From: Thermomicrobiales bacterium | GTDB taxonomy: Bacteria > Chloroflexota > Chloroflexia > Thermomicrobiales > UBA6265 | DNA length: 64,000 nucleotides | Direction: 5' to 3' | Assembly (NCBI GenBank): GCA_019637585.1 | Contig: JAHBVL010000003.1 | Location: 463,827 to 527,826 of the forward strand | In this document: positions 1 to 64,000 of the stretch, one piece after another | Position numbering within the stretch: position 1 is the stretch's first letter | How the letters are laid out: each line of letters opens with the position of its first letter | Program-made: the position numbers and the translations under genes | The notes under the pieces: model-generated | Told to the model about the DNA's origin: nothing | What the model saw: only the letters and a program-made list of their open reading frames with translations | The model's database searches: none

Positions 1-1046
1 ACAAACGTATCTTCCGCCGATACACTGGCCAGCGCAGACGGATCACCGCCCAGCGCGTTGGCCATGATCTCCAGGTTCCGCAGCATCATACCGATGAAGG
101 TGTGCTCGGGCGCGCCCGGCTCTCCCGGTGGCTCATCGTCTCGCAGATCGTCGTAGTACTCGGCGCCCCCTTCGCTGGCGATCTGTTCCAGCACCGGACT
201 GGGGAAGACCTCCGAGCCGAAGATCGCCGGCACCTCCTCCTCGCGAATCTGATCGATCAAATCGGCGACTTCCCGCGGCGACGGCTCGGAGAAGTCAGAA
301 GGCTGGATCGCGCCGATGACGGTCATCCCATAGGTCGGGGCGAAGTAAGCCCACGAGTCGTGATAGGTCAGGAGTTTGCGGTTCTCTTCCGGGATCGTGT
401 CGACCGTCGCCTGAATGGCCGCATCGAGCTCCTCCAGGCGGGCCAGGTAGAGTTCGAGATTCGCGGCAAAGTAGTCAGCATTGTCCGGGTCGAGCTCTGA
501 GAGCTTCTGCTCCACCAGTCGCGCGTACTCCATGGCGTACGGGATGTTGGTCCAGAGATGGGGGTTGGGGTGCCCCTCTTCTTCGGGGAAGGAGAAGTCG
601 TAGGCATACTCCTCGGGAGTGATCACCTTGTCCCCGAGCGTGAACACCTCGGCCCCTGCGGGCAGATTCGCTTCGGCCAGCTCGATCGTCGGCACTTCGA
701 GATCGAGCCCGTTGGCGATCAACACATCGGCGTTGGAGAGAATGACGGCGTCGGAGGGCGCTGGTTCGAAGGTGTGGGAATTGACGCCATCCGGCACGAT
801 ACCCCGCAGGTTGATCCGGTTGCCGCCGATATTGCGCACAATCGAGCTGATCGGCGCAACCGTTGTTGCCACATTGAGCAGATCGTTCGATCCCAGCTCA
901 TCCGACCATCCGACCGCCCGTGCGGTTTCCTGAGCGGATATCCCCTCCAGCCGGTGCGCAACCGCGCCAGCCACCGCGGCGCCTGTCATCGCCAGGGCAC
1001 GCCGCCGGGAGAGAGATGCGGCTGACGGATTGGTTCGATCGATCAT
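1..1046 (-). CDS. Metal ABC transporter substrate-binding protein, ZnuA/TroA-like (3' end outside window)
   Basis: Predicted periplasmic/extracytoplasmic receptor that hands Zn2+ or Mn2+ to an ABC importer. The ATG at 1046 opens a frame that stays open to the window edge (348 codons), so the C-terminus is missing. The N-terminus carries S-R-R-R followed by a hydrophobic stretch, a Tat-like signal. ZnuA/TroA-family ligand histidines are visible at about residues 91 (SHTFEP), 163 (NPHLW) and 229 (HDSWAYF), followed by the usual GSEVFPSP stretch. A His/acidic-rich loop is not obvious, so Zn versus Mn cannot be decided. It is divergent from a Fur-family regulator at 1155, with a palindrome between them, which suggests metal-responsive control. 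The family call is firm; the metal is inferred. Confidence 0.9.
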   Translation of the reverse strand, partial: MIDRTNPSAASLSRRRALAMTGAAVAGAVAHRLEGISAQETARAVGWSDELGSNDLLNVATTVAPISSIVRNIGGNRINLRGIVPDGVNSHTFEPAPSDAVILSNADVLIANGLDLEVPTIELAEANLPAGAEVFTLGDKVITPEEYAYDFSFPEEEGHPNPHLWTNIPYAMEYARLVEQKLSELDPDNADYFAANLELYLARLEELDAAIQATVDTIPEENRKLLTYHDSWAYFAPTYGMTVIGAIQPSDFSEPSPREVADLIDQIREEEVPAIFGSEVFPSPVLEQIASEGGAEYYDDLRDDEPPGEPGAPEHTFIGMMLRNLEIMANALGGDPSALASVSAEDTF

Positions 1047-1085
1047 TCTGGAACAGCCTCTCGGTTCATTGATGCGAACAGTTGT

Positions 1086-1105
1086 AGATGCGATCATTCG
1101 CATCT
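1086..1105. promoter_or_regulatory. Perfect 8-bp-arm palindrome, candidate Fur/Zur operator
   Basis: AGATGCGA-TCAT-TCGCATCT is a perfect inverted repeat with a 4-bp centre. It lies in the 108-bp gap between the divergent metal-binding protein and Fur-family genes, 40 bp upstream of the former and 50 bp upstream of the latter. A further half-site-like GATGCGA lies at 1071-1077. Position and symmetry fit an operator for the adjacent regulator; binding is inferred. Confidence 0.6.
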
Positions 1106-1154
1106 GAAGCCATCTCAGGGTACGCTCTGTATCATTCACCGTCAAGCGTGTGGA

Positions 1155-1649
1155 ATGCGTGGTTTCCTCCGTTCGAAAGTTCGAGTTTTGACTGCATCTT
1201 CTCCGACGATTTCTCCCCCCGACCAGCACTACGACGATCTCGCCAACCGGCTGAGATCGATCGGCCAGCGCGCCACGCCACAGCGACTTCTGGTGCTGGC
1301 GGCATTTCAGGATGCCGGCGAGCACCTGACGGCGGATGAGATCTACGCCCGGATTTCCGAACGATCCCCCACCGTCAATCGCTCAACCGTCTACCGGACC
1401 CTGGAGACATTCCGCGACCTAGGCGTCATCGCCGAAACCGATCTGGGCGGCGGTGTCCGCCGCTATCAGCTACTCGACCACGAACGCCACCACCACCTGG
1501 TTTGTCACGACTGTGGCGACATCATCGATCTCGACGACGACGTGCTCGAACCCATCCGCAGAGCAGCGGCGGAACGGTATGGTTTCTCCGCGGAGATCGA
1601 TCACCTGGCGATTTTCGGGCGGTGCCAGTTCTGCCGGGGAGACGAGTAG
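1155..1649 (+). CDS. Fur-family transcriptional regulator (Fur/Zur-like)
   Basis: A 164-residue metal-dependent repressor. The winged-helix DNA-binding half (about residues 35-100) contains the R-A-T-P-Q-R and S-T-V-Y-R-T-L motifs typical of Fur proteins. The dimerisation half has the HHHLVCHDC block and two CxxC pairs (C117/C120 and C157/C160), which form the structural zinc site in this family. Its position beside a ZnuA-like receptor favours a Zur or Mur role over iron. No strong ribosome-binding site precedes the ATG, and residues before about 25 are not family-conserved, so the true start could lie slightly downstream. The neighbouring palindrome suggests autoregulation and control of the divergent gene. 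Confidence 0.9.
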   Translation: MRGFLRSKVRVLTASSPTISPPDQHYDDLANRLRSIGQRATPQRLLVLAAFQDAGEHLTADEIYARISERSPTVNRSTVYRTLETFRDLGVIAETDLGGGVRRYQLLDHERHHHLVCHDCGDIIDLDDDVLEPIRRAAAERYGFSAEIDHLAIFGRCQFCRGDE

Positions 1650-1650
1650 C

Positions 1651-1902
1651 GTGCCCCGCTACGAGTTCGCCTGCGATGCCTGCGCCTGCAGCTGGGATGT
1701 CGAGCGGCCGATGTCCGAAGCATCGGATCACGCTCACTGCCCGGTCTGCGAAGCACCGGGACGGCGGGTCTACGTGACTCCGAAATTCCTCTTCAAAGCC
1801 GATCCTCGCGATGTGCGGCCCGTTTGGCACAAACACGACGGCTACGCTCACGCGCACGCCCCCCGGCGGGGACGGCATCGCAATCCGTCAGAGGATCACT
1901 GA
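1651..1902 (+). CDS. FmdB-type zinc-ribbon protein
   Basis: An 83-residue protein starting with GTG one base after the Fur stop codon, so probably co-transcribed and translationally coupled. It begins P-R-Y-E-F-A-C-D-A-C, followed by C-P-V-C about 25 residues later. This four-cysteine layout is that of the FmdB/CxxC_CxxC_SSSS putative regulatory family. The C-terminal half is rich in His and Arg (HAHAPRRGRH) and may bind metal. Its function is not established. The 3' end overlaps the convergent EEP-family gene by 7 bp. Confidence 0.75.
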   Translation: MPRYEFACDACACSWDVERPMSEASDHAHCPVCEAPGRRVYVTPKFLFKADPRDVRPVWHKHDGYAHAHAPRRGRHRNPSEDH

Positions 1903-2711
1903 TCCTTCTGCCAGTGCAACCGGGCGAAAACCGGCAGATGATCTGACCCGACATCCTCGCCGACATCGACATCCGAAGCGACGAGCTCCATCGTGTGCAG
2001 CACGTAGTCAATACGCAACACCGGTTTGAGCTTCCACTTGTCTGCTCGTTGGCCAACGCGGTGCGTGTTTCCCACTCGAACAGGAAATGTGGCGCCCCAC
2101 CGGCCCGCGTTGCGGAAGGGGTCGATCAAACCGGCCTCCATCAGCTGGCGATAGGCTTGCTGCAGCGCCGTTGTGTTCAGGTCGCAGAGCACAATCGCCG
2201 GCCGGCTGCTCACTGCCAGCTCGCCGACCATCCGCACCTGATTCTCCGTGATCGGGTCGAACTGCATGCCAGTGCGAGAGATGCGGGGTGGACGGGGATG
2301 CGCCACGATCACCCGCAGCTGCCGGTCTCCGATCCGGAGGGTGGCGTTGAGATCGGGACGCTCCGGCGCGAACGCGACAGCCGCCCCTTCCTCGAGCGGA
2401 AAGGTGCTCAGCACACCCTTGCCGGCGAAGCCTCCCGGGTGGAGAACGCGATGCGGAAAGATGCTGGCCAGCTCGGCATCGATTCGCGCCGCCTGCGCGT
2501 CCGAGACCTCCTGAAGCCCGACGATCGACGCTCCCGAACGAGCCAGATAGTCGACCAGCAATCCGGGGTCCGCCAGTCCATTGCCGATATTGCAGCTCAG
2601 GGCGGTAAACCCGTCGCCAGTTGGGCTGATGCGTTCCGGCCGTTGTGGCGCCGCGGGCGTTTCCTCTCGCTGCCCGAAGAGCTGACTCAGCCGATTGCGT
2701 TGAATTCCCAT
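1896..2711 (-). CDS. Endonuclease/exonuclease/phosphatase (EEP) family protein
   Basis: A 271-residue protein with the ordered EEP signature: SCNIGNG, GLQEV (catalytic Glu), AHPRPPR, LCDLNTT (DxN), RIDYVL and the terminal GSDHLPV (SDH). These residues coordinate Mg2+ and activate water for phosphodiester cleavage. The substrate (DNA, lipid or sugar phosphate) cannot be read from the sequence. No signal peptide or membrane segment is seen. The ATG at 2711 is preferred because it lies 11 bp after the upstream gene's stop codon; a longer in-frame start at 2801 would lie inside that gene. It probably forms an operon with the dimethylformamidase-like gene. Confidence 0.82.
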   Translation of the reverse strand: MGIQRNRLSQLFGQREETPAAPQRPERISPTGDGFTALSCNIGNGLADPGLLVDYLARSGASIVGLQEVSDAQAARIDAELASIFPHRVLHPGGFAGKGVLSTFPLEEGAAVAFAPERPDLNATLRIGDRQLRVIVAHPRPPRISRTGMQFDPITENQVRMVGELAVSSRPAIVLCDLNTTALQQAYRQLMEAGLIDPFRNAGRWGATFPVRVGNTHRVGQRADKWKLKPVLRIDYVLHTMELVASDVDVGEDVGSDHLPVFARLHWQKDQ

Positions 2712-2722
2712 GATCGCTTTCG

Positions 2723-4939
2723 TCAGACTGGCGATCTTTCCTGAAATCGCCGCAGCACATTGGCCGTCATCCGGGAGATCGAGTTGACGCCGCCGTTCCA
2801 CATCAGGCTGCCGATCCAGTTGATCGACCCGACGGAAAAGACCGCGCCTCCTTGATCCGAATCCTCGACCAGCACGATGTCCGACCGCACCCTGGCGTCT
2901 TCTGTCCCGCCCCGTCCGGAGAGCATGAAGGTGCAGTCCTCGATCACCACCTGATAATAGTCGGTGTGCTGCCCTTCGGTCGTCGCCAGTCGGAGTCCTT
3001 CCGGTGGCGAACCGAGATCCGGATCGTACCGGTCGATCTCGTCCCCAGCGGCGCCCCCCATGACCAGTCCGAAATCACCGAGCGGCTCGTCGATACCGAT
3101 CCCCTCGAAAACGAACGCCGCTCGCGGATCGGCGCTGTCCGGCAGTCTCGTGTAGCCCGGCGCCCCTCCCCATCCCTGTGACGTGAACCCCACGCCCATC
3201 ATCCGGTTGGGCGCGCGTCCCCGGTAGCGCCACAATCCACCCAGCTCGCCGGTTGTGCTCAGGTGGACTTCGCCGGGATGAGAGGTCCACGCCCGCGTGC
3301 CATTGATGCCCCGCCGAATCTCCACCACATGCGGCGCGTGCGAACTGATGCCGGTCACCCAGTAGAAACCATTGCCACCCAGGTACATGCACCGCCCGCC
3401 GGCAGCCAGATATCGTTCGAGCGCGTCGAGCGCCGGCGTTGTCCAGTACTCGGGGTGGCTTCCTGTCACGATCACCGCATACTTCTCGAGCAGATCGACG
3501 CCCTCGATGTGCAGGTCCTCGTCAGTCGCGACGTCGTAGGCGAAATCGAGATGCTCCAGCCACTCGATCAGGAAGAGGTCGGCGCTGAAATGCCGCGGGT
3601 GCCCCGTCGTCCAGCTCGACACCTCCGCCCGCATCGTCACCACCGGTCTCAACCGGCTCGAGTAGCAGATACCGGTGTGATCCGGGTGCACATCGTAGAC
3701 CGACGACCCGATCTCGGGATGTTCCATCAGGAAATAATCCCGTTCGGTCAGGGAAACCGGATCCTGAACCGACCGCACGACGAAATCAGGGGTCGATTCG
3801 ATTCCCTCATACAAACGCTCGTTGCCATAGGCGAGGTAGGTGTTGGTCGGCGCCAGATAGAGGATGGCCGGTGTCTCACCCTGGCCCGAACGGATGTAGA
3901 GAGGGATGTGATCGATCGCCTCCGCCGATTCCAGCCGGACCCCATACACCCCGGGAGCCAGGCCCTCCGGCACGGTCCAGGTGAAATCGGTTTCCCACCG
4001 GCAATCGTCGAGATCATCCTCATGAAACGCGATGGCGTCGTACTCGGCCGGTGCGAGTCGTGGATCGACCTCCCGGCCCGTCCAGCCCGGACCCACCACC
4101 GCGCGCATGGGGTGGTTGTGACAGACACCCCCGGCATTGTGGCCGGAAACCTCCTCAACGGTTGCCGTATCGAGCCCGCGTGAAAAATCCCAGACTCCGG
4201 CGACCCCTTCGATCCCGGCACACGCGTCGATGCCCTCCAGCAACGCGGCATGGACCGCCTCGACGCTGGCGCCGGCTGCGATCACCGGTCTGGCGATCTT
4301 GCCATTGAAGCAGTGCCGGGGACGGCCCCGCTCATCTGCAGACGACGCGCCGATCAGCAGCCGGGCGAGGTCATCTGCCGGCAATTGGGTCCCGCTCTCG
4401 GTGCACGGCAGCAATTGCGCCGGGAGCCACGATCGTGGCTCCTTTCTGCAGACAAGCCGGATGCCGGCGTCACTGAAAGACACGACGACCGAATACCAGC
4501 AATTGTTCGAAAGCGCTTCGCCAGAGCACGCGGCAGGCCCCTCACCGGTCCTGGCGACAAGGCGGCCCTCATCGTCGATAGCCAGCGACGCCACCTCCCG
4601 CCCATCCGATCCGCACAGCGCCCAGACCGTCTGCTCGGCCCCTCTGTCGGCCAGTCCCGGAAGAACGAAACACCCGACGGTCAAACCGCGCTCTGTGGTG
4701 ATGACCGGATCGAGATCGACCGACACCCACGACCCGATGCCAATTGTCTGGGCGCGACCGGGATACTCTCCTTCGAACGCGGCATGCAACCGCTCGGGTT
4801 CGATCGGCCGTTTGGGCCACATCGAACCGACAAACCGAACCAGACTCGCCCGGTAGGCCGGGGCATCGCAGCTGACCTTGAACGCCACCTGTTCGCCCGG
4901 CCGGGCGCTCAGCTGGTCGGCATACCCCATCAGTGTCAT
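2723..4939 (-). CDS. N,N-dimethylformamidase-like large subunit
   Basis: A 738-residue protein of the DMFase large-subunit (DmfA2-like) family. The N-terminal third resembles a LamG/concanavalin-type sandwich (around VSVDLDPVITTERG and WYSVVVSFSDAG). The C-terminal part is the amidohydrolase-like domain with APTNTYLAYGN, FLIEWLEHLDFAYDVATDEDLH, VIVTGSHPEYWT and YLGGNGFYW. Characterised DMFases use a mononuclear iron held by tyrosines and a glutamate and hydrolyse small amides. Tyrosines and the HPEYW glutamate are present in the expected blocks, but I cannot assign each ligand. No small-subunit gene is next to it. Many homologues are annotated only by this domain, so the substrate is unknown. 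Confidence 0.8.
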   Translation of the reverse strand: MTLMGYADQLSARPGEQVAFKVSCDAPAYRASLVRFVGSMWPKRPIEPERLHAAFEGEYPGRAQTIGIGSWVSVDLDPVITTERGLTVGCFVLPGLADRGAEQTVWALCGSDGREVASLAIDDEGRLVARTGEGPAACSGEALSNNCWYSVVVSFSDAGIRLVCRKEPRSWLPAQLLPCTESGTQLPADDLARLLIGASSADERGRPRHCFNGKIARPVIAAGASVEAVHAALLEGIDACAGIEGVAGVWDFSRGLDTATVEEVSGHNAGGVCHNHPMRAVVGPGWTGREVDPRLAPAEYDAIAFHEDDLDDCRWETDFTWTVPEGLAPGVYGVRLESAEAIDHIPLYIRSGQGETPAILYLAPTNTYLAYGNERLYEGIESTPDFVVRSVQDPVSLTERDYFLMEHPEIGSSVYDVHPDHTGICYSSRLRPVVTMRAEVSSWTTGHPRHFSADLFLIEWLEHLDFAYDVATDEDLHIEGVDLLEKYAVIVTGSHPEYWTTPALDALERYLAAGGRCMYLGGNGFYWVTGISSHAPHVVEIRRGINGTRAWTSHPGEVHLSTTGELGGLWRYRGRAPNRMMGVGFTSQGWGGAPGYTRLPDSADPRAAFVFEGIGIDEPLGDFGLVMGGAAGDEIDRYDPDLGSPPEGLRLATTEGQHTDYYQVVIEDCTFMLSGRGGTEDARVRSDIVLVEDSDQGGAVFSVGSINWIGSLMWNGGVNSISRMTANVLRRFQERSPV

Positions 4940-4956
4940 CGCCCCTCCTGTCGTGC

Positions 4957-5056
4957 CAGCAGTCAGCAGTCAGCCGTCAGAGTTTGAGCAGTTATATCCC
5001 GACGGCGTCTCGCCCGCTCCTGACCGCTGACGGCTGACCGCCGACTGCTGACTGCT
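4957..5056. repeat. Inverted pair of heptamer arrays (AGTCAGC units)
   Basis: Units related to AGTCAGC run from 4957 to 4980. Units related to their reverse complement (CTGACCG, CTGACTG) run from 5020 to 5056, with about 39 bp between. The block lies in the divergent spacer between the DMFase-like gene and the bactofilin-like gene, and could form a long imperfect hairpin. It has the same layout as the gene-bearing arrays at 14.8, 23.7 and 26.0 kb, without a gene inside. Confidence 0.8.
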
Positions 5057-5135
5057 TCGCCACGCCCCGCCAGTGGTATCGTTATGTCGCCGGATCTGTG
5101 CGGATTTGGCTGCGCACCTCATAGGGAGAATCGAG

Positions 5136-6050
5136 ATGAAAAGATTCCTCGTTGCGCTTGCGTGCGGGTTCATCGCGCTGCTCGTGGGAACCGGCTCCGT
5201 CTGGGCTCAGAACGAAACTACCGTCGATGCCGTCGTGCGCTCTTCGGACGATTCGTTCATCATCAAGGTGAACGGCTCCGCCACCGTCGGACCAAATGAA
5301 TCGGTCGATGGCATTCTGGTCGTCCGGGGCGACATCACCGTCGACGGAACGGTCCGGGAAGGCTTGGTGCTCTACGACGGCACCGCGACGATCAATGGCG
5401 TGGTGGACGGCGACATCGTCGTCGTCAACGGCGATCTGGTGCTGAATGCCGGTTCCGTCGTCGACGATGTGATGCTCGTCCGCAGTGATATCCAGCAGGA
5501 CCCGGCCGCCACGGTCAGTGGCGAGATCACCGAATCGAGCGGCGACTTCCGTGTCGGGCGTGGCCTCGTCATCTTCTCCATCCTCTGGTGGATCGGCACC
5601 ATCATCGTCGGCATTGTGGGAGCCATCATCTTCGCCTGGCTTGGCCGCGCGCAGCTCTTCGGTGCGGTGGGCACACTTCGATCCGATTTCGTGGGCAGCC
5701 TCATCACCGCGATCGTGCTCTTCATCGGCTTGCCGATTGTCGCCGGACTGGTTCTCTTCACGCTCATTGGAGCGCCGCTGGGCATCACTATCTTCTTCGC
5801 CGTGCTGCCGATTCTGCTGGCTCTCGGCTTGATCGTCATCGGCACGTGGATCGCCTCCTACATCATCAAGGGACACTCCACCGGAGCGGCAATTGGTACA
5901 GCGGTGCTTGGGGTCATCATTCTGGCGCTGCTGTCGATGATCCCGTTCGTCGCGTTCATCGTGCTGCTGGCCGGCATGCTCGGCGCGGGCGCACTCGTCT
6001 ACCGCGCATTCAGACGCTCCTCGACGCAAGCGCTGCCTCAGCAGCCGTAG
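5136..6050 (+). CDS. Membrane-anchored bactofilin-like (polymer-forming) protein
   Basis: A 304-residue protein. A signal peptide (KRFLVALACGFIALLVG...WAQ) precedes a stretch of short repeating strands around residues 35-140 (VDGILVVRGDITVDG, VDGDIVVVNGDLVL). Such strands are typical of the bactofilin beta-helix. The C-terminal half has about five hydrophobic segments (IFSILWWIGTIIVGIVGAII, LITAIVLFIGLPIVAGLVLF and later ones). The beta-helix is therefore predicted outside the membrane, which differs from soluble bactofilins. The ATG at 5136 has an AGGGAGA ribosome-binding site seven bases upstream. A role in cell-envelope scaffolding is inferred only. Confidence 0.75.
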   Translation: MKRFLVALACGFIALLVGTGSVWAQNETTVDAVVRSSDDSFIIKVNGSATVGPNESVDGILVVRGDITVDGTVREGLVLYDGTATINGVVDGDIVVVNGDLVLNAGSVVDDVMLVRSDIQQDPAATVSGEITESSGDFRVGRGLVIFSILWWIGTIIVGIVGAIIFAWLGRAQLFGAVGTLRSDFVGSLITAIVLFIGLPIVAGLVLFTLIGAPLGITIFFAVLPILLALGLIVIGTWIASYIIKGHSTGAAIGTAVLGVIILALLSMIPFVAFIVLLAGMLGAGALVYRAFRRSSTQALPQQP

Positions 6051-6066
6051 TGAGACGCAGGGCAAC

Positions 6067-6175
6067 CGTCATCCTGAGCGAAGCGAAGGATCTCCTGCCG
6101 CAGCAGTTCCCAGGGAAACGACGGTCACCCGGAGACGTGAACGAAGGAGCTTCACCTCGTTGAGAACGACTGTCG
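6067..6175. repeat. Dispersed repeat, 'CCTGAGCGAAGCGAAGGAT' type, copy 1
   Basis: GTCATCCTGAGCGAAGCGAA opens this stretch, followed by GGATCTCCTGCCGCAGCAG and a weaker inverted end near 6150-6172. The same left half and middle recur at 31520-31629 and partly at 47767-47811. This motif is widely seen between genes in unrelated bacteria; its origin is not established. The copy fills the spacer between two convergent genes. Confidence 0.7.
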
Positions 6176-6191
6176 CGGTATGGTCCTTACC

Positions 6192-7484
6192 TCAAAGGGC
6201 GATCAGCTTGCGCTTGACCGCATAGGCTCGCAGATCGGCCCGGAAATCCGGATGCGCGATGCTGATCAACAACTCGGTTCGCTTGCGAATCGGCTGACCT
6301 TCGAGATTGACCACGCCATATTCGGTGGCGACGTACTGGACATGTCCACGCGTCGTCACCACCCCTGATCCCGGATCGAGGCAGGGTGCAATCCGGGACA
6401 CCTCTCCATGTTTGGCCGTGGATGGCAAGGCGATGATCGCTTTACCGTTGTGCGCCAGATTCGCCCCGTGGATGAAATCCATCTGCCCGCCGATACCGCT
6501 GTAAAAACGCTCCCCGATCGAATCCGCCACGACCTGTCCGGTCAAATCGACCTGCAGCGCCGAATTGATGGCCACCATGCCATCGATTCGGCGGATCTCC
6601 CGGGTATCGTTGACGATGTCGGACGTATGAAACTCGACAAATGGGTTGCCGTCGACGAACTCATACAACCGTTTGCTCCCCAGGGCAAATGAGGTCACGA
6701 TCCTGCCCCGCCAGGTCGACTTGTACTTGTTGGTGATGACTCCCGCTTCCGCCAGATCGACCAAACCATCGGTGAACATCTCGGTGTGAACACCGAGATC
6801 CTCCCGGTCCGTCAACCTGGCCAGCACCGCATCGGGAATCGCCCCGATTCCCATCTGAATCGTGGCTCGATCGGGCACCAGCGCGGCGATATGCTCGCCG
6901 ATCTGGTTCTCCACATCGCCGAACGGCACCGGATGCGCTTCGGGCAGCGGCTCATCCGCTTCCACAAGCGCATGGAACTGGCTGACATGGATGGCGGAGT
7001 TGCCCATCGATCTCGGTACACGGGGATTGACCTGTCCGATGACGAACTGTGCCGCTTCCGCGGCTGCCCGGGCGCAGGCGATCGACATACCCAGGCGGCA
7101 GAAGCCATGGTGGTCGGGCGGCGACACCTGCAGCAGCGCCACATCGACCGGCAGCCGCCGCTCCCGCATCAGTTCCGGAATCTGCGACAGAAAAACGGGC
7201 GTATAGTCGGCTCGGCCGTCGTTGATTGCCGCCCGGACATTGGCCCCCGCGAACAAGGCATTGTGCCGGATGTGCCCGGCCATCTCCGGCGCGACATAGG
7301 GCGCTGGTCCCTCCGTATGCAGCGAAACGGTCTCCACCCGCTCGAGCGACATCGCTCTTCTGCACAATGCGTTCACGAGACGATGAGGCGTCATCGCCAC
7401 TTCGTGCAGATAGACGCGATGTCCCGACTGCACAACGCTCACTGCTTCGTCCGCAGAGACGTACGCCGGCGCCTCTTTTTTCAT
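6192..7484 (-). CDS. Acetyl-CoA hydrolase/transferase family CoA-transferase (4-hydroxybutyrate CoA-transferase-like)
   Basis: A 430-residue cytoplasmic enzyme expected to move CoA between an acyl-CoA and a carboxylic acid through a glutamyl-CoA thioester. The VHTEMFTDG block holds the likely catalytic glutamate. Family stretches QMGIGAIPDAV, YSGIGGQMDFIHGA and GVVTTRGHVQYVATEYGVVNL are all present. Length matches 4-hydroxybutyrate and butyrate:acetate CoA-transferases (about 430-440 residues) rather than the longer succinyl-CoA:acetate enzymes. The ATG at 7484 has an AGGAAGGCTGGAG leader. It stands alone between convergent and divergent neighbours, so the physiological acid is unknown. Confidence 0.85.
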   Translation of the reverse strand: MKKEAPAYVSADEAVSVVQSGHRVYLHEVAMTPHRLVNALCRRAMSLERVETVSLHTEGPAPYVAPEMAGHIRHNALFAGANVRAAINDGRADYTPVFLSQIPELMRERRLPVDVALLQVSPPDHHGFCRLGMSIACARAAAEAAQFVIGQVNPRVPRSMGNSAIHVSQFHALVEADEPLPEAHPVPFGDVENQIGEHIAALVPDRATIQMGIGAIPDAVLARLTDREDLGVHTEMFTDGLVDLAEAGVITNKYKSTWRGRIVTSFALGSKRLYEFVDGNPFVEFHTSDIVNDTREIRRIDGMVAINSALQVDLTGQVVADSIGERFYSGIGGQMDFIHGANLAHNGKAIIALPSTAKHGEVSRIAPCLDPGSGVVTTRGHVQYVATEYGVVNLEGQPIRKRTELLISIAHPDFRADLRAYAVKRKLIAL

Positions 7485-7622
7485 GCTCCAGCCTTCCTCA
7501 TCGATTGCTCAACCCCATTGGCATAATCTTGCAACGCAAACGCCTGCTTCGTCATGCACGAAGTGGCACGCAGGCTTCACAATGATCGTGACGGTCTATC
7601 GCCAGGAGAGGGCGGGGCGGGC

Positions 7623-8150
7623 ATGATGCGAACGATCACGATCAACGATGGACGAAACCTGCCGGTCCGGCCAGTTCGGCCCGAGGACGCGCCTCTCTTG
7701 CAGGATTTTCATCGCGGTCACAGCGCCCGCACACTCTATCAGCGTTTTTTCGGACACTATCCGGAGCTGAGCGACTCGATGGCCGAACGATTCGCCACCG
7801 TCGACGGACATGACCGCCTGGCCCTGGTGGCCACCGATCCTCTCGATGACCGAAAGTTGGTCGGCGTTGTCCGTCTCGACCGGGACACCGGGACGACGTC
7901 GGCCGAGTACGCGGCTATCGTCACCGATGCCTGGCAGGGAATGGGCGTGGGACATGGCTTGACCGTTCATCTGCTCAACGATGCGCGCGATCAGGGGATC
8001 GACCGGGTCTACGCGCTGGTGCTGGCCGGCAATCAGCCCATGCTGGCGCTGCTCAAGGGACTTGGTCTGCCGTGGCGGACATCGATGGGCAACGGATACG
8101 AGCGCGTCGAAATCGAGCTCGATGAAACCTGGGGAGAACAACAATCATGA
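7623..8150 (+). CDS. GNAT-family N-acetyltransferase
   Basis: A 175-residue protein with a GNAT fold. The acetyl-CoA-binding motif A is visible as DAWQGMGVGHGL (Q/R-x-x-G-x-G), preceded by the AEYAAIVTDAWQG strand. The N-terminal LRPVRPED-like start (here VRPVRPEDAPLL) is typical. The ATG at 7623 follows an AGGAGAG site; an adjacent ATG at 7626 is equally possible. The stop codon overlaps the pfkA start (ATGA), so the two are translationally coupled. The substrate is unknown; it resembles the acetyltransferase module seen in protein-lysine acetyltransferases, but no evidence here decides this. Confidence 0.8.
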   Translation: MMRTITINDGRNLPVRPVRPEDAPLLQDFHRGHSARTLYQRFFGHYPELSDSMAERFATVDGHDRLALVATDPLDDRKLVGVVRLDRDTGTTSAEYAAIVTDAWQGMGVGHGLTVHLLNDARDQGIDRVYALVLAGNQPMLALLKGLGLPWRTSMGNGYERVEIELDETWGEQQS

Positions 8151-9115
8151 CCATCCGGCGCCTTGCCGTGCTGACCAGTGGTGGCGACGCACCCGGTATG
8201 AATGCCGCTATTCGCTCGGTCGTGCGCACTGCGGTCCATCACCATGTCGAACCCTTCGGCGTACGCAACGGCTATCGCGGCTTGATGAACGGCGATATCG
8301 AACCCCTGACCAATCGCGCTATCGGCGGCATCATGTTGCGGGGCGGCACGGTGCTGGGCAGCGCCAGAGCCCCAGATTTCGCTACGGACGCCGGGCGCGA
8401 CAAAGCGATCGACCACCTGGAAAGGCTCGGTATCGACGGCCTGATCGTCATCGGCGGCAACGGATCGCAATCCGGTTCCCTCAGTCTGCACAACACCGGA
8501 TTTCCGACAGTTGGCGTCGCGTCGACGATCGACAACGATCTCTCTCTCGTCGATACCTGCATCGGTGTCGACACCGCGCTCAATACCGGATTGGCGCTGA
8601 TCGACCGCCTGCGCGACACCGCCACCTCGCACCATCGCGCATTTGTCGTCGAGATGATGGGGCGCAAGAGTGGCTACCTGGCCCTGATGGCCGGTATAGC
8701 CTCTGGCGCGGAGCTGATCTGCACACCGGAGTCGCCGGTGCCGATCGAAGCGGTGATCGAAACCGTGCAAGCCGCTCATGCCATCGGCAAGAATCACTTC
8801 CTGGTTGTTGTCGCGGAAGGCAGCCCATTGACCGCACCGGCGATCGTCGATGCACTCAATGGGGACAAGTGTTTCGAAGCGCGCCTTTCGGTACTGGGTC
8901 ATGTGCAGCGGGGCGGCGCGCCGCTGGCCTTCGACCGGCTGCTCGGCAGCCGCAGCGCGGCCGTTGCGGTCCAGGCGCTGCTAAGGGGTCAGAGCGGCGA
9001 GCTCGCTGGTCTGGCCAAAGGAGAGATCACACTCGTGCCCATTGCCGATGCGATCCTGCCCTCGCGCAAGGTCACACCCGAGTTGCTCGGACTTGGAGAT
9101 ATCCTCTCGCGGTGA
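8147..9115 (+). CDS. pfkA: 6-phosphofructokinase
   Basis: A 322-residue glycolytic kinase that phosphorylates fructose 6-phosphate. It shows TSGGDAPGMNA (phosphoryl-donor loop), the catalytic TIDND (D129), VEMMGRKSGYLA (sugar-phosphate binding) and GHVQRGGAP. The usual GGDGS is GGNGS (N105), and the residue before TIDND is Ser rather than the Gly typical of ATP enzymes or the Lys typical of PPi enzymes. Some related PFKs share this pattern, so the phosphoryl donor should not be assumed. It overlaps the upstream GNAT gene by 4 bp and the downstream kinase gene by 4 bp, making a tight operon. Confidence 0.92.
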   Translation: MTIRRLAVLTSGGDAPGMNAAIRSVVRTAVHHHVEPFGVRNGYRGLMNGDIEPLTNRAIGGIMLRGGTVLGSARAPDFATDAGRDKAIDHLERLGIDGLIVIGGNGSQSGSLSLHNTGFPTVGVASTIDNDLSLVDTCIGVDTALNTGLALIDRLRDTATSHHRAFVVEMMGRKSGYLALMAGIASGAELICTPESPVPIEAVIETVQAAHAIGKNHFLVVVAEGSPLTAPAIVDALNGDKCFEARLSVLGHVQRGGAPLAFDRLLGSRSAAVAVQALLRGQSGELAGLAKGEITLVPIADAILPSRKVTPELLGLGDILSR

Positions 9116-10761
9116 CGACGTTCAGCAAAACCCAGCGCGATTCGTCAGAAATCGACCGCCGCACCCTCATCGCCGCCTACGAGGCCTCACTGGCGGTCGC
9201 TGCGGAAGTCGATCTCGACCCACTCCTCCAGCGCCTGACCGATCTGGCCCGCGAAGTCGTGGGCGTCAAGTACTGCGCGCTCAGCGTCACCAACCAGGAC
9301 GGCTCGATCGCGTCGTTCATCACCTCCGGAATTTCCGCCGAGGACCGGGCCGCCATCGGACCGCCGCCCGTGGGACGAGGGCTGCTCGGGGTCATCATGC
9401 ACACAGATGACGGCATCATCGTGCCCGACATCCAGGCCGATCCCCGGTCGATCGGATTTCCCCCCAACCATCCGCCGATGAAATCGATGATCGGCGTGCC
9501 GGTCATGCTCATCGACCGGCCGGTCGGCAACCTCTATCTCTGCGACCGGATCGATGGCCGCCCCTTCAACGAGCAGGATCTGGCTGTTGTCAGCATTCTG
9601 GCCACACACGCCGCCACGGCGTTCGACCGGGCCCGCCTCTACGCCCAGTTGGAAACGAGCCGCCGTGGCGCCGAAGAGCAGCGAGACCAGCTCCGCTCGA
9701 TCATGGACAACCTCCCTTCCGCGGTGATCATCCAATCCGCGGCCGACCAGAGCGTCGAAATGGCCAACAGCACCGCCATGAACCTCTTCTTCGGCTCGAT
9801 CCTCGCGCCGGCCACCGTCCCCGTCTACGACCGGGACTTCACCCTCCTCCGCGAACATGGGGAACCAGTGCCGCGACACCAGCAACCAGCCGCCCGGGCG
9901 GCACGGGGCGAAATCATCCGCAATATGCAGCTCATGCTGCGCAAGCGAAGCGGCCAGATCGTTCCCGTACTCGTCCAGGCCGGCCCATTGCGCGACGCCG
10001 ATGGTCACATCACCCGCGCCGTCGTGGTGTTGCAGGACATCACCGCGCTCAGGGAAGCCGAGCAGCTCAAGGACGACTTCATCTCGCTCGTCTCTCACGA
10101 GCTGCGAACCCCGATCACCGCCGTCTACGGCGGGTCGCACCTCCTGGCGAACCAGCGGAACAGCGTTCCCGAGGAAACGGCGCAGGAGCTGCTGAACGAT
10201 GTGGTGATCGAGAGCGAACGGTTGAACCAGATGCTCGAAAACCTGTTGAGCATCAACTCCATCCGGGCTGGACGGCTGGAACCCGACACCGAACCCGTGC
10301 TGGTCGAGCCACTCTGCCGCCGCGTGGCCGCTGACATCGCGCGGCGAACAGCGATACACCGCTTCGAGATCGATATCGACCCATCGGTTCCGCCCGTCGA
10401 AGCCGATGCCAATCATCTCGAGCAGGTCTTGCGCAATCTCTACGAAAACGCCATCAAATACTCGCCTCGCGGCGGCGCCATCCGGATCACGGCCAGCGAA
10501 GAAGCGGGTGCTGTCTCCATCCGCGTCTCGGATGAAGGGATCGGCATCGCCCAGGATCACCTCGATCAGCTCTTCGAGCGTTTTCGCCGGCCGGGCGCTC
10601 CTGCCACGGTTCGCGGTATGGGGCTCGGGCTCTATCTGAGCCGCCATCTCGTCGAAGCGCAGGGGGGAGAGCTCTCCGTATCGTCCGACGGGCTTGGCAA
10701 GGGCGCGACCTTCACGATTCTGCTGCCAGTGGCGCGTGGATGGAGCGACACGGAGAGCTGA
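9112..10761 (+). CDS. GAF-PAS sensor histidine kinase
   Basis: A 549-residue soluble sensor kinase. The GTG start overlaps the pfkA stop. A GAF domain spans about residues 20-175 (CALSVTNQDG, IIVPDIQADPRS, IGVPVMLIDRPVGNLYL). A PAS-like domain spans about 190-315 and ends with VVVLQDIT. HisKA carries the phospho-accepting H329 in SHELRTPITAVYGG, and HATPase_c shows NLYENAIKYS, DEGIGIA and GMGLGLYLS. No transmembrane helix is seen, so it senses a cytoplasmic signal. The response regulator 74 bp downstream is its likely partner. Coupling to pfkA hints at a metabolic or redox signal, but this is inference. Confidence 0.92.
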   Translation: MTTFSKTQRDSSEIDRRTLIAAYEASLAVAAEVDLDPLLQRLTDLAREVVGVKYCALSVTNQDGSIASFITSGISAEDRAAIGPPPVGRGLLGVIMHTDDGIIVPDIQADPRSIGFPPNHPPMKSMIGVPVMLIDRPVGNLYLCDRIDGRPFNEQDLAVVSILATHAATAFDRARLYAQLETSRRGAEEQRDQLRSIMDNLPSAVIIQSAADQSVEMANSTAMNLFFGSILAPATVPVYDRDFTLLREHGEPVPRHQQPAARAARGEIIRNMQLMLRKRSGQIVPVLVQAGPLRDADGHITRAVVVLQDITALREAEQLKDDFISLVSHELRTPITAVYGGSHLLANQRNSVPEETAQELLNDVVIESERLNQMLENLLSINSIRAGRLEPDTEPVLVEPLCRRVAADIARRTAIHRFEIDIDPSVPPVEADANHLEQVLRNLYENAIKYSPRGGAIRITASEEAGAVSIRVSDEGIGIAQDHLDQLFERFRRPGAPATVRGMGLGLYLSRHLVEAQGGELSVSSDGLGKGATFTILLPVARGWSDTES

Positions 10762-10835
10762 AAGTTGCACGGCAAGCCGCTTCCCCCGTATGGTTCTGTC
10801 ATTGGTCAAAGCGTTCACCTGAGACCCGGAGATCG

Positions 10836-11545
<710 letters not shown>

Positions 11546-11546
<1 letters not shown>

Positions 11547-11766
11547 GCAAAGGGCAAAGGGCAAAGGGCAAAGAAACGATACCTTATCGGCCCACCCAGG
11601 GTTCGCCAACGCGGGCCCCGTCCTACTTTTGCCCTTCGCCCCTTGCCTCTTGCCCACCGTCCTTTGCCTATCTCCTCGCCAGCCTCTCCACTCAAGGTTT
11701 CGTCCTACTTTTGCCTTTTGCCCTTTGCCCTTTGCCCTTTGCCTATCTCCCTTCGCCCTTTGCCCT
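11546..11766. repeat. Inverted heptamer arrays (GGGCAAA / TTTGCCC units)
   Basis: Four GGGCAAA units (11546-11573) are followed after about 50 bp by many TTTGCCC-type units (11626-11670 and 11707-11766). The line CGTCCTACTTTTGCC occurs twice (from 11619 and 11701), so part of the block is duplicated. The right array runs into the stop codon of the FAD oxidoreductase. The block separates convergent genes and could act as a two-way terminator. No gene lies inside. Confidence 0.85.
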
Positions 11767-13160
11767 CATCTCTTCGCCAACCGCTCCGCCAGACTCTTCC
11801 CATCCGGCGCTTTTCCCGTCCTGGCGGCTTTTTCGTCGAGCTTGCCGAATGACCGCTGCACGTAGCGCACGCCCAGAAATCGGAAGGGTTCGGGTTCCCA
11901 GCTTCGCGACCGGTGATTGACCGGCGGCAGTGTGGTTCGTTCGGTTTGCCGGCCGAGCATGAGATCGGCCAGCGTTCTGCCGGCCAGATTGGCTGTTGCC
12001 ACACCATTGCCGGTATACCCGCGAGCCGACGCCACATTCGTCCGCACATCGAAGCTGAAGGTGGGCATGAAGTCACGGGGCCAGCCAAGCGGACCTCCCC
12101 AGGTGTGGGTGAACCTGACATCCTTGAGACCCGGAAACCAGGCGCGGACATTGTCCTGCAGCATGGTGTGGGTCGGGCCGTGCAGGTCGTAGCTATCTTC
12201 GATCTTCGATCCGAAGTGATAGGGCGCACCCCGGCCGCCGAAGAGAATCCGGCCGTCGGCTGTTTTGGAGAGATAGTCGATGGTGTACTTGCACGATTCC
12301 ACCGTGTGCCGGCTGTACCAACCGATCGCTGCCCACTGATCGCTGGTCAGCGGTTCGGTGAGGGTGATCAGTGAGTAGACGGGCATCACCTGCCGCCCCA
12401 CACCCTTCAAGCCGCTCATATAGGCTTCGCCGCAGAGCACGACCATCCGAGCTCGAGCATGCCCGCGGTCTGTGTGCAGAACCGGGTATGCGCCGCCGGT
12501 GAAATCGGTCACCGCTGTCTGCTCGTAGATCGTCGCGCCCATCGATTCGACTACGCGCGCCAGTCCACGCACCAGCCGGCCCGGATGAATCACCGCCGTT
12601 TGCTTCAGCCAGACCGAACCGAGTGTCTCGGTAATCCGGATGCGCTCGTCGGTCGCCGCCTTGTCGTAGACCTCGACTTCATCCTCGAATCCATAGTCGG
12701 TCAACGACCGGGCGATCTCGCCGATCTCCGGCAGCTGCGCCTCTCCGCGCGCGATGAAGAGCGAACCCGATTTCTCCCACTGGATATCGAGCGCGTGCCG
12801 CGCGGCAAACGAGCCCACCTCGTCGACCGCTCCCGCCATCGCCCGGTGCATGTCGATGGCGGCGCTCCGGCCCCATCCCTTGGCCAGGGTATCCATGCTG
12901 GTCGGAAACCCGGACGTGCACCAGGCTCCATTGCGCCCCGAGGCGCCAAAGCCCGCAATCTCCCGCTCCAGGATCGCGACTTTGAGCGACGGGTTCTGTT
13001 GCAGCAGGTAATAGGCGGTCCACAGACCAGAATACCCAGCGCCCAGAATGGCCACATCGACATCGATCGAAACATCCATCGCCGGGCGCGGCGTCAGATC
13101 GTCACCACACGTCTCGAGCCAGTAGCTGTACGTGCTGTAATCCCTGGTCGCCTCTCCCAC
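11766..13160 (-). CDS. FAD-dependent oxidoreductase, DAO/PuuB-like
   Basis: A 464-residue flavoenzyme of the D-amino-acid-oxidase superfamily. The dinucleotide-binding motif is AILGAGYSGLWTAYYL near residues 37-52, followed by the ASGRNGAW block found in gamma-glutamylputrescine oxidases. ARGYTGNGVATANLAGRTLADL near the C-terminus is the second FAD-contacting region. It should oxidise an amine or amino acid with O2 or another acceptor; the substrate is not determined. Start GTG at 13160 is chosen because GGGAG lies 9-10 bases upstream and no in-frame ATG is nearby. Its 3' end, coding for the last residues, lies in a heptamer array. Confidence 0.85.
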   Translation of the reverse strand: MGEATRDYSTYSYWLETCGDDLTPRPAMDVSIDVDVAILGAGYSGLWTAYYLLQQNPSLKVAILEREIAGFGASGRNGAWCTSGFPTSMDTLAKGWGRSAAIDMHRAMAGAVDEVGSFAARHALDIQWEKSGSLFIARGEAQLPEIGEIARSLTDYGFEDEVEVYDKAATDERIRITETLGSVWLKQTAVIHPGRLVRGLARVVESMGATIYEQTAVTDFTGGAYPVLHTDRGHARARMVVLCGEAYMSGLKGVGRQVMPVYSLITLTEPLTSDQWAAIGWYSRHTVESCKYTIDYLSKTADGRILFGGRGAPYHFGSKIEDSYDLHGPTHTMLQDNVRAWFPGLKDVRFTHTWGGPLGWPRDFMPTFSFDVRTNVASARGYTGNGVATANLAGRTLADLMLGRQTERTTLPPVNHRSRSWEPEPFRFLGVRYVQRSFGKLDEKAARTGKAPDGKSLAERLAKR

Positions 13161-13298
13161 TGCCCATCGCTCCCTGGCTATCGCTCATCCGTGGGCGGAA
13201 TGATACGTCCCCCGCATATACGCTCTTTTGTATCGATGGGTGTTTTGGTGCATTGTTGGGCACATATGCGTGACGGCTCTACGTGTCAGGGGATCCCT

Positions 13299-13580
13299 AT
13301 GTCGCAAAGTGAGAACGCCCAACCCAGCCGGGAAGAATGGCTTCAGATCATCTGGCCGGAAACCGGCCTGCACACGATCACATCGGCGCCGGCAGCCGCA
13401 AAGGACACCCTCGACGAAGACGCCGAGATCACCCTCTCAATCGACTTCCTCACCCTCTCCCTCTCGCCCCTGGAGTTCATCCAACTGGCGTCATTCCTCA
13501 GGATGAGCGTCGACCAACTCCTCGAACGCCACCCCAGCTGGCAGCGGGCGGTGGTCAATGCGTTCGATGTGAAGGATTGA
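13299..13580 (+). CDS. Small acidic protein of unknown function
   Basis: A 93-residue frame with ATG at 13299 and an AGGGGA site six bases upstream. It is acidic in the middle (LDEDAEITLSIDFLTL) and predicted mostly helical towards the C-terminus (PLEFIQLASFLRMSVDQLLER). No family is recognised. It is divergent from the FAD oxidoreductase, so the 138-bp gap between them should hold both promoters. The C-terminal end is followed directly by a heptamer array. It could be a small regulator, but nothing in the sequence proves this. Confidence 0.55.
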   Translation: MSQSENAQPSREEWLQIIWPETGLHTITSAPAAAKDTLDEDAEITLSIDFLTLSLSPLEFIQLASFLRMSVDQLLERHPSWQRAVVNAFDVKD

Positions 13581-13588
13581 GACGAAGC

Positions 13589-13618
13589 GGGCACTGGGCA
13601 CTGGGCACTGGGCACTGG
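13589..13618. repeat. Heptamer array, GGGCACT units
   Basis: Four perfect GGGCACT repeats start nine bases after the stop of the small acidic gene. No inverted partner is obvious nearby; a different array (GGACTTC type) begins at 13786. Confidence 0.85.
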
Positions 13619-13624
13619 AATTCT

Positions 13625-13650
13625 CCCCTCTCCCGCGGTCGGGAGAGGGG
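13625..13650. repeat. GC-rich palindrome, REP-like
   Basis: CCCCTCTCCC-GCGGTC-GGGAGAGGGG is a perfect 10-bp inverted repeat followed by GCTGGGGGTGAGGG. Similar sequences are common between genes in many bacterial genomes. It lies between convergent genes and can serve as a two-way terminator, although no T-run follows. Confidence 0.65.
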
Positions 13651-13785
13651 CTGGGGGTGAGGGATTTTCCCAGAGGGCCGAGGTTGAGAGACCCTTCGCC
13701 TTCACCCCATCGTCATCCCGAGCCGGGTCGAGGGACCTCTCGTTGGCGTAGGCCGGGTCACCGATTGGCGGCGGCGCCAGACCCG

Positions 13786-13818
13786 CTTCGGACTCCGGAC
13801 CACGGACTTCGGACTACG
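13786..13818. repeat. Heptamer array, GGACTTC/GGACTCC units
   Basis: Four to five units of the GGACTYC type. The last unit contains the stop codon (13814-13816) of the Gfo/Idh/MocA gene. The unit is the same as in the array at 24227-24265 and the reverse complement of that at 23685-23718. Confidence 0.8.
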
Positions 13819-14815
13819 CGATACCTACCGTCTCTCCCGACTCGATCGACTCCCGCGCCGCCAGCGCAACTTTCAGTGCCGCCCGTGCATCGGCCGGTGT
13901 GGCCCGATCGGCGATTTTGCCTCCGGCGATGCATTCGGCGAAATAGGCAATCTCCCCATAGTACGGATCGATCTGCTCGACCGACAGCACCTCGGGCTCT
14001 CCCTCGTTGGGGAAGAGTTTGAGCTGATTGACTCCCGCGCCCATCTCCACGCTTCGCCCACCGGCCCGAAACTCGTACTCGATCGCCCCCGTTTCGCAGA
14101 GCACCTGGAGCATCGAAGAAAACGGGTACGACTCCGGCATCATCATGCCGCCATCGACCACCGCGGACGTATCGCCGTAATCGACCAGCACCTGCACCTG
14201 ATCCCAGCCGCCCGACCGGGGATTCTTCAGCCCCTTCGCCGTCACGGCTTTCGGATCGCCGAAAATCCAGTTCAACGCATCGTAGTCATGGATCATCTGG
14301 TCGAGCACGGCGCCGCCGGTGAGATCGGACCGGGAGAAGAGCGCCGACCATGCCGGGAAGGGTTGTCGCCGGAACGCCAGCCCGGATCGCGGAGATCCAT
14401 ACTCCCCACTCTTGACCAGACGAGCCAGCTCCATGTACTCCGGCCAAAATCGCAACACATGGGCGATCATGAAGACCTTGTCGGTTTCCGCGGCAAGATC
14501 GACCAGCGCCGCCGCATCCTCATCGGTCATCGCCACGGGTTTTTCCAGGAGAACATGCTTGCCGGCAGCCAGCGCGGCTTCCGTCACCGGCCGGTGTTGG
14601 GGCGTCGGCAGGCAGATATCCACCGCCTCGATCGAATCGTCGCGCAGAATCCGGTCGAGCTCGCCCGTCCACGTCGTGCCCAGTTCTTCCGCCAGCGGTT
14701 TGGCGCGCTTCTCACTGTGCGCATAGATCCCCGCAATCTCAACGTCTGGCATCTTCGCCATCGCCTTGCCATGCGTGGAGCCCATGAAACCAGCCCCCAG
14801 GATTGCGATTTTCAT
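13814..14815 (-). CDS. Gfo/Idh/MocA family oxidoreductase
   Basis: A 333-residue NAD(P)-dependent dehydrogenase of the Gfo/Idh/MocA family. The Rossmann motif AILGAGFMGSTHG is at the N-terminus, the EKPVAM block holds the family lysine, and HDYDALNWIFG holds the active-site Asp/His region. Members oxidise sugars, inositols or related polyols. ATG 14815 with an AGGAGC site eight bases upstream is preferred; upstream in-frame codons fall in a repeat array. It is the last gene of a minus-strand operon with an isomerase-like TIM barrel and an ABC importer, which suggests uptake and breakdown of a polyol or sugar derivative. Confidence 0.88.
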   Translation of the reverse strand: MKIAILGAGFMGSTHGKAMAKMPDVEIAGIYAHSEKRAKPLAEELGTTWTGELDRILRDDSIEAVDICLPTPQHRPVTEAALAAGKHVLLEKPVAMTDEDAAALVDLAAETDKVFMIAHVLRFWPEYMELARLVKSGEYGSPRSGLAFRRQPFPAWSALFSRSDLTGGAVLDQMIHDYDALNWIFGDPKAVTAKGLKNPRSGGWDQVQVLVDYGDTSAVVDGGMMMPESYPFSSMLQVLCETGAIEYEFRAGGRSVEMGAGVNQLKLFPNEGEPEVLSVEQIDPYYGEIAYFAECIAGGKIADRATPADARAALKVALAARESIESGETVGIA

Positions 14816-14836
14816 TGTGGTGCTCCTTCGTCGCAA

Positions 14837-14866
14837 GCTGGCGGCTGGCAGCTGGAAGCCGGCAGC
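14837..14866. repeat. Heptamer array left of four-helix-bundle gene A (GCTGGCA units)
   Basis: Units GCTGGCG, GCTGGCA, GCTGGAA and GCCGGCA in tandem. The array sits between the stop codon of the four-helix-bundle gene (14877) and the ribosome-binding site of the Gfo/Idh/MocA gene. Its unit resembles the reverse complement of the array on the other side of the gene (15244-15278). Confidence 0.75.
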
Positions 14867-14876
14867 GACGGGTTGA

Positions 14877-15233
14877 CTACTTCTCAATTGACTTCATGAG
14901 CCCCTGAATCAAACGCCCCGTTTCGCTTGCGAGTGATTCTGCGCGGGCCGACGCTTCGTGATCGACGAGCTTGATCCGCTTCGCAATCTCGAGCTGCGTC
15001 TCCAGTTCGCGTAACGATCCATAGGCGTAGCCGAGAAACGCAAGAAACTGGGCATCAGTGCCCCGCCCTTGACCTTCAGCGATATTCGACGGTATCGAGT
15101 TTGCCGCACGGCGAATCTGACTCGTGATCTCGTATCGGTGCTCTCTCGGCCATCCAGACGACAGTTCGTATATCTCTACCACAAGATCCATCGATCGCTG
15201 CCAGGCGATGAGATCACGATAGTTCCTGATCAC
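14877..15233 (-). CDS. Four-helix-bundle protein, 23S-rRNA-IVS family (copy A)
   Basis: A 118-residue helical protein of the family first seen in 23S rRNA intervening sequences and related to the Avd protein of diversity-generating retroelements. Family marks are YRDLIAWQRSMDL at the start, WPREHRYEITSQIRRAA, NIAEGQGR, and SLRELETQL. GTG at 15233 is chosen because the conserved start follows at once and AGGAA lies just upstream. It sits between two tandem arrays (14837-14866 and 15244-15278) inside an operon of unrelated metabolic genes. Paralogues in the same setting occur at 23750 and 26125. Cellular function is unknown. Confidence 0.88.
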   Translation of the reverse strand: MIRNYRDLIAWQRSMDLVVEIYELSSGWPREHRYEITSQIRRAANSIPSNIAEGQGRGTDAQFLAFLGYAYGSLRELETQLEIAKRIKLVDHEASARAESLASETGRLIQGLMKSIEK

Positions 15234-15243
15234 CGTCGTTCCT

Positions 15244-15278
15244 GCCCGCTGCCTGCTGCCTGCTGCCTGCTGCCTGCT
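15244..15278. repeat. Heptamer array right of four-helix-bundle gene A (GCCTGCT units)
   Basis: Five tandem units of GCCTGCT type (first GCCCGCT). The last unit overlaps the stop codon (15277-15279) of the isomerase-like gene. Read in reverse complement the unit is close to GCAGGCA, similar to GCTGGCA in the array on the other side of the four-helix-bundle gene. Confidence 0.85.
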
Positions 15279-16095
15279 ATTCAGCAACAAACTGCCGCAA
15301 ATAATCGAACGCCGTCTTGGCAGCAGCGTGGACGTCTTCCAGCGGTGGCCAGGGCTCGCCGGTGAACTCGATCTCGGACGAGACTGGACCGTCGAAGCCA
15401 ACGGCTTCGAGTGCCGCGAAGATCGGCGCGAACTGCACCTCGCCGGTACCGGCAGGCGGGAAGTTCCAGACGCCGAAACCGCCAATGCTGTCCTTGGCGT
15501 GCATGTGCTTGACGTAGGGAGCCGCGGCTTTGATGTCTTCCACCGGGTCGGTGTTGCCGTAGTAGATGACATTCGCTGGATCGTAGTTGATGCCGATGTT
15601 CGGTTTGTCGATCAACTGCACCAGTTCCGCCGACAGCGCGCCGTTGGCGACGAGTCCGCCGTGCGTTTCGAGACAGATGGTGATGCCCTTGTCCGCGGCT
15701 TCGTCGCAGAGCGGCCGAATGCGGGCCAGGAACATCTCCCGCTGCTCGTCGAGCGAGCCATGCGACGAAGCATCGTGCCCGCCGGTGCTTGTGGTCACGA
15801 AGGGGATGCCAAGTTTGTGCGCCACATTGAGCGCCTTGCGGAACTCACCGGTGCCGGCGTCGCTGGCCAGATCGGAATGACCGGCGAAACTGACCGCGGT
15901 CTGCCCATACTGCTGGAGCAGGTCTTTCACATGCGCCAGCTCTTCGTCGGTCGCATCACGCCGGACATGCTCGGTCCAGCCAGGCACCGAGGTCAGCTCG
16001 ACACTACTGAATCCTGCCAGCTGCGCGCCAGCCAGCGAGTCTTCCAGAGAATAGGTGTGATAGGTGTTGGTACAAAGGGTAAGCCGGTCAGCCAT
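15277..16095 (-). CDS. Sugar phosphate isomerase/epimerase-like TIM barrel
   Basis: A 272-residue protein of the xylose-isomerase-like TIM-barrel superfamily (AP_endonuc_2 type). Metal-binding positions typical of the family are visible in CLETHGG, NYDPANV, KHMHAKDS and SSEIEF. Such enzymes epimerise or isomerise sugars, inosose or hydroxypyruvate. ATG 16095 has a clear AAGGAGA site; the longer in-frame start at 16128 lacks one. It is co-directional with the Gfo/Idh/MocA and VOC genes and the ABC importer, a common grouping in polyol catabolism. Exact substrate unknown. Confidence 0.85.
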   Translation of the reverse strand: MADRLTLCTNTYHTYSLEDSLAGAQLAGFSSVELTSVPGWTEHVRRDATDEELAHVKDLLQQYGQTAVSFAGHSDLASDAGTGEFRKALNVAHKLGIPFVTTSTGGHDASSHGSLDEQREMFLARIRPLCDEAADKGITICLETHGGLVANGALSAELVQLIDKPNIGINYDPANVIYYGNTDPVEDIKAAAPYVKHMHAKDSIGGFGVWNFPPAGTGEVQFAPIFAALEAVGFDGPVSSEIEFTGEPWPPLEDVHAAAKTAFDYLRQFVAE

Positions 16096-16140
16096 GGTTT
16101 CTCCTTGCCTCTGTTGAACGATCCTCAAAAAGCGCTTTCG

Positions 16141-16488
16141 TTATTTTCCGCCAAACCAGGTCCGTCCGGGATAGAACTTCATGTACTCGTTGTACAGTCC
16201 GTCTTCGATGGTGAACGCAACCCGGGCGAATGGCGGATCGTCGACATCGAACGGGGCAATCACCACCTCTTTACCTTCGAGATAGGGCTCCAGTTCATCG
16301 ACTTCCCACGCCACATGCGGCAACGCCTGGAAATCGGCCGCAACCGTGCTTTCCGGCTCGTACCGCAGCAACTCGACCCGGTACGGGTGGGTGTTCGGAT
16401 CGGTCACCCAGCACTTGCTCGGCTCCACATAGTCTTCGTTGGGCTGTGTTTCGGTAGTCGTCAGCCCCATGTGATGGAACTTCTTCAT
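16141..16488 (-). CDS. VOC-fold (glyoxalase/dioxygenase-like) protein
   Basis: A 115-residue single-module protein. KKFHHMGLTTTETQPNE at the start and HVAWEVDELEPYLEGKEVVIAP in the middle resemble the paired beta-alpha-beta modules of the vicinal-oxygen-chelate fold. Likely metal ligands are the N-terminal His, the His of PHVAWEV and the Glu of the NEYMKFY segment. ATG 16488 follows GGAAGGG. It lies between the binding-protein gene and the isomerase in one operon, so it may act on the imported compound. The assignment rests on pattern only. Confidence 0.6.
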   Translation of the reverse strand: MKKFHHMGLTTTETQPNEDYVEPSKCWVTDPNTHPYRVELLRYEPESTVAADFQALPHVAWEVDELEPYLEGKEVVIAPFDVDDPPFARVAFTIEDGLYNEYMKFYPGRTWFGGK

Positions 16489-16526
16489 GCTTTCCCTTCC
16501 ATTTTTCTGGAGACGTGCAAGGGAAC

Positions 16527-16587
16527 GGGCGGTCACCCTCGCGAGTAGACCGCCCATTGCGCTGCTTCAGCGCTGCTCATGCAGCGC
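16527..16587. promoter_or_regulatory. Two stem-loops downstream of the binding-protein gene
   Basis: GGGCGGT/ACCGCCC (16527-16555) and GCGCTGC-TCAT-GCAGCGC (16570-16587) are inverted repeats in the 143-bp gap after the binding-protein stop. On the minus-strand mRNA they may protect the 3' end or cause partial termination, giving more binding protein than downstream enzymes. No T-run is present. Confidence 0.5.
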
Positions 16588-16631
16588 AAACGCGTTCGTC
16601 ATCAGACGACGATCGACCATGCCAGGTTCGA

Positions 16632-17813
16632 TCAGGCGCCGGCCCCTTCGGGCTCGGGCACTGCCGAGAAGAGCTCATCCAGCTCGAAGTCGGCCGCGGC
16701 CTGCTGGACCATGGCGTAGTCGAAGTCGTTGGCGCCGGCAATGAACGCATTGCTGACAACGTCCTCCGTGGCGAACTCCTTGGTCAGCAGTCCGATCGAG
16801 CGAACCGTGTCGAACCAGAGATTCCACGACTCCATGCTGTGATCGCCCCAACCAGCCCGGTTGGCGAAATCACCGCGATAGACGACGGCCAGCTGCCACA
16901 TCGAGGCCACAGCATTGGCGATCGCTTCCGGATCATCCGCAGGGAATGAGGTCTGCAGACCCGCCGAAATCGTCGGCTCGTTGTAGGTGATCTGAGCGGC
17001 CGCGCGCGGATTGTGGTGACCGAACTCCAGACCCATCGCCCAGGCCCGCAGGAAGTTCGTGTACGCCTCGTGCTTCGACTCATCCGCGAGGTCGGCCGAG
17101 CGAATCACGAACGAGTTCGCCGGGAGCTTCGAATGCTCGATGCCCAGCCAGTACTCGAAGTCGAGACCTTCGGCATCCCACTGGGCTCGCAGCCCTTCCC
17201 AGGAGAGAGCGGCATCGCCCTGACCCTGCTGGAGCGCGGCGCCCCAGGCGGTAACACCCGCGATCACATACTCGACTGTGGTGTGGTCGGCGCCGCCGGC
17301 CACAAGCATGGGATCGGCAATCGCCTGCCACGACGCGTCACCGAGGATGATGGTCTTGCCTTCCATCTCCTTCATGTCAGTGATGCCTTCGCCCGTGCGG
17401 AACGCAAAGTCGAAGACGTCGTATGCGCCCATCTGGAAGACCGACGCAATCGGCACATCGGCTTCGAGGTTGAGGGTGAAAACGCCGGGCGACGGATACG
17501 CCATGTCGGCCTGACCCTCAGCAACCAGGCGCTCGGAACCGGCCGCCGGGCCGCCTTCCAGCACCGCATTCACCCCTTCGACCCATCCCATCGACTGGGC
17601 AACCCAGAAGGGATAGTCATCGAAGACTTCCAACCGGCCGCGTGGCGAAACCCAGGTGATCGTTCCGTTTTCCTGAGCGGCCAGAATGTGCGAGCTGTTG
17701 AGCAAGTGCATCGCTGGCGCAGAGAGTCCGAGCGCTGCTGCGCTCTGCATGAAACGCCTGCGGTCGATCCGCTGCGATGTCAGGTCGGTGATCAGATCAT
17801 CGAGTCGAGTCAT
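16632..17813 (-). CDS. ABC transporter substrate-binding protein, sulfonate/nitrate (SsuA/TauA/NMT1) type
   Basis: A 393-residue Tat-exported receptor. The twin-arginine motif R-R-R-F-M-Q is followed by the hydrophobic SAAALGLSAPAMHLL. The mature part has the SsuA/NMT1-like pattern: YPFWVAQSMGWVEG, VAEGQADMAYPSPG, MEGKTIILGDASWQ and ALQQGQGDAALSWEG. ATG 17813 has a strong AGGAGG site seven to eight bases upstream; an in-frame ATG at 17849 has none. It follows the ATPase and permease genes of the same importer. The family takes up small anionic or heteroaromatic compounds; the actual ligand is unknown. Confidence 0.88.
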   Translation of the reverse strand: MTRLDDLITDLTSQRIDRRRFMQSAAALGLSAPAMHLLNSSHILAAQENGTITWVSPRGRLEVFDDYPFWVAQSMGWVEGVNAVLEGGPAAGSERLVAEGQADMAYPSPGVFTLNLEADVPIASVFQMGAYDVFDFAFRTGEGITDMKEMEGKTIILGDASWQAIADPMLVAGGADHTTVEYVIAGVTAWGAALQQGQGDAALSWEGLRAQWDAEGLDFEYWLGIEHSKLPANSFVIRSADLADESKHEAYTNFLRAWAMGLEFGHHNPRAAAQITYNEPTISAGLQTSFPADDPEAIANAVASMWQLAVVYRGDFANRAGWGDHSMESWNLWFDTVRSIGLLTKEFATEDVVSNAFIAGANDFDYAMVQQAAADFELDELFSAVPEPEGAGA

Positions 17814-17854
17814 CCGGTTTTCCTCCTCTGACGAATCGTTGCCTGTCATTTTGC

Positions 17855-17872
17855 CGCTGTCACCTGACAGCG
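17855..17872. promoter_or_regulatory. Perfect 8-bp palindrome between permease and binding-protein genes
   Basis: CGCTGTCA-CC-TGACAGCG lies in the 162-bp gap between the permease stop (17976) and the binding-protein start (17813), just upstream of the latter's ribosome-binding site. It may be an mRNA stem-loop or an operator for an internal promoter. Confidence 0.45.
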
Positions 17873-17975
17873 ATCATTCCTTCAGGCCAATTGTGTTAGT
17901 GGCGGCTTGCGCCGCGTTGCCGGCAATCCAGACATGCCGGCCGAATCGGGTTGTCGCCAGGCAGCGCCAGCGGCG

Positions 17976-18827
17976 TCATGCCTGCCAGCTTGCCCACCGT
18001 TTGCCGATCCAGAAAAAGATGACATAGATCGAAACACCAATCAGCGCGATGAGCAGGATGATTGCCCAGAACTGCGCCATACGGATCAGCGATGCATAGA
18101 CCTGCAGCTGGTTCCCCAGCCCATTCTTGCCGCCGACCATCTCCGCGCCGACCGCTGTCAGCAGTCCGAAGATGCTGCCGACCATCAATCCGACGATGAT
18201 CATCGGCAGGGCCAGCGGGAACCGGATCTTCGCGAATATCTGCAGCGTGTTCGCCCCATACGATCTGGCCAGGGCGATTTTCGCCAGGTCGGTGCGCCTG
18301 AACCCGGTGGCCGAGTTGATCATCACCATCGGGAAGACGGCGAGTGTCACGGCGATATAGCGCGGCGTGCTGCCGAAGCCATAGTTGAGCATCAGCAGCG
18401 GCACCAGCGCGATCATCGGCGTCGTGACCAGCAGGAGCACGTACGGCGTCACGATTTTCTCCACATAGGGAAACTGGGTGATGATCGCGGCGAGCATGAT
18501 GCCGAGCGACGCGCCTATCGAGAAGCCGACCAGCAGCTCTCTGATGGTCACCTTCATATGCGGCCAGAACGAATCGAAGTCATTGAGCAGGGAGGAGCCG
18601 ATATCGCTCGGACGCGGAAAGACGTAGGGAGCCACATTGAAATGACGAACCGCCAGCTCCAGCCCGCCAATCAGCAGCACGGCCACCAGAATGAGCCCGC
18701 CGATCTCGCCGGCGCTCTTGGCGGTGGAGGCTCCAGTCAGCGCGGACCAGTTGGTCAGGCCGGCTCCCCCTTCTTCACCCCCCGCTTCCCCGAACGTGGG
18801 GATTGTTTCTCTCAGTTCACTCGCCAT
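17976..18827 (-). CDS. ABC transporter permease, SsuC/TauC type
   Basis: A 283-residue inner-membrane protein with about six hydrophobic segments, beginning with IGGLILVAVLLIGGLELAV. The cytoplasmic coupling motif is seen in KIALARSYGANTLQIFAKIRFPLALP, the EAA-type loop of nitrate/sulfonate/taurine permeases. The first 35 residues form a polar N-terminal tail. It lies 58 bp after the ATPase gene and 162 bp before the binding-protein gene, so all three form one importer. Confidence 0.9.
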   Translation of the reverse strand: MASELRETIPTFGEAGGEEGGAGLTNWSALTGASTAKSAGEIGGLILVAVLLIGGLELAVRHFNVAPYVFPRPSDIGSSLLNDFDSFWPHMKVTIRELLVGFSIGASLGIMLAAIITQFPYVEKIVTPYVLLLVTTPMIALVPLLMLNYGFGSTPRYIAVTLAVFPMVMINSATGFRRTDLAKIALARSYGANTLQIFAKIRFPLALPMIIVGLMVGSIFGLLTAVGAEMVGGKNGLGNQLQVYASLIRMAQFWAIILLIALIGVSIYVIFFWIGKRWASWQA

Positions 18828-18885
18828 CAGGCGTCTCCTCGGACATTCCGGTCACAGTCGGTCGTTGTTGATTCGGTTGTGGTTG

Positions 18886-19707
18886 TCATGAGCGGGGCGT
18901 GTAGACGCCGGTCATGATCGTGTCCTTGATCTCCAGAACCTTCTCGATGAAGGGCGGTGAAAAGGTCTCGTCGATCGTTCTGGGTCTGGGCAGATCGATA
19001 TCGAAGACATGCGCTACCCGGCCGGGGCGCGGAGTCAGCACGACCACCCGGTCGGCGAGGAAGATCGCTTCTGTCACATTATGGGTGACGAAGATGATCG
19101 TTTTGCCGGTCTCCATCCACAGTTTCTGGATGAGCAGGTTCATCTCGTCGCGGGTGAACGCGTCGAGCGCACCGAACGGCTCGTCCATCAGGATCACTTC
19201 CGGATCGTAGGAGAGACAGCGGACGATGCTGGCCCGCTGCTGCATACCACCCGAGAGCTCGCGGGGATACTTGTTCTCGAATCCCGCCAGACCAACTTCA
19301 TTGAGCAGCTGATTGATCCGGTCCTCATAGGGACCGACTTTCTTGCGCTTGATCTCGAATGGGAAATTGATGTTCTGTCGCAAGTTGCGCCAGGGGAGGA
19401 GGTTGGCCTCCTGGAAGATCATGCCGATCTCAGGTCGCGGCCCCGTGACCGGCGTCCCATTCAGCACGATTTGTCCCTTGGACAGATCGTGCAATCCGGA
19501 CATCCCCCAGAGCAATGTGCTCTTCCCACACCCCGATGGTCCCACGATCGCGACGAACTCTCCCTGCTTGATCTGCAGGTTGATGTCCTCCAGGGCATGG
19601 ACCTGGCCGGTCTTGGTCTTGTAGTACTTGGTCACGTGGTCGATCGACATGGCGACGTTCGCCCCATTTGCCGATGCCCCGACACGCTCTCCGACAGCTT
19701 GCGCCAC
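18886..19707 (-). CDS. ABC transporter ATPase, SsuB/TauB type
   Basis: A 273-residue ATPase of the nitrate/sulfonate/taurine importer family. Walker A GPSGCGKST, Q-loop IFQEANLLPWRN, signature LSGGMQQR, Walker B VILMDEPFGALD and the switch histidine FVTHNV are all present. It drives uptake through the permease encoded directly downstream. It is the first gene of the minus-strand operon that ends with the Gfo/Idh/MocA gene. A -35/-10 pair at 19855-19884 gives a leader of about 140 nt. Confidence 0.93.
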   Translation of the reverse strand: MAQAVGERVGASANGANVAMSIDHVTKYYKTKTGQVHALEDINLQIKQGEFVAIVGPSGCGKSTLLWGMSGLHDLSKGQIVLNGTPVTGPRPEIGMIFQEANLLPWRNLRQNINFPFEIKRKKVGPYEDRINQLLNEVGLAGFENKYPRELSGGMQQRASIVRCLSYDPEVILMDEPFGALDAFTRDEMNLLIQKLWMETGKTIIFVTHNVTEAIFLADRVVVLTPRPGRVAHVFDIDLPRPRTIDETFSPPFIEKVLEIKDTIMTGVYTPRS

Positions 19708-19854
19708 TCTGATCCTCCGATTACTTGCGTGTTTCGCCTGAGCAGCGCCCCTGATCCTCAGACTGCTTCCTTGTTGGTCATCCGGCTCACGCTGGGTTCA
19801 ATGCTTGCTCAGCGTCGAGCACGGAGACGCCTGCTGGTTTACTCAACGCTGGCG

Positions 19855-19884
19855 ATTCTATGAGTTCAAGTGAAAGTGTGTCAA
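19855..19884 (-). promoter_or_regulatory. Sigma-70-type promoter of the SsuBCA-like operon
   Basis: On the minus strand TTGACA (19884-19879) and TAGAAT (19860-19855) are separated by 18 bp. Both are near consensus, and they face the ATPase gene starting at 19707. The untranslated leader of about 140 nt shows no riboswitch that I recognise. Confidence 0.7.
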
Positions 19885-19995
19885 CAACGAGACGTGACTG
19901 GATATCTGCAAGGCAGACCGTACTGCCCGCCGAAAACGCATCGACCGCCGATTCAGGTACCATTCGCGGCAGAATCCTCTTCGCAGGCGACCAGA

Positions 19996-20346
19996 ATGGC
20001 GAAAAAACCACCATCGACCCCAAAGAGAACGTATGCGACTGGCCGCACGCTGTCAGGTTCGCTGGCCACCCTGTTGACCGCCATTGCGGACAGATTGGTC
20101 CTCATGAACGCCATGAGCGCTCAGGGAGCCCTCCTTCGCTCGCTCCTGGTTCCCCCGTTGCGGATCACTGCCCGGGTGTTGCGCTGGTGGTCGCGAAGCT
20201 ACATCGGACAGCGCCTGGGACTGAACTGGTCCGTGCAAACCATGTCGGCCGGATTCAGGCACACATACGAACCCGCCGATATCGGTGACGCGTGGCGAGA
20301 TTTCGAGCGGGGCCAGGTTACCCTGAAGCCCCCGGCCAAGCGCTGA
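19996..20346 (+). CDS. Small basic protein of unknown function
   Basis: A 116-residue frame starting at ATG 19996 and ending six bases before the stop of the convergent phosphodiesterase gene. It is basic (KKPPSTPKRTYATGR) with one moderately hydrophobic amphipathic region (LLRSLLVPPLRITARVLRWW). No family is recognised. The ribosome-binding site is weak (AGGCGA). The frame extends upstream to 19870, but that part looks non-coding. It may be real or chance in GC-rich DNA. Confidence 0.4.
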   Translation: MAKKPPSTPKRTYATGRTLSGSLATLLTAIADRLVLMNAMSAQGALLRSLLVPPLRITARVLRWWSRSYIGQRLGLNWSVQTMSAGFRHTYEPADIGDAWRDFERGQVTLKPPAKR

Positions 20347-20351
20347 CCGGA

Positions 20352-22433
20352 CTAGCTCGCCGCCACCTGATCCGAAGCAGACTCCTCTTCAGTCACGTCG
20401 GACTGCACCGCCATGATCCACCCCTTGAGCACCCGGTTCACATGCCCGGCGCCGACGATTCGCTCCGCGGGCGCCTCGAACTCCGTCGGATGGAGAATGA
20501 ATGGCCGCTGTTGCGGTCCACCCAGCCCTCCATGACATCCGACCAACTCCTCGAAGGCCGCCACCTCATTTTCCTCGACCCAGTAGGTGCCGTTGACCAG
20601 GATATCCGGAGCCGCCGGGAAGGTGTTGGTTCGCCGCAAATGCTCCGCCGCCAGTGGACCGAATGTCTCCAGCGGGTTCTCTCCCTCGAACGTATCGGAA
20701 TCGAGAAAATAGACGCCGTGCTTGCTCAGCACCATGCCCCCGTTTTCCTCATCGTTGACCATGATGAATCCGATCCCCGGATGGTCGGTCAACGTCGATG
20801 GAAGCGAGGGAAAGACGTCGATGATCTGCTGGAGGGTCATCCTTTCCGGCCATTGGGGAAAGGAAACCAGCCCCAGGTTGCCCGATGCCAGCACCACCGC
20901 CTCGATCCCCTCGGCCACGATGTCTGAATTCGAGGGCCGGTAGTTTTCGAGCATTCTGTTCACCGTCTGGACCGTGCGGGGGTGCGTTTCCTCATGCTCG
21001 GAGACGATCGCCCGAAAGTGCGCCAGTGATTCGGTGGAGTCGAGAATGGCATTGACGTCCGCTCCGGCCGGCATCGCTTTCCTGACGAGATCGCCAAGCG
21101 ATTCGCCATAGCGCTGCAGAAACGTTGCCCCCTGGCTCTGGCCATGGTCCGAAAGAATGACGAGATGCATCGGCCGGCGGGCCGCACCGGCAACCTCTTC
21201 CAGGTGACCGAGCAGCGCGTCGACTTGCCGCAGCACCCGGAAGGTGTAGTCCCGGTCGATTCCCGTGTGATGCGCCACTTCGTCGTAGGCAAAAATCGTG
21301 TAGTAAGCGGAGGGCACCCCGCGGAAGATGTCGGCGATCGCCATGAAGCGGGTCAGTTCGAGGAGTGCCGCGGTAGTGCCGGCCCGGACGAACGCATAGG
21401 TCCATGGCCGGGCGATGCGAGGCTGCACATTCTTCCGGTTCTGCCAGAACTCCTCCCACCACTCGCGCCCCACTTCCTGGACGAACCGGGAAAAGAGACG
21501 GCCAAGGGTGTAGGGATTGGCGAAATAGGCCCAGTACCCCGCTTCGCCGCTGAGTGGACTGAGCTTGCTGAAGGTTCCGACACAATCCTGGGCGCCCCCG
21601 GAAAAGACATTGAACCGGCTCGATCCATGTGGCGCCAGCAACCCCCGCCCTGTTCCGAGCTCCGATTCCAGCAGTCTCGCCGTTTTCATGCTGCTGGAGA
21701 CCATCAGCTCGCCGCGGCTCTTGTCCCACCAGCGAAACGCCGGAATGTTCTCGTTGCTCCCCAGGAGAATGCCGGCTTGACTCGCCGACGTCTGGCTGGA
21801 GAGATCCGGTTCCCACTCGATCAGATGGTGGGATTTTTCCTCGATCCACCGCTTCATCGTCGGCGCATATCCTGCCGCGATCGCCTGCTCGAGGATGGGT
21901 TCGGCCAGACCATCGATCTCCAGGAAAAGCACGCCCGGCTCGGTGGATCCGTCGCCCGACTCATATTTCGTCCGCAGCGGCTCGGTGACCATCCGGTTGT
22001 ACGACGGCCGATCGTCGAGGGAGAAGAGAGCGGACAGGAACGAGACGACGATCGTCGTCCCCAGCGAGATCCATATCGCCGTTTCTACATTGGCGACCGT
22101 GAAACGATCCTGATCGAAGAGATCGTCCAATCTGGCAACGAGAAGAATGATCAGCGCCGAGCCGAGAAAGATGGCCACGGGAAAAACGATGGCCGGCAAA
22201 TAGGACGAGAATCGAAAGACATATGGCCAGAGCAACGTCTGGCATATGGCGATCGACGCGGCAGCTACGAGCAGTGGCCCGACACCATGAATCGTGAATC
22301 CATCGAGCAGCCGGCCCAGCAGGGCCAGCGCGATCGCCCCGAAGAGGGTATAGACCACCAGCCATCGCAACTGGCGAGCCAGACTCGTGTCGATCGTCAG
22401 ATGTCGTTCGGAGGCCGTATTGCTCGCCGTCAC
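20352..22433 (-). CDS. Membrane-fused alkaline-phosphatase-superfamily phosphodiesterase
   Basis: A 693-residue protein. The N-terminal 150 residues hold four hydrophobic segments resembling a PhoQ-less holin-like membrane module. The remainder is a type I phosphodiesterase/nucleotide-pyrophosphatase-like domain. Catalytic residues are readable: D174 (LEIDGL), T215 as likely nucleophile (SQTSASQ), D384 and H388 (YDEVAHH), D429 and H430 (SDHGQSQG), and a late His in GCHGGLGG. The active site should face outside the cytoplasm if the membrane part anchors it. It may act on a lipid or cell-wall phosphodiester. GTG 22433 has GGGGAG upstream. Confidence 0.8.
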   Translation of the reverse strand: MTASNTASERHLTIDTSLARQLRWLVVYTLFGAIALALLGRLLDGFTIHGVGPLLVAAASIAICQTLLWPYVFRFSSYLPAIVFPVAIFLGSALIILLVARLDDLFDQDRFTVANVETAIWISLGTTIVVSFLSALFSLDDRPSYNRMVTEPLRTKYESGDGSTEPGVLFLEIDGLAEPILEQAIAAGYAPTMKRWIEEKSHHLIEWEPDLSSQTSASQAGILLGSNENIPAFRWWDKSRGELMVSSSMKTARLLESELGTGRGLLAPHGSSRFNVFSGGAQDCVGTFSKLSPLSGEAGYWAYFANPYTLGRLFSRFVQEVGREWWEEFWQNRKNVQPRIARPWTYAFVRAGTTAALLELTRFMAIADIFRGVPSAYYTIFAYDEVAHHTGIDRDYTFRVLRQVDALLGHLEEVAGAARRPMHLVILSDHGQSQGATFLQRYGESLGDLVRKAMPAGADVNAILDSTESLAHFRAIVSEHEETHPRTVQTVNRMLENYRPSNSDIVAEGIEAVVLASGNLGLVSFPQWPERMTLQQIIDVFPSLPSTLTDHPGIGFIMVNDEENGGMVLSKHGVYFLDSDTFEGENPLETFGPLAAEHLRRTNTFPAAPDILVNGTYWVEENEVAAFEELVGCHGGLGGPQQRPFILHPTEFEAPAERIVGAGHVNRVLKGWIMAVQSDVTEEESASDQVAAS

Positions 22434-22460
22434 CTACCCGCTCCCCCTACACCCTGCCCG

Positions 22461-23753
22461 TCAAGCGCTCGGCGTGTAGTAGTTGGCATATTGCCAGACG
22501 GCTTTCTCATGCAGGAGCTCGGGCGTCAATCCCTGCGACGCAAACCGGTCCGGCGCCAGAAGGGAAAGATCGAACGGCGGCTCTCCTCCGACGATCCATT
22601 CGGCCACACACCGGCCAATCGCCGACGAAAGAGAGAATCCGCTCCCGTTGCACCCAGTCGTCACCCAGAATCCCCGCACAGCCCCGACCGGTCCCGCCAT
22701 CAGCTTCCCGTCCGCGGTCATGGTGAAGAGACCACCACGCTCCTCCTGCGACGTATGCTCCCGCAGCGCTGGAATCGACGGCTTGAGCACCTCGGCGAAC
22801 TGGTCATTCAGGGTCGGGTCGAACGAGATCATGTCGGTGGTGAAGCCCGCCGGCAGCTGGGACGGATAGGCCAGCGGGTTCGATTCGAACCCGCCAAACA
22901 TCAAACCATTGCGCGCTGGTCTGGCGTAGCCGGAGGCATCGGTGATGCGCACGATCGGCATATCGGCAGTCACGCCCTCGATCGGACTGGTGATGCGCAG
23001 CTGATGCCGCATCGGCACCACCGGCACCTCGACACCAGCCATCGCCCCGATCATGCGGGACCAGACTCCCGCCGCATCGACAACGACCGGCGTCTCGATC
23101 GTCCCGGCCGCGGTCTGAACAGCCCACACCTCGCCCGCTTCAACGCTGATGCCCGTTACCGGCGTGTGGCCGATCACCCGCAATCCCAGCGCTTCACCCG
23201 CCTGCCAGTAGGCGATCAGCATCGACCGCGGTTCTTCGATGTAGAGATCGCCGGGTACGTGATGGACCGAAACGATGCCTTCCGGATCGAGATAGCCGCA
23301 CAATCGCGATGCCTCCCGGGCATCGACCCGCTCGATTTCGACGCCCCAACCAACCGAGTCCTCGACCTCGGCATCGACCATTCCAGCGTGCGCCGGCGTG
23401 CGGGCGATGAAGAGACTGCCAACCGCCTCATGCGGTATCGGCACACCGGTTTCCTGGGCAAATGTGGTGACGATCTGCCGGGAAAGCAGAGCCAGCCGCG
23501 TTTTCGTTGCCGACGCCTGGATCATCTTGAACAACCCGGCCGCTTTCGGCGAAACCTGCGTGCCCGGTTCGTACTGATCGAGCAGCACAACCGATCCGGC
23601 GCCAAGCCTGACCAACTGATAGGCGACGCTGAAACCAAATGCCCCGGCGCCGATCACGACCGCGTCCGCCGATGTGGGAAGTTGGTCCGAAGTCCGGAGT
23701 CCGAAGTCCGAGGCCCGGCTTCCTGTTGTGACCGAATTGGCGGCTGTACTCAA
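22461..23753 (-). CDS. FAD-dependent oxidoreductase, sarcosine/glycine oxidase-like (start uncertain)
   Basis: A DAO-superfamily flavoenzyme of about 430 residues. AVVIGAGAFGFSVAYQL is the FAD-binding motif, VVVDAAGVWS a second contact, and FWVTTGCNGSGFSLSSAIG the C-terminal FAD loop. It should oxidise an N-methyl amine or amino acid. No ATG with a good site precedes the FAD motif. A TTG at 23753 overlaps the stop of the four-helix-bundle gene and is the likeliest coupled start. From there the N-terminal 25 residues are encoded by a GTCCGRA heptamer array (ASDFGLRTSD), so the array now supplies the protein's N-terminus or the start is elsewhere. A longer frame to 23876 exists. Confidence 0.78.
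   Translation of the reverse strand: MSTAANSVTTGSRASDFGLRTSDQLPTSADAVVIGAGAFGFSVAYQLVRLGAGSVVLLDQYEPGTQVSPKAAGLFKMIQASATKTRLALLSRQIVTTFAQETGVPIPHEAVGSLFIARTPAHAGMVDAEVEDSVGWGVEIERVDAREASRLCGYLDPEGIVSVHHVPGDLYIEEPRSMLIAYWQAGEALGLRVIGHTPVTGISVEAGEVWAVQTAAGTIETPVVVDAAGVWSRMIGAMAGVEVPVVPMRHQLRITSPIEGVTADMPIVRITDASGYARPARNGLMFGGFESNPLAYPSQLPAGFTTDMISFDPTLNDQFAEVLKPSIPALREHTSQEERGGLFTMTADGKLMAGPVGAVRGFWVTTGCNGSGFSLSSAIGRCVAEWIVGGEPPFDLSLLAPDRFASQGLTPELLHEKAVWQYANYYTPSA
23685..23718. repeat. Heptamer array left of four-helix-bundle gene B (GTCCGAA/GTCCGGA)
   Basis: GTCCGAA, GTCCGGA, GTCCGAA and GTCCGAG in tandem. The first 26 bases occur as a perfect reverse complement within 24221-24265, on the other side of the four-helix-bundle gene. 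The array lies inside the N-terminal coding region of the oxidoreductase. Confidence 0.9.
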
Positions 23754-24199
23754 GAGAGACGTCCCTTCAGGTGCTTGATGAGGCCCCGCAGCGGACGGCC
23801 AGCGTCGTTGCAGGCACTCAGCACGCGATCGTATCCACTTTTGTCGAAAAAGCCGACTCGATAGGCGATGACGCAAAGCGTTTCCACTTCTCTGAGAGAC
23901 CCATGGGCAATTGACAGGTGGTGGAGGAACTCCCTGTCACCATTTCTCCCCTTGCCCTCAGCGATGTTCGCTGCGATTGACACTGCCGCACGGCGAATCT
24001 GGCTGGTCATGCCGTATGTTTCTTCACGGGGCCACGGACGCGTCTCTGTGTAGACAAGCACGCTCAGATCGATCGCCTTCCGCCACGCGACAAGTTCTCC
24101 TGCCGGCGACTCCACATCGTATTTCGAGGCATCTTCAGCGACAAGCTTTCCACCGTTCAGCGCCAGGTCCTGTACAAATCCATCTGCCCAATCATCCAT
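23750..24199 (-). CDS. Four-helix-bundle protein, 23S-rRNA-IVS family (copy B)
   Basis: A 149-residue member of the family. ELVAWRKAIDLSVLVY, WPREETYGMTSQIRRAAVSI, NIAEGKGRNGDREF and SLREVETLCVIA align with copies A and C. The first 30 residues (MDDWADGFVQ...) extend beyond the usual start and may be an added N-terminus; ATG 24199 has AAGGG upstream. The gene is bracketed by perfectly complementary heptamer arrays at 23685-23718 and 24227-24265, and lies between an SDR gene and an FAD oxidoreductase gene on the same strand. Its TGA overlaps a TTG that may start the oxidoreductase. Confidence 0.87.
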   Translation of the reverse strand: MDDWADGFVQDLALNGGKLVAEDASKYDVESPAGELVAWRKAIDLSVLVYTETRPWPREETYGMTSQIRRAAVSIAANIAEGKGRNGDREFLHHLSIAHGSLREVETLCVIAYRVGFFDKSGYDRVLSACNDAGRPLRGLIKHLKGRLS

Positions 24200-24226
24200 A
24201 CCCGTTTCCCTTCACTGTGCCCCCCC

Positions 24227-24265
24227 GGACTTCGGACTCCGGACTTCGGACTCCGGACTCCAGAC
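24227..24265. repeat. Heptamer array right of four-helix-bundle gene B (GGACTTC/GGACTCC)
   Basis: Five units alternating GGACTTC and GGACTCC. They are the reverse complement of the array at 23685-23718. The array ends three bases before the stop codon of the SDR gene (24269-24271). Confidence 0.9.
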
Positions 24266-24268
24266 CCA

Positions 24269-25057
24269 TCACCCTCCCTGCAGGAGCTGATTGATGAAGA
24301 ACGACCCAGCAGTGAGCCCCCCATCGATCGGCAGGGTCACTCCCGTGATCCAGGACGCGTCATCGGAGCAGAGGAAGAGCGCCGCCGGGACGACGTCCGA
24401 CACCTCGCCGACCCGGCCAAGCGGATAGACCTTGGCCAGGTTGTCGAACACCTGCGGCTCCTTCTCCACCCGCGCTCCCCAGATCGGCGTGCGGATGGTG
24501 CCGGGTGCTATGCAGTTGGCCCGCACCCCTTTCGGGCCATAGTGAATCGCCAGATTCTGCGTCAGATTCACCATACCCGCCTTGGCCGCACTGTAGGCCG
24601 ACTCGCCGAGCCCGGTGATGCCATTCACCGAACCGACATTGAGGATCACCCCGGATCCTCGCTCGATCATGCCGGGCAGCGCTTCGCGCGAGCAGAGATA
24701 GATGCCCTTGAGCACTACGTCGAGGTTGCGGTCCCAGGCAGCTTCGTCGAAATCGAGAATGGTGTCGCCGACGGAAAGACCGGCATTGTTCACAAGAATA
24801 TCGATCCGGCCAAAGCGGTCGATCGCCTGGCCGATCGCGGCTTTCACTGATTCGCTGTCGGCGACATCGACGCTCACGCCCAGCGCCTCTCCACCAGCCG
24901 CCATGATCGTCGCGGCGACCTCTTCGGTTTTGACCAACGTCAAACCCGCTGCGACGACCTTCGCCCCTTCGGCGGCCATCGCCTCAGCGATCCCCTTGCC
25001 GATCCCGGATCCACCCCCAGTGACGAACGTCACCCGGCCTTCGAACCGCTTTCCCAT
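24269..25057 (-). CDS. SDR-family oxidoreductase
   Basis: A 262-residue classical short-chain dehydrogenase/reductase. The cofactor motif is TGGGSGIG (TGxxxGxG), followed by VDVAD, NNAGLSVG, the catalytic Ser in NVGSVNG, and YSAAK (YxxxK). C-terminal PIDGG is present. No basic residue clearly selects NADP, so NAD is likely but unproven. Start ATG 25057 follows AGGAGCTTTAG. It shares strand and probable transcript with the oxidoreductase and ABC genes around it. The substrate is unknown. Confidence 0.92.
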   Translation of the reverse strand: MGKRFEGRVTFVTGGGSGIGKGIAEAMAAEGAKVVAAGLTLVKTEEVAATIMAAGGEALGVSVDVADSESVKAAIGQAIDRFGRIDILVNNAGLSVGDTILDFDEAAWDRNLDVVLKGIYLCSREALPGMIERGSGVILNVGSVNGITGLGESAYSAAKAGMVNLTQNLAIHYGPKGVRANCIAPGTIRTPIWGARVEKEPQVFDNLAKVYPLGRVGEVSDVVPAALFLCSDDASWITGVTLPIDGGLTAGSFFINQLLQGG

Positions 25058-25191
25058 CTAAAGCTCCTCCAGCAACCAAATGCACTCGTCCAACGTTCTC
25101 AGATCTCAAGCATGTGTCAGGCATTCTGCCCTACAAAGAGCCGCCCCGCCATGTACAGGGACTCTCCGTTGCGGGAACCTTGGCGTCGTCA

Positions 25192-26046
25192 CTACCCTCT
25201 CAGCGCACCGTCCTGCAGTCCCCGCAGGAACCAGTGCTGGGCGATGCCGAATGCGATCAGCGCCGGCACCATGGCGACCACCAACAACGCCGCCGAACCG
25301 GGCGCAACACCGATTCCCTGGCCAAGCAGCACAGCCAGCGTCCAGTTGTCCCGCCGGTTGACCAGCGTCGACGCCAGCAGATACTCCCCCCAGGCCAGAT
25401 TGAAGCTCAGAATCAATACGACCACGATGCCGTTCCGGACCATCGGCAGGAGAATGCCCACCAGCGTCCGCAGCGAACCAGCGCCGTCGATCCTCGCCGC
25501 GTCGACGATCTCCTTTGGCACCGCCTGGAAGACCCCGCGCATGACGAAAACGCTGACGGCCACCATCATCGCCGTATAGGGGAAAAAGAGGCTCCAGGGC
25601 CGGTCGATCAGACCCAACCGGTACTGGATCTTGAAGAGGCCGGTGAGCGCTGTCACCTGCGTCGGGAAAAACATCGACGCCACCAGTATCCCCAGGATGA
25701 CCCGGCTCCCAGGGGTGCTCAGGTGGGAAAGGGCATATCCGGCCAGCACTGCCGCCACAGCCGTCGAGAAGACCGTCAGCAGCGTGATGACCGCGCTATG
25801 CGAAAGACTCCGGTAGAACGGATTCTCCAGCGTCGCATCCTGCCAGAGCCACCGGTAGTTCGCCCACAGCGGATCCTGAAACTCCTTCGGCCAGGCCCGC
25901 TCGAAATACTTGAACGGCCCCGCCTTCACCGAATGCAGCACCACCCAGACCAGCGGCGCCAGCACCCAGGAGCAGAGGAGGATCAGCACAGAGTGCTTCG
26001 CGACGAGACGGAGAGACGGGAGGACGGGGAGACGTGGAGAGGCCAT
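25192..26046 (-). CDS. Carbohydrate ABC transporter permease, MalG type (second copy)
   Basis: A 284-residue six-helix permease. The cytoplasmic loop EIVDAARIDGAGSLRTLVGILLP is the EAA motif that contacts the ATPase. It is clearly paralogous to the permease at 26624-27538 along its whole length (shared HAVLILLC-like helix, FFPTQVTALTG, WGEYLLA and QDGALRG end). ATG 26046 has AGGAA upstream; an alternative ATG at 26097 has none. From 26046 the first 15 residues (SPRLPVLPSLRL) are encoded by the GAGACGGG octamer array left of four-helix-bundle copy C, so the array has entered the coding sequence. Confidence 0.85.
   Translation of the reverse strand: MASPRLPVLPSLRLVAKHSVLILLCSWVLAPLVWVVLHSVKAGPFKYFERAWPKEFQDPLWANYRWLWQDATLENPFYRSLSHSAVITLLTVFSTAVAAVLAGYALSHLSTPGSRVILGILVASMFFPTQVTALTGLFKIQYRLGLIDRPWSLFFPYTAMMVAVSVFVMRGVFQAVPKEIVDAARIDGAGSLRTLVGILLPMVRNGIVVVLILSFNLAWGEYLLASTLVNRRDNWTLAVLLGQGIGVAPGSAALLVVAMVPALIAFGIAQHWFLRGLQDGALRG
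26002..26042. repeat. Octamer array left of four-helix-bundle gene C (GAGACGGG units)
   Basis: Five units of GAGACGGG type, the reverse complement of the CCCGTCTC units at 26490-26622. The array overlaps the beginning of the MalG-type permease gene. Confidence 0.8.
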
Positions 26047-26124
26047 CGCGTGCTGTGTTTCCTGTGAACCAGATGGACCAACAAGAAGCGAGGTCATCAA
26101 AACCCGGCTCTCGTGTCCGGGGCG

Positions 26125-26487
26125 TTACTCCGAAAGACTTCTCATCAATCCGCGCACGAGACGTCCGACTTCCTCAGATTGCTCGAGTACGTGTTCGCGC
26201 TTCTCAAGATCAAGATATCCCTGATCGTGCGCCACGAACAGAAGTGTCTCGACTTCACAAAGCGAACCGTGCGCAACTGAGAGATGATGCCTGAACTCTC
26301 TGGAGCCTGTTCTCCCATTGCCTTCAGCAATATTGGCCGGAACCGAAACCACGGCACGACGAACTTGCTGGGTGAGTCCGAACTGCTCTCGCTGGGGCCA
26401 AGTATCACTCAGGAAATACACCGTCCGAACGAGGTCCATCGCCTTCTGCCAAGCGACAAGATCACGATACCCCCGCTTGAAGGTCAC
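26125..26487 (-). CDS. Four-helix-bundle protein, 23S-rRNA-IVS family (copy C)
   Basis: A 120-residue member: YRDLVAWQKAMDLVRTVYFL, WPQREQFGLTQQVRRAVVSV, NIAEGNGRTGSREF and SLCEVETLLFVAH. GTG 26487 gives the standard family N-terminus. The gene lies between two paralogous MalG-type permease genes on the same strand and is bracketed by inverted octamer arrays (26002-26042 and 26490-26622). Sequence identity to copies A and B is moderate, so the three are old paralogues or independent arrivals rather than very recent duplicates. Function unknown. Confidence 0.88.
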   Translation of the reverse strand: MTFKRGYRDLVAWQKAMDLVRTVYFLSDTWPQREQFGLTQQVRRAVVSVPANIAEGNGRTGSREFRHHLSVAHGSLCEVETLLFVAHDQGYLDLEKREHVLEQSEEVGRLVRGLMRSLSE

Positions 26488-26489
26488 CT

Positions 26490-26622
26490 GCCCGTCTCCT
26501 GGTCTGCCCGTCTCCTCGTCTGCCCGTCTCCCCGTCTGGCCGTCTCCCCGTCTCCCCGTCTCCCCGTCTGGCCGTCTCCCCGTCTCCCCGTCTCCCCGTC
26601 TCCCCGTCTCCCCGTCTGGCCG
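26490..26622. repeat. Octamer array right of four-helix-bundle gene C (CCCGTCTC units)
   Basis: About sixteen 8-bp units of the CCCGTCTC/CCGTCTGG type. The array starts three bases upstream of the four-helix-bundle gene and ends at the stop codon of the upstream permease (26624-26626). Chance frames across it translate to PRLPV-type repeats and are not genes. Confidence 0.92.
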
Positions 26623-26623
26623 C

Positions 26624-27538
26624 CTATCCCTTCAGCGCCCCCTCCTGGAGCCCCTTCATGTACCACCGCTGGGCGATGGCGAAGGTGACGAGAGCCGGCA
26701 GGATGGCCAGGATGTAGAGAGCGGCGGTGCGGGGCCAGTCGAGAGCGCCGACGCCTCCCGTCGAGTTGGCTACGAACACGGCCAGGGTTCGCTTGCTGGC
26801 GTCGTTCATCAGGGTCAGCGCCAGGAGATACTCGCCCCAGGCGAAAACGAAGAGCACGATCACCACCACCACGATGCCATTCTTGACCAGCGGGAAGATG
26901 ATTCCCGCCAGCGTGCGCAGCGAGCTCGCGCCATCCACTTTTGCCGAATCGACAAGATCCTGCGGCACGGTCTGGAACACGCCACGCATGATGAACACGC
27001 AAATCGCGATCTGCAGCGCGACGTAGGGGAACATCAACGCCCAGGTGGTGTTGATGAATCCGAGCCGCTGCTGAATCTGGAAAATGCCGGTCAGCGCGGT
27101 CACCTGGGTCGGAAAGAACATCGACGCAACGAGGAAACTGGTCAGGATCACCTTTCCAGGGGTCCGCAAGTGGACCAGCGCGTAGCCACCAAGCACGGCG
27201 GCGATGGTCCCAAAGAAGACGGTCAGCAATGTCACCGTAATGCTGTTGGTCGTGACCGCGCCCACCGGTCCCACAGCCCGCGGCTGCGAGAGGATGTACT
27301 GGTAGTTGGCGAAAATTGGATCGATGAAGTTCTCCGGCCAGATGTAGCGCCGCGCCCCGTCATATTTCGACTTGAACGACAGCAACACCACCCAGGCGAG
27401 GGGCAGCAGGACCCAGAGGCAGAGGAGAATCAACACCGCATGGCGGGCAACCGTCCCCCACTTGATCCGGCGCTTGCGGTGATGCGTCTCGGCCGGCTTG
27501 CCGGTCGTCATCTGGGTGGTAACGTGAGAAGCGATCAT
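26624..27538 (-). CDS. Carbohydrate ABC transporter permease, MalG type (first copy)
   Basis: A 304-residue six-helix permease with the EAA loop DLVDSAKVDGASSLRTLAGIIFP and a basic N-terminal tail (HHRKRRIKWG). ATG 27538 follows AAGGA at good spacing. It follows the MalF-type gene by 54 bp and should pair with it. The stop codon touches the octamer array. Compared with the second MalG copy, the N-terminal tail here has a normal start and no repeat-derived residues, so this is probably the original partner. Confidence 0.93.
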   Translation of the reverse strand: MIASHVTTQMTTGKPAETHHRKRRIKWGTVARHAVLILLCLWVLLPLAWVVLLSFKSKYDGARRYIWPENFIDPIFANYQYILSQPRAVGPVGAVTTNSITVTLLTVFFGTIAAVLGGYALVHLRTPGKVILTSFLVASMFFPTQVTALTGIFQIQQRLGFINTTWALMFPYVALQIAICVFIMRGVFQTVPQDLVDSAKVDGASSLRTLAGIIFPLVKNGIVVVVIVLFVFAWGEYLLALTLMNDASKRTLAVFVANSTGGVGALDWPRTAALYILAILPALVTFAIAQRWYMKGLQEGALKG

Positions 27539-27592
27539 CGGACGAATCCTTCTGCCTGAACATCCTGAACCAGGGTCGTCATTGCGGTCCTC

Positions 27593-28549
27593 CTAGTCGC
27601 GCGAGCGGAAGATATAGAAGAGGAACGCCACGACGACGAGCATGAAGAGCGCGCCAAGCCAGCCAATTGCCGCGGCATAGCCGCGGAACTGCTGCCCCGT
27701 CCTGAACGCCTCGTCGTACATGTACATCGTCCATGTATAGGTACTGGAGTTGCGATCGAACCCCTGCATGATGATGTACTCGGTGATCACGGCCATGGCG
27801 CTGCCGAACCGGACAACCGTCAACACCAGAATGATCGGGAGGAGCCGCCAGATCGTGATGCCCCAGAACATCCGCCACTCACCAGCGCCATCGACGCGGG
27901 CGGCATCGGGAAGATCCCGGGGGATCGAAGCCAGACCGGCCAGGAAGAACATCGTGTGGTAGCCGAGCCCCCACCACCATTCCATGAAAGCGATCGAGAA
28001 GTAGATCAGGATGTTGTTTTCGAGCCAGAGGGGCGCGTTCGCCAGATCGAACCAGCCAAGCCGGTCCACGAGGAAGTAATTGATCGGACCAATGTAGTTG
28101 TCATACATCCACACCCAGAGCACAAAGATCAGGGGGGCGGGAATCATCGACGGAATCAGCAGAATGATGCGGTAGACCGTGGCGACTTTGTTGTTTGTCA
28201 CCCTGTCGACCAGGATCGCCGCGATCATCGGAATGAAAATCATCCCAGGAATGAAAATAGCGGTGAAGATGAGCGCGCGTTTGATGCCCTGCCAGAACAA
28301 CCCCTGCTGAATCGCGGTGCGGTAGTTGTCCAGGCCGATCCAGTTGGGTGCCTGATTGTCCAGGAATCGGTCGTCGGTGAAGCTCAGCCTGAGCGACTGC
28401 ACGATGGGCAGAAGCTGCCAGCCGACGAAGAAAAAGAGAACCGGGATGAGGTAGGGATAACTGGTGATGAAATCCCGGGCTGTTCGCCACCATCCTGGTC
28501 GGGATTGCCGGGCGGATGAGTGAGGTTCGGGTGAGAGGGCCTGTGCCAT
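27593..28549 (-). CDS. Carbohydrate ABC transporter permease, MalF type
   Basis: A 318-residue inner-membrane permease with about six helices, starting with YPYLIPVLFFFVGWQLLPIV. The EAA-like loop is DLPDAARVDGAGEWRMFWGITIW. It forms the channel of a sugar-type importer with a MalG-type partner. The ATG has GGAGAG upstream. No ATPase gene is present in this cluster, which is common because sugar importers often share one MsmK/UgpC-type ATPase encoded elsewhere. Confidence 0.93.
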   Translation of the reverse strand: MAQALSPEPHSSARQSRPGWWRTARDFITSYPYLIPVLFFFVGWQLLPIVQSLRLSFTDDRFLDNQAPNWIGLDNYRTAIQQGLFWQGIKRALIFTAIFIPGMIFIPMIAAILVDRVTNNKVATVYRIILLIPSMIPAPLIFVLWVWMYDNYIGPINYFLVDRLGWFDLANAPLWLENNILIYFSIAFMEWWWGLGYHTMFFLAGLASIPRDLPDAARVDGAGEWRMFWGITIWRLLPIILVLTVVRFGSAMAVITEYIIMQGFDRNSSTYTWTMYMYDEAFRTGQQFRGYAAAIGWLGALFMLVVVAFLFYIFRSRD

Positions 28550-28661
28550 TGATCAACGCTCTCCGTGTGTGCCTTGGTCCCAGCAGTCAGATGAGCGTCG
28601 GTGCACATCCCGTGGAGCTCTTCGGGCCAATCAACCTTGCCTGTCAGCCAGGGTGCTGGCA

Positions 28662-28693
28662 ATGCGCGCCGCCTGCGAACAGGCAGCGCGCAT
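28662..28693 (-). promoter_or_regulatory. Strong stem-loop between binding-protein and MalF genes
   Basis: ATGCGCGCYGCCTG arms of 14 bp (13 paired) enclose a four-base loop that reads UUCG on the minus-strand mRNA. It begins 22 nt after the binding-protein stop. No T-run follows. It fits a partial terminator or 3' stabiliser that raises binding-protein over permease expression, as with malE-malF in enterics. Confidence 0.7.
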
Positions 28694-28715
28694 CCCAGAT
28701 CGATGCAAGTCGAAC

Positions 28716-30107
28716 TTACTTGGCCGGTGAACCGGTCTGGCGCTCGAACTCGGCGCGGACGGCATCATATGCCTTGGTCAACGCAGTTCGTGCGTCGGCC
28801 TCTTCGCCGGAGAGATACTTGTGCCACTCGGGCCGGGCGACGTCGAACTGGCTGATGGCCAGCGCCGTCGGCTGAATCGCGCGGGCGTTGGCCATTGAAT
28901 CGCGAACCGCGAATGCCCAGTCGGCGCCTTCGAGGAATGCTGGCGGATTGGCATCCCATTCCGTCCAGACCGACTGGATGATCGGCAGCTGTCCGACCGG
29001 CGTGGTGCCTTCATCCTCGTTACCGACCACCGAGTTCTCCCAGACACGGATGTCCTTGGAGAAGTTCAGCATGTACTCAGCCATTTTCTCCTTGTTGGAG
29101 CCATGGGTGAGGAGCACAGCGCCGGTGTTCCAGAAGACGGTGCCGCCAGCGGTGTCCGGCTGCGACGGCAGCTTGTCCATCCGCAGCTGCGAGGGATCCT
29201 GCCAGGTGGAGGAATAGGTCAGCGGCGCATTCTGGTACTTGAAGTAGTACCCGGCCTGCTCCGACGACCAGACGGCCTGGTCGACGAGCACTGCGGCGTC
29301 GACGCTCGATGCGGCGAGAACGTCCGGCGCGGTGTACTGCATGAGCTCCTTCATCACTTCGAGCGCGTTGACCGCGGCATCGCTGTTGTAGATGAAGAGA
29401 CCGTCCGGGTTGTAGACATCGGTGTCGAACGAGTGGGTGATCGGAATCAGCGACCGCCAGTCGCGATTGTCGAAGATCACGCCATAGGTCGTGACGCCGG
29501 CCTCGTGAACCGTCTTCACATTGGCGATGTACTCATCCCAGGTTGCCGGCGCGACATTCGGGTCGAGACCAGCGGCTTCGACGAAGCCCGCATGCCAGCC
29601 CTGCACGATGATGTCGAGAAGCAGCGGCCAGACATACATGCTGCCGTTGTAGGTGCCTTCTTCGACGGCGGACGGGAAGATGTCCTCCTTGACGCCCTCG
29701 GGGAGATAGGGATCCCATGGCTCGATCGTCTCGGTATCGGCCAGCGGCTTCATTTCCAGGAACGGCGTCACGCCTGTGTACGCATCCCAGGTGCTGATGC
29801 CCTCATTCTTCTCGGTGATGAACCGGTCGAAGCTGAAGTCGACCGAAGGGGCCTCCTCGATGATGATGCCCATCTCTTCGCCGAGAATCGAGAACATCGG
29901 GTGCAGTCGCAGCTGCCAGTCGTAGCAGTTGAGGATTGGATCGCGATCCTGCGCGAGGGTTCCGCGAATCGTCTCCTGCGACAGCGCTGCCAGCGCCATT
30001 CCACTGAGTCCAAGCGCCGAACCGCGGACGAGGACGTCGCGGCGGCTGATCTTCCCTGTCAGGGCATCCTGCCACAGCTGCTTGATCTGCTGTTGTTTCT
30101 CCGACAT
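28716..30107 (-). CDS. Extracellular solute-binding protein, family 1 (sugar type)
   Basis: A 463-residue receptor with a Tat-like signal (S-R-R-D-V-L-V-R-G, then SALGLSGMALAAL). The mature part shows family-1 features: ISTWDAYTGVTPF, WDEYIANVKTV, a VYNPDGLFIYNS segment, and a helical C-terminus. Ligand unknown but probably a sugar or glycoside, given the MalFG-type permeases downstream. ATG 30107 has GGAGGAACAGG upstream; an in-frame ATG-like start at 30185 lies in the promoter. Transcription should begin near 30176. Confidence 0.9.
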   Translation of the reverse strand: MSEKQQQIKQLWQDALTGKISRRDVLVRGSALGLSGMALAALSQETIRGTLAQDRDPILNCYDWQLRLHPMFSILGEEMGIIIEEAPSVDFSFDRFITEKNEGISTWDAYTGVTPFLEMKPLADTETIEPWDPYLPEGVKEDIFPSAVEEGTYNGSMYVWPLLLDIIVQGWHAGFVEAAGLDPNVAPATWDEYIANVKTVHEAGVTTYGVIFDNRDWRSLIPITHSFDTDVYNPDGLFIYNSDAAVNALEVMKELMQYTAPDVLAASSVDAAVLVDQAVWSSEQAGYYFKYQNAPLTYSSTWQDPSQLRMDKLPSQPDTAGGTVFWNTGAVLLTHGSNKEKMAEYMLNFSKDIRVWENSVVGNEDEGTTPVGQLPIIQSVWTEWDANPPAFLEGADWAFAVRDSMANARAIQPTALAISQFDVARPEWHKYLSGEEADARTALTKAYDAVRAEFERQTGSPAK

Positions 30108-30183
30108 AACCTGTTCCTCCAGGATCGATGACCTGTGGTACGTGCCGCGCACACTGCGCGACGCCTTTGTCTGGGCGTCCGGC

Positions 30184-30212
30184 ATTGTAGGGAGGCGTCA
30201 TATGCCTGTCAA
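30184..30212 (-). promoter_or_regulatory. Consensus-like promoter of the sugar ABC operon
   Basis: On the minus strand, TTGACA (30212-30207), a 17-bp spacer and TACAAT (30189-30184) face the binding-protein gene at 30107. This is the best sigma-70-type promoter seen in the window. The rest of the 372-bp gap to 30479 holds only a CCCTCC/GGAGGG palindrome near 30299-30315. Confidence 0.8.
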
Positions 30213-30479
30213 GAATGATGCGCCGTGGAATACCGCGATTTTCGAGAGTGACGCGGGCAAATGAGGGGGTCGGCGAGGGTGGCAAACGCCGTCGGAACCC
30301 CTCCCGGGGAGGGCGGAAATCGGGGGCATCCACGACCGGATACGGACCGATTCCAGCAGAGAATGGGGCGGATTGAGTAGGATACGTGGGGAATTGCGCC
30401 GGAGGTGGCGTCAACTCCCCTGAACACTCGCCTTCATATGTTCTCGCTGCCCAACGCCGGGCAAGAGAGGGAGTGGCAA

Positions 30480-31424
30480 ATGTCCGACAACTACGCGGTT
30501 CGCCGAATTCTCGTACCACTGGATGGATCTGAGTATGGCGAGCGCGCCCTTCCCTGGGCAGGCGCCATCGGCGGAGAGTCCGCCGACTTGATTCTCCTCG
30601 AAGTCGTCCCCTCCAATACCGGTGTGCGCGACTTCACGGGCAAAGTCGTCGCCACCGCGGAACAGATCGCCAAGGGGTATCAGGATCTGGCGACCAAGCA
30701 GCTCGGCGACGTGCGAAACCGCTGGTTTCCCAACCGGGAGAATGTGACGCTGGTCATTGCCGAAGGCGATCCGACCGAGCAGATCCTTGCCGCGGCCGCT
30801 CAGCACAATGCCGACATGATCGTGATGTCGAGCCGCGGCAGAGGAGCCATTGGCCGGTTTGCCAGCGGTTCGGTGGCTGATCGGGTCGTTCGCCATGCTC
30901 CCCTCCCGGTCTGCGTCATCGGCCCGGAAGGAGAGATCGATACTGAGGTAGCGGTCAAGCGCGTGCTGGCCCCTGTCGATAGCGCACCCCTGTCGCTCGG
31001 TGCGCTGCCGGTGGCAGCGGCGATTGCGGTCGCCAATGGTGTCGAAGCCCATGCCGTCCACGTGCTGCCCCCAGCTGTCGATGACATGATCGTGCCACTC
31101 AGCGGCATGCAGCCTCTGCCGGCATCATATTCCGATGACATCCTGAAAGCGCGCGAAGACGAAGGCCGGCAGGTCGTCGACCAGGCCGCCGACCGCTTGA
31201 AGATGCTCGGCGCCGACGCCGTTGGCGACCTCTACACCGGCCGCCCCGCAGAGACCCTGGCCGATATCCTGCACGCCGGGGATGTCCTCGTCCTGGCCAG
31301 CCATGGCCGCAAAGGACTGCCGCGCTGGGTTCTCGGCAGCACTGCCCTCCGCCTCATCCAGAACGGCTCGGCCCCCGTCGTCGTCGTGACGCGGGAATAC
31401 CTCGAGTCCGTGTCCAGCGAATAG
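30480..31424 (+). CDS. Tandem-domain universal stress protein (UspA family)
   Basis: A 314-residue cytoplasmic protein with two Usp domains. The first begins RRILVPLDGSEYGERAL and ends with SSRGRGAIGRFASGSVADRVVRHAPLPVCVI, matching the ATP-binding G-2x-G-9x-G-S/T signature. The second begins KRVLAPVDSAPLS and has ASHGRKGLPRWVLGSTALRLIQNG, again with the signature. ATG 30480 follows GAGGGAG. It is monocistronic, divergent from the sugar ABC operon and followed by a hairpin terminator. Role in stress survival is inferred from the family. Confidence 0.92.
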   Translation: MSDNYAVRRILVPLDGSEYGERALPWAGAIGGESADLILLEVVPSNTGVRDFTGKVVATAEQIAKGYQDLATKQLGDVRNRWFPNRENVTLVIAEGDPTEQILAAAAQHNADMIVMSSRGRGAIGRFASGSVADRVVRHAPLPVCVIGPEGEIDTEVAVKRVLAPVDSAPLSLGALPVAAAIAVANGVEAHAVHVLPPAVDDMIVPLSGMQPLPASYSDDILKAREDEGRQVVDQAADRLKMLGADAVGDLYTGRPAETLADILHAGDVLVLASHGRKGLPRWVLGSTALRLIQNGSAPVVVVTREYLESVSSE

Positions 31425-31434
31425 ACGCCAGTGC

Positions 31435-31469
31435 AGTCATCCATGACGGGACCCTCGCCATGGATGACT
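31435..31469 (+). terminator. Stem-loop terminator after the UspA gene
   Basis: AGTCATCCATG and CATGGATGACT form a perfect 11-bp stem with a 13-base loop, starting 10 bases after the stop codon. No T-run follows, so it may be an intrinsic-like or Rho-assisted stop. Confidence 0.6.
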
Positions 31470-31519
31470 CACCGCCACCTGCGACCCCGGGCGCCGCACC
31501 AGCGCAGCATGGAGAAGCA

Positions 31520-31629
31520 CCGTCATCCTGAGCGTAGCGAAGGATCTCCTGCCGCAGCAGTCTCCAGGGAGACGACGGTCGTGGCCGACCACGACGGAGA
31601 AATTCTTCACTTCGTTCAGAATGACGGGC
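31520..31629. repeat. Dispersed repeat, 'CCTGAGCGAAGCGAAGGAT' type, copy 2 (full palindromic form)
   Basis: CGTCATCCTGAGCGTAGCGA opens the element, and its reverse complement, slightly diverged (TTCACTTCGTTCAGAATGACG), closes it. The middle (TCCTGCCGCAGCAG) matches copy 1 at 6067. Nothing else is seen in the 279-bp gap between UspA and the HPF-like gene. Confidence 0.75.
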
Positions 31630-31703
31630 GACTATGATCGCGTCCGTACAGGGCTTTCTCGACGGATCGTCAGGAACAACCCGCCGCCGCGGCCCAGCGT
31701 CCC

Positions 31704-32126
31704 CTACGCGTCCTCGTCCGGCGTTTCCTCGAATTCATCGAGCTCGCCGTCATCTTCGACCTGCCCGGCTGGACGTTGCTCGGCGGGCAGCCGCCGGCTC
31801 GGCACACCGTAGGTCGCTTCCCCACGCTGGTTCGCCAGCCGCCGCTCCAGCTGACGCTTCACGTCGCCGATCGCCGCTTTGCTCGCCACATCGGGCGACG
31901 GTCCCTCCTGATGGCTGACCAGGTGCCCGCCCAGCGGCCCCAGGGCCAGACGCAGGTCGACCTTGACGACGCGTGGGTTCACTTGTTCGTCGAACGCGAT
32001 CTCCAGGCGCGGATCAGGAAAATTGGCAACGCGCTTTTCCAGAGATTTCACCTGCCGGTCGATGCGCTCTTCCTCCAGGCGCGTCAGGGTGACCCCTCGC
32101 ATCCGGTATTCAGTGTTGAGTGCCAC
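31704..32126 (-). CDS. HPF/RaiA-like ribosome-associated protein
   Basis: A 140-residue protein whose beta-alpha-beta pattern (YRMRGVTLTRLEEERIDRQVKSLEKRVANF, then VVKVDLRLALGPLGGHLVSHQEG, then AIGDVKRQLERRLANQRG) resembles hibernation-promoting factors, which bind the 30S subunit. The C-terminal tail is acidic. The GTG at 32126 is chosen because AAGGAG lies seven bases upstream and the fold starts here; longer in-frame starts at 32162 and 32267 have no such site. The match is by pattern and is not certain. Confidence 0.6.
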   Translation of the reverse strand: MALNTEYRMRGVTLTRLEEERIDRQVKSLEKRVANFPDPRLEIAFDEQVNPRVVKVDLRLALGPLGGHLVSHQEGPSPDVASKAAIGDVKRQLERRLANQRGEATYGVPSRRLPAEQRPAGQVEDDGELDEFEETPDEDA

Positions 32127-32291
32127 AGCAGTTTCTCCTTCCGCCCCGATGCCAATCAGCATTGATCGATCGAAGCGGTTTCGGCGGCGATGATGAACGC
32201 GGTCGCCGCCCGCGGCCAATACGCGTTCGTATCCGCTGACCCAAGTATCCTCACATCGCCATTGCATGAGGATTTCGCGGGCCGCCGGTGA

Positions 32292-32309
32292 TGTGGCAAG
32301 AGTGCCACA
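32292..32309. terminator. Small palindrome downstream of the M24 gene
   Basis: TGTGGCA-AGAG-TGCCACA is a perfect 7-bp inverted repeat beginning 23 bases after the M24-family stop codon (minus strand), and upstream of the HPF-like gene. It may be a terminator or an operator for the HPF-like gene. No T-run. Confidence 0.4.
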
Positions 32310-32331
32310 AGTCGTTGCCGGGTCGTGAACC

Positions 32332-33612
32332 CTAGACGTCGACGACCAGACTCTGGAGATCGCGCGGATACCAGGTCATCCGCTCGACGCCATCCGCACG
32401 GACCACCACCGTGTCTGAATGCCTGAATCCCGCCACGCCAGGCAGATAGAAGCCCGGTTCGACCGAGAGAACCATGTTCTCCTCGATCAGGTCGTCCGAA
32501 CCGAGATCGATGAATGGCCATTCGTGCCCTTCGAGCCCAATCCCATGCCCGGTGTGATGGCGCTGATGCTCCTGCAAACCCAGTTCTGCGAATGCGGAGC
32601 GGACATCGGTTTCGACATCGGCGAATCTGCGGCCGGGCCGGATAGCGTCGAATGCCACCTGCTGCAAGGTCAGCATCTGCTCGAATGCCTTTGCGGCATC
32701 CTTGGCCGGCGCGCCGAGAAACATGGTTCGCTCCAGCTCGGACACATACCCGCCGACATCCGCTCCACCATAGGTCACCAGCACATCCCCCGGCCGCAGA
32801 TTCATGGCGCTGTTCAGCGCATGCGGATCCGAGGTGCTCGATCCGGCCGTGAAATTGGCGATAGCCGGAAAGCCGAACGCCGCCGTCATCGGTTGATAGT
32901 CGGGACCGAGCGAGGCCACCATCATCTTCGACGCGTCGTTCGACGCATCGAGCCAAATCTCCATCGCACTGCGGCCCGGCTCAACGGCGTCATGCATCAG
33001 CCGGTGCGCCAGGTTCCCCCACACGCAACTCTCCTCGATCAGGCGCAACTCCTGCTGGCTCTTGACGGCTCTCAGGCGATCGACCAGATCGCGAGCCGGC
33101 ACGCACTCCACCCAACCGGCGACCACCTCGGAGAGCGACGGACCGTCGTATCCGTTGATATCGAGATAGCCATTGCTGTCGAAACCCAGCCGGGTGCCCC
33201 GCTTGTTGAGCTTCATCTCCTTCAGCAGATCGGCCAGATGAAACATCGGGTGCTTGCCGCCGCCGGTCGGGTACTCGGGATAGACCTGCACATTCGTGAT
33301 GCCGCGCGCTTTGGCGAAGTGCCCTAATTCGAGGTGCGGAATCAGTCCGCCGATGCCGCCCTCCCGCGAGATGACGATCGCCATCGGCCGTTCGGTCGAA
33401 AGATGAAAGAACCCGGACACATAGGCCATCCGGATCGGATGAAAGAGCACCAGCCCGTCGAGCCCCCGCTGTTCCAGCACCTGGCGAACTCGCCCGATGC
33501 GGGCGTCGTACTCAGGACCGCCGATCGTCCAGCTCAATGCCGGCGTGCGGCTCGCTCCTGCTCGCGCGACGATCGATTTCTTCTTGCTTCTGGCCATGGC
33601 AATACCTGTCAT
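32332..33612 (-). CDS. M24-family (creatinase/aminopeptidase P-like) hydrolase with altered metal site
   Basis: A 426-residue two-domain pita-bread protein. The creatinase N-domain spans about residues 30-180 and the M24 domain about 190-420. Of the five metal ligands of prolidases, the His (HHTGHGIGLEGHEWP) and one Glu (SVEPGFYLP) are kept. However, the first Asp position is not Asp (VTYGGADVGGY), the second is Glu (YVSELERT), and the last Glu is Ser (FRHSDT). It may therefore act like creatinase or ectoine hydrolase, on a C-N bond, rather than as a dinuclear peptidase. The start may be ATG 33597 instead. Confidence 0.85.
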   Translation of the reverse strand: MTGIAMARSKKKSIVARAGASRTPALSWTIGGPEYDARIGRVRQVLEQRGLDGLVLFHPIRMAYVSGFFHLSTERPMAIVISREGGIGGLIPHLELGHFAKARGITNVQVYPEYPTGGGKHPMFHLADLLKEMKLNKRGTRLGFDSNGYLDINGYDGPSLSEVVAGWVECVPARDLVDRLRAVKSQQELRLIEESCVWGNLAHRLMHDAVEPGRSAMEIWLDASNDASKMMVASLGPDYQPMTAAFGFPAIANFTAGSSTSDPHALNSAMNLRPGDVLVTYGGADVGGYVSELERTMFLGAPAKDAAKAFEQMLTLQQVAFDAIRPGRRFADVETDVRSAFAELGLQEHQRHHTGHGIGLEGHEWPFIDLGSDDLIEENMVLSVEPGFYLPGVAGFRHSDTVVVRADGVERMTWYPRDLQSLVVDV

Positions 33613-33729
33613 CTGACGGATAGATTCGGACGAAAGATGGGTCTACTCTGGCAATGGTAATCGCGCGGACTGTGCGAGGCGCCGTCGAGCGCGATCGTTC
33701 CGCCTTCATGCGAGAGAAAGGGTCGAGCA

Positions 33730-34545
33730 ATGGCAAAGTTGCGCTTTTCGGTCCGGTCCATGGTGGTCCCGGCATTTCTCCTGATCCTGGTCGCCGCCCT
33801 GGGGGCTGGTCTGGCCTCCCGCGCTGCGACCGCACAAACCCTGCCCGCCGCACATCCCGCCCATCTCCATCTCGGAACATGCGATGCGCCGGGCGATGTC
33901 GTCTACCCGCTGACCAGTGTCGGATTCGACTATGCCGTCGACGGCACACCGATGGCCGGATCCGCCATCGGAGCAGCATCCGCGCTACCGGTCGAGAGTA
34001 GTCAGACCACAGTGCAGGCGTCTCTGGCTGATATAGCCGCCGGCGGACATGCGCTGGTCGTTCACGAAAGCGCCGACGCCATTCAGAACTACATCGCCTG
34101 TGGCGATGTGGGCGGCACGATGATGGGCCAATCCGATCTGGCGTTCGGACTCGCCCCGCTCAATGACTCCGGCTTCGGCGGCGTCGCCTGGCTCCACGAC
34201 AATGGCGACGGCGCCACCATGGTCACCATCTTTCTGACCGGCGGGAGCCCTGGACTGGCCGCGAGCGGCGGCGGCGCTGCCGCGATGGGCAATCAGGTCA
34301 GCGTTTCGATCGAGAACTTCGCGTTTTCTCCGCAAACCATTGAAATCGCCGCCGGCGACACCGTGACCTGGACGAACAACGACTCGACCTCGCACACCGC
34401 GACGCAGTCGCCGTCCGGTTCGGGGTTCCAGTCAGGTTCACTTGCGCCGGGAGCATCGTTCAGTCACACCTTCGATACCCCCGGCGCCTATGACTACTTC
34501 TGTGAGTTGCACGCCAACATGGCGGGTACCGTCGTCGTCAGTTAA
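33730..34545 (+). CDS. Secreted cupredoxin-domain protein
   Basis: A 271-residue exported protein. A signal sequence (MVVPAFLLILVAALGAGLASRAATA) is followed by a beta-rich domain of about 140 residues without a recognised family, then a plastocyanin-like domain from about residue 180. The type 1 copper ligands are visible: His in DSTSHTATQ, Cys and His in YFCELH, and Met in ANMAG. It probably carries electrons or copper outside the membrane. It is convergent with the nirK-cluster membrane protein (12 bp apart), which supports a link with copper respiration. Confidence 0.87.
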   Translation: MAKLRFSVRSMVVPAFLLILVAALGAGLASRAATAQTLPAAHPAHLHLGTCDAPGDVVYPLTSVGFDYAVDGTPMAGSAIGAASALPVESSQTTVQASLADIAAGGHALVVHESADAIQNYIACGDVGGTMMGQSDLAFGLAPLNDSGFGGVAWLHDNGDGATMVTIFLTGGSPGLAASGGGAAAMGNQVSVSIENFAFSPQTIEIAAGDTVTWTNNDSTSHTATQSPSGSGFQSGSLAPGASFSHTFDTPGAYDYFCELHANMAGTVVVS

Positions 34546-34557
34546 CGTCCGCTCCGG

Positions 34558-35838
34558 TCAAACGGCCCGCTGAAGCTGCGATTGCGGCTTCGGCGGCGCC
34601 TGGCCGGGTTGGCGACGTGGCGTCGGGGTCAACAGCACCGGCGCCGACGGTCTGGCCCGGAACGTCAGGGCGACCTGCAGCGCGAAACTGGCCAGCGCCA
34701 CAGCGATGATCGCGTGGGTCAGCTCGATCCAGGTCTGGTAGTCGCCCCGCCCGTCATTCTGCATCCGCCGGAACGCGCCTCCCACAAAAAGGGACAGCGC
34801 AATCGCCGGAAACTGAAGACGATAGAGATTCGTCCAGACCATCTGGCTCCCCGCGAACCGGGGCACGAGATAGGACGCCGCACCCAGGATGAGAAAACCC
34901 GCCCAGCCGAAGACGTTGAACTCGGCATGCACCTGACGGTAGATCGGACCGAAATGGGCATCGATGGCAAACGCCGCGCCCAGCGACACGCCGATCGCCA
35001 GGAAACCAAACGCCAGCATCATCCCTTCCCGGGTCACGCTGGGCAATTGAAGGAGCAGCGGCGCGCAGTTGATCCCCCAGATCAGGAGGGCGATCGCTTG
35101 TGTCGGCCCGCCGATTTTGAACAGCCAGGACTGATCGGTCGCCAGCGCCACCACCATGGCCAGCGTCGCGATAGCCGCCAGCACGAAGTGAACCGGGATC
35201 AACCGCGGCGTACGCCACCGGCCCGGCGTCCACCGCGTCAGCACGTGATAGGTCACGCTTGAAGCCATGGAGACAACGAATCCCAGCAGCAGCGTATGCG
35301 CCCAGACCAGCTCCCAACGACCGCGATCGGGCGTCGAGAATGTGGTCACCAGTCCGATCACCAATCCGGCGATGAGATAGAGACCGGCCATCCGGGAGAA
35401 CATGATCGCCACCCGGTCGGCATCGCGCTGCCCGTCATAAGGCATCGGCGGCGGCGGACCGCTCACCGGCTGCCGAAACAGCTGTCCCAGCTGCTGGAGA
35501 AAGAGCACACCGGCCACCAGTGCCAGCGCGGCGCCCCCTCGCTCGAACCAGAGCTCGCGCTCCTTGATGCCGATAGCCGAAATCACGCCGGACGCGAGCG
35601 CTGCCACGATCAGCAGAAACCAGAGCGAATCGCTCCGCCACTTGCGACGGGAGAACACGGGCACGATCCGGTGATTGACCGCGAAAATCATCGGCAGGAG
35701 ACCACTCAGCACCGCAAGGTGAACCGCCGCCTCCCACCATCGGCCATCCCGGAGCGTCAATCCCGCCGCCAGCGACGCCACTGACAGCGACGCAAGTCCG
35801 CCGACGATGCCAATCGGCGCAATCCACCAGGGTTTCAC
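34558..35838 (-). CDS. Multi-pass membrane protein, NnrS/heme-copper-oxidase-like
   Basis: A 426-residue protein with about twelve hydrophobic segments. Conserved-looking histidines occur in FAVNHRIVPVF, VWAHTLLLGF, VTYHVLTRW, IPVHFVL, RQVHAEFNVFGWAGFLILGAASYLVPRF and ELTHAII. The HAEFN...GW...P block resembles short heme-copper-subunit-I/NnrS-like proteins linked to NO handling in denitrifiers. It overlaps the ScdA-N gene by 4 bp and is the last gene of the nirK operon, which supports a role in nitric oxide metabolism or defence. No proven reaction. Confidence 0.7.
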   Translation of the reverse strand: MKPWWIAPIGIVGGLASLSVASLAAGLTLRDGRWWEAAVHLAVLSGLLPMIFAVNHRIVPVFSRRKWRSDSLWFLLIVAALASGVISAIGIKERELWFERGGAALALVAGVLFLQQLGQLFRQPVSGPPPPMPYDGQRDADRVAIMFSRMAGLYLIAGLVIGLVTTFSTPDRGRWELVWAHTLLLGFVVSMASSVTYHVLTRWTPGRWRTPRLIPVHFVLAAIATLAMVVALATDQSWLFKIGGPTQAIALLIWGINCAPLLLQLPSVTREGMMLAFGFLAIGVSLGAAFAIDAHFGPIYRQVHAEFNVFGWAGFLILGAASYLVPRFAGSQMVWTNLYRLQFPAIALSLFVGGAFRRMQNDGRGDYQTWIELTHAIIAVALASFALQVALTFRARPSAPVLLTPTPRRQPGQAPPKPQSQLQRAV

Positions 35839-36077
35839 GATGCCGCAGATCCAGACTGGTCATTCACCAGACCGGCGATCGTGTCGAGTACCTCGTCGAC
35901 CGGGGCGCCATGCAGGGTCAGCGCTTCGCCAACCTTGCGGCCCCCACCACAGCAGAGATCGAGTCCCCACGGCGAGAGCAGGGCCATTGTTGACGGATAG
36001 GCGTCGACCAGATCGCGAACGAGCAGATCGCCCAGCTCTTCTTTTCCCAACGCCTCTGTTTGTCGATGCTGCGACAT
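35835..36077 (-). CDS. ScdA N-terminal (DUF542) domain protein
   Basis: An 80-residue protein consisting of the domain found at the N-terminus of RIC/YtfE/ScdA iron-sulfur repair proteins. LVRDLVDAYPSTMALLSPWGLDLCCGGGRKVGEAL contains the signature CCGG. The hemerythrin part of RIC proteins is absent. ATG 36077 is favoured because AAAGGAG lies about 11 bases upstream; ATG 36086 is only two bases from that site. Its place behind nirK and a cupredoxin suggests a role in repair of, or sensing, nitrosative damage. Confidence 0.82.
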   Translation of the reverse strand: MSQHRQTEALGKEELGDLLVRDLVDAYPSTMALLSPWGLDLCCGGGRKVGEALTLHGAPVDEVLDTIAGLVNDQSGSAAS

Positions 36078-36106
36078 CGCGTACATGACTCCTTTCGTGA
36101 CGCCTG

Positions 36107-36598
36107 TCAGGCAGTCACGATCACGGTAGTGAAACTATTCATGGCCGGATTGACGGCACATCCGCTTGAGTAGGTGAAGATTCCCGGTTCGTCGAAGGTC
36201 ATCGTGGAGGTGGATCCCGGCGGCACAAACGCGTAGAAGATCATGTGCGCACCTGAGTCATTATTGACGATTTCCACCATATCGCCCGCCGACAGTTCGA
36301 TCAGCGACGGCACGACATACCCCGCCTCTCCTCTGGCGAACGCGTCGTACGCGCCCTCGCCGATGTCGAAGCGCAACACGCCATTCACTGCGCCGCTGGG
36401 AAAGGTCGTCGGCACGAACGCGACCGGCTGGGCAGACTCCGTTGCTTTGTCGAACAGGGATGGACCGGCGATCTGGTGCTGGATCAGCACTCCTCCGGTG
36501 AGGAGGAGTGCCACAACCAGAAGTCCCTTGAAACGGGCAAGCGTCCGTCCCATCGGGTCGATGCCCTGCACCGCGGAGAATGGAAGCGATGCATGCAT
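36107..36598 (-). CDS. Membrane-anchored cupredoxin-like protein
   Basis: A 163-residue protein with one N-terminal transmembrane segment (FKGLLVVALLLTGGVLI) and a C-terminal cupredoxin-like fold (LSAGDMVEIVNNDSGAHMIFYAF, FDEPGIFTYSSGCAVNPAMNSF). A His, the Cys in SGCAVNPAM and a Met are present; the second His of classical blue-copper sites is not seen, so copper binding may be altered. ATG 36598 has GGAGGAACAGC upstream. It lies 13 bp after nirK and could be its electron donor. Confidence 0.75.
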   Translation of the reverse strand: MHASLPFSAVQGIDPMGRTLARFKGLLVVALLLTGGVLIQHQIAGPSLFDKATESAQPVAFVPTTFPSGAVNGVLRFDIGEGAYDAFARGEAGYVVPSLIELSAGDMVEIVNNDSGAHMIFYAFVPPGSTSTMTFDEPGIFTYSSGCAVNPAMNSFTTVIVTA

Positions 36599-36611
36599 GC
36601 TGTTCCTCCGT

Positions 36612-37703
36612 CTACCGTGCCTGGAGAATGGCGATCGCGCCCTGAGACGCGTGACCGAACGCATGGTTCACGGCCACATAATCGCCTGGCTCGTCGACCG
36701 TGAACTCCACGCATGCACCATCGCCAGGTCCAACGGTGATCGACTGCAGCCCGCGCAGCTCGTTGTATGGATTGGCGTTGATGTAGCCCTTGTCGAAGAT
36801 CGCACCGACCACGTGGAAACTCGACCAGATATTCGGGCCGCAGTTGACGACGAAAATGCGCACCGGCTCCCCGACTTTGATCGAGATCGGATTCTCCACG
36901 TACTGGTTCGCATAGCCGTTGAATGTGACGAAGGTCGGTGATCCATGTCCCGTCATCAGGGTGTAGTCGGGAACCATCAGACCGGTGCCGCTGTCCTTCA
37001 GATAGAACTCACTCTGCACGAAGATGAGCTCCTGCGCTGGGGACCACCCCTCCTTGGGGTCGACGATCATCGCGCCATACATCCCGGAGCCGATGTGCAT
37101 CAGCACCGGCGGCGTTCCACAGTGATACATGAACGCGCCGGGCGTCGTCGCGGTGTAGCTCCAGGAAAAGGACTCACCCGGCGTGATCGTGCGGTAGTTC
37201 ACTTCTGGCGGCGTCTTGGCCGAGTGGAAGTCGACCGAGTGCGCCGTCGACGCGTTCGGATCGATGGAAAAAGTGAAGTTGACCGTGTCGCCCTCGACCA
37301 CCCGGAAAGTGCGGCCGGGAATGCTGCCATCAAATGTCCAGCCTGCGTAATTCACCTTCCTCGAGACCGCCAGGTTCTTGTCGATAGCGACGATCTCGAT
37401 ATCCTTGTCGCCCGGTTCCACCGTCGGCAGGAAGGGGTCGTAAAGCTGAAATTCGGCAACTTCGCCTTCCGCAATCGGGCTGGCGTCGCCAGTGCTTCCG
37501 GCAGTGCTGGCGTCCGATCCGACATAGCCGTCGTCGCCTTCCTCATCGTCCTGCGCGAACGCAACCCTGGTGGAACCTACCGCCATCGCCGGGAACATCA
37601 GCCCGGCAGCGGTTGCCTTCTGCAGAAATCCCCGTCGACCGATGGTCAACTGATCGAGCGCTTCCAGTGCTCCGGAAACGGTGGTGGGACGATCGCCTGT
37701 CAT
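36612..37703 (-). CDS. nirK: Copper-containing nitrite reductase
   Basis: A 363-residue exported enzyme that reduces nitrite to nitric oxide. A Tat-like signal (I-G-R-R-G-F-L-Q-K) precedes two cupredoxin domains. All expected copper ligands can be placed: type 1 site H155, C195, H203 and M208; type 2 site H160, H194 and H347. The catalytic pair is D158 and H297. The 155/158/160 and 203/208 spacings match known NirKs. ATG 37703 is chosen over 37709 because AAAGGGGG is then seven bases away. It heads an operon with a cupredoxin, a ScdA-N protein and an NnrS-like protein. A 20-bp site shared with two other copper-related promoters lies 91 bp upstream. Confidence 0.95.
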   Translation of the reverse strand: MTGDRPTTVSGALEALDQLTIGRRGFLQKATAAGLMFPAMAVGSTRVAFAQDDEEGDDGYVGSDASTAGSTGDASPIAEGEVAEFQLYDPFLPTVEPGDKDIEIVAIDKNLAVSRKVNYAGWTFDGSIPGRTFRVVEGDTVNFTFSIDPNASTAHSVDFHSAKTPPEVNYRTITPGESFSWSYTATTPGAFMYHCGTPPVLMHIGSGMYGAMIVDPKEGWSPAQELIFVQSEFYLKDSGTGLMVPDYTLMTGHGSPTFVTFNGYANQYVENPISIKVGEPVRIFVVNCGPNIWSSFHVVGAIFDKGYINANPYNELRGLQSITVGPGDGACVEFTVDEPGDYVAVNHAFGHASQGAIAILQAR

Positions 37704-37728
37704 AAACATGCCCCCTTTTTGTCACTGC

Positions 37729-37752
37729 GCGTCATTGCGCTCCGCATGACGC
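37729..37752. promoter_or_regulatory. Inverted repeat in the nirK leader
   Basis: GCGTCAT and ATGACGC are separated by 10 bp, 26-49 bp upstream of the nirK start. This could be a regulator site overlapping the promoter or a hairpin in the mRNA leader. Confidence 0.4.
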
Positions 37753-37793
37753 TACGGTTGCTCATGCTGTGACGACAAGCATGCCGGGTGGGA

Positions 37794-37813
37794 CGTAACA
37801 AAAGCGTGTCAAT
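37794..37813 (-). promoter_or_regulatory. Shared 20-bp motif upstream of nirK (site 1)
   Basis: The minus strand reads ATTGACACGCTTTTGTTACG, 91 bp upstream of nirK. It matches site 2 (42298-42317) in 17 of 20 positions and site 3 (38401-38420) in 16 of 20. Within it, ACA-N6-TGT is a small inverted repeat, as expected for a dimeric regulator. It also contains a TTGACA -35-like box, but no good -10 follows at 16-18 bp. Confidence 0.6.
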
Positions 37814-37897
37814 ACGCGCACACCGCATACAAACTCAACGTCAGACTGAAAGGTTTGGAGAGGTTTCACGGAGGGGAGATCTCGGTGAGGGAGGGAT

Positions 37898-38350
37898 CTA
37901 CGATTCGCTGGTTTCGAACCGCCCCGACTTCGCCACAGGACGAATCCGGTAGAAGACCAGACCGGAGTCGGCCATGATGCCGCGCGGCAGGATCGACGAG
38001 CCATTGGTCGAGAGCGCGGTGTAGGCCTTCCGTCGCTCGTCCGGTTCGGTCAGCTCCTCGAAGACTCCCTCCAGAACCACCGATTTCCAGCTCGTGGGAG
38101 AAAGAATCTCATCGACGAGCAGCGCCACATTCGGTTGAGCGCGCATCGTTTCAATCTTTTTGCCCGACCCGCTGAATCCGAACACCACGGCGCCGTCATA
38201 CCGGTAGGAGACCGGCAGCACATAGGGCAGAGCATCAGCACACATGGCGAGCCGTCCGATCCGGTTGCGGGTCAGCAGCGCTTCGATTTCAGCTGTCGAG
38301 AGTATTCCGATCACACGCCCATCCCGGCAACGATCACCGACCGACGTCAT
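37898..38350 (-). CDS. Pyridoxamine 5'-phosphate oxidase-like (PPOX) flavin-binding protein
   Basis: A 150-residue protein of the split-barrel flavin-binding superfamily. ILSTAEIEALLTRNRIGRLAMC followed by PYVLPVSYRYDGAVVFGFSGSGKKIETMRAQPNVALLVDE is the typical NimA/PPOX start. Such proteins bind FMN, F420 or heme and reduce or sense small molecules. ATG 38350 is used; a longer in-frame start at 38482 would cover the promoter. A TTGACA/GACAAT promoter and a motif shared with nirK lie just upstream, so it probably belongs to the same regulon. Confidence 0.82.
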   Translation of the reverse strand: MTSVGDRCRDGRVIGILSTAEIEALLTRNRIGRLAMCADALPYVLPVSYRYDGAVVFGFSGSGKKIETMRAQPNVALLVDEILSPTSWKSVVLEGVFEELTEPDERRKAYTALSTNGSSILPRGIMADSGLVFYRIRPVAKSGRFETSES

Positions 38351-38391
38351 CGATTGTCGGCCTGCAGCAATAGCAGCGGCGTGGCGGCCCG

Positions 38392-38420
38392 ATTGTCCAG
38401 CATCACAAACCCGTGTCAAT
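38392..38420 (-). promoter_or_regulatory. Promoter and shared 20-bp motif upstream of the PPOX gene (site 3)
   Basis: The minus strand reads ATTGACACGGGTTTGTGATG at 38420-38401. Its TTGACA and GACAAT (38397-38392) are 16 bp apart and face the PPOX gene 42 bp away. The 20-mer matches site 1 upstream of nirK in 16 positions, keeping ACA-N6-TGT. Confidence 0.6.
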
Positions 38421-38460
38421 TCGCATGCGGTCGAAGCAACTGGGGCTCTCCACTCCCCTC

Positions 38461-39408
38461 CTACCAGAGCCCGTCCACCCATCGCTCGATCGACAGACCC
38501 AGTTCCGTCAGCGGGCTGGTTGCCAGCTGCTCGGAAAACGCCGTCATCTGGCCCGAGAAGAGCAGCACCCCAAGCACGATCAGCAACACCCCGCTGATGA
38601 CCTGGGTGCTGTGCAGATAGAGGGTGCGACCACCAACCGCCACCTCCCAGCCCCTGCCTCGCAGCGCCCGCGCAACGGGGTTGTTCGGCCCGGCCGACTG
38701 CAACGCGCTGACCAGCACCAGAATGGGCAACCCAAGACCAAGCACATAGATCAGCGAAAGGGTGCCTCCCGCCACCAGGGAGAGCGCGCCCGCCGCGCTC
38801 GACCCCTCGGCCAGCAGAAGCGTCAGAATGGAACCGAGAATCGGACCAACGCAGGTCGTCCAGCCAAGCGCGAAAACCAGCCCGTACAGATACGCGCCGC
38901 TGATGCTGATGCCACTGCGCCGCACCATCCTGAATCCGCCAAATCCCTTGCCCGCGATACTCATCAGGCCAAAGAGGATGATCAGCACTCCGCCAACACG
39001 AACCAGAGTTTCCTGATAGTCGATGGCGAACGAGCCGAGCGCGGTGAATCCCGCGCCGATGATCGCCATCGTGGTTCCCACCCCAAGCAGGAACGCCACC
39101 GTCATCCGGCCGGTGCGGGCGCGATCTTCCTGCAGAGCCAGCGTGAAATAACCGACCACGATCGGCAGCGAACAGGGGGAGAGAATGGAGAAGACCCCGG
39201 CCGCGAACGCTGGAATCGCCAGGGCGATCACATCCGATGCCAACTCCGGTTCATCGAGCACCGCACCCATCGCCGCGACAACGATCACCACCGCGACCAG
39301 GAGGAGGAGTGTCGCCACCAGCCAGGAAAGCGCGCTCAGCCACTCTCGCCGGCCCTGCCCGCTGCCCCGATCCGAAAGGCTTCCCGATCGATCGACCAAC
39401 GTTCCCAT
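38461..39408 (-). CDS. ccdA: Cytochrome c biogenesis/thiol-disulfide transporter CcdA
   Basis: A 315-residue membrane protein. It passes electrons from cytoplasmic thioredoxin across the membrane to extracytoplasmic thiol proteins. The two redox cysteines lie in SPCSLP (C79) and WTTCVGP (C186), as in CcdA/DsbD. About seven hydrophobic segments are visible, plus a 25-residue polar N-terminus. It overlaps the TlpA-like gene by one base, so the two work as a reducing pair. They probably keep Sco and PCuAC cysteines or the CuA site reduced during oxidase assembly. Confidence 0.92.
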   Translation of the reverse strand: MGTLVDRSGSLSDRGSGQGRREWLSALSWLVATLLLLVAVVIVVAAMGAVLDEPELASDVIALAIPAFAAGVFSILSPCSLPIVVGYFTLALQEDRARTGRMTVAFLLGVGTTMAIIGAGFTALGSFAIDYQETLVRVGGVLIILFGLMSIAGKGFGGFRMVRRSGISISGAYLYGLVFALGWTTCVGPILGSILTLLLAEGSSAAGALSLVAGGTLSLIYVLGLGLPILVLVSALQSAGPNNPVARALRGRGWEVAVGGRTLYLHSTQVISGVLLIVLGVLLFSGQMTAFSEQLATSPLTELGLSIERWVDGLW

Positions 39409-39968
39409 CAGGACACCACACCCAGGCTCTCGAGGATTTCCGCCAGCATAGCCTCGTCCACCGGCCCTCTGATGTAGTCGAGCACGCGCCCGTCTGCCCC
39501 GATCACCAGCGTGACCGGCAAGCTCGTCGCCCGGTACTCACGGCTGACCTTGCCATTCAAGTCGAGCGCCATGGGGAAGGTCGCGCCCGTCTCCTCGGCC
39601 AGCGCCAGGACCTTGTCCGCTCCCTCCTGGAAATCGATGCCGATCACCTTCACGCCCTGGCCATCGATAGCGTCGAGCGCCGTCATTTCCTCTTTACAGT
39701 TCGTGCACCAGGAAGCGAAGAAGTTGAGGAGAATCGGCGTTCCGAGTTCTTCTGCCAACACGATTTCTCCACCGTCGGAGAGTTCGAGACGGAAATTCGG
39801 CGCAAAATCGCCCGGTTGCGCGCTGACCTCGCCAGGAGCGTCCGGATAGTCGATCAGTCCAAACGCCGGATCGCTCCCGCCTCCGCCGCCACACGCGGCC
39901 AGAAGCGCCACCAGCAACGCCAGCGTCCCCATCAATCCAACACGTGGGATAACGATCTGCAGCGTCAT
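39408..39968 (-). CDS. TlpA/ResA-type thioredoxin lipoprotein
   Basis: A 186-residue membrane-bound thiol reductase. The lipobox LLAAC puts the acylated cysteine at residue 26. The redox motif is W-C-T-N-C (C88, C91) within LNFFASWCTNC, and the cis-Pro region is SLPVTLVIG. Family members reduce apocytochrome c or copper-protein cysteines. It receives electrons from CcdA, encoded next. Glycine-rich linker after the lipobox. Same operon as the Sco and PCuAC genes. Confidence 0.92.
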   Translation of the reverse strand: MTLQIVIPRVGLMGTLALLVALLAACGGGGGSDPAFGLIDYPDAPGEVSAQPGDFAPNFRLELSDGGEIVLAEELGTPILLNFFASWCTNCKEEMTALDAIDGQGVKVIGIDFQEGADKVLALAEETGATFPMALDLNGKVSREYRATSLPVTLVIGADGRVLDYIRGPVDEAMLAEILESLGVVS

Positions 39969-39969
39969 G

Positions 39970-40386
39970 TCAAGCCTCGACCGTCACGACGATCGACTCC
40001 GCCGGATCGACCGTGCAGGCGATCGGATAGGTGCCGGGATTGTCGAACCGCTGCACGTAGGTCTGGTTTGGCCCCACCAGGAACGGACCGGCCCGATGCG
40101 TTACATCATCCTCGTTGATGATCGTGATCGCGGCCTGATCTCCTGCGGCAAAGACGATATTGGTGGGGATGTCGATCGCCGACTCCATTTCCGGCAACAC
40201 CCGTTCCTTGCTCCCGGCCGGGATGGTGAACACCAACCCCACCGGACCATCATCGTCGCGAGTCAGACTGATAACGCCAACGACCGCCACCAGCAGCAAT
40301 GCCGACGCCGCCAAGCTGACCACAACCGTCCGCGTCACCGTCCAACCCGACTTCCCGGCAGCATGTGTTTCGAATTCGGTTTCCAT
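39970..40386 (-). CDS. Membrane-anchored cupredoxin-like protein
   Basis: A 138-residue protein with one transmembrane segment (VVVSLAASALLLVAVVGVISL) and a cupredoxin-like C-terminal domain (IPTNIVFAAGDQAAITIINEDDVTHRAGPFLVG, FDNPGTYPIACTV). A His and a Cys are in the right places, but the usual following His and Met are not seen, so copper binding is uncertain. It lies between the TlpA-like and PCuAC genes, two and 57 bp apart, so it probably helps in copper traffic or electron transfer. Confidence 0.72.
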   Translation of the reverse strand: METEFETHAAGKSGWTVTRTVVVSLAASALLLVAVVGVISLTRDDDGPVGLVFTIPAGSKERVLPEMESAIDIPTNIVFAAGDQAAITIINEDDVTHRAGPFLVGPNQTYVQRFDNPGTYPIACTVDPAESIVVTVEA

Positions 40387-40443
40387 CGATCGCTCCGGCG
40401 GCAGCGGTTGCAGGTGCGAACCGCTGCCTCTCCGGCTCCCTTG

Positions 40444-40992
40444 CTAGTGACTCATGGCCGGCGCGCCGCGCGACCAGACATCCGAAACTGTGATGTCGCC
40501 GGCGTTCACCGGCTCGGCCATACCCTCGGCCGGTTTCTCGTTGCCCATCACGATCCGGGCTGTCACGGTGACGTCGCCGGCATGTTCGAAGGTCAGCGTC
40601 AGGTCGAAGGTCTCACCGGGCATCAGGTCACCCTTCAGTCCGATCATCATCACGTGATACCCGCCGGGCATCAGCTCGACGCTCTCCCCTGCGGGAATCT
40701 CCAACCCGTCATCGAGCGGCCGCATGGTCATGACACCTGAAACGTCGGCGACCTCATGGATCTCGGCCACGCCGGCCGCTTCCGTTTCGACAGCGATCAG
40801 TCGATCAGCGGTATCGCCGTTGTTGGCGATGGTCATGAAGGCGGCGCCGGTCGACATCGCCACCGGAGATGCCGCCGGGCTTGCCGCCGGCGAAGCCTCG
40901 GGAGTCGAGTCGTGGGCGGCAATGCCAATGACACTGGAAAGACCGACCACCAGGGCAATCAACAGCCCGGCCGGTATCGTGCGCATGTTCAT
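40444..40992 (-). CDS. PCu(A)C copper chaperone with circularly permuted domain
   Basis: A 182-residue exported Cu(I) chaperone. After a signal sequence (GLLIALVVGLSSVIGIAA) comes the PCuAC core: TGAAFMTIANNGDTADRLI, H79, M88 and M90 (GVMTMRPL), and H113/M115 (GGYHVMMIGL), matching the H-x9-M-x-M and HxM copper site. The strand that normally opens this domain (I-T-V-x-D-x-W-x-R-x-x-P) is absent there and is found at the very end, residues 167-179 (ITVSDVWSRGAPA). The domain therefore looks circularly permuted. ATG 40992 has AAGGAAG upstream. It acts with the neighbouring Sco protein in CuA-site assembly. Confidence 0.87.
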   Translation of the reverse strand: MNMRTIPAGLLIALVVGLSSVIGIAAHDSTPEASPAASPAASPVAMSTGAAFMTIANNGDTADRLIAVETEAAGVAEIHEVADVSGVMTMRPLDDGLEIPAGESVELMPGGYHVMMIGLKGDLMPGETFDLTLTFEHAGDVTVTARIVMGNEKPAEGMAEPVNAGDITVSDVWSRGAPAMSH

Positions 40993-41032
40993 GGATTCTT
41001 CCTTATCTTCACTGTTGGTCCTGGCGTCGAGC

Positions 41033-41620
41033 TCAGAGCAGATGGCGAATGTCTTCGGCAATCGACTCCGGATCGAAACCATATGGATAGGTCAACCGCA
41101 GATTGCCATCACGGTCGATGACGTAGATCAGTGATGTGTGATCGACGAGATATCCGGTCGCGGAGTCCGGATAGTCGACTCTGGTGGCCACCACACCGTA
41201 GCCGCCCTTGGCCGCTTCGATACTCACTTCATCACCGGTCAGGCCGATGAAGTCGCTATCGAAAAATGCCAGGTACTCTTCGAGACGCGCCGGGTTGTCC
41301 CGCTCGGGATCGACCGTCACCAGAACGAAATTGACCTTCTCAGCATCGTCGCCCAGCATTCGCTTCACCGCGGAAAAATCGGAAAGCGTGGTCGGGCAAA
41401 GATCGGGGCAGGTGGTGTAGCCGAAGTAGATGAGCGTCACCTGCCCGGCGACGTCGTCCAGCGAGAAGGGATCACCATGGTGATCGATCAGATTGATCGA
41501 CGCCGCCGGCTGCGCCGGACTTAACTCCCCTCCCTTGAATGTGTAGCTCTCATCGCGAATGCAGCCTGCCACCACGAGGAGCAGGGCGAACATCGCGGTC
41601 ACGCGTGAAACGCGCCTCAT
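41033..41620 (-). CDS. SCO1/SenC-family copper metallochaperone lipoprotein
   Basis: A 195-residue thioredoxin-fold lipoprotein (lipobox VVAGC, C20). The Cu-binding C-P-D-L-C (C71, C75) and H161 (VDHTSLIYV) are all present. Sco proteins deliver copper or reduce the CuA site of cytochrome oxidase or nitrous oxide reductase. GAAGG lies upstream of ATG 41620. It precedes the PCuAC gene by 40 bp; the two chaperones commonly work as a pair. No CuA oxidase or nosZ gene is in this window. Confidence 0.93.
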   Translation of the reverse strand: MRRVSRVTAMFALLLVVAGCIRDESYTFKGGELSPAQPAASINLIDHHGDPFSLDDVAGQVTLIYFGYTTCPDLCPTTLSDFSAVKRMLGDDAEKVNFVLVTVDPERDNPARLEEYLAFFDSDFIGLTGDEVSIEAAKGGYGVVATRVDYPDSATGYLVDHTSLIYVIDRDGNLRLTYPYGFDPESIAEDIRHLL

Positions 41621-41711
41621 TGATGCCTTCTTTCATTGAATTGGGTCTGTGACACCGTCCGGGAACAACGAAGCCCGTTCAGACGATGCACACGATCGCC
41701 GGAGAGCGCGA

Positions 41712-42191
41712 TCAGCGAGGCGGGGGAGCCTCTGGCGTGTGAATCTGGCTCGAGGGTGTGGCAACGATCACCTGGTTGATGGGAGATCGGAGTTGCGGGG
41801 CGGCCGGAAGATCGGAAACGCCCGGTTCGGTCGCCTGCTGCGTGAGCAGGAGATATCCCGGATTGACGGTGGTCAGCACCGGCCCATCAGCCCTGCCGGC
41901 GGATGCTTGCCCCTGGACCTCCGTCGCTTCGACGGCGTCGACCTGGCCGGCATGATGATGCCCGGAACCATGTCCGTGATGGTGAGTCGCCAACGTGGCA
42001 GCACGGGAGGAAGCTTGTGCGTCAGGGGGTGCGTACAAGGAGTGCGGTCCATGCGCGTCCACACAGGTCACGGGCACCGCTATCACACTCAGCATCAGAG
42101 AAACGATGGCGAGCTTGGCGAAGCGCCGTACCGCCGTGTTCCCGGATCTGTTCGATATGTTGTGACTCGCGAGTTCGCGCACCGCGCCCAT
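41712..42191 (-). CDS. Histidine-rich exported protein of unknown function
   Basis: A 159-residue protein with a likely signal or membrane segment (FAKLAIVSLMLSVIAVPVTC) followed by a histidine cluster HHHGHGSGHHH and a Pro/Ser-rich tail. No family is recognised. Its position as first gene of the Sco/PCuAC operon, 91 bp before Sco, and the His cluster suggest copper binding or sensing. The start is uncertain; ATG 42191 is the best placed. The frame remains open to 42284. Confidence 0.55.
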   Translation of the reverse strand: MGAVRELASHNISNRSGNTAVRRFAKLAIVSLMLSVIAVPVTCVDAHGPHSLYAPPDAQASSRAATLATHHHGHGSGHHHAGQVDAVEATEVQGQASAGRADGPVLTTVNPGYLLLTQQATEPGVSDLPAAPQLRSPINQVIVATPSSQIHTPEAPPPR

Positions 42192-42297
42192 CTCCGCCAA
42201 TGCCACCACGTTGCGACAAAGGTTGCGATCGGTGCATCGCAACACCTGAATAGTGCAGCACCACTGGTGACAACCATGCCACAACTGGCACGAACCG

Positions 42298-42317
42298 CGT
42301 TACAGAAGCGTGTCGAT
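42298..42317 (-). promoter_or_regulatory. Shared 20-bp motif upstream of the Sco operon (site 2)
   Basis: The minus strand reads ATCGACACGCTTCTGTAACG, 107 bp upstream of the His-rich gene. It matches the site upstream of nirK in 17 of 20 positions. The 327-bp gap 42192-42518 also has to hold the divergent sucA promoter, which I cannot place with confidence. Confidence 0.6.
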
Positions 42318-42518
42318 TGTCATTTCCGCACAGGAGAGTGGCCGGACAAGCGACGTTTTGACCAAGGTTGTACTATTTCGAACACGCGCGACGCGAGGGT
42401 TTCGCATCTTTGTCGCGACGTACCGAAGCGCAGATTCAGACGTGACGCTGGTCGTGCAATTCGCAGGAACGGGGAGACCGATGGATTGGCGCACTACCCC
42501 GGTCAGGGTCGATGCAAT

Positions 42519-45413
42519 ATGAGTGATCTCAACGTTTTTCACGGTCCGAATGCAGGCTATGTCCTCGATCTTTATGATCGATATCTGGAAAACGCCGATT
42601 CCGTCGGTCCCGAGTGGAGAACGTATTTTCAGGCGTTCACCCCCACGCTGCCCGCCTCCAACGGCGCGGTCGCTCCTCCCCAGACGCAATCCGCCGCGCC
42701 GGCGCTGGCGGTCGAGAAGATCGTCGGCGGATCGGAGCTGGTCGGGGCGATCCGGGACTATGGACACCTGGCCGCCCGCCTCGATCCGCTTGGCTCGGAG
42801 CCGCCGGGTTCGCCCGATCTCGACCCAGCCAACTACGGGTTGAGCGATGCGGATCTCGCCGCCATGTCGCCGGCAATCGTCAGCGGCCCGCTGGCCAATG
42901 ACGCCGCCAACGCGGCCGAAGCGATCGCCGAGCTCCGTTCCATCTATTGCGGCTCGATCGGGTTCGATTTCGATCACGTTCATCAGATCGACGAACGGCG
43001 CTGGCTCTACGACGCTGTTGAAACACAACGTTTCGCGGCGCCGATCGAACGCTCCGCCCGGCGAGCCCTGCTCCGCCGCCTCACCGACGTCGAAGCCTTC
43101 GAACGATTCCTGCACCAGACCTATCTCGGCCAGAAACGCTTTTCGCTCGAAGGGACCGACATGCTCGTTCCCATGCTCGACGAAATCGTTCATACCGCCG
43201 CATCGCACGGCGTGCGCGAGATCTTCACCGGCATGGCCCACCGGGGCCGCCTGAATGTGATGACCCACGTGCTGGGCAAACCCTATGCCGAGGTCATCGC
43301 CGCCTTCGAGGGGAATCGCTGGCGGAAAGCGCCGGTCGGCACAGACGCCGACCCGGCCCAGGAGTTCTCCGGCGACGTCAAGTACCACCTGGGAGCCCGC
43401 CTGCTGCTCGGCCAGCACGGCATGATGGTCGAGGTGCCGATGGTTTTGGCGCCAAACCCGAGCCATCTGGAAGCGGTCAATCCGGTCGTGGAGGGGATGG
43501 TCCGGGCCACGCAGGACATCTGTGACAAACCGGGGATGCCGGAACGGGACAACAAAGCCAGCATGGCTATCCTGATCCATGGCGACGCGGCCTTCCCCGG
43601 ACAGGGCGTGGTTGCGGAAACGCTCAACCTGTCGTCTCTTCCCGGCTATTCGACCGGCGGCACCATCCACATCATCGTCAACAACCAGATCGGCTTCACC
43701 ACCCTGCCGGGTGACTCCCGGTCGACCCTTTATGCCGGCGACCTGGCCAAGGGATTCGAGATCCCCGTCGTGCACGTCAACGCGGACGAGGTCGAAGCCT
43801 GTCTGCTGGCGGTGCGCATGGCCATCGCCTACCGCGAGGAGTTCGGCAAGGACTTCCTGATCGATCTCATCGGCTACCGGCGCTGGGGACACAACGAGGG
43901 CGACGAACCCTCGTTCACCCAGCCGAAAATGTACAAGTTGATCGACGCCCACCCGACTGTTCGCGAAATCTATGCAAAACAGCTGGTCGAAGAGGGCATC
44001 GTCACCGGCGACGAGCCGGATGCCATGGTTCAGGCGTCGCTCGAACATCTTGCCGGTATCCGCCGGTCGGTGACCGACGGATCGATCCATCACGACGAGG
44101 AACCGGTCAAACCCGGCCCGCGCGACGAGGTGGAAACGAGTATTCCGGAAGAAACCCTCCGCTCCTTCCACAAATCCATTCACCAGATGCCGGCCGGATT
44201 CTCGATAAGCGGCAAACTCGCCCGCCAATGGGAGCGCCGCGCCGCCGTGCTCGACCAACCCGAGCCGATGATCGACTGGGCGCATGGCGAAACCTTCGCC
44301 TTCGCCGGCATCATCGCCGACGGTATTCCGATCAGGTTGACCGGGCAGGATGCCGAACGCGGCACCTTCAGCCAGCGTCACCTGGTCCTGCACGATCCGC
44401 AATCGGATGAACGGATCACGCCAGTCGCCTCGATTCCGGAAGCGAAGGCGTCGTTCGCGGTCTACAACAGTCCATTGTCCGAAGAAGCAGCCGTCGGATT
44501 CGAGTACGGCTACAGCGTGCAGGCTCCCAACCGCCTGGTGATCTGGGAAGCGCAGTTTGGCGACTTCGCCAATGGCGCCCAGGTGATGATCGACCAGTTC
44601 ATCTCGGCAGCACGATCGAAGTGGCAGGTTCACCCATCGCTGGTCATGCTCCTGCCTCATGGATACGAAGGTCAGGGACCGGAACACTCCAGCGGCCGGC
44701 TCGAGCGCTTCCTGCAGCTTGCCGCCCAGGACAACATCCGCGTAGCCAACTGCACCTCGTCGGCACAGTACTTCCACCTGCTCCGCCGCCAGGCCGCCCG
44801 GCTCGATTCCGATCCGCGACCTCTCATCGTCATGACGCCAAAGAGCCTGCTGCGCAATCCGGCGGCGGCCAGCCCGCTCGCCGATTTCGTGTCGGGAACG
44901 TTCCAGCCGGTCCTCGACGATGCACTGGCCGCGGATCGACGCGGCAAAGTCACCCGTCTCGTCTTCTGCTCCGGCAAAGTCGCGATCGATCTGGAAGCGA
45001 GCGGCGATCGGGCCGGCGCGGAGGGTGTGGCGATCGCCCGAATCGAGCAACTGGCTCCGTTCCAGCGAACGGCAATCACCAAAGTGCTGGACGGGTATCC
45101 GAATCTGAAAGAGATCGTCTGGCTTCAGGAAGAACCACGCAACATGGGCGCCTGGACCTATATCGACTCGCGGCTCCGCGAACTGGCTGGCGATCTGCCG
45201 GTGCGCTACATCGGCCGTCCGGAGCGGGCCAGTCCCGCCGAAGGCGCTGCCGACCTGCACAGCCGCGAACAGGCGCGCATCATTTCCGAGGCATTTGCTG
45301 ACGCTCCGGTGGCTCGCACCCGAGGGTCGGGCAAGGCCACCAACGGCGCACACGAGTCGAACGGCAAATCGAAGAGCACATCAACCAGAAGCACGACCAG
45401 AAGCAGGAGTTAG
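42519..45413 (+). CDS. sucA: 2-oxoglutarate dehydrogenase E1 component
   Basis: A 964-residue thiamine-diphosphate enzyme that decarboxylates 2-oxoglutarate in the TCA cycle and passes the succinyl group to E2. The N-terminal [25 protein letters not shown] is the E2-binding motif of OGDH E1. [36 protein letters not shown] and NNQIGFTT mark the TDP domain, and the transketolase C-terminal part follows. Full length, with a Ser/Thr/Lys-rich tail. The ATG at 42519 is preceded only by a weak CAGGG site. It is followed five bases later by sucB. Confidence 0.96.
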
Positions 45414-45418
45414 TTTCT

Positions 45419-46702
45419 ATGCCGGTAGAGATCCGGGTGCCCCCACTGGGAGAATCACTTGTCGACGCGGTTGTCGGCCAGTGGCTGAAGTCTGAAGGCG
45501 ATGCCGTGAGCCGCGGCGACACCTTGCTCGAGCTCGAAACCGACAAGGTCAATCTCGACGTCGCGGCGACCGAGGACGGCGTGCTGAGCGCGATTCACAA
45601 AAACGAGGGGGATGTCGTCGTCGTCGGGGAAATTCTCGGCGTGATCGGCGAAGGCGCTGCGGCTTCGACAAATGGCGCGGCTCCCGAACCGGCGCAGGAA
45701 GCAGCGGCGCCATCCGCGCCAGAACCGGCTCCGGTGGCTGCGGCGAGCGCTCCAGTGGAGGAGAGCACGGGCGAAGGGACTGGCAGAGCCGCTCCTGCCG
45801 TCAAGCGGCTGGCCGAAGAGCACAACATCAATCTGGCTGCTATCGCCGGCTCCGGTCCTGGTGGGCGGGTCACGCGCGAGGATGTGATGGCTGCGGTGCA
45901 ACAGAGTGCCGCGCCCGCAGCGCCTCCAGCTGCTCCGGCTCCGGTCCAACCCGCGGCGCCCGCACCGGCGCCAGCGGCCACCGCGCCGTCTGAGCCATCC
46001 GGCCGTCCCGAAGAGCGGGTTCGCATGTCTCGCCGCCGGCAAACCATCGCCACCCGGCTGGTCGAAGCCCAGCACACCGCGGCCATGCTGACGACCTTCA
46101 ACGAGATCGACATGACTGCGGTCATGGACCTTCGCGCCGCCCGCAAGGAAGCCTTCAAGGAGCGGCACGGGGTCAACCTGGGCTTCATGTCCTTCTTCAC
46201 CAAAGCAGTTGTCGGCGCGCTCAAAGCCTTCCCCTACGTCAATGCGGAAATTCAGGGCAATGAGATCGTTCTGAAGAAGTACTACGACATCGGCATCGCG
46301 GTTGGCGTCGAAGACGGTCTGGTCGTTCCGGTGGTCCGGGATGCCGACAAGAAGAACTTCGCCCAGATCGAAAAGGAAATCGTGGAGCTGGCCACCAAAG
46401 CCCGCGAGGGGTCGCTGACCCTGCCCGAGCTGACCGGCGGTACATTCACGATCACCAACGGCGGCATTTACGGATCGCTGATGTCCACGCCGATCCTGAA
46501 CACGCCGCAGGTCGGCATTCTGGGAATGCACGCCATCCAGAAACGGCCGGTTGTGGTCAACGACGAGATCGCCATCCGCCCGATGATGTACACCGCGCTT
46601 TCCTACGACCACCGCATCGTCGACGGCAGCGACGCGGTCCGGTTCCTGGTGCGCATCAAGGAACTGCTCGAAGATCCGACCAACCTGCTTCTCGAAGGAT
46701 AG
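45419..46702 (+). CDS. sucB: Dihydrolipoyllysine-residue succinyltransferase (E2 of 2-oxoglutarate dehydrogenase)
   Basis: A 427-residue E2 subunit. The lipoyl domain is at residues 1-78, with the lipoylated K43 in ETDKVNL. An Ala/Pro linker leads to the peripheral subunit-binding domain ([29 protein letters not shown]). A second Ala/Pro linker leads to the catalytic domain with the active-site His in SYDHRIVDG (about residue 398). It transfers succinyl to CoA. It lies five bases after sucA, as is usual. No E3 (lpd) gene is in the window. Confidence 0.96.
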
Positions 46703-46707
46703 GGAGA

Positions 46708-47682
46708 ATGGCGACAGCGGATCGGCAGCAACAGATTCCAGGCATGGCATGGCTCCGGCGCATGCTCGTTCCCCTGTTGCTGCTGACCGCACTGCTGGCC
46801 GCCGCGAGCGCAGCGGCCCAGTCATCGAGTCAATCACTCCTCATTGCCGAGGATCTCGGTCTTCCGGAGTTGCGGATCGCGGCTACCGACAGTGGGTGGG
46901 AGGCTCCCGATGAGATCGCCGCCGGCCGCTACCTGATCACGGTGACGTACGAAGGGACCCGGCAGTTCGGAACAACCGCATTCGTCCAGTTGCCCGACGA
47001 CTGGTTGATCCAGGACTTCAACCAGCGTCTTGCCGAGACGAACAACGCGTTGCTCGATGTGGCATCCGGCGGTGACGCAACCGAACCAGACATCACCTGG
47101 ATTTACGATTTCACCTTCGCTGGTGGTGTTTCGCCCACATCGGGCGCCACGGAACAGGCCATCGTCGATCTGCCGGCGGGCAATTGGGCCATCTGGGCCG
47201 ATGAGTTCATACCGCCGGCCAGAGCATTGCTCGTCAGTGGCGATCCTCCCGCGGTGCAACCGATCCCCAACTACAGCGCCACGATCACGGGCGTCAACGA
47301 TGACGATGCGTTCGAGTTTCAGATCGACGGGGATATCCTGGCTGGCCAGCAAATCCTCAAGATCGTCAATTCGTCCAGACAACCGGTCTACATCGAGTTT
47401 CTGGAACTCTCGGCCCTCGTGGACTCCGACCAGCTGCGCGAGTTTCTGCTCATTCCCGATGGAGCGGCGCCAGATCCGGCGCTGGGACTGCCAGACGGCT
47501 TCACAGCCAGCGTGACCCCCTTCTACTCGGCCATGCAGTCTCCCGATGTGACCCAATGGATGGTCTCGGACTTTGCGCCGGGCGCATGGGGAATCGTCTG
47601 CTGGCTTCCCGATCCTCAACAGGATGGAGCGTCGCTGGCCAGCCTGGGCATGATCGCCACCTTCGAGATCCCACAACCATGA
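46708..47682 (+). CDS. Secreted protein of unknown function
   Basis: A 324-residue protein with a clear signal peptide (MLVPLLLLTALLAAASAAAQ). The mature part is beta-rich and shows two weakly similar halves: IAAGRYLITVTYEG...DFTFAGGVSPT and YSATITGVNDDDAFEFQID...ILKIVNSS. These resemble the DUF-type or cupredoxin-like repeats common in Thermomicrobiales exported proteins, but no copper ligands are seen. AAGGA lies nine bases upstream of ATG 46708, five bases after sucB, so it may share that transcript. Function unknown. Confidence 0.75.
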   Translation: MATADRQQQIPGMAWLRRMLVPLLLLTALLAAASAAAQSSSQSLLIAEDLGLPELRIAATDSGWEAPDEIAAGRYLITVTYEGTRQFGTTAFVQLPDDWLIQDFNQRLAETNNALLDVASGGDATEPDITWIYDFTFAGGVSPTSGATEQAIVDLPAGNWAIWADEFIPPARALLVSGDPPAVQPIPNYSATITGVNDDDAFEFQIDGDILAGQQILKIVNSSRQPVYIEFLELSALVDSDQLREFLLIPDGAAPDPALGLPDGFTASVTPFYSAMQSPDVTQWMVSDFAPGAWGIVCWLPDPQQDGASLASLGMIATFEIPQP

Positions 47683-47707
47683 CCACCAACTGCTGAGCCG
47701 CTGCAGC

Positions 47708-47847
47708 CTAGAGCGGTTGCGAAAACTTGTGCTCGACCACCGCGCTCCCTGGACCAATTGATCCGTCATTCTGAGCGCAAGCGAAGAATCTCCCGCCGCA
47801 GCGGTGCCCTCAACCACTCGGTGCATAACTTTGCGCAACCGCTCTAG
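47708..47847. mobile_element. TA-ended MITE-like element carrying a 'CCTGAGCG..' repeat
   Basis: CTAGAGCGGTTGCG (47708-47721) and its perfect reverse complement (47834-47847) bound a 140-bp, gene-free element; similarity extends inward to about 27 bp per arm. Both ends carry TA, as expected for IS630/Tc1-mariner target duplication. Inside, GTCATTCTGAGCGCAAGCGA (from 47767) is a copy of the dispersed repeat also at 6067 and 31520. No transposase is present. Confidence 0.7.
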
Positions 47848-47850
47848 CGA

Positions 47851-48723
47851 TCACGACCGCTCGAGGCAGGTTCCGTCCATTCTGGCGGCATCCGCCAGCG
47901 TTTCGAAGTCCCTTCTGGCGCGCAACCGGCCAGTCAGCGTCGTTTCGTACATCAGCTGGGGTTCGATCAGACTTCCATCCGGAAACGCCTGTTCATACCA
48001 TTCTGGCGGCACCTGCTGAAGCGCCCGCTCGATCAATGACTCGCTGACGCGGGGCGCCAAACGGTCGCCGGCATCTGCGATCGACGATGCCCACGGCAAC
48101 AGGACATGGTCGACCCGGGACCACCATGTCCGGCCGCTCACTGGCGTGTAGCAATACTCCGGCCATCGCCACCGCTCCGCCCATTTGTGGTGGAGATTGA
48201 ACGCCGAATCATTGTCGATCATCCAATAGTCTGTGCCCTGGACGAGGATGTTTGGATTGCGCCATTTGCGGTCGATGTTCATCACCAGCGAGTCAAACCA
48301 GACGATTCGCGCGGCGTCATCCGGCGCGATCGGACAATCCGCCGCGCGACGCAGCGTCGTCACCTTCGGAATGACGCGCGACCCGAAAACCGAGCCGGCC
48401 GACCCTCGGAGCTCCTCCTCTTTCTCAGCGAGGAGGTCGATAGCTGGCAGATCGGGATCGATCGTCACCAGCGCCATCGGCGGTTGGGGGATCTCCAGGG
48501 CGGCGGCGATCTGCCAGGCAATCACTTCGGCAATCAACCGGCGAGCGGTTTTGGGAGTGGCCCGCAGTTTGATCACATAGTCATGCTCATCCTCCGCCCG
48601 GACGATGAGCGGCCGGGACCGGCCCCGCCCCACAGCGGAGTGCACTTCGAGGGCCCGGACCACCGCCAGGGCCGCGGTTTGTCCGGACGGGGTGTTTTCT
48701 CTCACCTCTGCCGGCGGCGACAC
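47851..48723 (-). CDS. HipA-like kinase family protein (second of pair)
   Basis: A 290-residue protein with a HipA-like protein-kinase fold. The catalytic-loop pattern N-I-D-R-K-W-R-N-P-N (D151, N156/N158) is followed by the metal-binding Asp in YWMIDND (D170). The ATP-lysine region is YVIKLRATPKTARRLIAEVIAW. There is no DNA-binding domain. GTG 48723 has TAGGAGAG upstream and lies 11 bp after the DUF3037 stop. It is related to, but diverged from, the kinase at 49126. No HipB-like antitoxin is present. Confidence 0.75.
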   Translation of the reverse strand: MSPPAEVRENTPSGQTAALAVVRALEVHSAVGRGRSRPLIVRAEDEHDYVIKLRATPKTARRLIAEVIAWQIAAALEIPQPPMALVTIDPDLPAIDLLAEKEEELRGSAGSVFGSRVIPKVTTLRRAADCPIAPDDAARIVWFDSLVMNIDRKWRNPNILVQGTDYWMIDNDSAFNLHHKWAERWRWPEYCYTPVSGRTWWSRVDHVLLPWASSIADAGDRLAPRVSESLIERALQQVPPEWYEQAFPDGSLIEPQLMYETTLTGRLRARRDFETLADAARMDGTCLERS

Positions 48724-48734
48724 TCGTGGCTCTC

Positions 48735-49148
48735 CTATTCGCTCTCGGGCCGGGCGATGTCGACCAGCCCGGCAAACAGCTCATCGAGCTCCCGGGCCGG
48801 ATCGATACACAACCCGGTGTGGACAGGAGATGGCTGGACCACCGTGCTGGCGGGTGCGCTGAGCAGATGCCACCGCTCGCCCAGGGAAAGACCGGCCAGC
48901 GGTCCTCCGGCCGGGTCTCCGTCGGCAACCAGGCAGACCGTTTTGAGCTGCCGTTCGATCTCCAGGAGATTGGTTTCCGTGAGACTGGGATCGATGGCCA
49001 GGAGACGCTGCGAATCGAGCATCACCCTGCCCCGCAGGAAGCGCTTCGGCCGGCAGATCATCACCACGCCGGCGTTGATGAACTCCCCCCGGTCGACCCG
49101 GGGAATCACCCGGATGACCACATACTCATAGGGCGCGCGTTCGGGCAC
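48735..49148 (-). CDS. DUF3037 protein between two HipA-like kinases
   Basis: A 137-residue protein of the DUF3037 type, with the start YEYVVIRVIPRVDRGEFINAGVVMICRPKRFL and the later P-x-R-E-L-D-E-L-F segment. Function is unknown; DUF3037 genes are often next to HipA-like kinases. GTG 49148 has AGGAGG upstream. It overlaps the end of the first kinase by 23 bp and lies 11 bp before the second kinase, so all three are translated as one unit. Confidence 0.8.
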   Translation of the reverse strand: MPERAPYEYVVIRVIPRVDRGEFINAGVVMICRPKRFLRGRVMLDSQRLLAIDPSLTETNLLEIERQLKTVCLVADGDPAGGPLAGLSLGERWHLLSAPASTVVQPSPVHTGLCIDPARELDELFAGLVDIARPESE

Positions 49149-49932
49149 GCTCGGCCTCCTGTTCGAACTGGCTGCGCAGCGCGAGCCGGTCGGTGAACAA
49201 GGTCAGATACGCCTTGCTGATTCGCTCCACATCCTCAGGAGAGCCATCCCCAATCAGATCGGCCGGGAGCAGCGCGATGATCTGTTGCAGCAGATCCGGC
49301 GTCACCAGACCGGCAAGCCGCTCTCCCGTAGCCTCGATCGACGACGCCCATGGCAGCAGCACATGATCGGCGGATTGCGGGAAGGGAGCCCCCGCTCGTT
49401 CGGCAAAGGCATCGGAAATGTGCTGCACGTAGATCGAGGCGCCATGATCGATCAACCAGGGATTGCCGTGCCAGATCAGCATGTTCGGATTGCGCGGCGT
49501 TCGGTCCACATTCATGGTGAGGGCGTCGAACCAGACCACATCCGCGGCAAAATCGGGATCGACGCTGGCGTCCGGGCGGGGGTTGTAGGCGAGCGAACCC
49601 GGCAGAAAGTCGACACCGATGTTGAGACCAGCACTCTTGCGCAGCAGCTCCTGAATCTCCTGGTCGGGTTCGGCTTTGGAGAGGGCTTCATCGACGTCGA
49701 TGACCACCAGCTCCGGCACGCGCAGACCGAGCGCTCTGCCAATCTCCCCGGCGATCACTTCGGCGATCAGTGACTTCGGACCCTGCCCGGCGCCACGGAA
49801 TTTGACGACATACAGACCGTCATCATCCGCCTCCATGATCGCTGGCAGCGACCCACCCTCCCGCAACGGGGTCACATACCGGGTCGCGACCACCGATCTG
49901 ATCGTCGGATGTGAAAGTGTGGCGTTCATCAT
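49126..49932 (-). CDS. HipA-like kinase family protein (first of pair)
   Basis: A 268-residue protein with HipA-like kinase motifs: YVVKFRGAGQGPKSLIAEVIAGEIGRALGL (ATP lysine K44 and helix-C Glu58), catalytic loop N-V-D-R-T-P-R-N-P-N (D143, N148/N150), and metal-binding D162 in WLIDHGAS. The HipA phosphate-loop Ser is not evident and no DNA-binding or HipB partner is seen. It is the first gene of the triplet with DUF3037 and the second kinase. It may phosphorylate a protein or a small molecule; the target is unknown. Confidence 0.78.
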   Translation of the reverse strand: MMNATLSHPTIRSVVATRYVTPLREGGSLPAIMEADDDGLYVVKFRGAGQGPKSLIAEVIAGEIGRALGLRVPELVVIDVDEALSKAEPDQEIQELLRKSAGLNIGVDFLPGSLAYNPRPDASVDPDFAADVVWFDALTMNVDRTPRNPNMLIWHGNPWLIDHGASIYVQHISDAFAERAGAPFPQSADHVLLPWASSIEATGERLAGLVTPDLLQQIIALLPADLIGDGSPEDVERISKAYLTLFTDRLALRSQFEQEAERARTRAL

Positions 49933-49985
49933 TCTCCAGGAACCCCATAACCTCGGCCATCAAGTATCCACCATCCTCACTCCTC

Positions 49986-50060
49986 GCCCATTTCCCATTT
50001 CCCATTTCCCTTTGCCCTTCGCCCTTTGCCCATCGCCCTTTGCCCTTTGCCCTTTGCCCT
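49986..50060. repeat. Heptamer array (CCCATTT then CCCTTTG units)
   Basis: Three CCCATTT units run into about seven units of the CCCTTTG/CCCTTCG type. No inverted partner is seen nearby. It fills the 293-bp divergent gap between the kinase triplet and the peptide ABC operon, together with a TATACT-like -10 box near 50093. Confidence 0.85.
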
Positions 50061-50225
50061 CAAAATGCCCAAAACCCCTTCCCCTCGCCTATACTCAATC
50101 TATCTCGGCAATGGCCGAATATATCGACAGGGGGCATCGGGCCCACAACACTCGATCCGATGCAGCGGCTGGATGGATGCGTGTCACCCACCTGACGCTG
50201 ACCGGTCGCTATCAGGAGATGGTCG

Positions 50226-51881
50226 ATGAGTTCATTCGATCCCGCGGGGACGAAACCCGCACGTGGACAGGACGCGTTCGAGTTCTATTTCCGGCAGATT
50301 CTGGCCGGAAAGCTCACCCGGCGCGACGCGATGAAGCGCACGGCAGTCGCCGGCGCCGCCGTGATCGGCACGATGGCCGCCGCACCGGCGATCAGCTCGG
50401 CTTGGAGAACATCGGCTCAGGATGCCACGCCCGTTGCCGGCGGCACCTTCCGCATGGGCATGCAGTCCGATCCCGGCGCACTCGACACCCAGCTTCAGTC
50501 GTTGACTGCGGCCTGGCACGTCGTCGAGCACATCTATAGCAACCTGACCACCATCATGCCGGACATGTCGGTGGCGCCCGATCTTGCCGAGTCGTGGGAG
50601 ATCTCCGAGGACGGCATCACCTACACCTTTCACCTCCATCAGGGCGTTCTCTTCCACAACGGCCGCGAGGTGACGGCGAACGATGTGAAGGTCAGCCTGG
50701 AGCGGTTGATCGACCCGGCCACGGCGTCGCCAAGCGCCTCCGACCTGGCTTCGGTGGCCAGCATCGAAGCGGCGGACGACTACACCGTGGTCATCACCCT
50801 GAGCGCCGCCGACGCGGCCCTGCTCTCCAGCCTGGCCAATTCCAGCTGCCTTATCTTCCCGCCTGAAGTCATCGAAGAGCATGGCGATCTGTCGCAGGTG
50901 GCCATCGGTTCGGGGCCATTCAAGTTCGTCGAGTACATCCCGAACACCCACATCAAGCTGGAGCGCAACGCCGATTACTTCGTTCAGCCACTCCCCTATC
51001 TCGACGAAGTGGAGTTGTTGATCGCGGCCAACGACACAGCCCGCACCGCGGCGCTCGTCCAGGGCACCGTCGACTTCATCGAGTATGTGCCCGCGCAGGA
51101 TATCGAGACACTGCAGACCAACGAGGACATCGTCCTGACCGGCAACGCCATCTCGCAGATCCGCATGATCGGCATCAACGTGACGCGCGAGCCGTTCACC
51201 GACGTCCGGGTCCGCCAGGCGATCAGCATGGCCGTCGATCGCGGCCCGATCATCGAAGCAGCCCTCTTTGGCTTCGGCACCCCGACCGACGTTGTCCTGG
51301 CTCAGGGCCACTGGGCGGCGCTGGAGCGGCCCGAGCCGCCAGGACCGGACATCGAAGGCGCCAAGGCGCTGCTGGCCGAAGCCGGATTCCCCGATGGGTT
51401 CGAAACCACGATCACCGGCTGGGCAGAGTATGGCTTCCTCTCCAACACGGCCATCGTCGTTCAGGAGCAGCTGAAGCAGATTGGCATCGAAGCCGAAATG
51501 AACCTGCTCGACAGCGGCTCCATGGGTCAGGTCGTCTACGTCGACAAGGACTTCGACCTCGCAGTGACTGGCACCAGTGGTTATGTCGATCCGGGCGCGG
51601 TCTTCGTCGAGAACTTCCGCACCGGCGAAGGCGGCAACTTCGTGGGATACAGCAATCCTGAAGTGGATGAGCTTCTGGCCCAGGGCGCCGCGTCGACCGA
51701 CCAGGAAGAGCGGGCCGCCGCCTACCGGCGGGTCCAGGAGATCCTCCTCGAGGACCTCCCGTGGGTCAATCTCTACATCGGTCAGCAGTACGAAGCGATG
51801 AAGACCTTCGTCATGGGCTACCAGCACATCCCGACCGGTTCGAACCGGATGGTTCGCGAAGTCTGGCTGAACAATCAGTAG
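50226..51881 (+). CDS. Dipeptide/oligopeptide-type ABC transporter substrate-binding protein (family 5)
   Basis: A 551-residue Tat-exported receptor. T-R-R-D-A-M-K-R with the following hydrophobic stretch is the signal. The family-5 marks are present: VAPDLAESWEISEDGITYTFHLHQGVLFHNG near residue 110-145, GSGPFKFVEYIPN, and VRVRQAISMAVDR. It captures peptides, nickel or glycosides for the DppBC-like permeases that follow. ATG 50226 has GGAGA nine bases upstream. A 127-bp gap separates it from the permease genes. No DppD/F ATPase gene follows. Confidence 0.93.
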   Translation: MSSFDPAGTKPARGQDAFEFYFRQILAGKLTRRDAMKRTAVAGAAVIGTMAAAPAISSAWRTSAQDATPVAGGTFRMGMQSDPGALDTQLQSLTAAWHVVEHIYSNLTTIMPDMSVAPDLAESWEISEDGITYTFHLHQGVLFHNGREVTANDVKVSLERLIDPATASPSASDLASVASIEAADDYTVVITLSAADAALLSSLANSSCLIFPPEVIEEHGDLSQVAIGSGPFKFVEYIPNTHIKLERNADYFVQPLPYLDEVELLIAANDTARTAALVQGTVDFIEYVPAQDIETLQTNEDIVLTGNAISQIRMIGINVTREPFTDVRVRQAISMAVDRGPIIEAALFGFGTPTDVVLAQGHWAALERPEPPGPDIEGAKALLAEAGFPDGFETTITGWAEYGFLSNTAIVVQEQLKQIGIEAEMNLLDSGSMGQVVYVDKDFDLAVTGTSGYVDPGAVFVENFRTGEGGNFVGYSNPEVDELLAQGAASTDQEERAAAYRRVQEILLEDLPWVNLYIGQQYEAMKTFVMGYQHIPTGSNRMVREVWLNNQ

Positions 51882-52008
51882 ATCGAGGATTTCAGGCGGC
51901 GGTCGATGACCGTCGCCTGATTTCGCGAATGGACGATCGAACCCGGTTGTCCATTCGCACGTTTGCACGCTGCGCCATCACGGATCAGGATCACCGAGCG
52001 AGTTCTTC

Positions 52009-52959
52009 ATGGGACGGTATCTCATACGGCGAATGCTGCTGCTCATCCCCGTCCTTTTCGGCGTGTCCTTGCTCGTTTTCGCCCTGATTCACGCCATTCC
52101 CGGCGATATCACCAACTTTGTCATCGGCACCGACACGCGCATCTCCGAAGAGCAGCGCGAGCTGGTCAAGAAGTCGTACGGACTCGACCAACCACTTCCG
52201 GTCCAGTACGCCAAGTGGATGGGGCACGTGCTGCAGGGAGACCTGGGCACCTCATTCCGCACCCGGCGCGATATCTGGGATGAGCTCTCGCTGCGATTGC
52301 CCGTCACCGCCCAGCTGGCCGTCATGGCCGCGGCATTCGCCATCTTGCTGGCAATTCCCATCGGCGTGCTGGCGGCCATCAAACGGAACTCACGAATCGA
52401 CTACGCCGCCACTATAGGCACACTGATCGGCATTTCGCTGCCGAACTTCCTCCTGGCGACCATTCTGGTGCTCATCTTTTCCTATCACCTGAAATGGCTG
52501 CCTCCCATCGGCTATGTCCCTTTCCGGGAAGATCCGGTCGGCAATCTCAAAGTGATGCTCATGCCATCGGTCAGTCTGGCATTGCCGCTGACTGCCGTGC
52601 TAATGCGATACACCCGCTCGGCGGTCCTGGAAGCGCTCTCGCACGACCACGTCCGGGTGGCGCGAGCCAAGGGACTGGCCGGCCGCACGGTCATGTCCCG
52701 CCATGTGCTGAGAAATGCGTCGATTCCCATCATCACCGTGGTCGGCATTCAATTCGCCACCCTGCTGGGTGGCACCGTGATCATCGAGACGATCTTCGGA
52801 CTGCCTGGTATCGGCCGGTATATCTACGAATCGATATCGACGCGCGACTACCCGGTTGTTCAGGGTGTGACGCTGGTGATGGCCACCATCTTCGTTCTGA
52901 TCAGCCTGGTGGTCGACATCCTGTACGCATTCATGGATCCGCGGCTGCGGCACCGGTGA
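52009..52959 (+). CDS. ABC transporter permease, DppB type
   Basis: A 316-residue inner-membrane protein with six helices. It starts RYLIRRMLLLIPVLFGVSLLVFALIHAIPGD, the standard DppB start. The cytoplasmic coupling motif is HDHVRVARAKGLAGRTVMSRHVLRNASIPI (EAA-like). GLPGIGRYIYESI and DYPVVQG are conserved near the end. The ribosome-binding site is weak. It lies three bases before the DppC-type gene and forms the transport channel with it. Confidence 0.94.
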   Translation: MGRYLIRRMLLLIPVLFGVSLLVFALIHAIPGDITNFVIGTDTRISEEQRELVKKSYGLDQPLPVQYAKWMGHVLQGDLGTSFRTRRDIWDELSLRLPVTAQLAVMAAAFAILLAIPIGVLAAIKRNSRIDYAATIGTLIGISLPNFLLATILVLIFSYHLKWLPPIGYVPFREDPVGNLKVMLMPSVSLALPLTAVLMRYTRSAVLEALSHDHVRVARAKGLAGRTVMSRHVLRNASIPIITVVGIQFATLLGGTVIIETIFGLPGIGRYIYESISTRDYPVVQGVTLVMATIFVLISLVVDILYAFMDPRLRHR

Positions 52960-52962
52960 GCT

Positions 52963-53883
52963 ATGGCGCAGTCTGAAGCCACGTCGAATACGACTCCACA
53001 GAACGCTCCGACCTTGGCGTCGATGAGCGGGGGCGAAGCTCGCGAATCGAAACGGCCCGGCGTCTGGGGCACGATCCGCAAACAGCGGCTGGCCATGATT
53101 GGTCTGGTCATCGTGCTCTTTTTCGCCTTGCTGGCGTTCATCGGTCCGTCGCTTGCTCCGCATGGCGCGACGGAGCAATTCCCCCAGGTCCGGCTTCAAT
53201 CGCCAAGCCGGGACTACCCATTCGGCACCGATGAATTTGGCCGCGACATCTTCAGCCGGATTCTCTACGGCGCCAGAATCTCGTTTCAGGTCGGCATGAT
53301 CGTGGTTGGCATCGCCGGCACGGTCGGCGTGCTGCTGGGCATCATGGCCGGTTACCGGGGCGGCTGGACCGACAACATCATCGTCCTGCTCTCGGATGTG
53401 ATCTTCGCTTTCCCGGCTGTGCTGCTGGCCATCGCCGTGATCACCATGCTCGGCAACAACCTGACCAACGCCATTCTGGCGATCTCGCTCGTCTACATCC
53501 CGCCCTTCATTCGCATCGTCCGTGGCGCGACACTGACGGTCCGGAACACGGCATTCGTCGAAGCGGCTCAATCGATCGGCGCGTCGGCGCCTCGCATCAT
53601 GGGACGCCACATCTTCCCCAACATCACCGCGCCGTTGATCGTGCAGGCATCGATCAGCTTCGGCTTCGCCATCCTCTCCGAAGCCGGACTCTCCTTCCTC
53701 GGACTCGGCAACAAAGCCCCCGATCCATCCTGGGGCACCATGGTCAGCGGATCGTACGGCTACCTCCAGCTCGCCTGGTGGGGCGCCGTCATCCCCGGCA
53801 TCGCCATCGCCCTCACCGTCCTGGGCTTCCAGCTCCTCGGGGATGGGTTGCGGGATGCATTGGATCCGAAGTTGCGGCGGTAG
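52963..53883 (+). CDS. ABC transporter permease, DppC type
   Basis: A 306-residue permease with a polar N-terminus and six helices. FGTDEFGRDIFSRILYGARISFQVG is the conserved DppC start of the core domain, and AAQSIGASAPRIMGRHIFPNITAPLIV the EAA motif. It pairs with the DppB-type protein upstream. The operon lacks its own ATPases, so it must borrow them or they are encoded elsewhere. The gene is followed by an inverted-repeat element at 53972. Confidence 0.94.
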   Translation: MAQSEATSNTTPQNAPTLASMSGGEARESKRPGVWGTIRKQRLAMIGLVIVLFFALLAFIGPSLAPHGATEQFPQVRLQSPSRDYPFGTDEFGRDIFSRILYGARISFQVGMIVVGIAGTVGVLLGIMAGYRGGWTDNIIVLLSDVIFAFPAVLLAIAVITMLGNNLTNAILAISLVYIPPFIRIVRGATLTVRNTAFVEAAQSIGASAPRIMGRHIFPNITAPLIVQASISFGFAILSEAGLSFLGLGNKAPDPSWGTMVSGSYGYLQLAWWGAVIPGIAIALTVLGFQLLGDGLRDALDPKLRR

Positions 53884-53971
53884 TGCCCCTGGTTCCCTCT
53901 GACGGGCCGCGTTGTGCTTCCCCTGCTTCGATCGCGCATGCCATCCTGGATTGCACACGCTGCCTTTCCTC

Positions 53972-54047
53972 GTAGCTGCGGACCCCCGTGTCCGCTGGTC
54001 ATCGGTGTGTCAGTCAAGATTTGGCAGACACGGGGGTCTGCAACTAC
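53972..54047. repeat. 24-bp-arm inverted-repeat element, copy 1
   Basis: GTAGCTGCGGACCCCCGTGT (continuing to 53995) and its near-perfect reverse complement at 54024-54047 flank a 28-bp centre. Copy 2 at 59706-59804 has the same arms and an unrelated centre. It lies between convergent genes and can form a very strong hairpin, so it may also act as a terminator. Confidence 0.85.
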
Positions 54048-54077
54048 CGCCGTTGATTGCGTTTCCAGACAGTCGGG

Positions 54078-54854
54078 CTAGTGGGTGGCCGTCACTGGGA
54101 GCGCTCCTCCCGGCTCGGCACCGATGATTCGCTCCAGAAACTGCCGGGTCCGGGGTTCGCGAGGATTGGTGAAGATCTCCTCCGGGGAACCAATCTCCAG
54201 AATCACGCCGGCATCGAGAAACGCGACCCGATCGGCGATCTGCCGGGCGAAGGCCATCTGGTGGGTTGCCAGGAGCATGGTCATGCCCAGGTGTTTCAAT
54301 TCCGCGATGATTTCCAGCACCTCGCCGACCATTTCCGGGTCGAGCGCCGACGTCACTTCATCGAGCAGCAAGACCTGCGGCTGCAGAGCCAGCGCCCGGA
54401 TGATGGCCACCCGCTGCTGCTGACCTCCCGAGAGGCGGTCCGGATACTCACGGGCCTTGTCCACCAACCCAAACCGGTCGAGCAGCGCCAGTCCGGCTGA
54501 TTCGGCCTCCGACCGCTTCACGCCCAGCACCTTGCGCGGCGCCAGCGTGACATTGTCGATCACGGTCATGTGCGGGAAGAGATTGAACGACTGAAAGACC
54601 ATCCCCACACGTTGCCTGATCCGGTTCAGGTTGGGCGCGTCGCTCGAGATCGGCATGCCGTCGAGCACGATCGCTCCGGCGTTGACCTCTTCCAGCAGAT
54701 TGATGCACCGCAACAATGTCGATTTGCCGCACCCGGAAGCGCCGATCAGACAGATCACCTCGTGCTCGGCGACGTCGAGATTGATATTGCGGAGCACCAG
54801 ATTCTGGTCGTACGCCTTGTAGAGACCCCGAATGCTCAGAATAGGATCGCTCAC
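54078..54854 (-). CDS. ABC transporter ATPase, polar amino acid (GlnQ) type
   Basis: A 258-residue ATPase. Walker A GASGCGKST, Q-loop VFQSFNLFPHMTV, signature LSGGQQQR, Walker B LLLDEVTSALD and the switch His in LATHQM are all typical of GlnQ/HisP. GTG 54854 has GGAGGAGCGGT upstream and overlaps the permease stop by 4 bp. It energises the GlnP-like permease upstream and should work with the divergent binding protein at 56101. Confidence 0.94.
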   Translation of the reverse strand: MSDPILSIRGLYKAYDQNLVLRNINLDVAEHEVICLIGASGCGKSTLLRCINLLEEVNAGAIVLDGMPISSDAPNLNRIRQRVGMVFQSFNLFPHMTVIDNVTLAPRKVLGVKRSEAESAGLALLDRFGLVDKAREYPDRLSGGQQQRVAIIRALALQPQVLLLDEVTSALDPEMVGEVLEIIAELKHLGMTMLLATHQMAFARQIADRVAFLDAGVILEIGSPEEIFTNPREPRTRQFLERIIGAEPGGALPVTATH

Positions 54855-55732
54855 ACCGCTCCTCCCATCGACCGCCGCTCCTCGCTCCGATTGAGCAGAT
54901 AGTCGGTGAATCTGGCCAGCGGAATCGTGATCGAGATGAACAACAGTCCGGCAACCACATAGCTGGTGTAGTTGAAATGGAGGCTGCCATAGATCTGCGC
55001 CTGCCGGGTCGCTTCCAGGGGTCCGAGCACTGAAATGAGCGCGGTCTCTTTCTGCAATCCCACAAATCCACTCAAAGTCGGGGGAATCACCCGCCGAATC
55101 GCTTGCGGCAGCACGACATAGCGCATCGCCTGGGTACTGGAAAGCCCCAGAGCGCGAGCTGCGGCCCGCTGGCTGCCATGCACGGTACCGATACCCGCCC
55201 GAAAGGTCTCTGCCTGATAGGCCGACGAGCTCAGAATAATGGCCACCGTTCCCCAGACCAGCGGCGTATTCGGAATTCCGTCGATCCGCAACGCGGGCAC
55301 CCCGAACCCGAGCGTCAGGATGACCAGGAGCACCGGAGCGCCCCGGAAGAGGTCGGTGTAGACCACGGCGAAAGCCCGCAGCGGAAAGAGCGCCGGACCA
55401 CGCGACGCCCGGATCACCGCCAGCAGGAGTCCGATCCCGAGAATGATCGGCTCGGCGATCATGAAGATTTTGATGTTGAGCTTGAATCCGTCCCAGATCT
55501 TCGGAAACGAGGCCCGGAAGTGCTCCCAATTGAAAAACGACCGTTGCACCGATTCCCATCCTTCGGTGCCGCTGATCAGCCAGGCCAATCCACCAAAAAC
55601 GACGATGCTGCTCAACAGCGCAATCAGCGCCGAGCGAACCAGCGCGGGGTCGCGCCACATTGCCTGCGGCGTGAGCATCTCAGCGATCTGCGCATCATTC
55701 AGCGCCTGAGCAGGCGGAGGAAGTGCCGACAT
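54851..55732 (-). CDS. ABC transporter permease, polar amino acid (GlnP) type
   Basis: A 293-residue permease. The HisM/GlnP signature is seen in YQAETFRAGIGTVHGSQRAAARALGLSSTQAMRYVVLPQAIR, preceded by FRGAPVLLVIL and GVPAL. An extra N-terminal segment with one helix (SALIALLSSIVVFGGLAWLI) precedes the core, longer than GlnP itself. ATG 55732 has GAGGCAACC upstream; a longer in-frame start at 55837 falls in repeats. The ATPase gene follows with overlap. Confidence 0.93.
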   Translation of the reverse strand: MSALPPPAQALNDAQIAEMLTPQAMWRDPALVRSALIALLSSIVVFGGLAWLISGTEGWESVQRSFFNWEHFRASFPKIWDGFKLNIKIFMIAEPIILGIGLLLAVIRASRGPALFPLRAFAVVYTDLFRGAPVLLVILTLGFGVPALRIDGIPNTPLVWGTVAIILSSSAYQAETFRAGIGTVHGSQRAAARALGLSSTQAMRYVVLPQAIRRVIPPTLSGFVGLQKETALISVLGPLEATRQAQIYGSLHFNYTSYVVAGLLFISITIPLARFTDYLLNRSEERRSMGGAV

Positions 55733-55809
55733 CCAGGTTGCCTCTCGTTCGTTGTTGTTCGCATTCCGAGGTCCGGAAGAACCGGTGGAATGGTAGCGAA
55801 TTGGGGGAT

Positions 55810-55966
55810 AGTGCATAGTGCATGGTTCATAGTGCATCGGAAGAGCGGAGTCCGAGGTCCGAGGTCCGAGGTCCGAAGCGTCCCCGGGCCACAGGTGCCC
55901 GAACTACGGTTGCCCCCTGGCCGTCTTCCCGTCTGGCCGCCTCTCCTCTCCGCCTCTCCGCCTCTG
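55810..55966. repeat. Three different short tandem arrays in one divergent spacer
   Basis: GTGCATA-type heptamers (55810-55838), GTCCGAG heptamers (55848-55878) and CCGCCTCT-type octamers (55921-55966) follow one another in the 368-bp gap between the permease and the divergent binding-protein gene. The second unit matches the arrays at 23685 and, inverted, at 24227. No gene is seen in the gap; promoters for both directions must lie here but are not clear. Confidence 0.82.
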
Positions 55967-56100
55967 TCAATTGCCACTTCTTGATCCACAACTCCCTTTA
56001 AGCGTACCCTTCCGCCAGGAACCAATTGCAGCCCCGGCTGCGACCTGTCAGAATCATTTGCAGGATTCTGGTCAATTGCCGTTATCACGAGGAGAGGACC

Positions 56101-56964
56101 ATGGTCAACCGTCGTCAGTTCATGGGCCGGTCTGCAGCCATCGCGGCGGCGCTGGCCGCCACGCCACGGCTCACCGCTCTGGCCCAGGCAACGCCTGAGG
56201 CTTCGCCGACCGCGCCCTTGTTCGATATCGCCGAGCTGCCGCTGCGCAGCGAGGGCAAGCTCACGATTCACACCGATCAGCCTCTCTACCCGCCATGGTT
56301 CATCGACAACGACCCGACCAACGGGGAGGGGTTCGAAGGCGCATTGGCCAATGCCCTGGCCGCCCGCATGGGATTCGCTCCCGACCAGATCGAATGGGGA
56401 TACACCTCGTTCAATGCCTCCTATGCTCCCGGTCCGAAACCGTTCGACTTCTACATGACCGAAGTCAGCATCACCGAAGCACGCAGGGAAGCGGTCGATT
56501 TCAGCGACCCCTACTACAAGTCGCCCCTGACGGTGATCGCCAAAGAGGGCTCTCCCGTTCTCGAAGCCAAAACGCTCGCGGATTTGAGCCAGTTCTCCTT
56601 TTCCGCGCAGGTCGGCACTCTCTACTATCAGGCGATCGTCGACGACATCCAGCCGACCAGCGATGTCCTCGTTCTGGACACCACAGCCGACGCCATGCAG
56701 CAGCTGGTGAACGGCGTGGTCGATGCCTCGGTGGCCGATCTCGAATCAGCCCAGTTCATGACCGGTATTCAGTTCGAGGGTCTGGTCATCGCGGGCGTGC
56801 TGCCCAACAACCCGGGCGAGGGCATGGGCGCGGTTTTCGAAAAGGGAAGCGAGCTGGTTCCCTTCTTCAATGAAGCGCTGGCTTCGCTGAAGGACGATGG
56901 CACCCATCAGGACATCGTCGAGGCGTGGCTGACACAGCCGGGCGAATTGCTCAACTACACCTAG
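56101..56964 (+). CDS. ABC transporter substrate-binding protein, polar amino acid type (family 3)
   Basis: A 287-residue exported receptor with a Tat-type signal (N-R-R-Q-F-M-G-R, then SAAIAAALAAT). The mature part has family-3 features: LTIHTDQPLYPPWFIDND, GFEGALANALAARMGF, DFYMTEVSITEARREAVDFSDPYYKS, and a late GVLPNNPGEGMGAVFEKGS. The ligand is probably an amino acid. ATG 56101 follows GAGGAGAGGACC. It is divergent from its likely permease and ATPase genes at 54078-55732. Confidence 0.92.
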   Translation: MVNRRQFMGRSAAIAAALAATPRLTALAQATPEASPTAPLFDIAELPLRSEGKLTIHTDQPLYPPWFIDNDPTNGEGFEGALANALAARMGFAPDQIEWGYTSFNASYAPGPKPFDFYMTEVSITEARREAVDFSDPYYKSPLTVIAKEGSPVLEAKTLADLSQFSFSAQVGTLYYQAIVDDIQPTSDVLVLDTTADAMQQLVNGVVDASVADLESAQFMTGIQFEGLVIAGVLPNNPGEGMGAVFEKGSELVPFFNEALASLKDDGTHQDIVEAWLTQPGELLNYT

Positions 56965-56984
56965 GTCAGGCGAGGCAGACCTCG

Positions 56985-58448
56985 CTAGCCCTTGATCACA
57001 AGCTCGACCCGGACGAACCCAATCGTCCGGGTTTCCATTTCCTGCACCGGCAACCAGAAAGCGCCTTCCGCCTCTTCGGCAGGGCCAAGCACCGTCAGCA
57101 GCACCCCCGCATCGAGAAGACCGACCGCCGGCGAAAGTCCCGTCGGCGCCGCGTGCAGCGGAACGCCGTTCGACGCCACAATCGCCCGGTCCCCAGCCTC
57201 GAACTCCGCGCTGGCGACTGCCGGCGGGCTGGCGGACGGTTCAGGACCTTCCGCAACGATCGGCGATTCGCGTGGCGGCACCTCCAGCAGCGTTCCCGAG
57301 TGAATATCGGATGCAACAAAGATGCGGCCGGAAGCGGTCCAGCTGGGACCAATGGTCGGTTCGACAGAGACCACAGCGGAGAGACTCTCGACAAGCTGTG
57401 TCGCGTCGCCAGACTCGATGGCGACTTCCCACAGCTGGAAGTTGGGCGTTGTTCGCCTGGTGCCAATCAGGAGCGATTCGCCGTCGGGTGAGATTGCCGC
57501 CGCAGCCACGAAACCAAGTTCATCTTCGGCTTCTCCCGGCGGATTGAGCGGTTCGAGCTCCAGCGTTTCGAGATCGAACAACCAGAAGATCGGATCGAAC
57601 GCGCCCAGCGTCACAGCGGCGGTTGGATAGAAGACGAGCATCTTGTCCCCAGCGGGACTGATCTCGGTGATCGCCGGCGCGCCAAAATCGGGCGAGAACC
57701 CGAGAAGTTGCTCGGACGTGCCTGTCGCGGCGTCGAAGCGATAGATGCCGGTCGAGGGATCGCTGCGCTGGACCGGCGTCAGAACGTAGTAGAGCACGCT
57801 TCCGTCCGTCGACCATCGCATCGGGAAGAAAGCGACACCGATCGCTTCCGGAGATACGTTCAGCAGCACCTCTGGTTCCCCACCGGCGGATGGAATGGTG
57901 ACGATGTCGTTGCCGGCTCGTTCACCATTGGCGAATGTGGTTCGCGAGAAGGTGATGGACTCGCTATCCGGGCTCCAGGCGGGAGCAACATCGAAATAGA
58001 ACGTCGTGCCTGCCATCTTCTCGGGATTGCCAATGGAGAGGTTGTCGTTGAATCCATCATCAGTCAGATTCGTCAACTCGCCGGTCAGCGCATCGACCAC
58101 CCAGAGATCGCCGTCTCTCAGGATCCGAAACGAATCTTCCGTGAGAACCAGACGTGTGCTATCGGGAGACCAGGAGACGTCGCCGACACGCAGTCCTGCG
58201 TCCAGTGGCTCCAGATCGACGCACATCTGCTGCGCCATCGACGGCACCTGATAGGTGCACAACTCGATACGGTTGGCGGCAGCGATGAGATTGCCGTCTG
58301 GAGAGAGCCCCAACGGCATCAGGTTGTCGAACAAGATCGACTGCTGACTGAGCACAGGCGATGCATCCTGCGCGTCTTCAACGCCCACGCCACCCCAGAC
58401 GAGAGCGAATGCGAACGCCAACCGCAGCACACTTTTCAGACGATTCAC
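56985..58448 (-). CDS. Exported TolB-like beta-propeller protein with C-terminal SH3-like domain
   Basis: A 487-residue protein. After a signal peptide (LKSVLRLAFAFALVWGGVGV) come repeated propeller blades with PD40-type motifs: LSPDGNLIAAANR, WSPDSTRLVLTED, WSPDSESITFSR, ISPAGDKMLVFYP, ISPDGESLLIGTR. The last 90 residues (AIVASNGVPLHAAPTGLSPAVGLLDAGVLLTVLG) resemble a bacterial SH3 domain that binds peptides or cell wall. GTG 58448 is chosen for GGAGG eight bases upstream. Probable envelope protein; partner unknown. Confidence 0.8.
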   Translation of the reverse strand: MNRLKSVLRLAFAFALVWGGVGVEDAQDASPVLSQQSILFDNLMPLGLSPDGNLIAAANRIELCTYQVPSMAQQMCVDLEPLDAGLRVGDVSWSPDSTRLVLTEDSFRILRDGDLWVVDALTGELTNLTDDGFNDNLSIGNPEKMAGTTFYFDVAPAWSPDSESITFSRTTFANGERAGNDIVTIPSAGGEPEVLLNVSPEAIGVAFFPMRWSTDGSVLYYVLTPVQRSDPSTGIYRFDAATGTSEQLLGFSPDFGAPAITEISPAGDKMLVFYPTAAVTLGAFDPIFWLFDLETLELEPLNPPGEAEDELGFVAAAAISPDGESLLIGTRRTTPNFQLWEVAIESGDATQLVESLSAVVSVEPTIGPSWTASGRIFVASDIHSGTLLEVPPRESPIVAEGPEPSASPPAVASAEFEAGDRAIVASNGVPLHAAPTGLSPAVGLLDAGVLLTVLGPAEEAEGAFWLPVQEMETRTIGFVRVELVIKG

Positions 58449-58606
58449 AGGCAGATCCTCCCGATCGCGATTGCTTCGTTCCATCTTACCCGCGCGGTGC
58501 AATTGGCATCCCACCAGGAGTCCGTCGAACCTGCACGCGAGTCGCGGACGGTAGTACGCTTGCGCGGGACAAACGGGGCTAGTCGCCGGACTTGCGCAAC
58601 ACCACC

Positions 58607-59617
58607 ATGAGCACTCCACAACAGAACGAATCCGAAAAGAAGGAACGGCGCGAGCGCTGGGTCAAGCGCCTGGCGGTCGCGGCGACGATCGGCATGTTCA
58701 TCGTGCTGATGATGGGGTCCACGGTGACCAGCACCGGATCGGGCGAAGGCTGTGGACGGTCGTGGCCACTCTGTCAGGGGAAGTTCATCCCCTCCTATGC
58801 GGTGGAAACGGCAATTGAATTCAGTCACCGCCTCGTCACCGCCATTGAAGGACTGCTCATCGCCGCAACCGCGATCGGCGCCGTGCTGATCCGTCGAGGA
58901 AGCCGCGAGGTCAGGATCTACGTCGCGGTGATGGTCGGCACATTGCTGCTGCAGTCAGGTCTGGGCGCTGCCGCGGTCATGTGGCCACAGAGTCCGCAAA
59001 TCATGGCCGCCCATTTCGGCATTTCGATGACATGTTTCGCGGCGGTTTTTCTCCTGACCCGGCTTCTCTATGAGGACCCTGCACGGGAGGATCCGCTCGT
59101 TGCCGAATCGCGAGCCCACCCGCTCCCCTCCTGGTTCCACCGGGGAGCCTGGGCCATGCTGGTTGGGTCGATCGTGGTGGCGTACGTGGGAGCCTACATG
59201 CGGCATTCCGGCAACGAAATGGCATGTTATGAGTGGCCGCGTTGCGACACCGGCTTTGTGCCGGAGATGGACAGTCCAGCCGGCATCGCCTTCACCCACC
59301 GCTTCCTGGCCCTGGCGTTGATGATCCTGGTCTATCTCCTCACCTGGGCCATCTGGAAGATGCAGCCGCACTACCGCTCCATCCTGGTCATTCTCGCTGG
59401 CGCGTCGATCACCATCACCATGCAGGCCCTGGCGGGAGGCGCTGTGGTCCTGACTCGACTCGACATCTGGGCCACACTGGCCCATGCCGCATTGATGGCC
59501 TGGTTCTTCGTCTTCGTCACCGACACCTGCCGCCAGGTCCTCAAAACCCGCCATGCCCCCGACCACCCCCAATCTGTTCTCGTCCCCCACCCTTCCGGTA
59601 GCCCGGGCGCCGATTAG
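58607..59617 (+). CDS. ctaA: Heme A synthase, COX15/CtaA family
   Basis: A 336-residue membrane protein with eight predicted helices in two related halves. It oxidises the C8 methyl of heme O to make heme A for aa3-type oxidases. Conserved heme-ligand histidines are in EFSHRLVTAIEG, AAHFGISM, FTHRFLALAL and LAHAALMAW. Cysteine pairs in EGCGRSWPLCQG and ACYEWPRCDTG match the extracytoplasmic loops of Gram-positive-type CtaA. ATG 58607 has no strong site. No ctaB or oxidase genes are adjacent. It fits with the Sco/PCuAC operon 17 kb away. Confidence 0.9.
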   Translation: MSTPQQNESEKKERRERWVKRLAVAATIGMFIVLMMGSTVTSTGSGEGCGRSWPLCQGKFIPSYAVETAIEFSHRLVTAIEGLLIAATAIGAVLIRRGSREVRIYVAVMVGTLLLQSGLGAAAVMWPQSPQIMAAHFGISMTCFAAVFLLTRLLYEDPAREDPLVAESRAHPLPSWFHRGAWAMLVGSIVVAYVGAYMRHSGNEMACYEWPRCDTGFVPEMDSPAGIAFTHRFLALALMILVYLLTWAIWKMQPHYRSILVILAGASITITMQALAGGAVVLTRLDIWATLAHAALMAWFFVFVTDTCRQVLKTRHAPDHPQSVLVPHPSGSPGAD

Positions 59618-59705
59618 AGCTGTCCCCGGCATCATCCATCACCCTGCCCGCGTTTGGCTCTCTCCCGGAATGACCTGAGTCCTTGACCAACACCGTTCTC
59701 CCCTT

Positions 59706-59804
59706 GTAGCTGCAGACCCCCGTGTCTGCTTTCCCATGAGAAACGATGTCATGCGCTTGTCCACGCTTCCCACGAAAGGGGCAGACACGGGGGTCTGCAA
59801 CTAC
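59706..59804. repeat. 24-bp-arm inverted-repeat element, copy 2
   Basis: GTAGCTGCAGACCCCCGTGT (continuing to 59729) and the reverse complement with one mismatch (59781-59804) flank a 51-bp centre. The arms match those of copy 1 at 53972; the centres do not. It lies in the 293-bp gap before the MFS gene, which otherwise shows no clear gene. Confidence 0.85.
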
Positions 59805-59910
59805 TGGGTGGCGACGTGGGAGGCGACGGCCACAACGGGAGGAGGTTGCGGGCGTTGGGTCGCGGTACTATGCCTCCTACGATGTGGAGTCAGCCCTCGT
59901 CCGTCCATCT

Positions 59911-61182
59911 ATGAAACGATCGACAATCGCCCGGCCGACCGGAGGAATTGGCGCATCGCCCGAGGGGCTCGGACTGGCGATGGCGATGGTCTATTTCGTC
60001 GCAGTCAGTCTGCGGACGGGATTGATCGGCGTCGGACCGCTGCTTCCCGACATCACCGACGACCTCAGCCTCTCCAACACCAACGCCTCCCTCCTGGTCG
60101 CCCTCCCGCCGATCCTGATGGGGATCTTCGCCGTACCGGGCGGACGTCTGGCCGACATGCGAGGCGCCCGTCTGACCATCACGCTGGGCATGATCGTCGT
60201 CGTCCTCGGCGGGGGATTGCGCGCCGTCGCACCCGGTTTTCTGGTGCTGGTGCTGCTCACCATCCTCTTCGGCGCCGGAATCGGTATCTGTCAACCAGCA
60301 ATGCCCCGTCTCGGGCGCAATCTGATGCCCACCCGCATGGGTATCGCCACCGGGATTTTCGCGGCGGGTTTCTTCACGGGAGCGGTCGTCGCGGCATCGG
60401 TCACCGGACCCCTCTTCCTGTCTGGCGACCGTGTCGACGACTGGCGATTGCCCTTGGGGTTCTGGGGGGCGCTCTCCGCTCTCACCCTGGCGGCCTGGCT
60501 CATTTCACTCCGCTTCTGGTCGGTACCGGCATCTCCCACCGTCGTGAGGAACACCGAGACATCCTCCACTCAGCCCGCCGGCAGCTGGAGTCCCTGGCGC
60601 GACCGTCCAACCTGGATCGTCGCGGCGATCTTCGGTGCACAGGGACTCGCTTACTACATCCTGGTGGCATGGCTCCCGTCGATTTACGAAGAACATGGCC
60701 TCAACGACAACCAGATCGCGATTCTTCTTGCCATATTCAACATGGCCACCTTTCCGGCCATGGTGGGACTGCCCATTCTGTCCGACCGGATCAAATCGAG
60801 ACGCATCCCCACCCTGGCGGCATCGATCATCTTCCTGATTGCGACAACGGGACTGGCGCTTAATCCCACCGGTTCCCCCATGCAGTGGATCTGGCCCATC
60901 GGCGCCGGATTTGGACTGGCTGGTCTCTTCGGCATGGGACTCCTCATGCCCGCCGACACGGCGAAAGAAGGAAAAACGGGCCAGACCGCGGGAATGGTGC
61001 TGGCGATCGGCTATGTTGCGTCGGGAATTGGCCCGGTCATCGCCGGAGCGATCGAAGACCTGACCGGATCGTTCGATCTGGCCCTCCAGCTAATTCCCTT
61101 CGTTGCCGTGGTGACGATCCTGCTCGCGTTCCGGGCGCCCCCTCCCCGCACCGTCGCGCCACGCCACATTTCCTCCTCGTAA
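59911..61182 (+). CDS. MFS transporter, CynX/NimT-like
   Basis: A 423-residue protein with twelve predicted helices. GVGPLLPDITDDLSLSNTNASLL near the start and PGGRLADMRGARLTITLG after the second helix (motif A, GGRLADMRGAR) fit the cyanate/nitroimidazole transporter group of the major facilitator superfamily. The substrate is unknown. ATG 59911 lacks a good site; an in-frame GTG at 59884 is possible, and further upstream the frame enters the repeat element. Downstream is a flavodoxin-domain gene on the same strand. Confidence 0.85.
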   Translation: MKRSTIARPTGGIGASPEGLGLAMAMVYFVAVSLRTGLIGVGPLLPDITDDLSLSNTNASLLVALPPILMGIFAVPGGRLADMRGARLTITLGMIVVVLGGGLRAVAPGFLVLVLLTILFGAGIGICQPAMPRLGRNLMPTRMGIATGIFAAGFFTGAVVAASVTGPLFLSGDRVDDWRLPLGFWGALSALTLAAWLISLRFWSVPASPTVVRNTETSSTQPAGSWSPWRDRPTWIVAAIFGAQGLAYYILVAWLPSIYEEHGLNDNQIAILLAIFNMATFPAMVGLPILSDRIKSRRIPTLAASIIFLIATTGLALNPTGSPMQWIWPIGAGFGLAGLFGMGLLMPADTAKEGKTGQTAGMVLAIGYVASGIGPVIAGAIEDLTGSFDLALQLIPFVAVVTILLAFRAPPPRTVAPRHISSS

Positions 61183-61305
61183 CTCCCGTTTCGATGCGGA
61201 GTTGACACTCCTCAGCGGCGGACGCCATGCCACACGCATGGCCAGACGGGCCATACTGGGCATACGCACGGCGTAGCTCTGCATGCCAGAAAGGAGGTCA
61301 GCAAC

Positions 61306-61812
61306 ATGTCGGTCGCGATCATCGTTGCCAGCCGGCATGGCAGCACTCGGGAAATCGCCGAGGAGATGGCCCGGTGTCTCCGCCATCACGGCATCGGTTC
61401 GACCCTGTATGAAGCTGGCGAGCCAGTCAACCTGCGCGGCCGGACCGGAGTCATCATCGGCAGTGCCGTCTACATGGGCAGATGGCTAAAAGAAGCCCGG
61501 ACCTTCGTCGACGAGCATCAGGAGGAGCTGAGACAACGACCCGTCTGGCTCTTCTCCAGCGGCCCCGTCGGCGTCAACGCCACGAATCAGACGATCGATG
61601 AGGTGATGCTGACCGAGCTCGTCACCCATTCGGGCGCTCTGGGTCATCAGACCTTTCTCGGCAAACTCGATCCCTCTCAGCTCAGCCGGTCGGAGCGACT
61701 GCTCACGCGCATCGTCCATGCCCCGGAAGGGGATTTCCGGGATTTCGACGCCATCGACGCCTGGACCGAGGAGATCGCCCGCACCTTGCTGTCCGATCGG
61801 ATCACGGAGTAA
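61306..61812 (+). CDS. Flavodoxin-domain protein (HemG-like)
   Basis: A 168-residue protein with a flavodoxin fold. The FMN phosphate loop is ASRHGSTREIAE (T/S-x-x-G-x-T), followed by IIGSAVYMGRWLKEARTFVDEH and LFSSGPVG, which match the HemG/protoporphyrinogen-dehydrogenase-like group. AAAGGAGGT gives a near-perfect ribosome-binding site. A role in electron transfer or heme synthesis is possible. The 3' end overlaps the convergent proline-racemase gene by 11 bp. Confidence 0.85.
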   Translation: MSVAIIVASRHGSTREIAEEMARCLRHHGIGSTLYEAGEPVNLRGRTGVIIGSAVYMGRWLKEARTFVDEHQEELRQRPVWLFSSGPVGVNATNQTIDEVMLTELVTHSGALGHQTFLGKLDPSQLSRSERLLTRIVHAPEGDFRDFDAIDAWTEEIARTLLSDRITE

Positions 61813-62869
61813 TCCCGCCCCAGAGATCGCCCACGATGAACCCTTCCTGGAATGGATCGGAGGGGTCCACAACATACTGCGCCATGCCGGTGATCCACCC
61901 CTGTCCCGTGATCTCCGGAATCACCGCCGGATAGTCCCCGATCGTCGTTTCCTCGATCAGCCGACCCGTGAAGGTCGTGCCCATGATGCTCTCGTGCACG
62001 AAATCAGTCTCTAACGGCAACTGACCCTTGGCGTGCAACACCGCCATCCGGGCGCAGGTGCCGGTACCGCACGCCGAGCGATCGAGCACGCCGGTCCAGG
62101 TCGATGAATCAGCCCAGTCGAACTGACCGGTGGAAACGACCACCGTGTTTTTCGACGACGCGCCCGGCAAGGTCGGCGGTCCGGAAAGCACGATGATGCT
62201 CACCCCTGCGATATCCGGATTGTCGGGATGAGCCACCGGCAGTTGTTCGCGAGCCGCGGCTTTGACCATTTCGCCCAACCGGACGATTTCAGCCCCCTGC
62301 TCGGGCACGATCTCCAGACCCAGGTCGGCGGCATCACAGAGGACGTACCACATCCCACCATATGCCACGTCGACCCGCAACGACCCGATCGTCGGGACAT
62401 CGATCGTGGCGTCGAGGTGCGCGGCAAATGCCGGCACATTGCGGAAGGTCACGCCGGTGACCTTGCCCTGCTCGCACTGCGCACACACGCGCACCAGCCC
62501 CGCCGGCGCCTCCAGCACAAGCTCCGTCACTGGTTCGGTCATCGGCAGCATGCCGGTTTCGAGAAGGACCGTCACCGAGCAGATCGTATTGGAGCCGGAC
62601 ATGGGCGGGTACTCCACCTGCTCCATGATGACGAAACCGGCGTCCGCGTCCGGATGGGTGGGCGGCAGGATCAGATTGCAGCAGAGCGCCGGATAGCCCC
62701 GCGGTTCGCGCAACATCAGCTTGCGCAACCCGTCCTGATGCCGTTGCAGATACTGCATCTTGGCGAACATCGTCTCGCCGGGCACGTCGAGCACGCCGCC
62801 GGTGATGACCCGGCCCGGCTCGCCCCCCGCATGTGCATCGACAGCAGTGATGACCCGGTTGACGCGCAT
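61802..62869 (-). CDS. Proline racemase family protein, Ser/Cys variant
   Basis: A 355-residue protein of the proline racemase superfamily. In racemases two cysteines act as bases. Here the first position is Ser (S91 in PPMSGSNT) and the second Cys is kept (C267 in DRSACGTGT). Ser/Cys members have been reported as hydroxyproline 2-epimerases or trans-3-hydroxyproline dehydratases rather than proline racemases. HAGGEPGR near the N-terminus is typical. The start overlaps the stop of the upstream GMC gene by one base (TGATG), so the two are coupled. Confidence 0.88.
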   Translation of the reverse strand: MRVNRVITAVDAHAGGEPGRVITGGVLDVPGETMFAKMQYLQRHQDGLRKLMLREPRGYPALCCNLILPPTHPDADAGFVIMEQVEYPPMSGSNTICSVTVLLETGMLPMTEPVTELVLEAPAGLVRVCAQCEQGKVTGVTFRNVPAFAAHLDATIDVPTIGSLRVDVAYGGMWYVLCDAADLGLEIVPEQGAEIVRLGEMVKAAAREQLPVAHPDNPDIAGVSIIVLSGPPTLPGASSKNTVVVSTGQFDWADSSTWTGVLDRSACGTGTCARMAVLHAKGQLPLETDFVHESIMGTTFTGRLIEETTIGDYPAVIPEITGQGWITGMAQYVVDPSDPFQEGFIVGDLWGGITP

Positions 62870-64000
62870 CAGCTTGCCTGTTGTCCAGCGATGGCCGCCG
62901 CGATCTTCTCACCGATCATGATCGCCGGCAAATTGGTGTTGGCTCGCGGCACGAACGGCATCAGCGACGCATCCCCGATCCTCAATCCCTCGACGCCATA
63001 GACTTTGCCGGTCGGATCGGTCACTGCTCCAGGATCGTTTTCGCGACCCATGCGGGCTGTTCCGCAGCAGTGCCACGTGCCGTGACTTCGTTCCCTGATG
63101 AACGCCTCCAGCGCCCGCTCATCGCGAATCAGGTCGAAGAGGGAGAGCCCTCCCGAGATCTTCCGTTCGACAACCCGGCGTCGAACCGAGGCGGGGGCGT
63201 CCGCCAGACGCGCCCACGGTTCGGTGCGAACGCGATTGCCGCGCGTGACGACTGCGAGATCGCGCGACTTCTCTGTGTAGCTGGTGGGGAATGGATAGTG
63301 TGCGGCTTTCTGCATTTCCGGATGCCGGTACAACGCCGCCAGGCGGACGAGCGCATCCTGCAGACGAAGCCGGTCGCGATCGTCGCTCAGCAGATTGAGC
63401 TCGACCCGCGGTTCGGCCAGCGGGTTGGCGGATTCGATTTCGACCCATCCCTGCGAGTAAGCGCGATTCACCCAAACCAGGAAGCCGCCGAGTTTCTGTC
63501 CGAGCGGATGCCATCCGCTCCGGTTGACGATGACGCCATACATGTCGACCGGATCGCAACCGTCGAGGTCCGAGCTATACCGGAAGCCCCCGAAGATATG
63601 ACGTCGCAGACTCCAGGGCTGCCGCGCGGCCGGATCGAGCAACGACGACACCGCGATCTGCGGATGCTCCTGCAGATTGCGACCCACCCCCGGCCGGTCG
63701 GCAACGACATCGACGCCCACGCGTTGCAGGAGTGAGCCAGGGCCGATCCCTGAACGCTGCAGGAGCGCCGGCGTGTGCAGAGCGCCCGCCGCGACGACGA
63801 CTTCGCCCGCCTGTAGATGCTCCCCGATCCCGCCGAGAATGCGGACATCGACGCCCGTGGCCCGTTTCCCATCGAAGGTGATCCGCAGCGCCTGTGTATC
63901 AGGGAAGAGGACGAGATTCGGGCGCGATCGTACTGGCGCCGTCAAATACGCCGCGGCGGTCGACGCACGTCGCTCTCCGTCGTTGTTGATGACGATGGGA
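62869..64000 (-). CDS. GMC-family oxidoreductase (5' end outside window)
   Basis: The C-terminal 377 residues of a glucose-methanol-choline-type flavoenzyme; the frame is open to the right edge, so the FAD-binding N-terminus is missing. AGEVVVAAGALHTPALLQRSGIGP is the second GMC signature. The active-site His is in GTWHCCGTARMG, and the C-terminal Asn region is RANTNLPAIMIGEK. It would oxidise an alcohol such as choline or a polyol. It is coupled to the proline-racemase-family gene, so the substrate may be linked to hydroxyproline or betaine metabolism. Confidence 0.92.
   Translation of the reverse strand, partial: PIVINNDGERRASTAAAYLTAPVRSRPNLVLFPDTQALRITFDGKRATGVDVRILGGIGEHLQAGEVVVAAGALHTPALLQRSGIGPGSLLQRVGVDVVADRPGVGRNLQEHPQIAVSSLLDPAARQPWSLRRHIFGGFRYSSDLDGCDPVDMYGVIVNRSGWHPLGQKLGGFLVWVNRAYSQGWVEIESANPLAEPRVELNLLSDDRDRLRLQDALVRLAALYRHPEMQKAAHYPFPTSYTEKSRDLAVVTRGNRVRTEPWARLADAPASVRRRVVERKISGGLSLFDLIRDERALEAFIRERSHGTWHCCGTARMGRENDPGAVTDPTGKVYGVEGLRIGDASLMPFVPRANTNLPAIMIGEKIAAAIAGQQAS

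Follow-up and report, generated by a model that had tools for sequence, protein, structure and literature searches.

Genes of the S23p family, whose four-helix-bundle proteins are also encoded in intervening sequences (IVSs) of 23S rRNA, lie here between two short tandem arrays that are inverted relative to each other, and we think it probable that gene and arrays together form a compact mobile element of the foldback type, about 420-600 bp long and related to the 23S rRNA IVS. Such an element would consist of a left array, the S23p gene and an inverted right array, with the G-rich left array no more than about 10 bp from an upstream stop codon and the whole usually in sense orientation. In the window, by which we mean the entire 64,000-nucleotide stretch of Thermomicrobiales DNA that was analysed, three such cassettes occur, together with related arrays that carry no gene (Table 1).

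Table 1. Positions of S23p cassettes, their host genes and gene-less arrays in the window
Feature	Position	Strand	Remarks
Cassette B, whole	23685-24268	-	S23p gene between two mutually inverted heptamer arrays
Cassette B, left (G-rich) arm	24225..24265	-	GGAGTCCGGAGTCCGAAGTCCGG when read along the gene strand; starts 3 bp past the SDR stop
Cassette B, S23p (four-helix-bundle) gene	23750..24199	-	149 aa; PF05635, TIGR02436
Cassette B, right (C-rich) arm	23685..23711	-	inverse of left arm, 26/26 bases; now within the next gene's reading frame
SDR oxidoreductase, upstream host gene of cassette B	24269..25057	-	PF13561
FAD-dependent oxidoreductase (DAO), downstream host gene of cassette B	22461..23753	-	
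Cassette A, left arm (AGCAGGC)	15242..15278	-	runs straight on from the TAG stop of an isomerase gene
Cassette A, S23p gene	14877..15233	-	TIGR02436/PF05635 family
Cassette A, right arm, degenerate	14837..14866	-	
Cassette C, left arm	26491..26617	-	about 16 copies of an 8-mer (GGGGAGAC); 6 bp past a permease stop codon
Cassette C, S23p gene	26125..26487	-	
Cassette C, right arm	26005..26040	-	8-mer
Gene-less inverted heptamer pair, GGCAAAG ... TTTGCCC	11544..11781	+	arms of 29 nt with 100% complementarity; starts within the TAG stop of ORF 10740-11546
Gene-less inverted heptamer pair, AGCAGTC	4957..5056	-	follows the stop of ORF 5082-6065 (-) by 25 bp
Solo heptamer array, GGGCACT	13589..13618	+	8 bp past the stop of ORF 12459-13580

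The first-pass annotation of this DNA had described, for cassette B, an S23p-type gene flanked by inverted heptamer arrays with 26 matching bases, the right-hand array ending 3 bp from the stop codon of an SDR gene, and both points are borne out. TRF reports arrays at 23685-23711 (GTCCGAA) and 24225-24265 (CCGGACT), the two arms match at all 26 bases, and 3 bp separate the array end at 24265 from the SDR stop codon at 24269-24271. The gene matches PF05635 at 1.5e-31 and TIGR02436 at 4.7e-33, and S23p membership is supported by scores of 109-123 bits against a curated cut-off of 33.8 for PF05635 and of 114-124 bits against 24 for TIGR02436. The arms are paired in the RNA fold of the cassette, the total energy of which lies just 1.6 SD under that of shuffled sequences. 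At the other end, the DAO gene appears to start at a TTG (23753) that overlaps the stop of S23p (TTGA), its N-terminal extension being read from the right arm. The GTG start of DAO in genome G002 likewise overlaps the S23p stop (GTGA), again with the right arm as N-terminal extension, and this extension is absent from the DAO gene of G019, whose site is empty. In both the genome of the window (G000) and G002, the right arm is presumably translated from a DAO start that overlaps the S23p stop. No ATG lies near the conserved start of the DAO gene of the window.

The same layout with other units had been reported at two further loci of the window, and these correspond to cassette A, whose arms form an imperfect inversion (score 14), and cassette C. 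The description of the arrays as heptameric holds for the 7-mers and has to be corrected to include 8-mers, as well as inverted arrays that enclose no gene. In the window, 17 segments exceed the periodicity score at period 7 or 8, compared with 0, 3, 0, 0 and 1 at lags 5, 6, 9, 10 and 11, and the whole genome contains six S23p genes. More heptamer or octamer arrays lie at 49987-50060, 55808-55876 and 55945-55965, at which an inverted partner was not detected; they may be decayed elements.

Inverted arms are not a peculiarity of this genome. S23p genes are present in 27 of the 61 genomes of its family and order, and in the order-level set of 69 S23p loci we compared, with strands corrected, the 300 bp upstream with the 220 bp downstream and took as score their best inverted match without gaps. 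A score of at least 15 is reached by 54 of the 69 loci, compared with 0.7% of swapped flank pairs. Repeats of period 7 occur at 31 loci and of period 8 at eight; overall, a period of 7 is by far the commonest and 8 is occasional. A wider set, obtained by a contig scan, comprises the 80 loci best matching the alignment, from many phyla and including one archaeal MAG. Here, 47 of 80 reach at least 15 (null 0.9%) and 61 reach at least 13 (null 1.9%), with a possible selection effect because the loci are best matches to the alignment. In a family sample of nine genomes chosen by profile, inverted arms flank 16 of 17 loci, none of which carries the GGGAATC unit, and in control windows away from cassettes such arms are found in 0 of 298. 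Arms in direct orientation were seen at no locus of the order-level set, as scored before strand correction of some loci. The first-pass annotation had proposed comparing the flanks of other family members, and inverted short arrays are strongly over-represented in them, both in the order and in other phyla.

Convincing arms are missing (score below 13) at 13 of 69 order-level and 19 of 80 wider-set loci, in part as a result of degraded genes or contig ends. Degraded or stop-interrupted S23p copies are frequent. For example, the S23p genes of L011, L025, L029, L052 and L064 have internal stops or frame breaks, as expected of decaying mobile elements. In the wider set (L027-L150), 11 of 80 loci also score at least 13 for direct-orientation arms. 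One of the locus-finding queries was a composite consensus protein that served only to find loci, and gene-less arrays were counted in the window and the fetched loci. All p-values given here are nominal because the loci are phylogenetically non-independent (L036 and L076 are the same organism, and many Rhizobiales share one site). Phages gave just five weak matches, some annotated as Avd.

The repeat unit is private to each cassette, yet common to both its arms. Moreover, the more alike two proteins are, the more alike their units tend to be (Mantel r 0.155, permutation p about 0.001, n = 80), although this correlation is weak and would also result from common descent of arms and gene. In a Chitinophaga MAG (L097) and in Betaproteobacteria (L075, L091), AGGATTC-like units accompany one protein type, and such units turn up again in an Acidobacterium (L139). 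Read along the gene strand, the left arm is G-rich at 87.5% of order-level loci and at 54 of 58 in the wider set.

The suggestion that the unit enters operons just after stop codons is confirmed statistically as far as placement is concerned. In 61 of 91 cases, the left end lies at most 10 bp from the stop upstream of it (median 0), compared with 13.6% expected at random admissible positions, and TAG is enriched at the junction (35/66 vs 48/166, p 0.0008). Arrays often run on from the stop codon in register, as in TAG followed by GACTAAGGACTG or TGA followed by ATGGTGAATGG. Among 117 armed loci, the neighbour contexts are +[>]+ at 67, +[>]- at 17, -[>]- at 10 and -[>]+ at 6, so that sense outnumbers antisense by 67 to 10 in tandem contexts. 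Gene calls for the stop-codon statistics followed a simple longest-ORF rule, and part of the preference could be due to survivorship in tight operons. For 27 listed inverted pairs, some of them parts of S23p cassettes, 16 of 20 are in sense, a figure that is indicative only.

Empty-site orthologues, which the first-pass annotation had named as a test, exist for all three cassettes of the window, and closer pairs are available from cyanobacterial plasmids, in which six sites have both filled and empty versions with flanks 85-98% identical. At plasmid site 1, the empty version reads AAAAAGTAATTAAC and the filled one AAAAAGTAAT[element]GTAATTAAC, with a clear 5-bp duplication (GTAAT). At site 5, the insertion falls in a TAG stop and the first A of the element restores a TAA stop; TTCTA is repeated there, though possibly as part of the array. 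The cassette gene at site 3, between nrdA and nrdB, is antisense to the operon, again beside a stop. Stop codons likewise mark sites 2, 4 and 6, where the flanks are too diverged for a clear duplication to be read; a target duplication is thus clear at site 1 only. Related elements elsewhere are 78-82% identical, and the similarity is confined to the element. Gene-less elements occupy the same plasmid sites in L163 and L171. In L163, at site 1, the core of the element is a distinct palindrome, GGAGGAAACCCGCCCACGGCGCTGCCTCC, which may be a separate small dispersed cyanobacterial repeat inside the array.

Among the orthologues of the window loci, the SDR-DAO site is filled in G000 (unit AGTCCGA) and G002 (AGTCCGG) and empty in G019 (L181). 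The site of cassette A, between isomerase and oxidoreductase genes (ISO-OXR), is filled in G000 and G002 and empty in L212 and L217, and in L211, L213 and L214 it holds gene-less inverted arrays with other units, directly after the same stop codon. The permease pair that flanks cassette C has an empty site in G002. Truly empty sites, without any array, are found in L156, L162, L172-L174, L181, L212 and L217. Presence or absence of a whole unit at orthologous sites is one pattern expected of a DNA transposon, and at the level of sequence comparison these sites show that over evolutionary time the arms are gained and lost together with the gene. Gene-less derivatives whose arms are built alike are seen at sites of these kinds too (L163, L171, L211, L213, L214, L295).

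The mobile unit proposed by the first-pass annotation is upheld by these presence/absence patterns and tempered by vertical persistence between nuoC and nuoD and by the sharing of the SDR-DAO site in two genera. In Rhizobiales, the cassette is often found between nuoC and nuoD (genes named by eye from sequence). Mapped onto the S23p tree, the nuoC-nuoD label requires 3 changes vs 13.8 in shuffles, and therefore the site is largely inherited; as read from this tree, the cassette there seems old and partly vertical. Its units nevertheless vary (AGGCAAT, AGTGAGT, AGCGAAT, AGTCGGC, GTGAATG). An arm pairs with its own partner at a median of 17 and with the arm of another species at a median of 8, and therefore both arms change together. 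That two inverted arrays should change in concert at a single orthologous site is an evolutionary puzzle. Of 29 readable Rhizobiaceae nuoC-nuoD loci, eight carry the cassette, 13 show a gap of less than 60 bp and eight have other content. The other content includes a gene-less array (L295) whose GTCGGCA unit is that of an S23p cassette (L268) in the same genome (G098), a match that is as expected if one had been mobilised or derived from the other. In L292 and L301-L304, the gap holds about 430-470 bp of apparently coding DNA, with a likeness by eye to the cysteine-rich GFA family. A 6.3 kb contig (L034, G030:C62) with alphaproteobacterial-type nuoC and nuoD and an S23p cassette is probably a contaminant of the MAG to which it is assigned, a genome that otherwise falls close to the order of the window. 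Retention between nuoC and nuoD, together with the stop/start overlap at SDR-DAO, suggests either low mobility or a host role.

If the cassette is a foldback-type element, its two arms would pair into a stem in mRNA and could form a cruciform in DNA. S23p is an Avd-related four-helix bundle that forms pentamers; it would recognise arms or stems of the lineage to which it belongs and aid movement, possibly assisted by host nucleases and replication. Insertion would perhaps be guided by homology between the unit and the stop codon, given that TAG is enriched, and would be tolerated near stops because the upstream and downstream cistrons remain intact. Template switching or gene conversion could keep the arms alike, with or without selection for the stem. 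By analogy with the Coxiella IVS, we infer that the stem may be processed by RNase III. S23p is the sole product encoded, with no transposase or recombinase found in the cassette by Pfam, and we infer that it is the mobility factor. Across the order-level set, its residues Q, R, G, R, S and E are invariant, and solved structures of relatives exist (2gsc, 2rld). We know of no catalytic site for transposition in S23p.

Other explanations have to be weighed against this one. An S23p gene might simply have inserted into older heptamer arrays, gene and arrays being independent, as the many gene-less arrays in the window and those known elsewhere (GGGAATC in Xanthomonas, PMC4692102) could lead one to suspect. 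However, insertion into a tandem array would yield direct rather than inverted arms, the truly empty sites carry no array at all, and the unit tracks the protein clade; we regard this origin as extremely improbable. Alternatively, the arms may move passively, by replication slippage or through a host transposase, with S23p as cargo or regulator. Gene-less forms at the same sites would then be natural, as would a protein without a known recombinase motif, but a mere cargo explains poorly why most copies keep an intact gene, why the gene is conserved across phyla and has invariant residues, or why unit and protein lineage are linked. We consider passive movement unlikely, though with a real chance of being correct.

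It is also conceivable that the cassette is an intercistronic module for RNA processing or mRNA stability that benefits the host, is kept by selection and rarely moves. The long retention between nuoC and nuoD, the concerted change of both arms, the overlap of S23p stop and DAO start in two genera and a sense bias that extends to most gene-less pairs are what such a module would display; its patchy presence, with only the minority of Rhizobiaceae loci filled, and the frequency of degraded, stop-interrupted copies are not, and we hold this possibility to be a minor one that still deserves serious attention. Finally, movement could proceed through RNA and a reverse transcriptase, with S23p acting like the Avd of diversity-generating retroelements (DGRs). 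S23p and Avd are indeed related (PHROG 3206, up to 1.5e-11), and the sense bias would fit. Nevertheless, no RVT_1 match was found in G000, which is 96.6% complete and has six cassettes, nor in the carriers G002, G005, G022, G034 and G036, so this route is unlikely here and, in general, highly improbable. For G000 itself, we reject a reverse-transcriptase route on the absence of an RVT_1 match, and the cassette cannot be classed as a DGR, which would have a reverse transcriptase in the genome.

Among known systems, the 23S rRNA IVSs of Coxiella and Leptospira are the closest, with a protein of the same family (PF05635) and inverted terminal repeats that form a long stem. Complementary ends of this kind are present in cassette B, whose 26-bp arms are perfect and paired in the RNA fold. 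The Coxiella IVS has a 28-bp terminal inverted repeat, is excised by RNase III and carries tandem GACAGAT heptamers upstream of its gene in strain-variable number (PMC4990558), and S23p genes also lie within rRNA insertions of CPR bacteria (PMC11270868). Compared by description, IVSs reside in rRNA genes and are excised from rRNA, whereas the cassettes lie between protein genes, at stops, with heptamer arrays on both sides and units private to each cassette. Cassette B, with SDR and DAO as its neighbours, is therefore not an IVS proper, and 23S signature strings were found in no fetched locus. The IVS, which has the same protein, would probably be a special case that landed in rRNA, from which RNase III removes it at the RNA level.

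From general knowledge, MITEs and REP elements resemble the gene-less forms as inverted-repeat derivatives in intergenic regions, but the arms here are tandem heptamers of lineage-private sequence rather than a fixed terminal sequence. Of the Foldback and Galileo transposons of Drosophila (PMC3573991), Galileo has a P-type transposase, whereas no transposase is recognised here. Avd of DGRs is a four-helix-bundle relative (PMC10053308), and the S23p proteins of the window fall under the NF033474 Avd cut-off. Intergenic heptamer arrays of period 7 have been described in Xanthomonas (GGGAATC), Nostoc (GGGGATT) and Beggiatoaceae (TAACTGA) (PMC4692102, PMC4679880). The Xanthomonas pairs are often inverted and near or overlapping stop codons on the sense strand; they are reported without a link to any gene or mobile element (PMC4692102), and the arrays of Xanthomonas and Nostoc are generally not found with mobile elements. 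In contrast to these arrays without an S23p link, the same build here forms the ends of an S23p cassette and also occurs in gene-less form. In a body of literature that was thin on subscription papers, we found no paper joining S23p, heptamer arms and insertion between protein genes, which does not by itself establish novelty.

It is quite possible, though we would stop short of calling it probable, that S23p proteins define a cross-phylum mobile superfamily with no recognised transposase or reverse transcriptase, with private, concerted heptamer ends and stop-codon targeting, and that this superfamily is the source of the gene-less arrays of cyanobacteria and Xanthomonas and of the 23S IVSs. 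The cassettes would join things that have been described separately, namely a widespread gene family without an assigned function, rRNA intervening sequences and heptamer arrays of unexplained origin. They supply many presence/absence pairs and give the S23p family a candidate role, in mobility or in stem processing. They would also explain S23p genes in unrelated operons such as cas loci, where 23S_rRNA_IVP genes, one of them between cmr3 and cmr2, have been discussed as having a CRISPR-associated function (PMC3936711).
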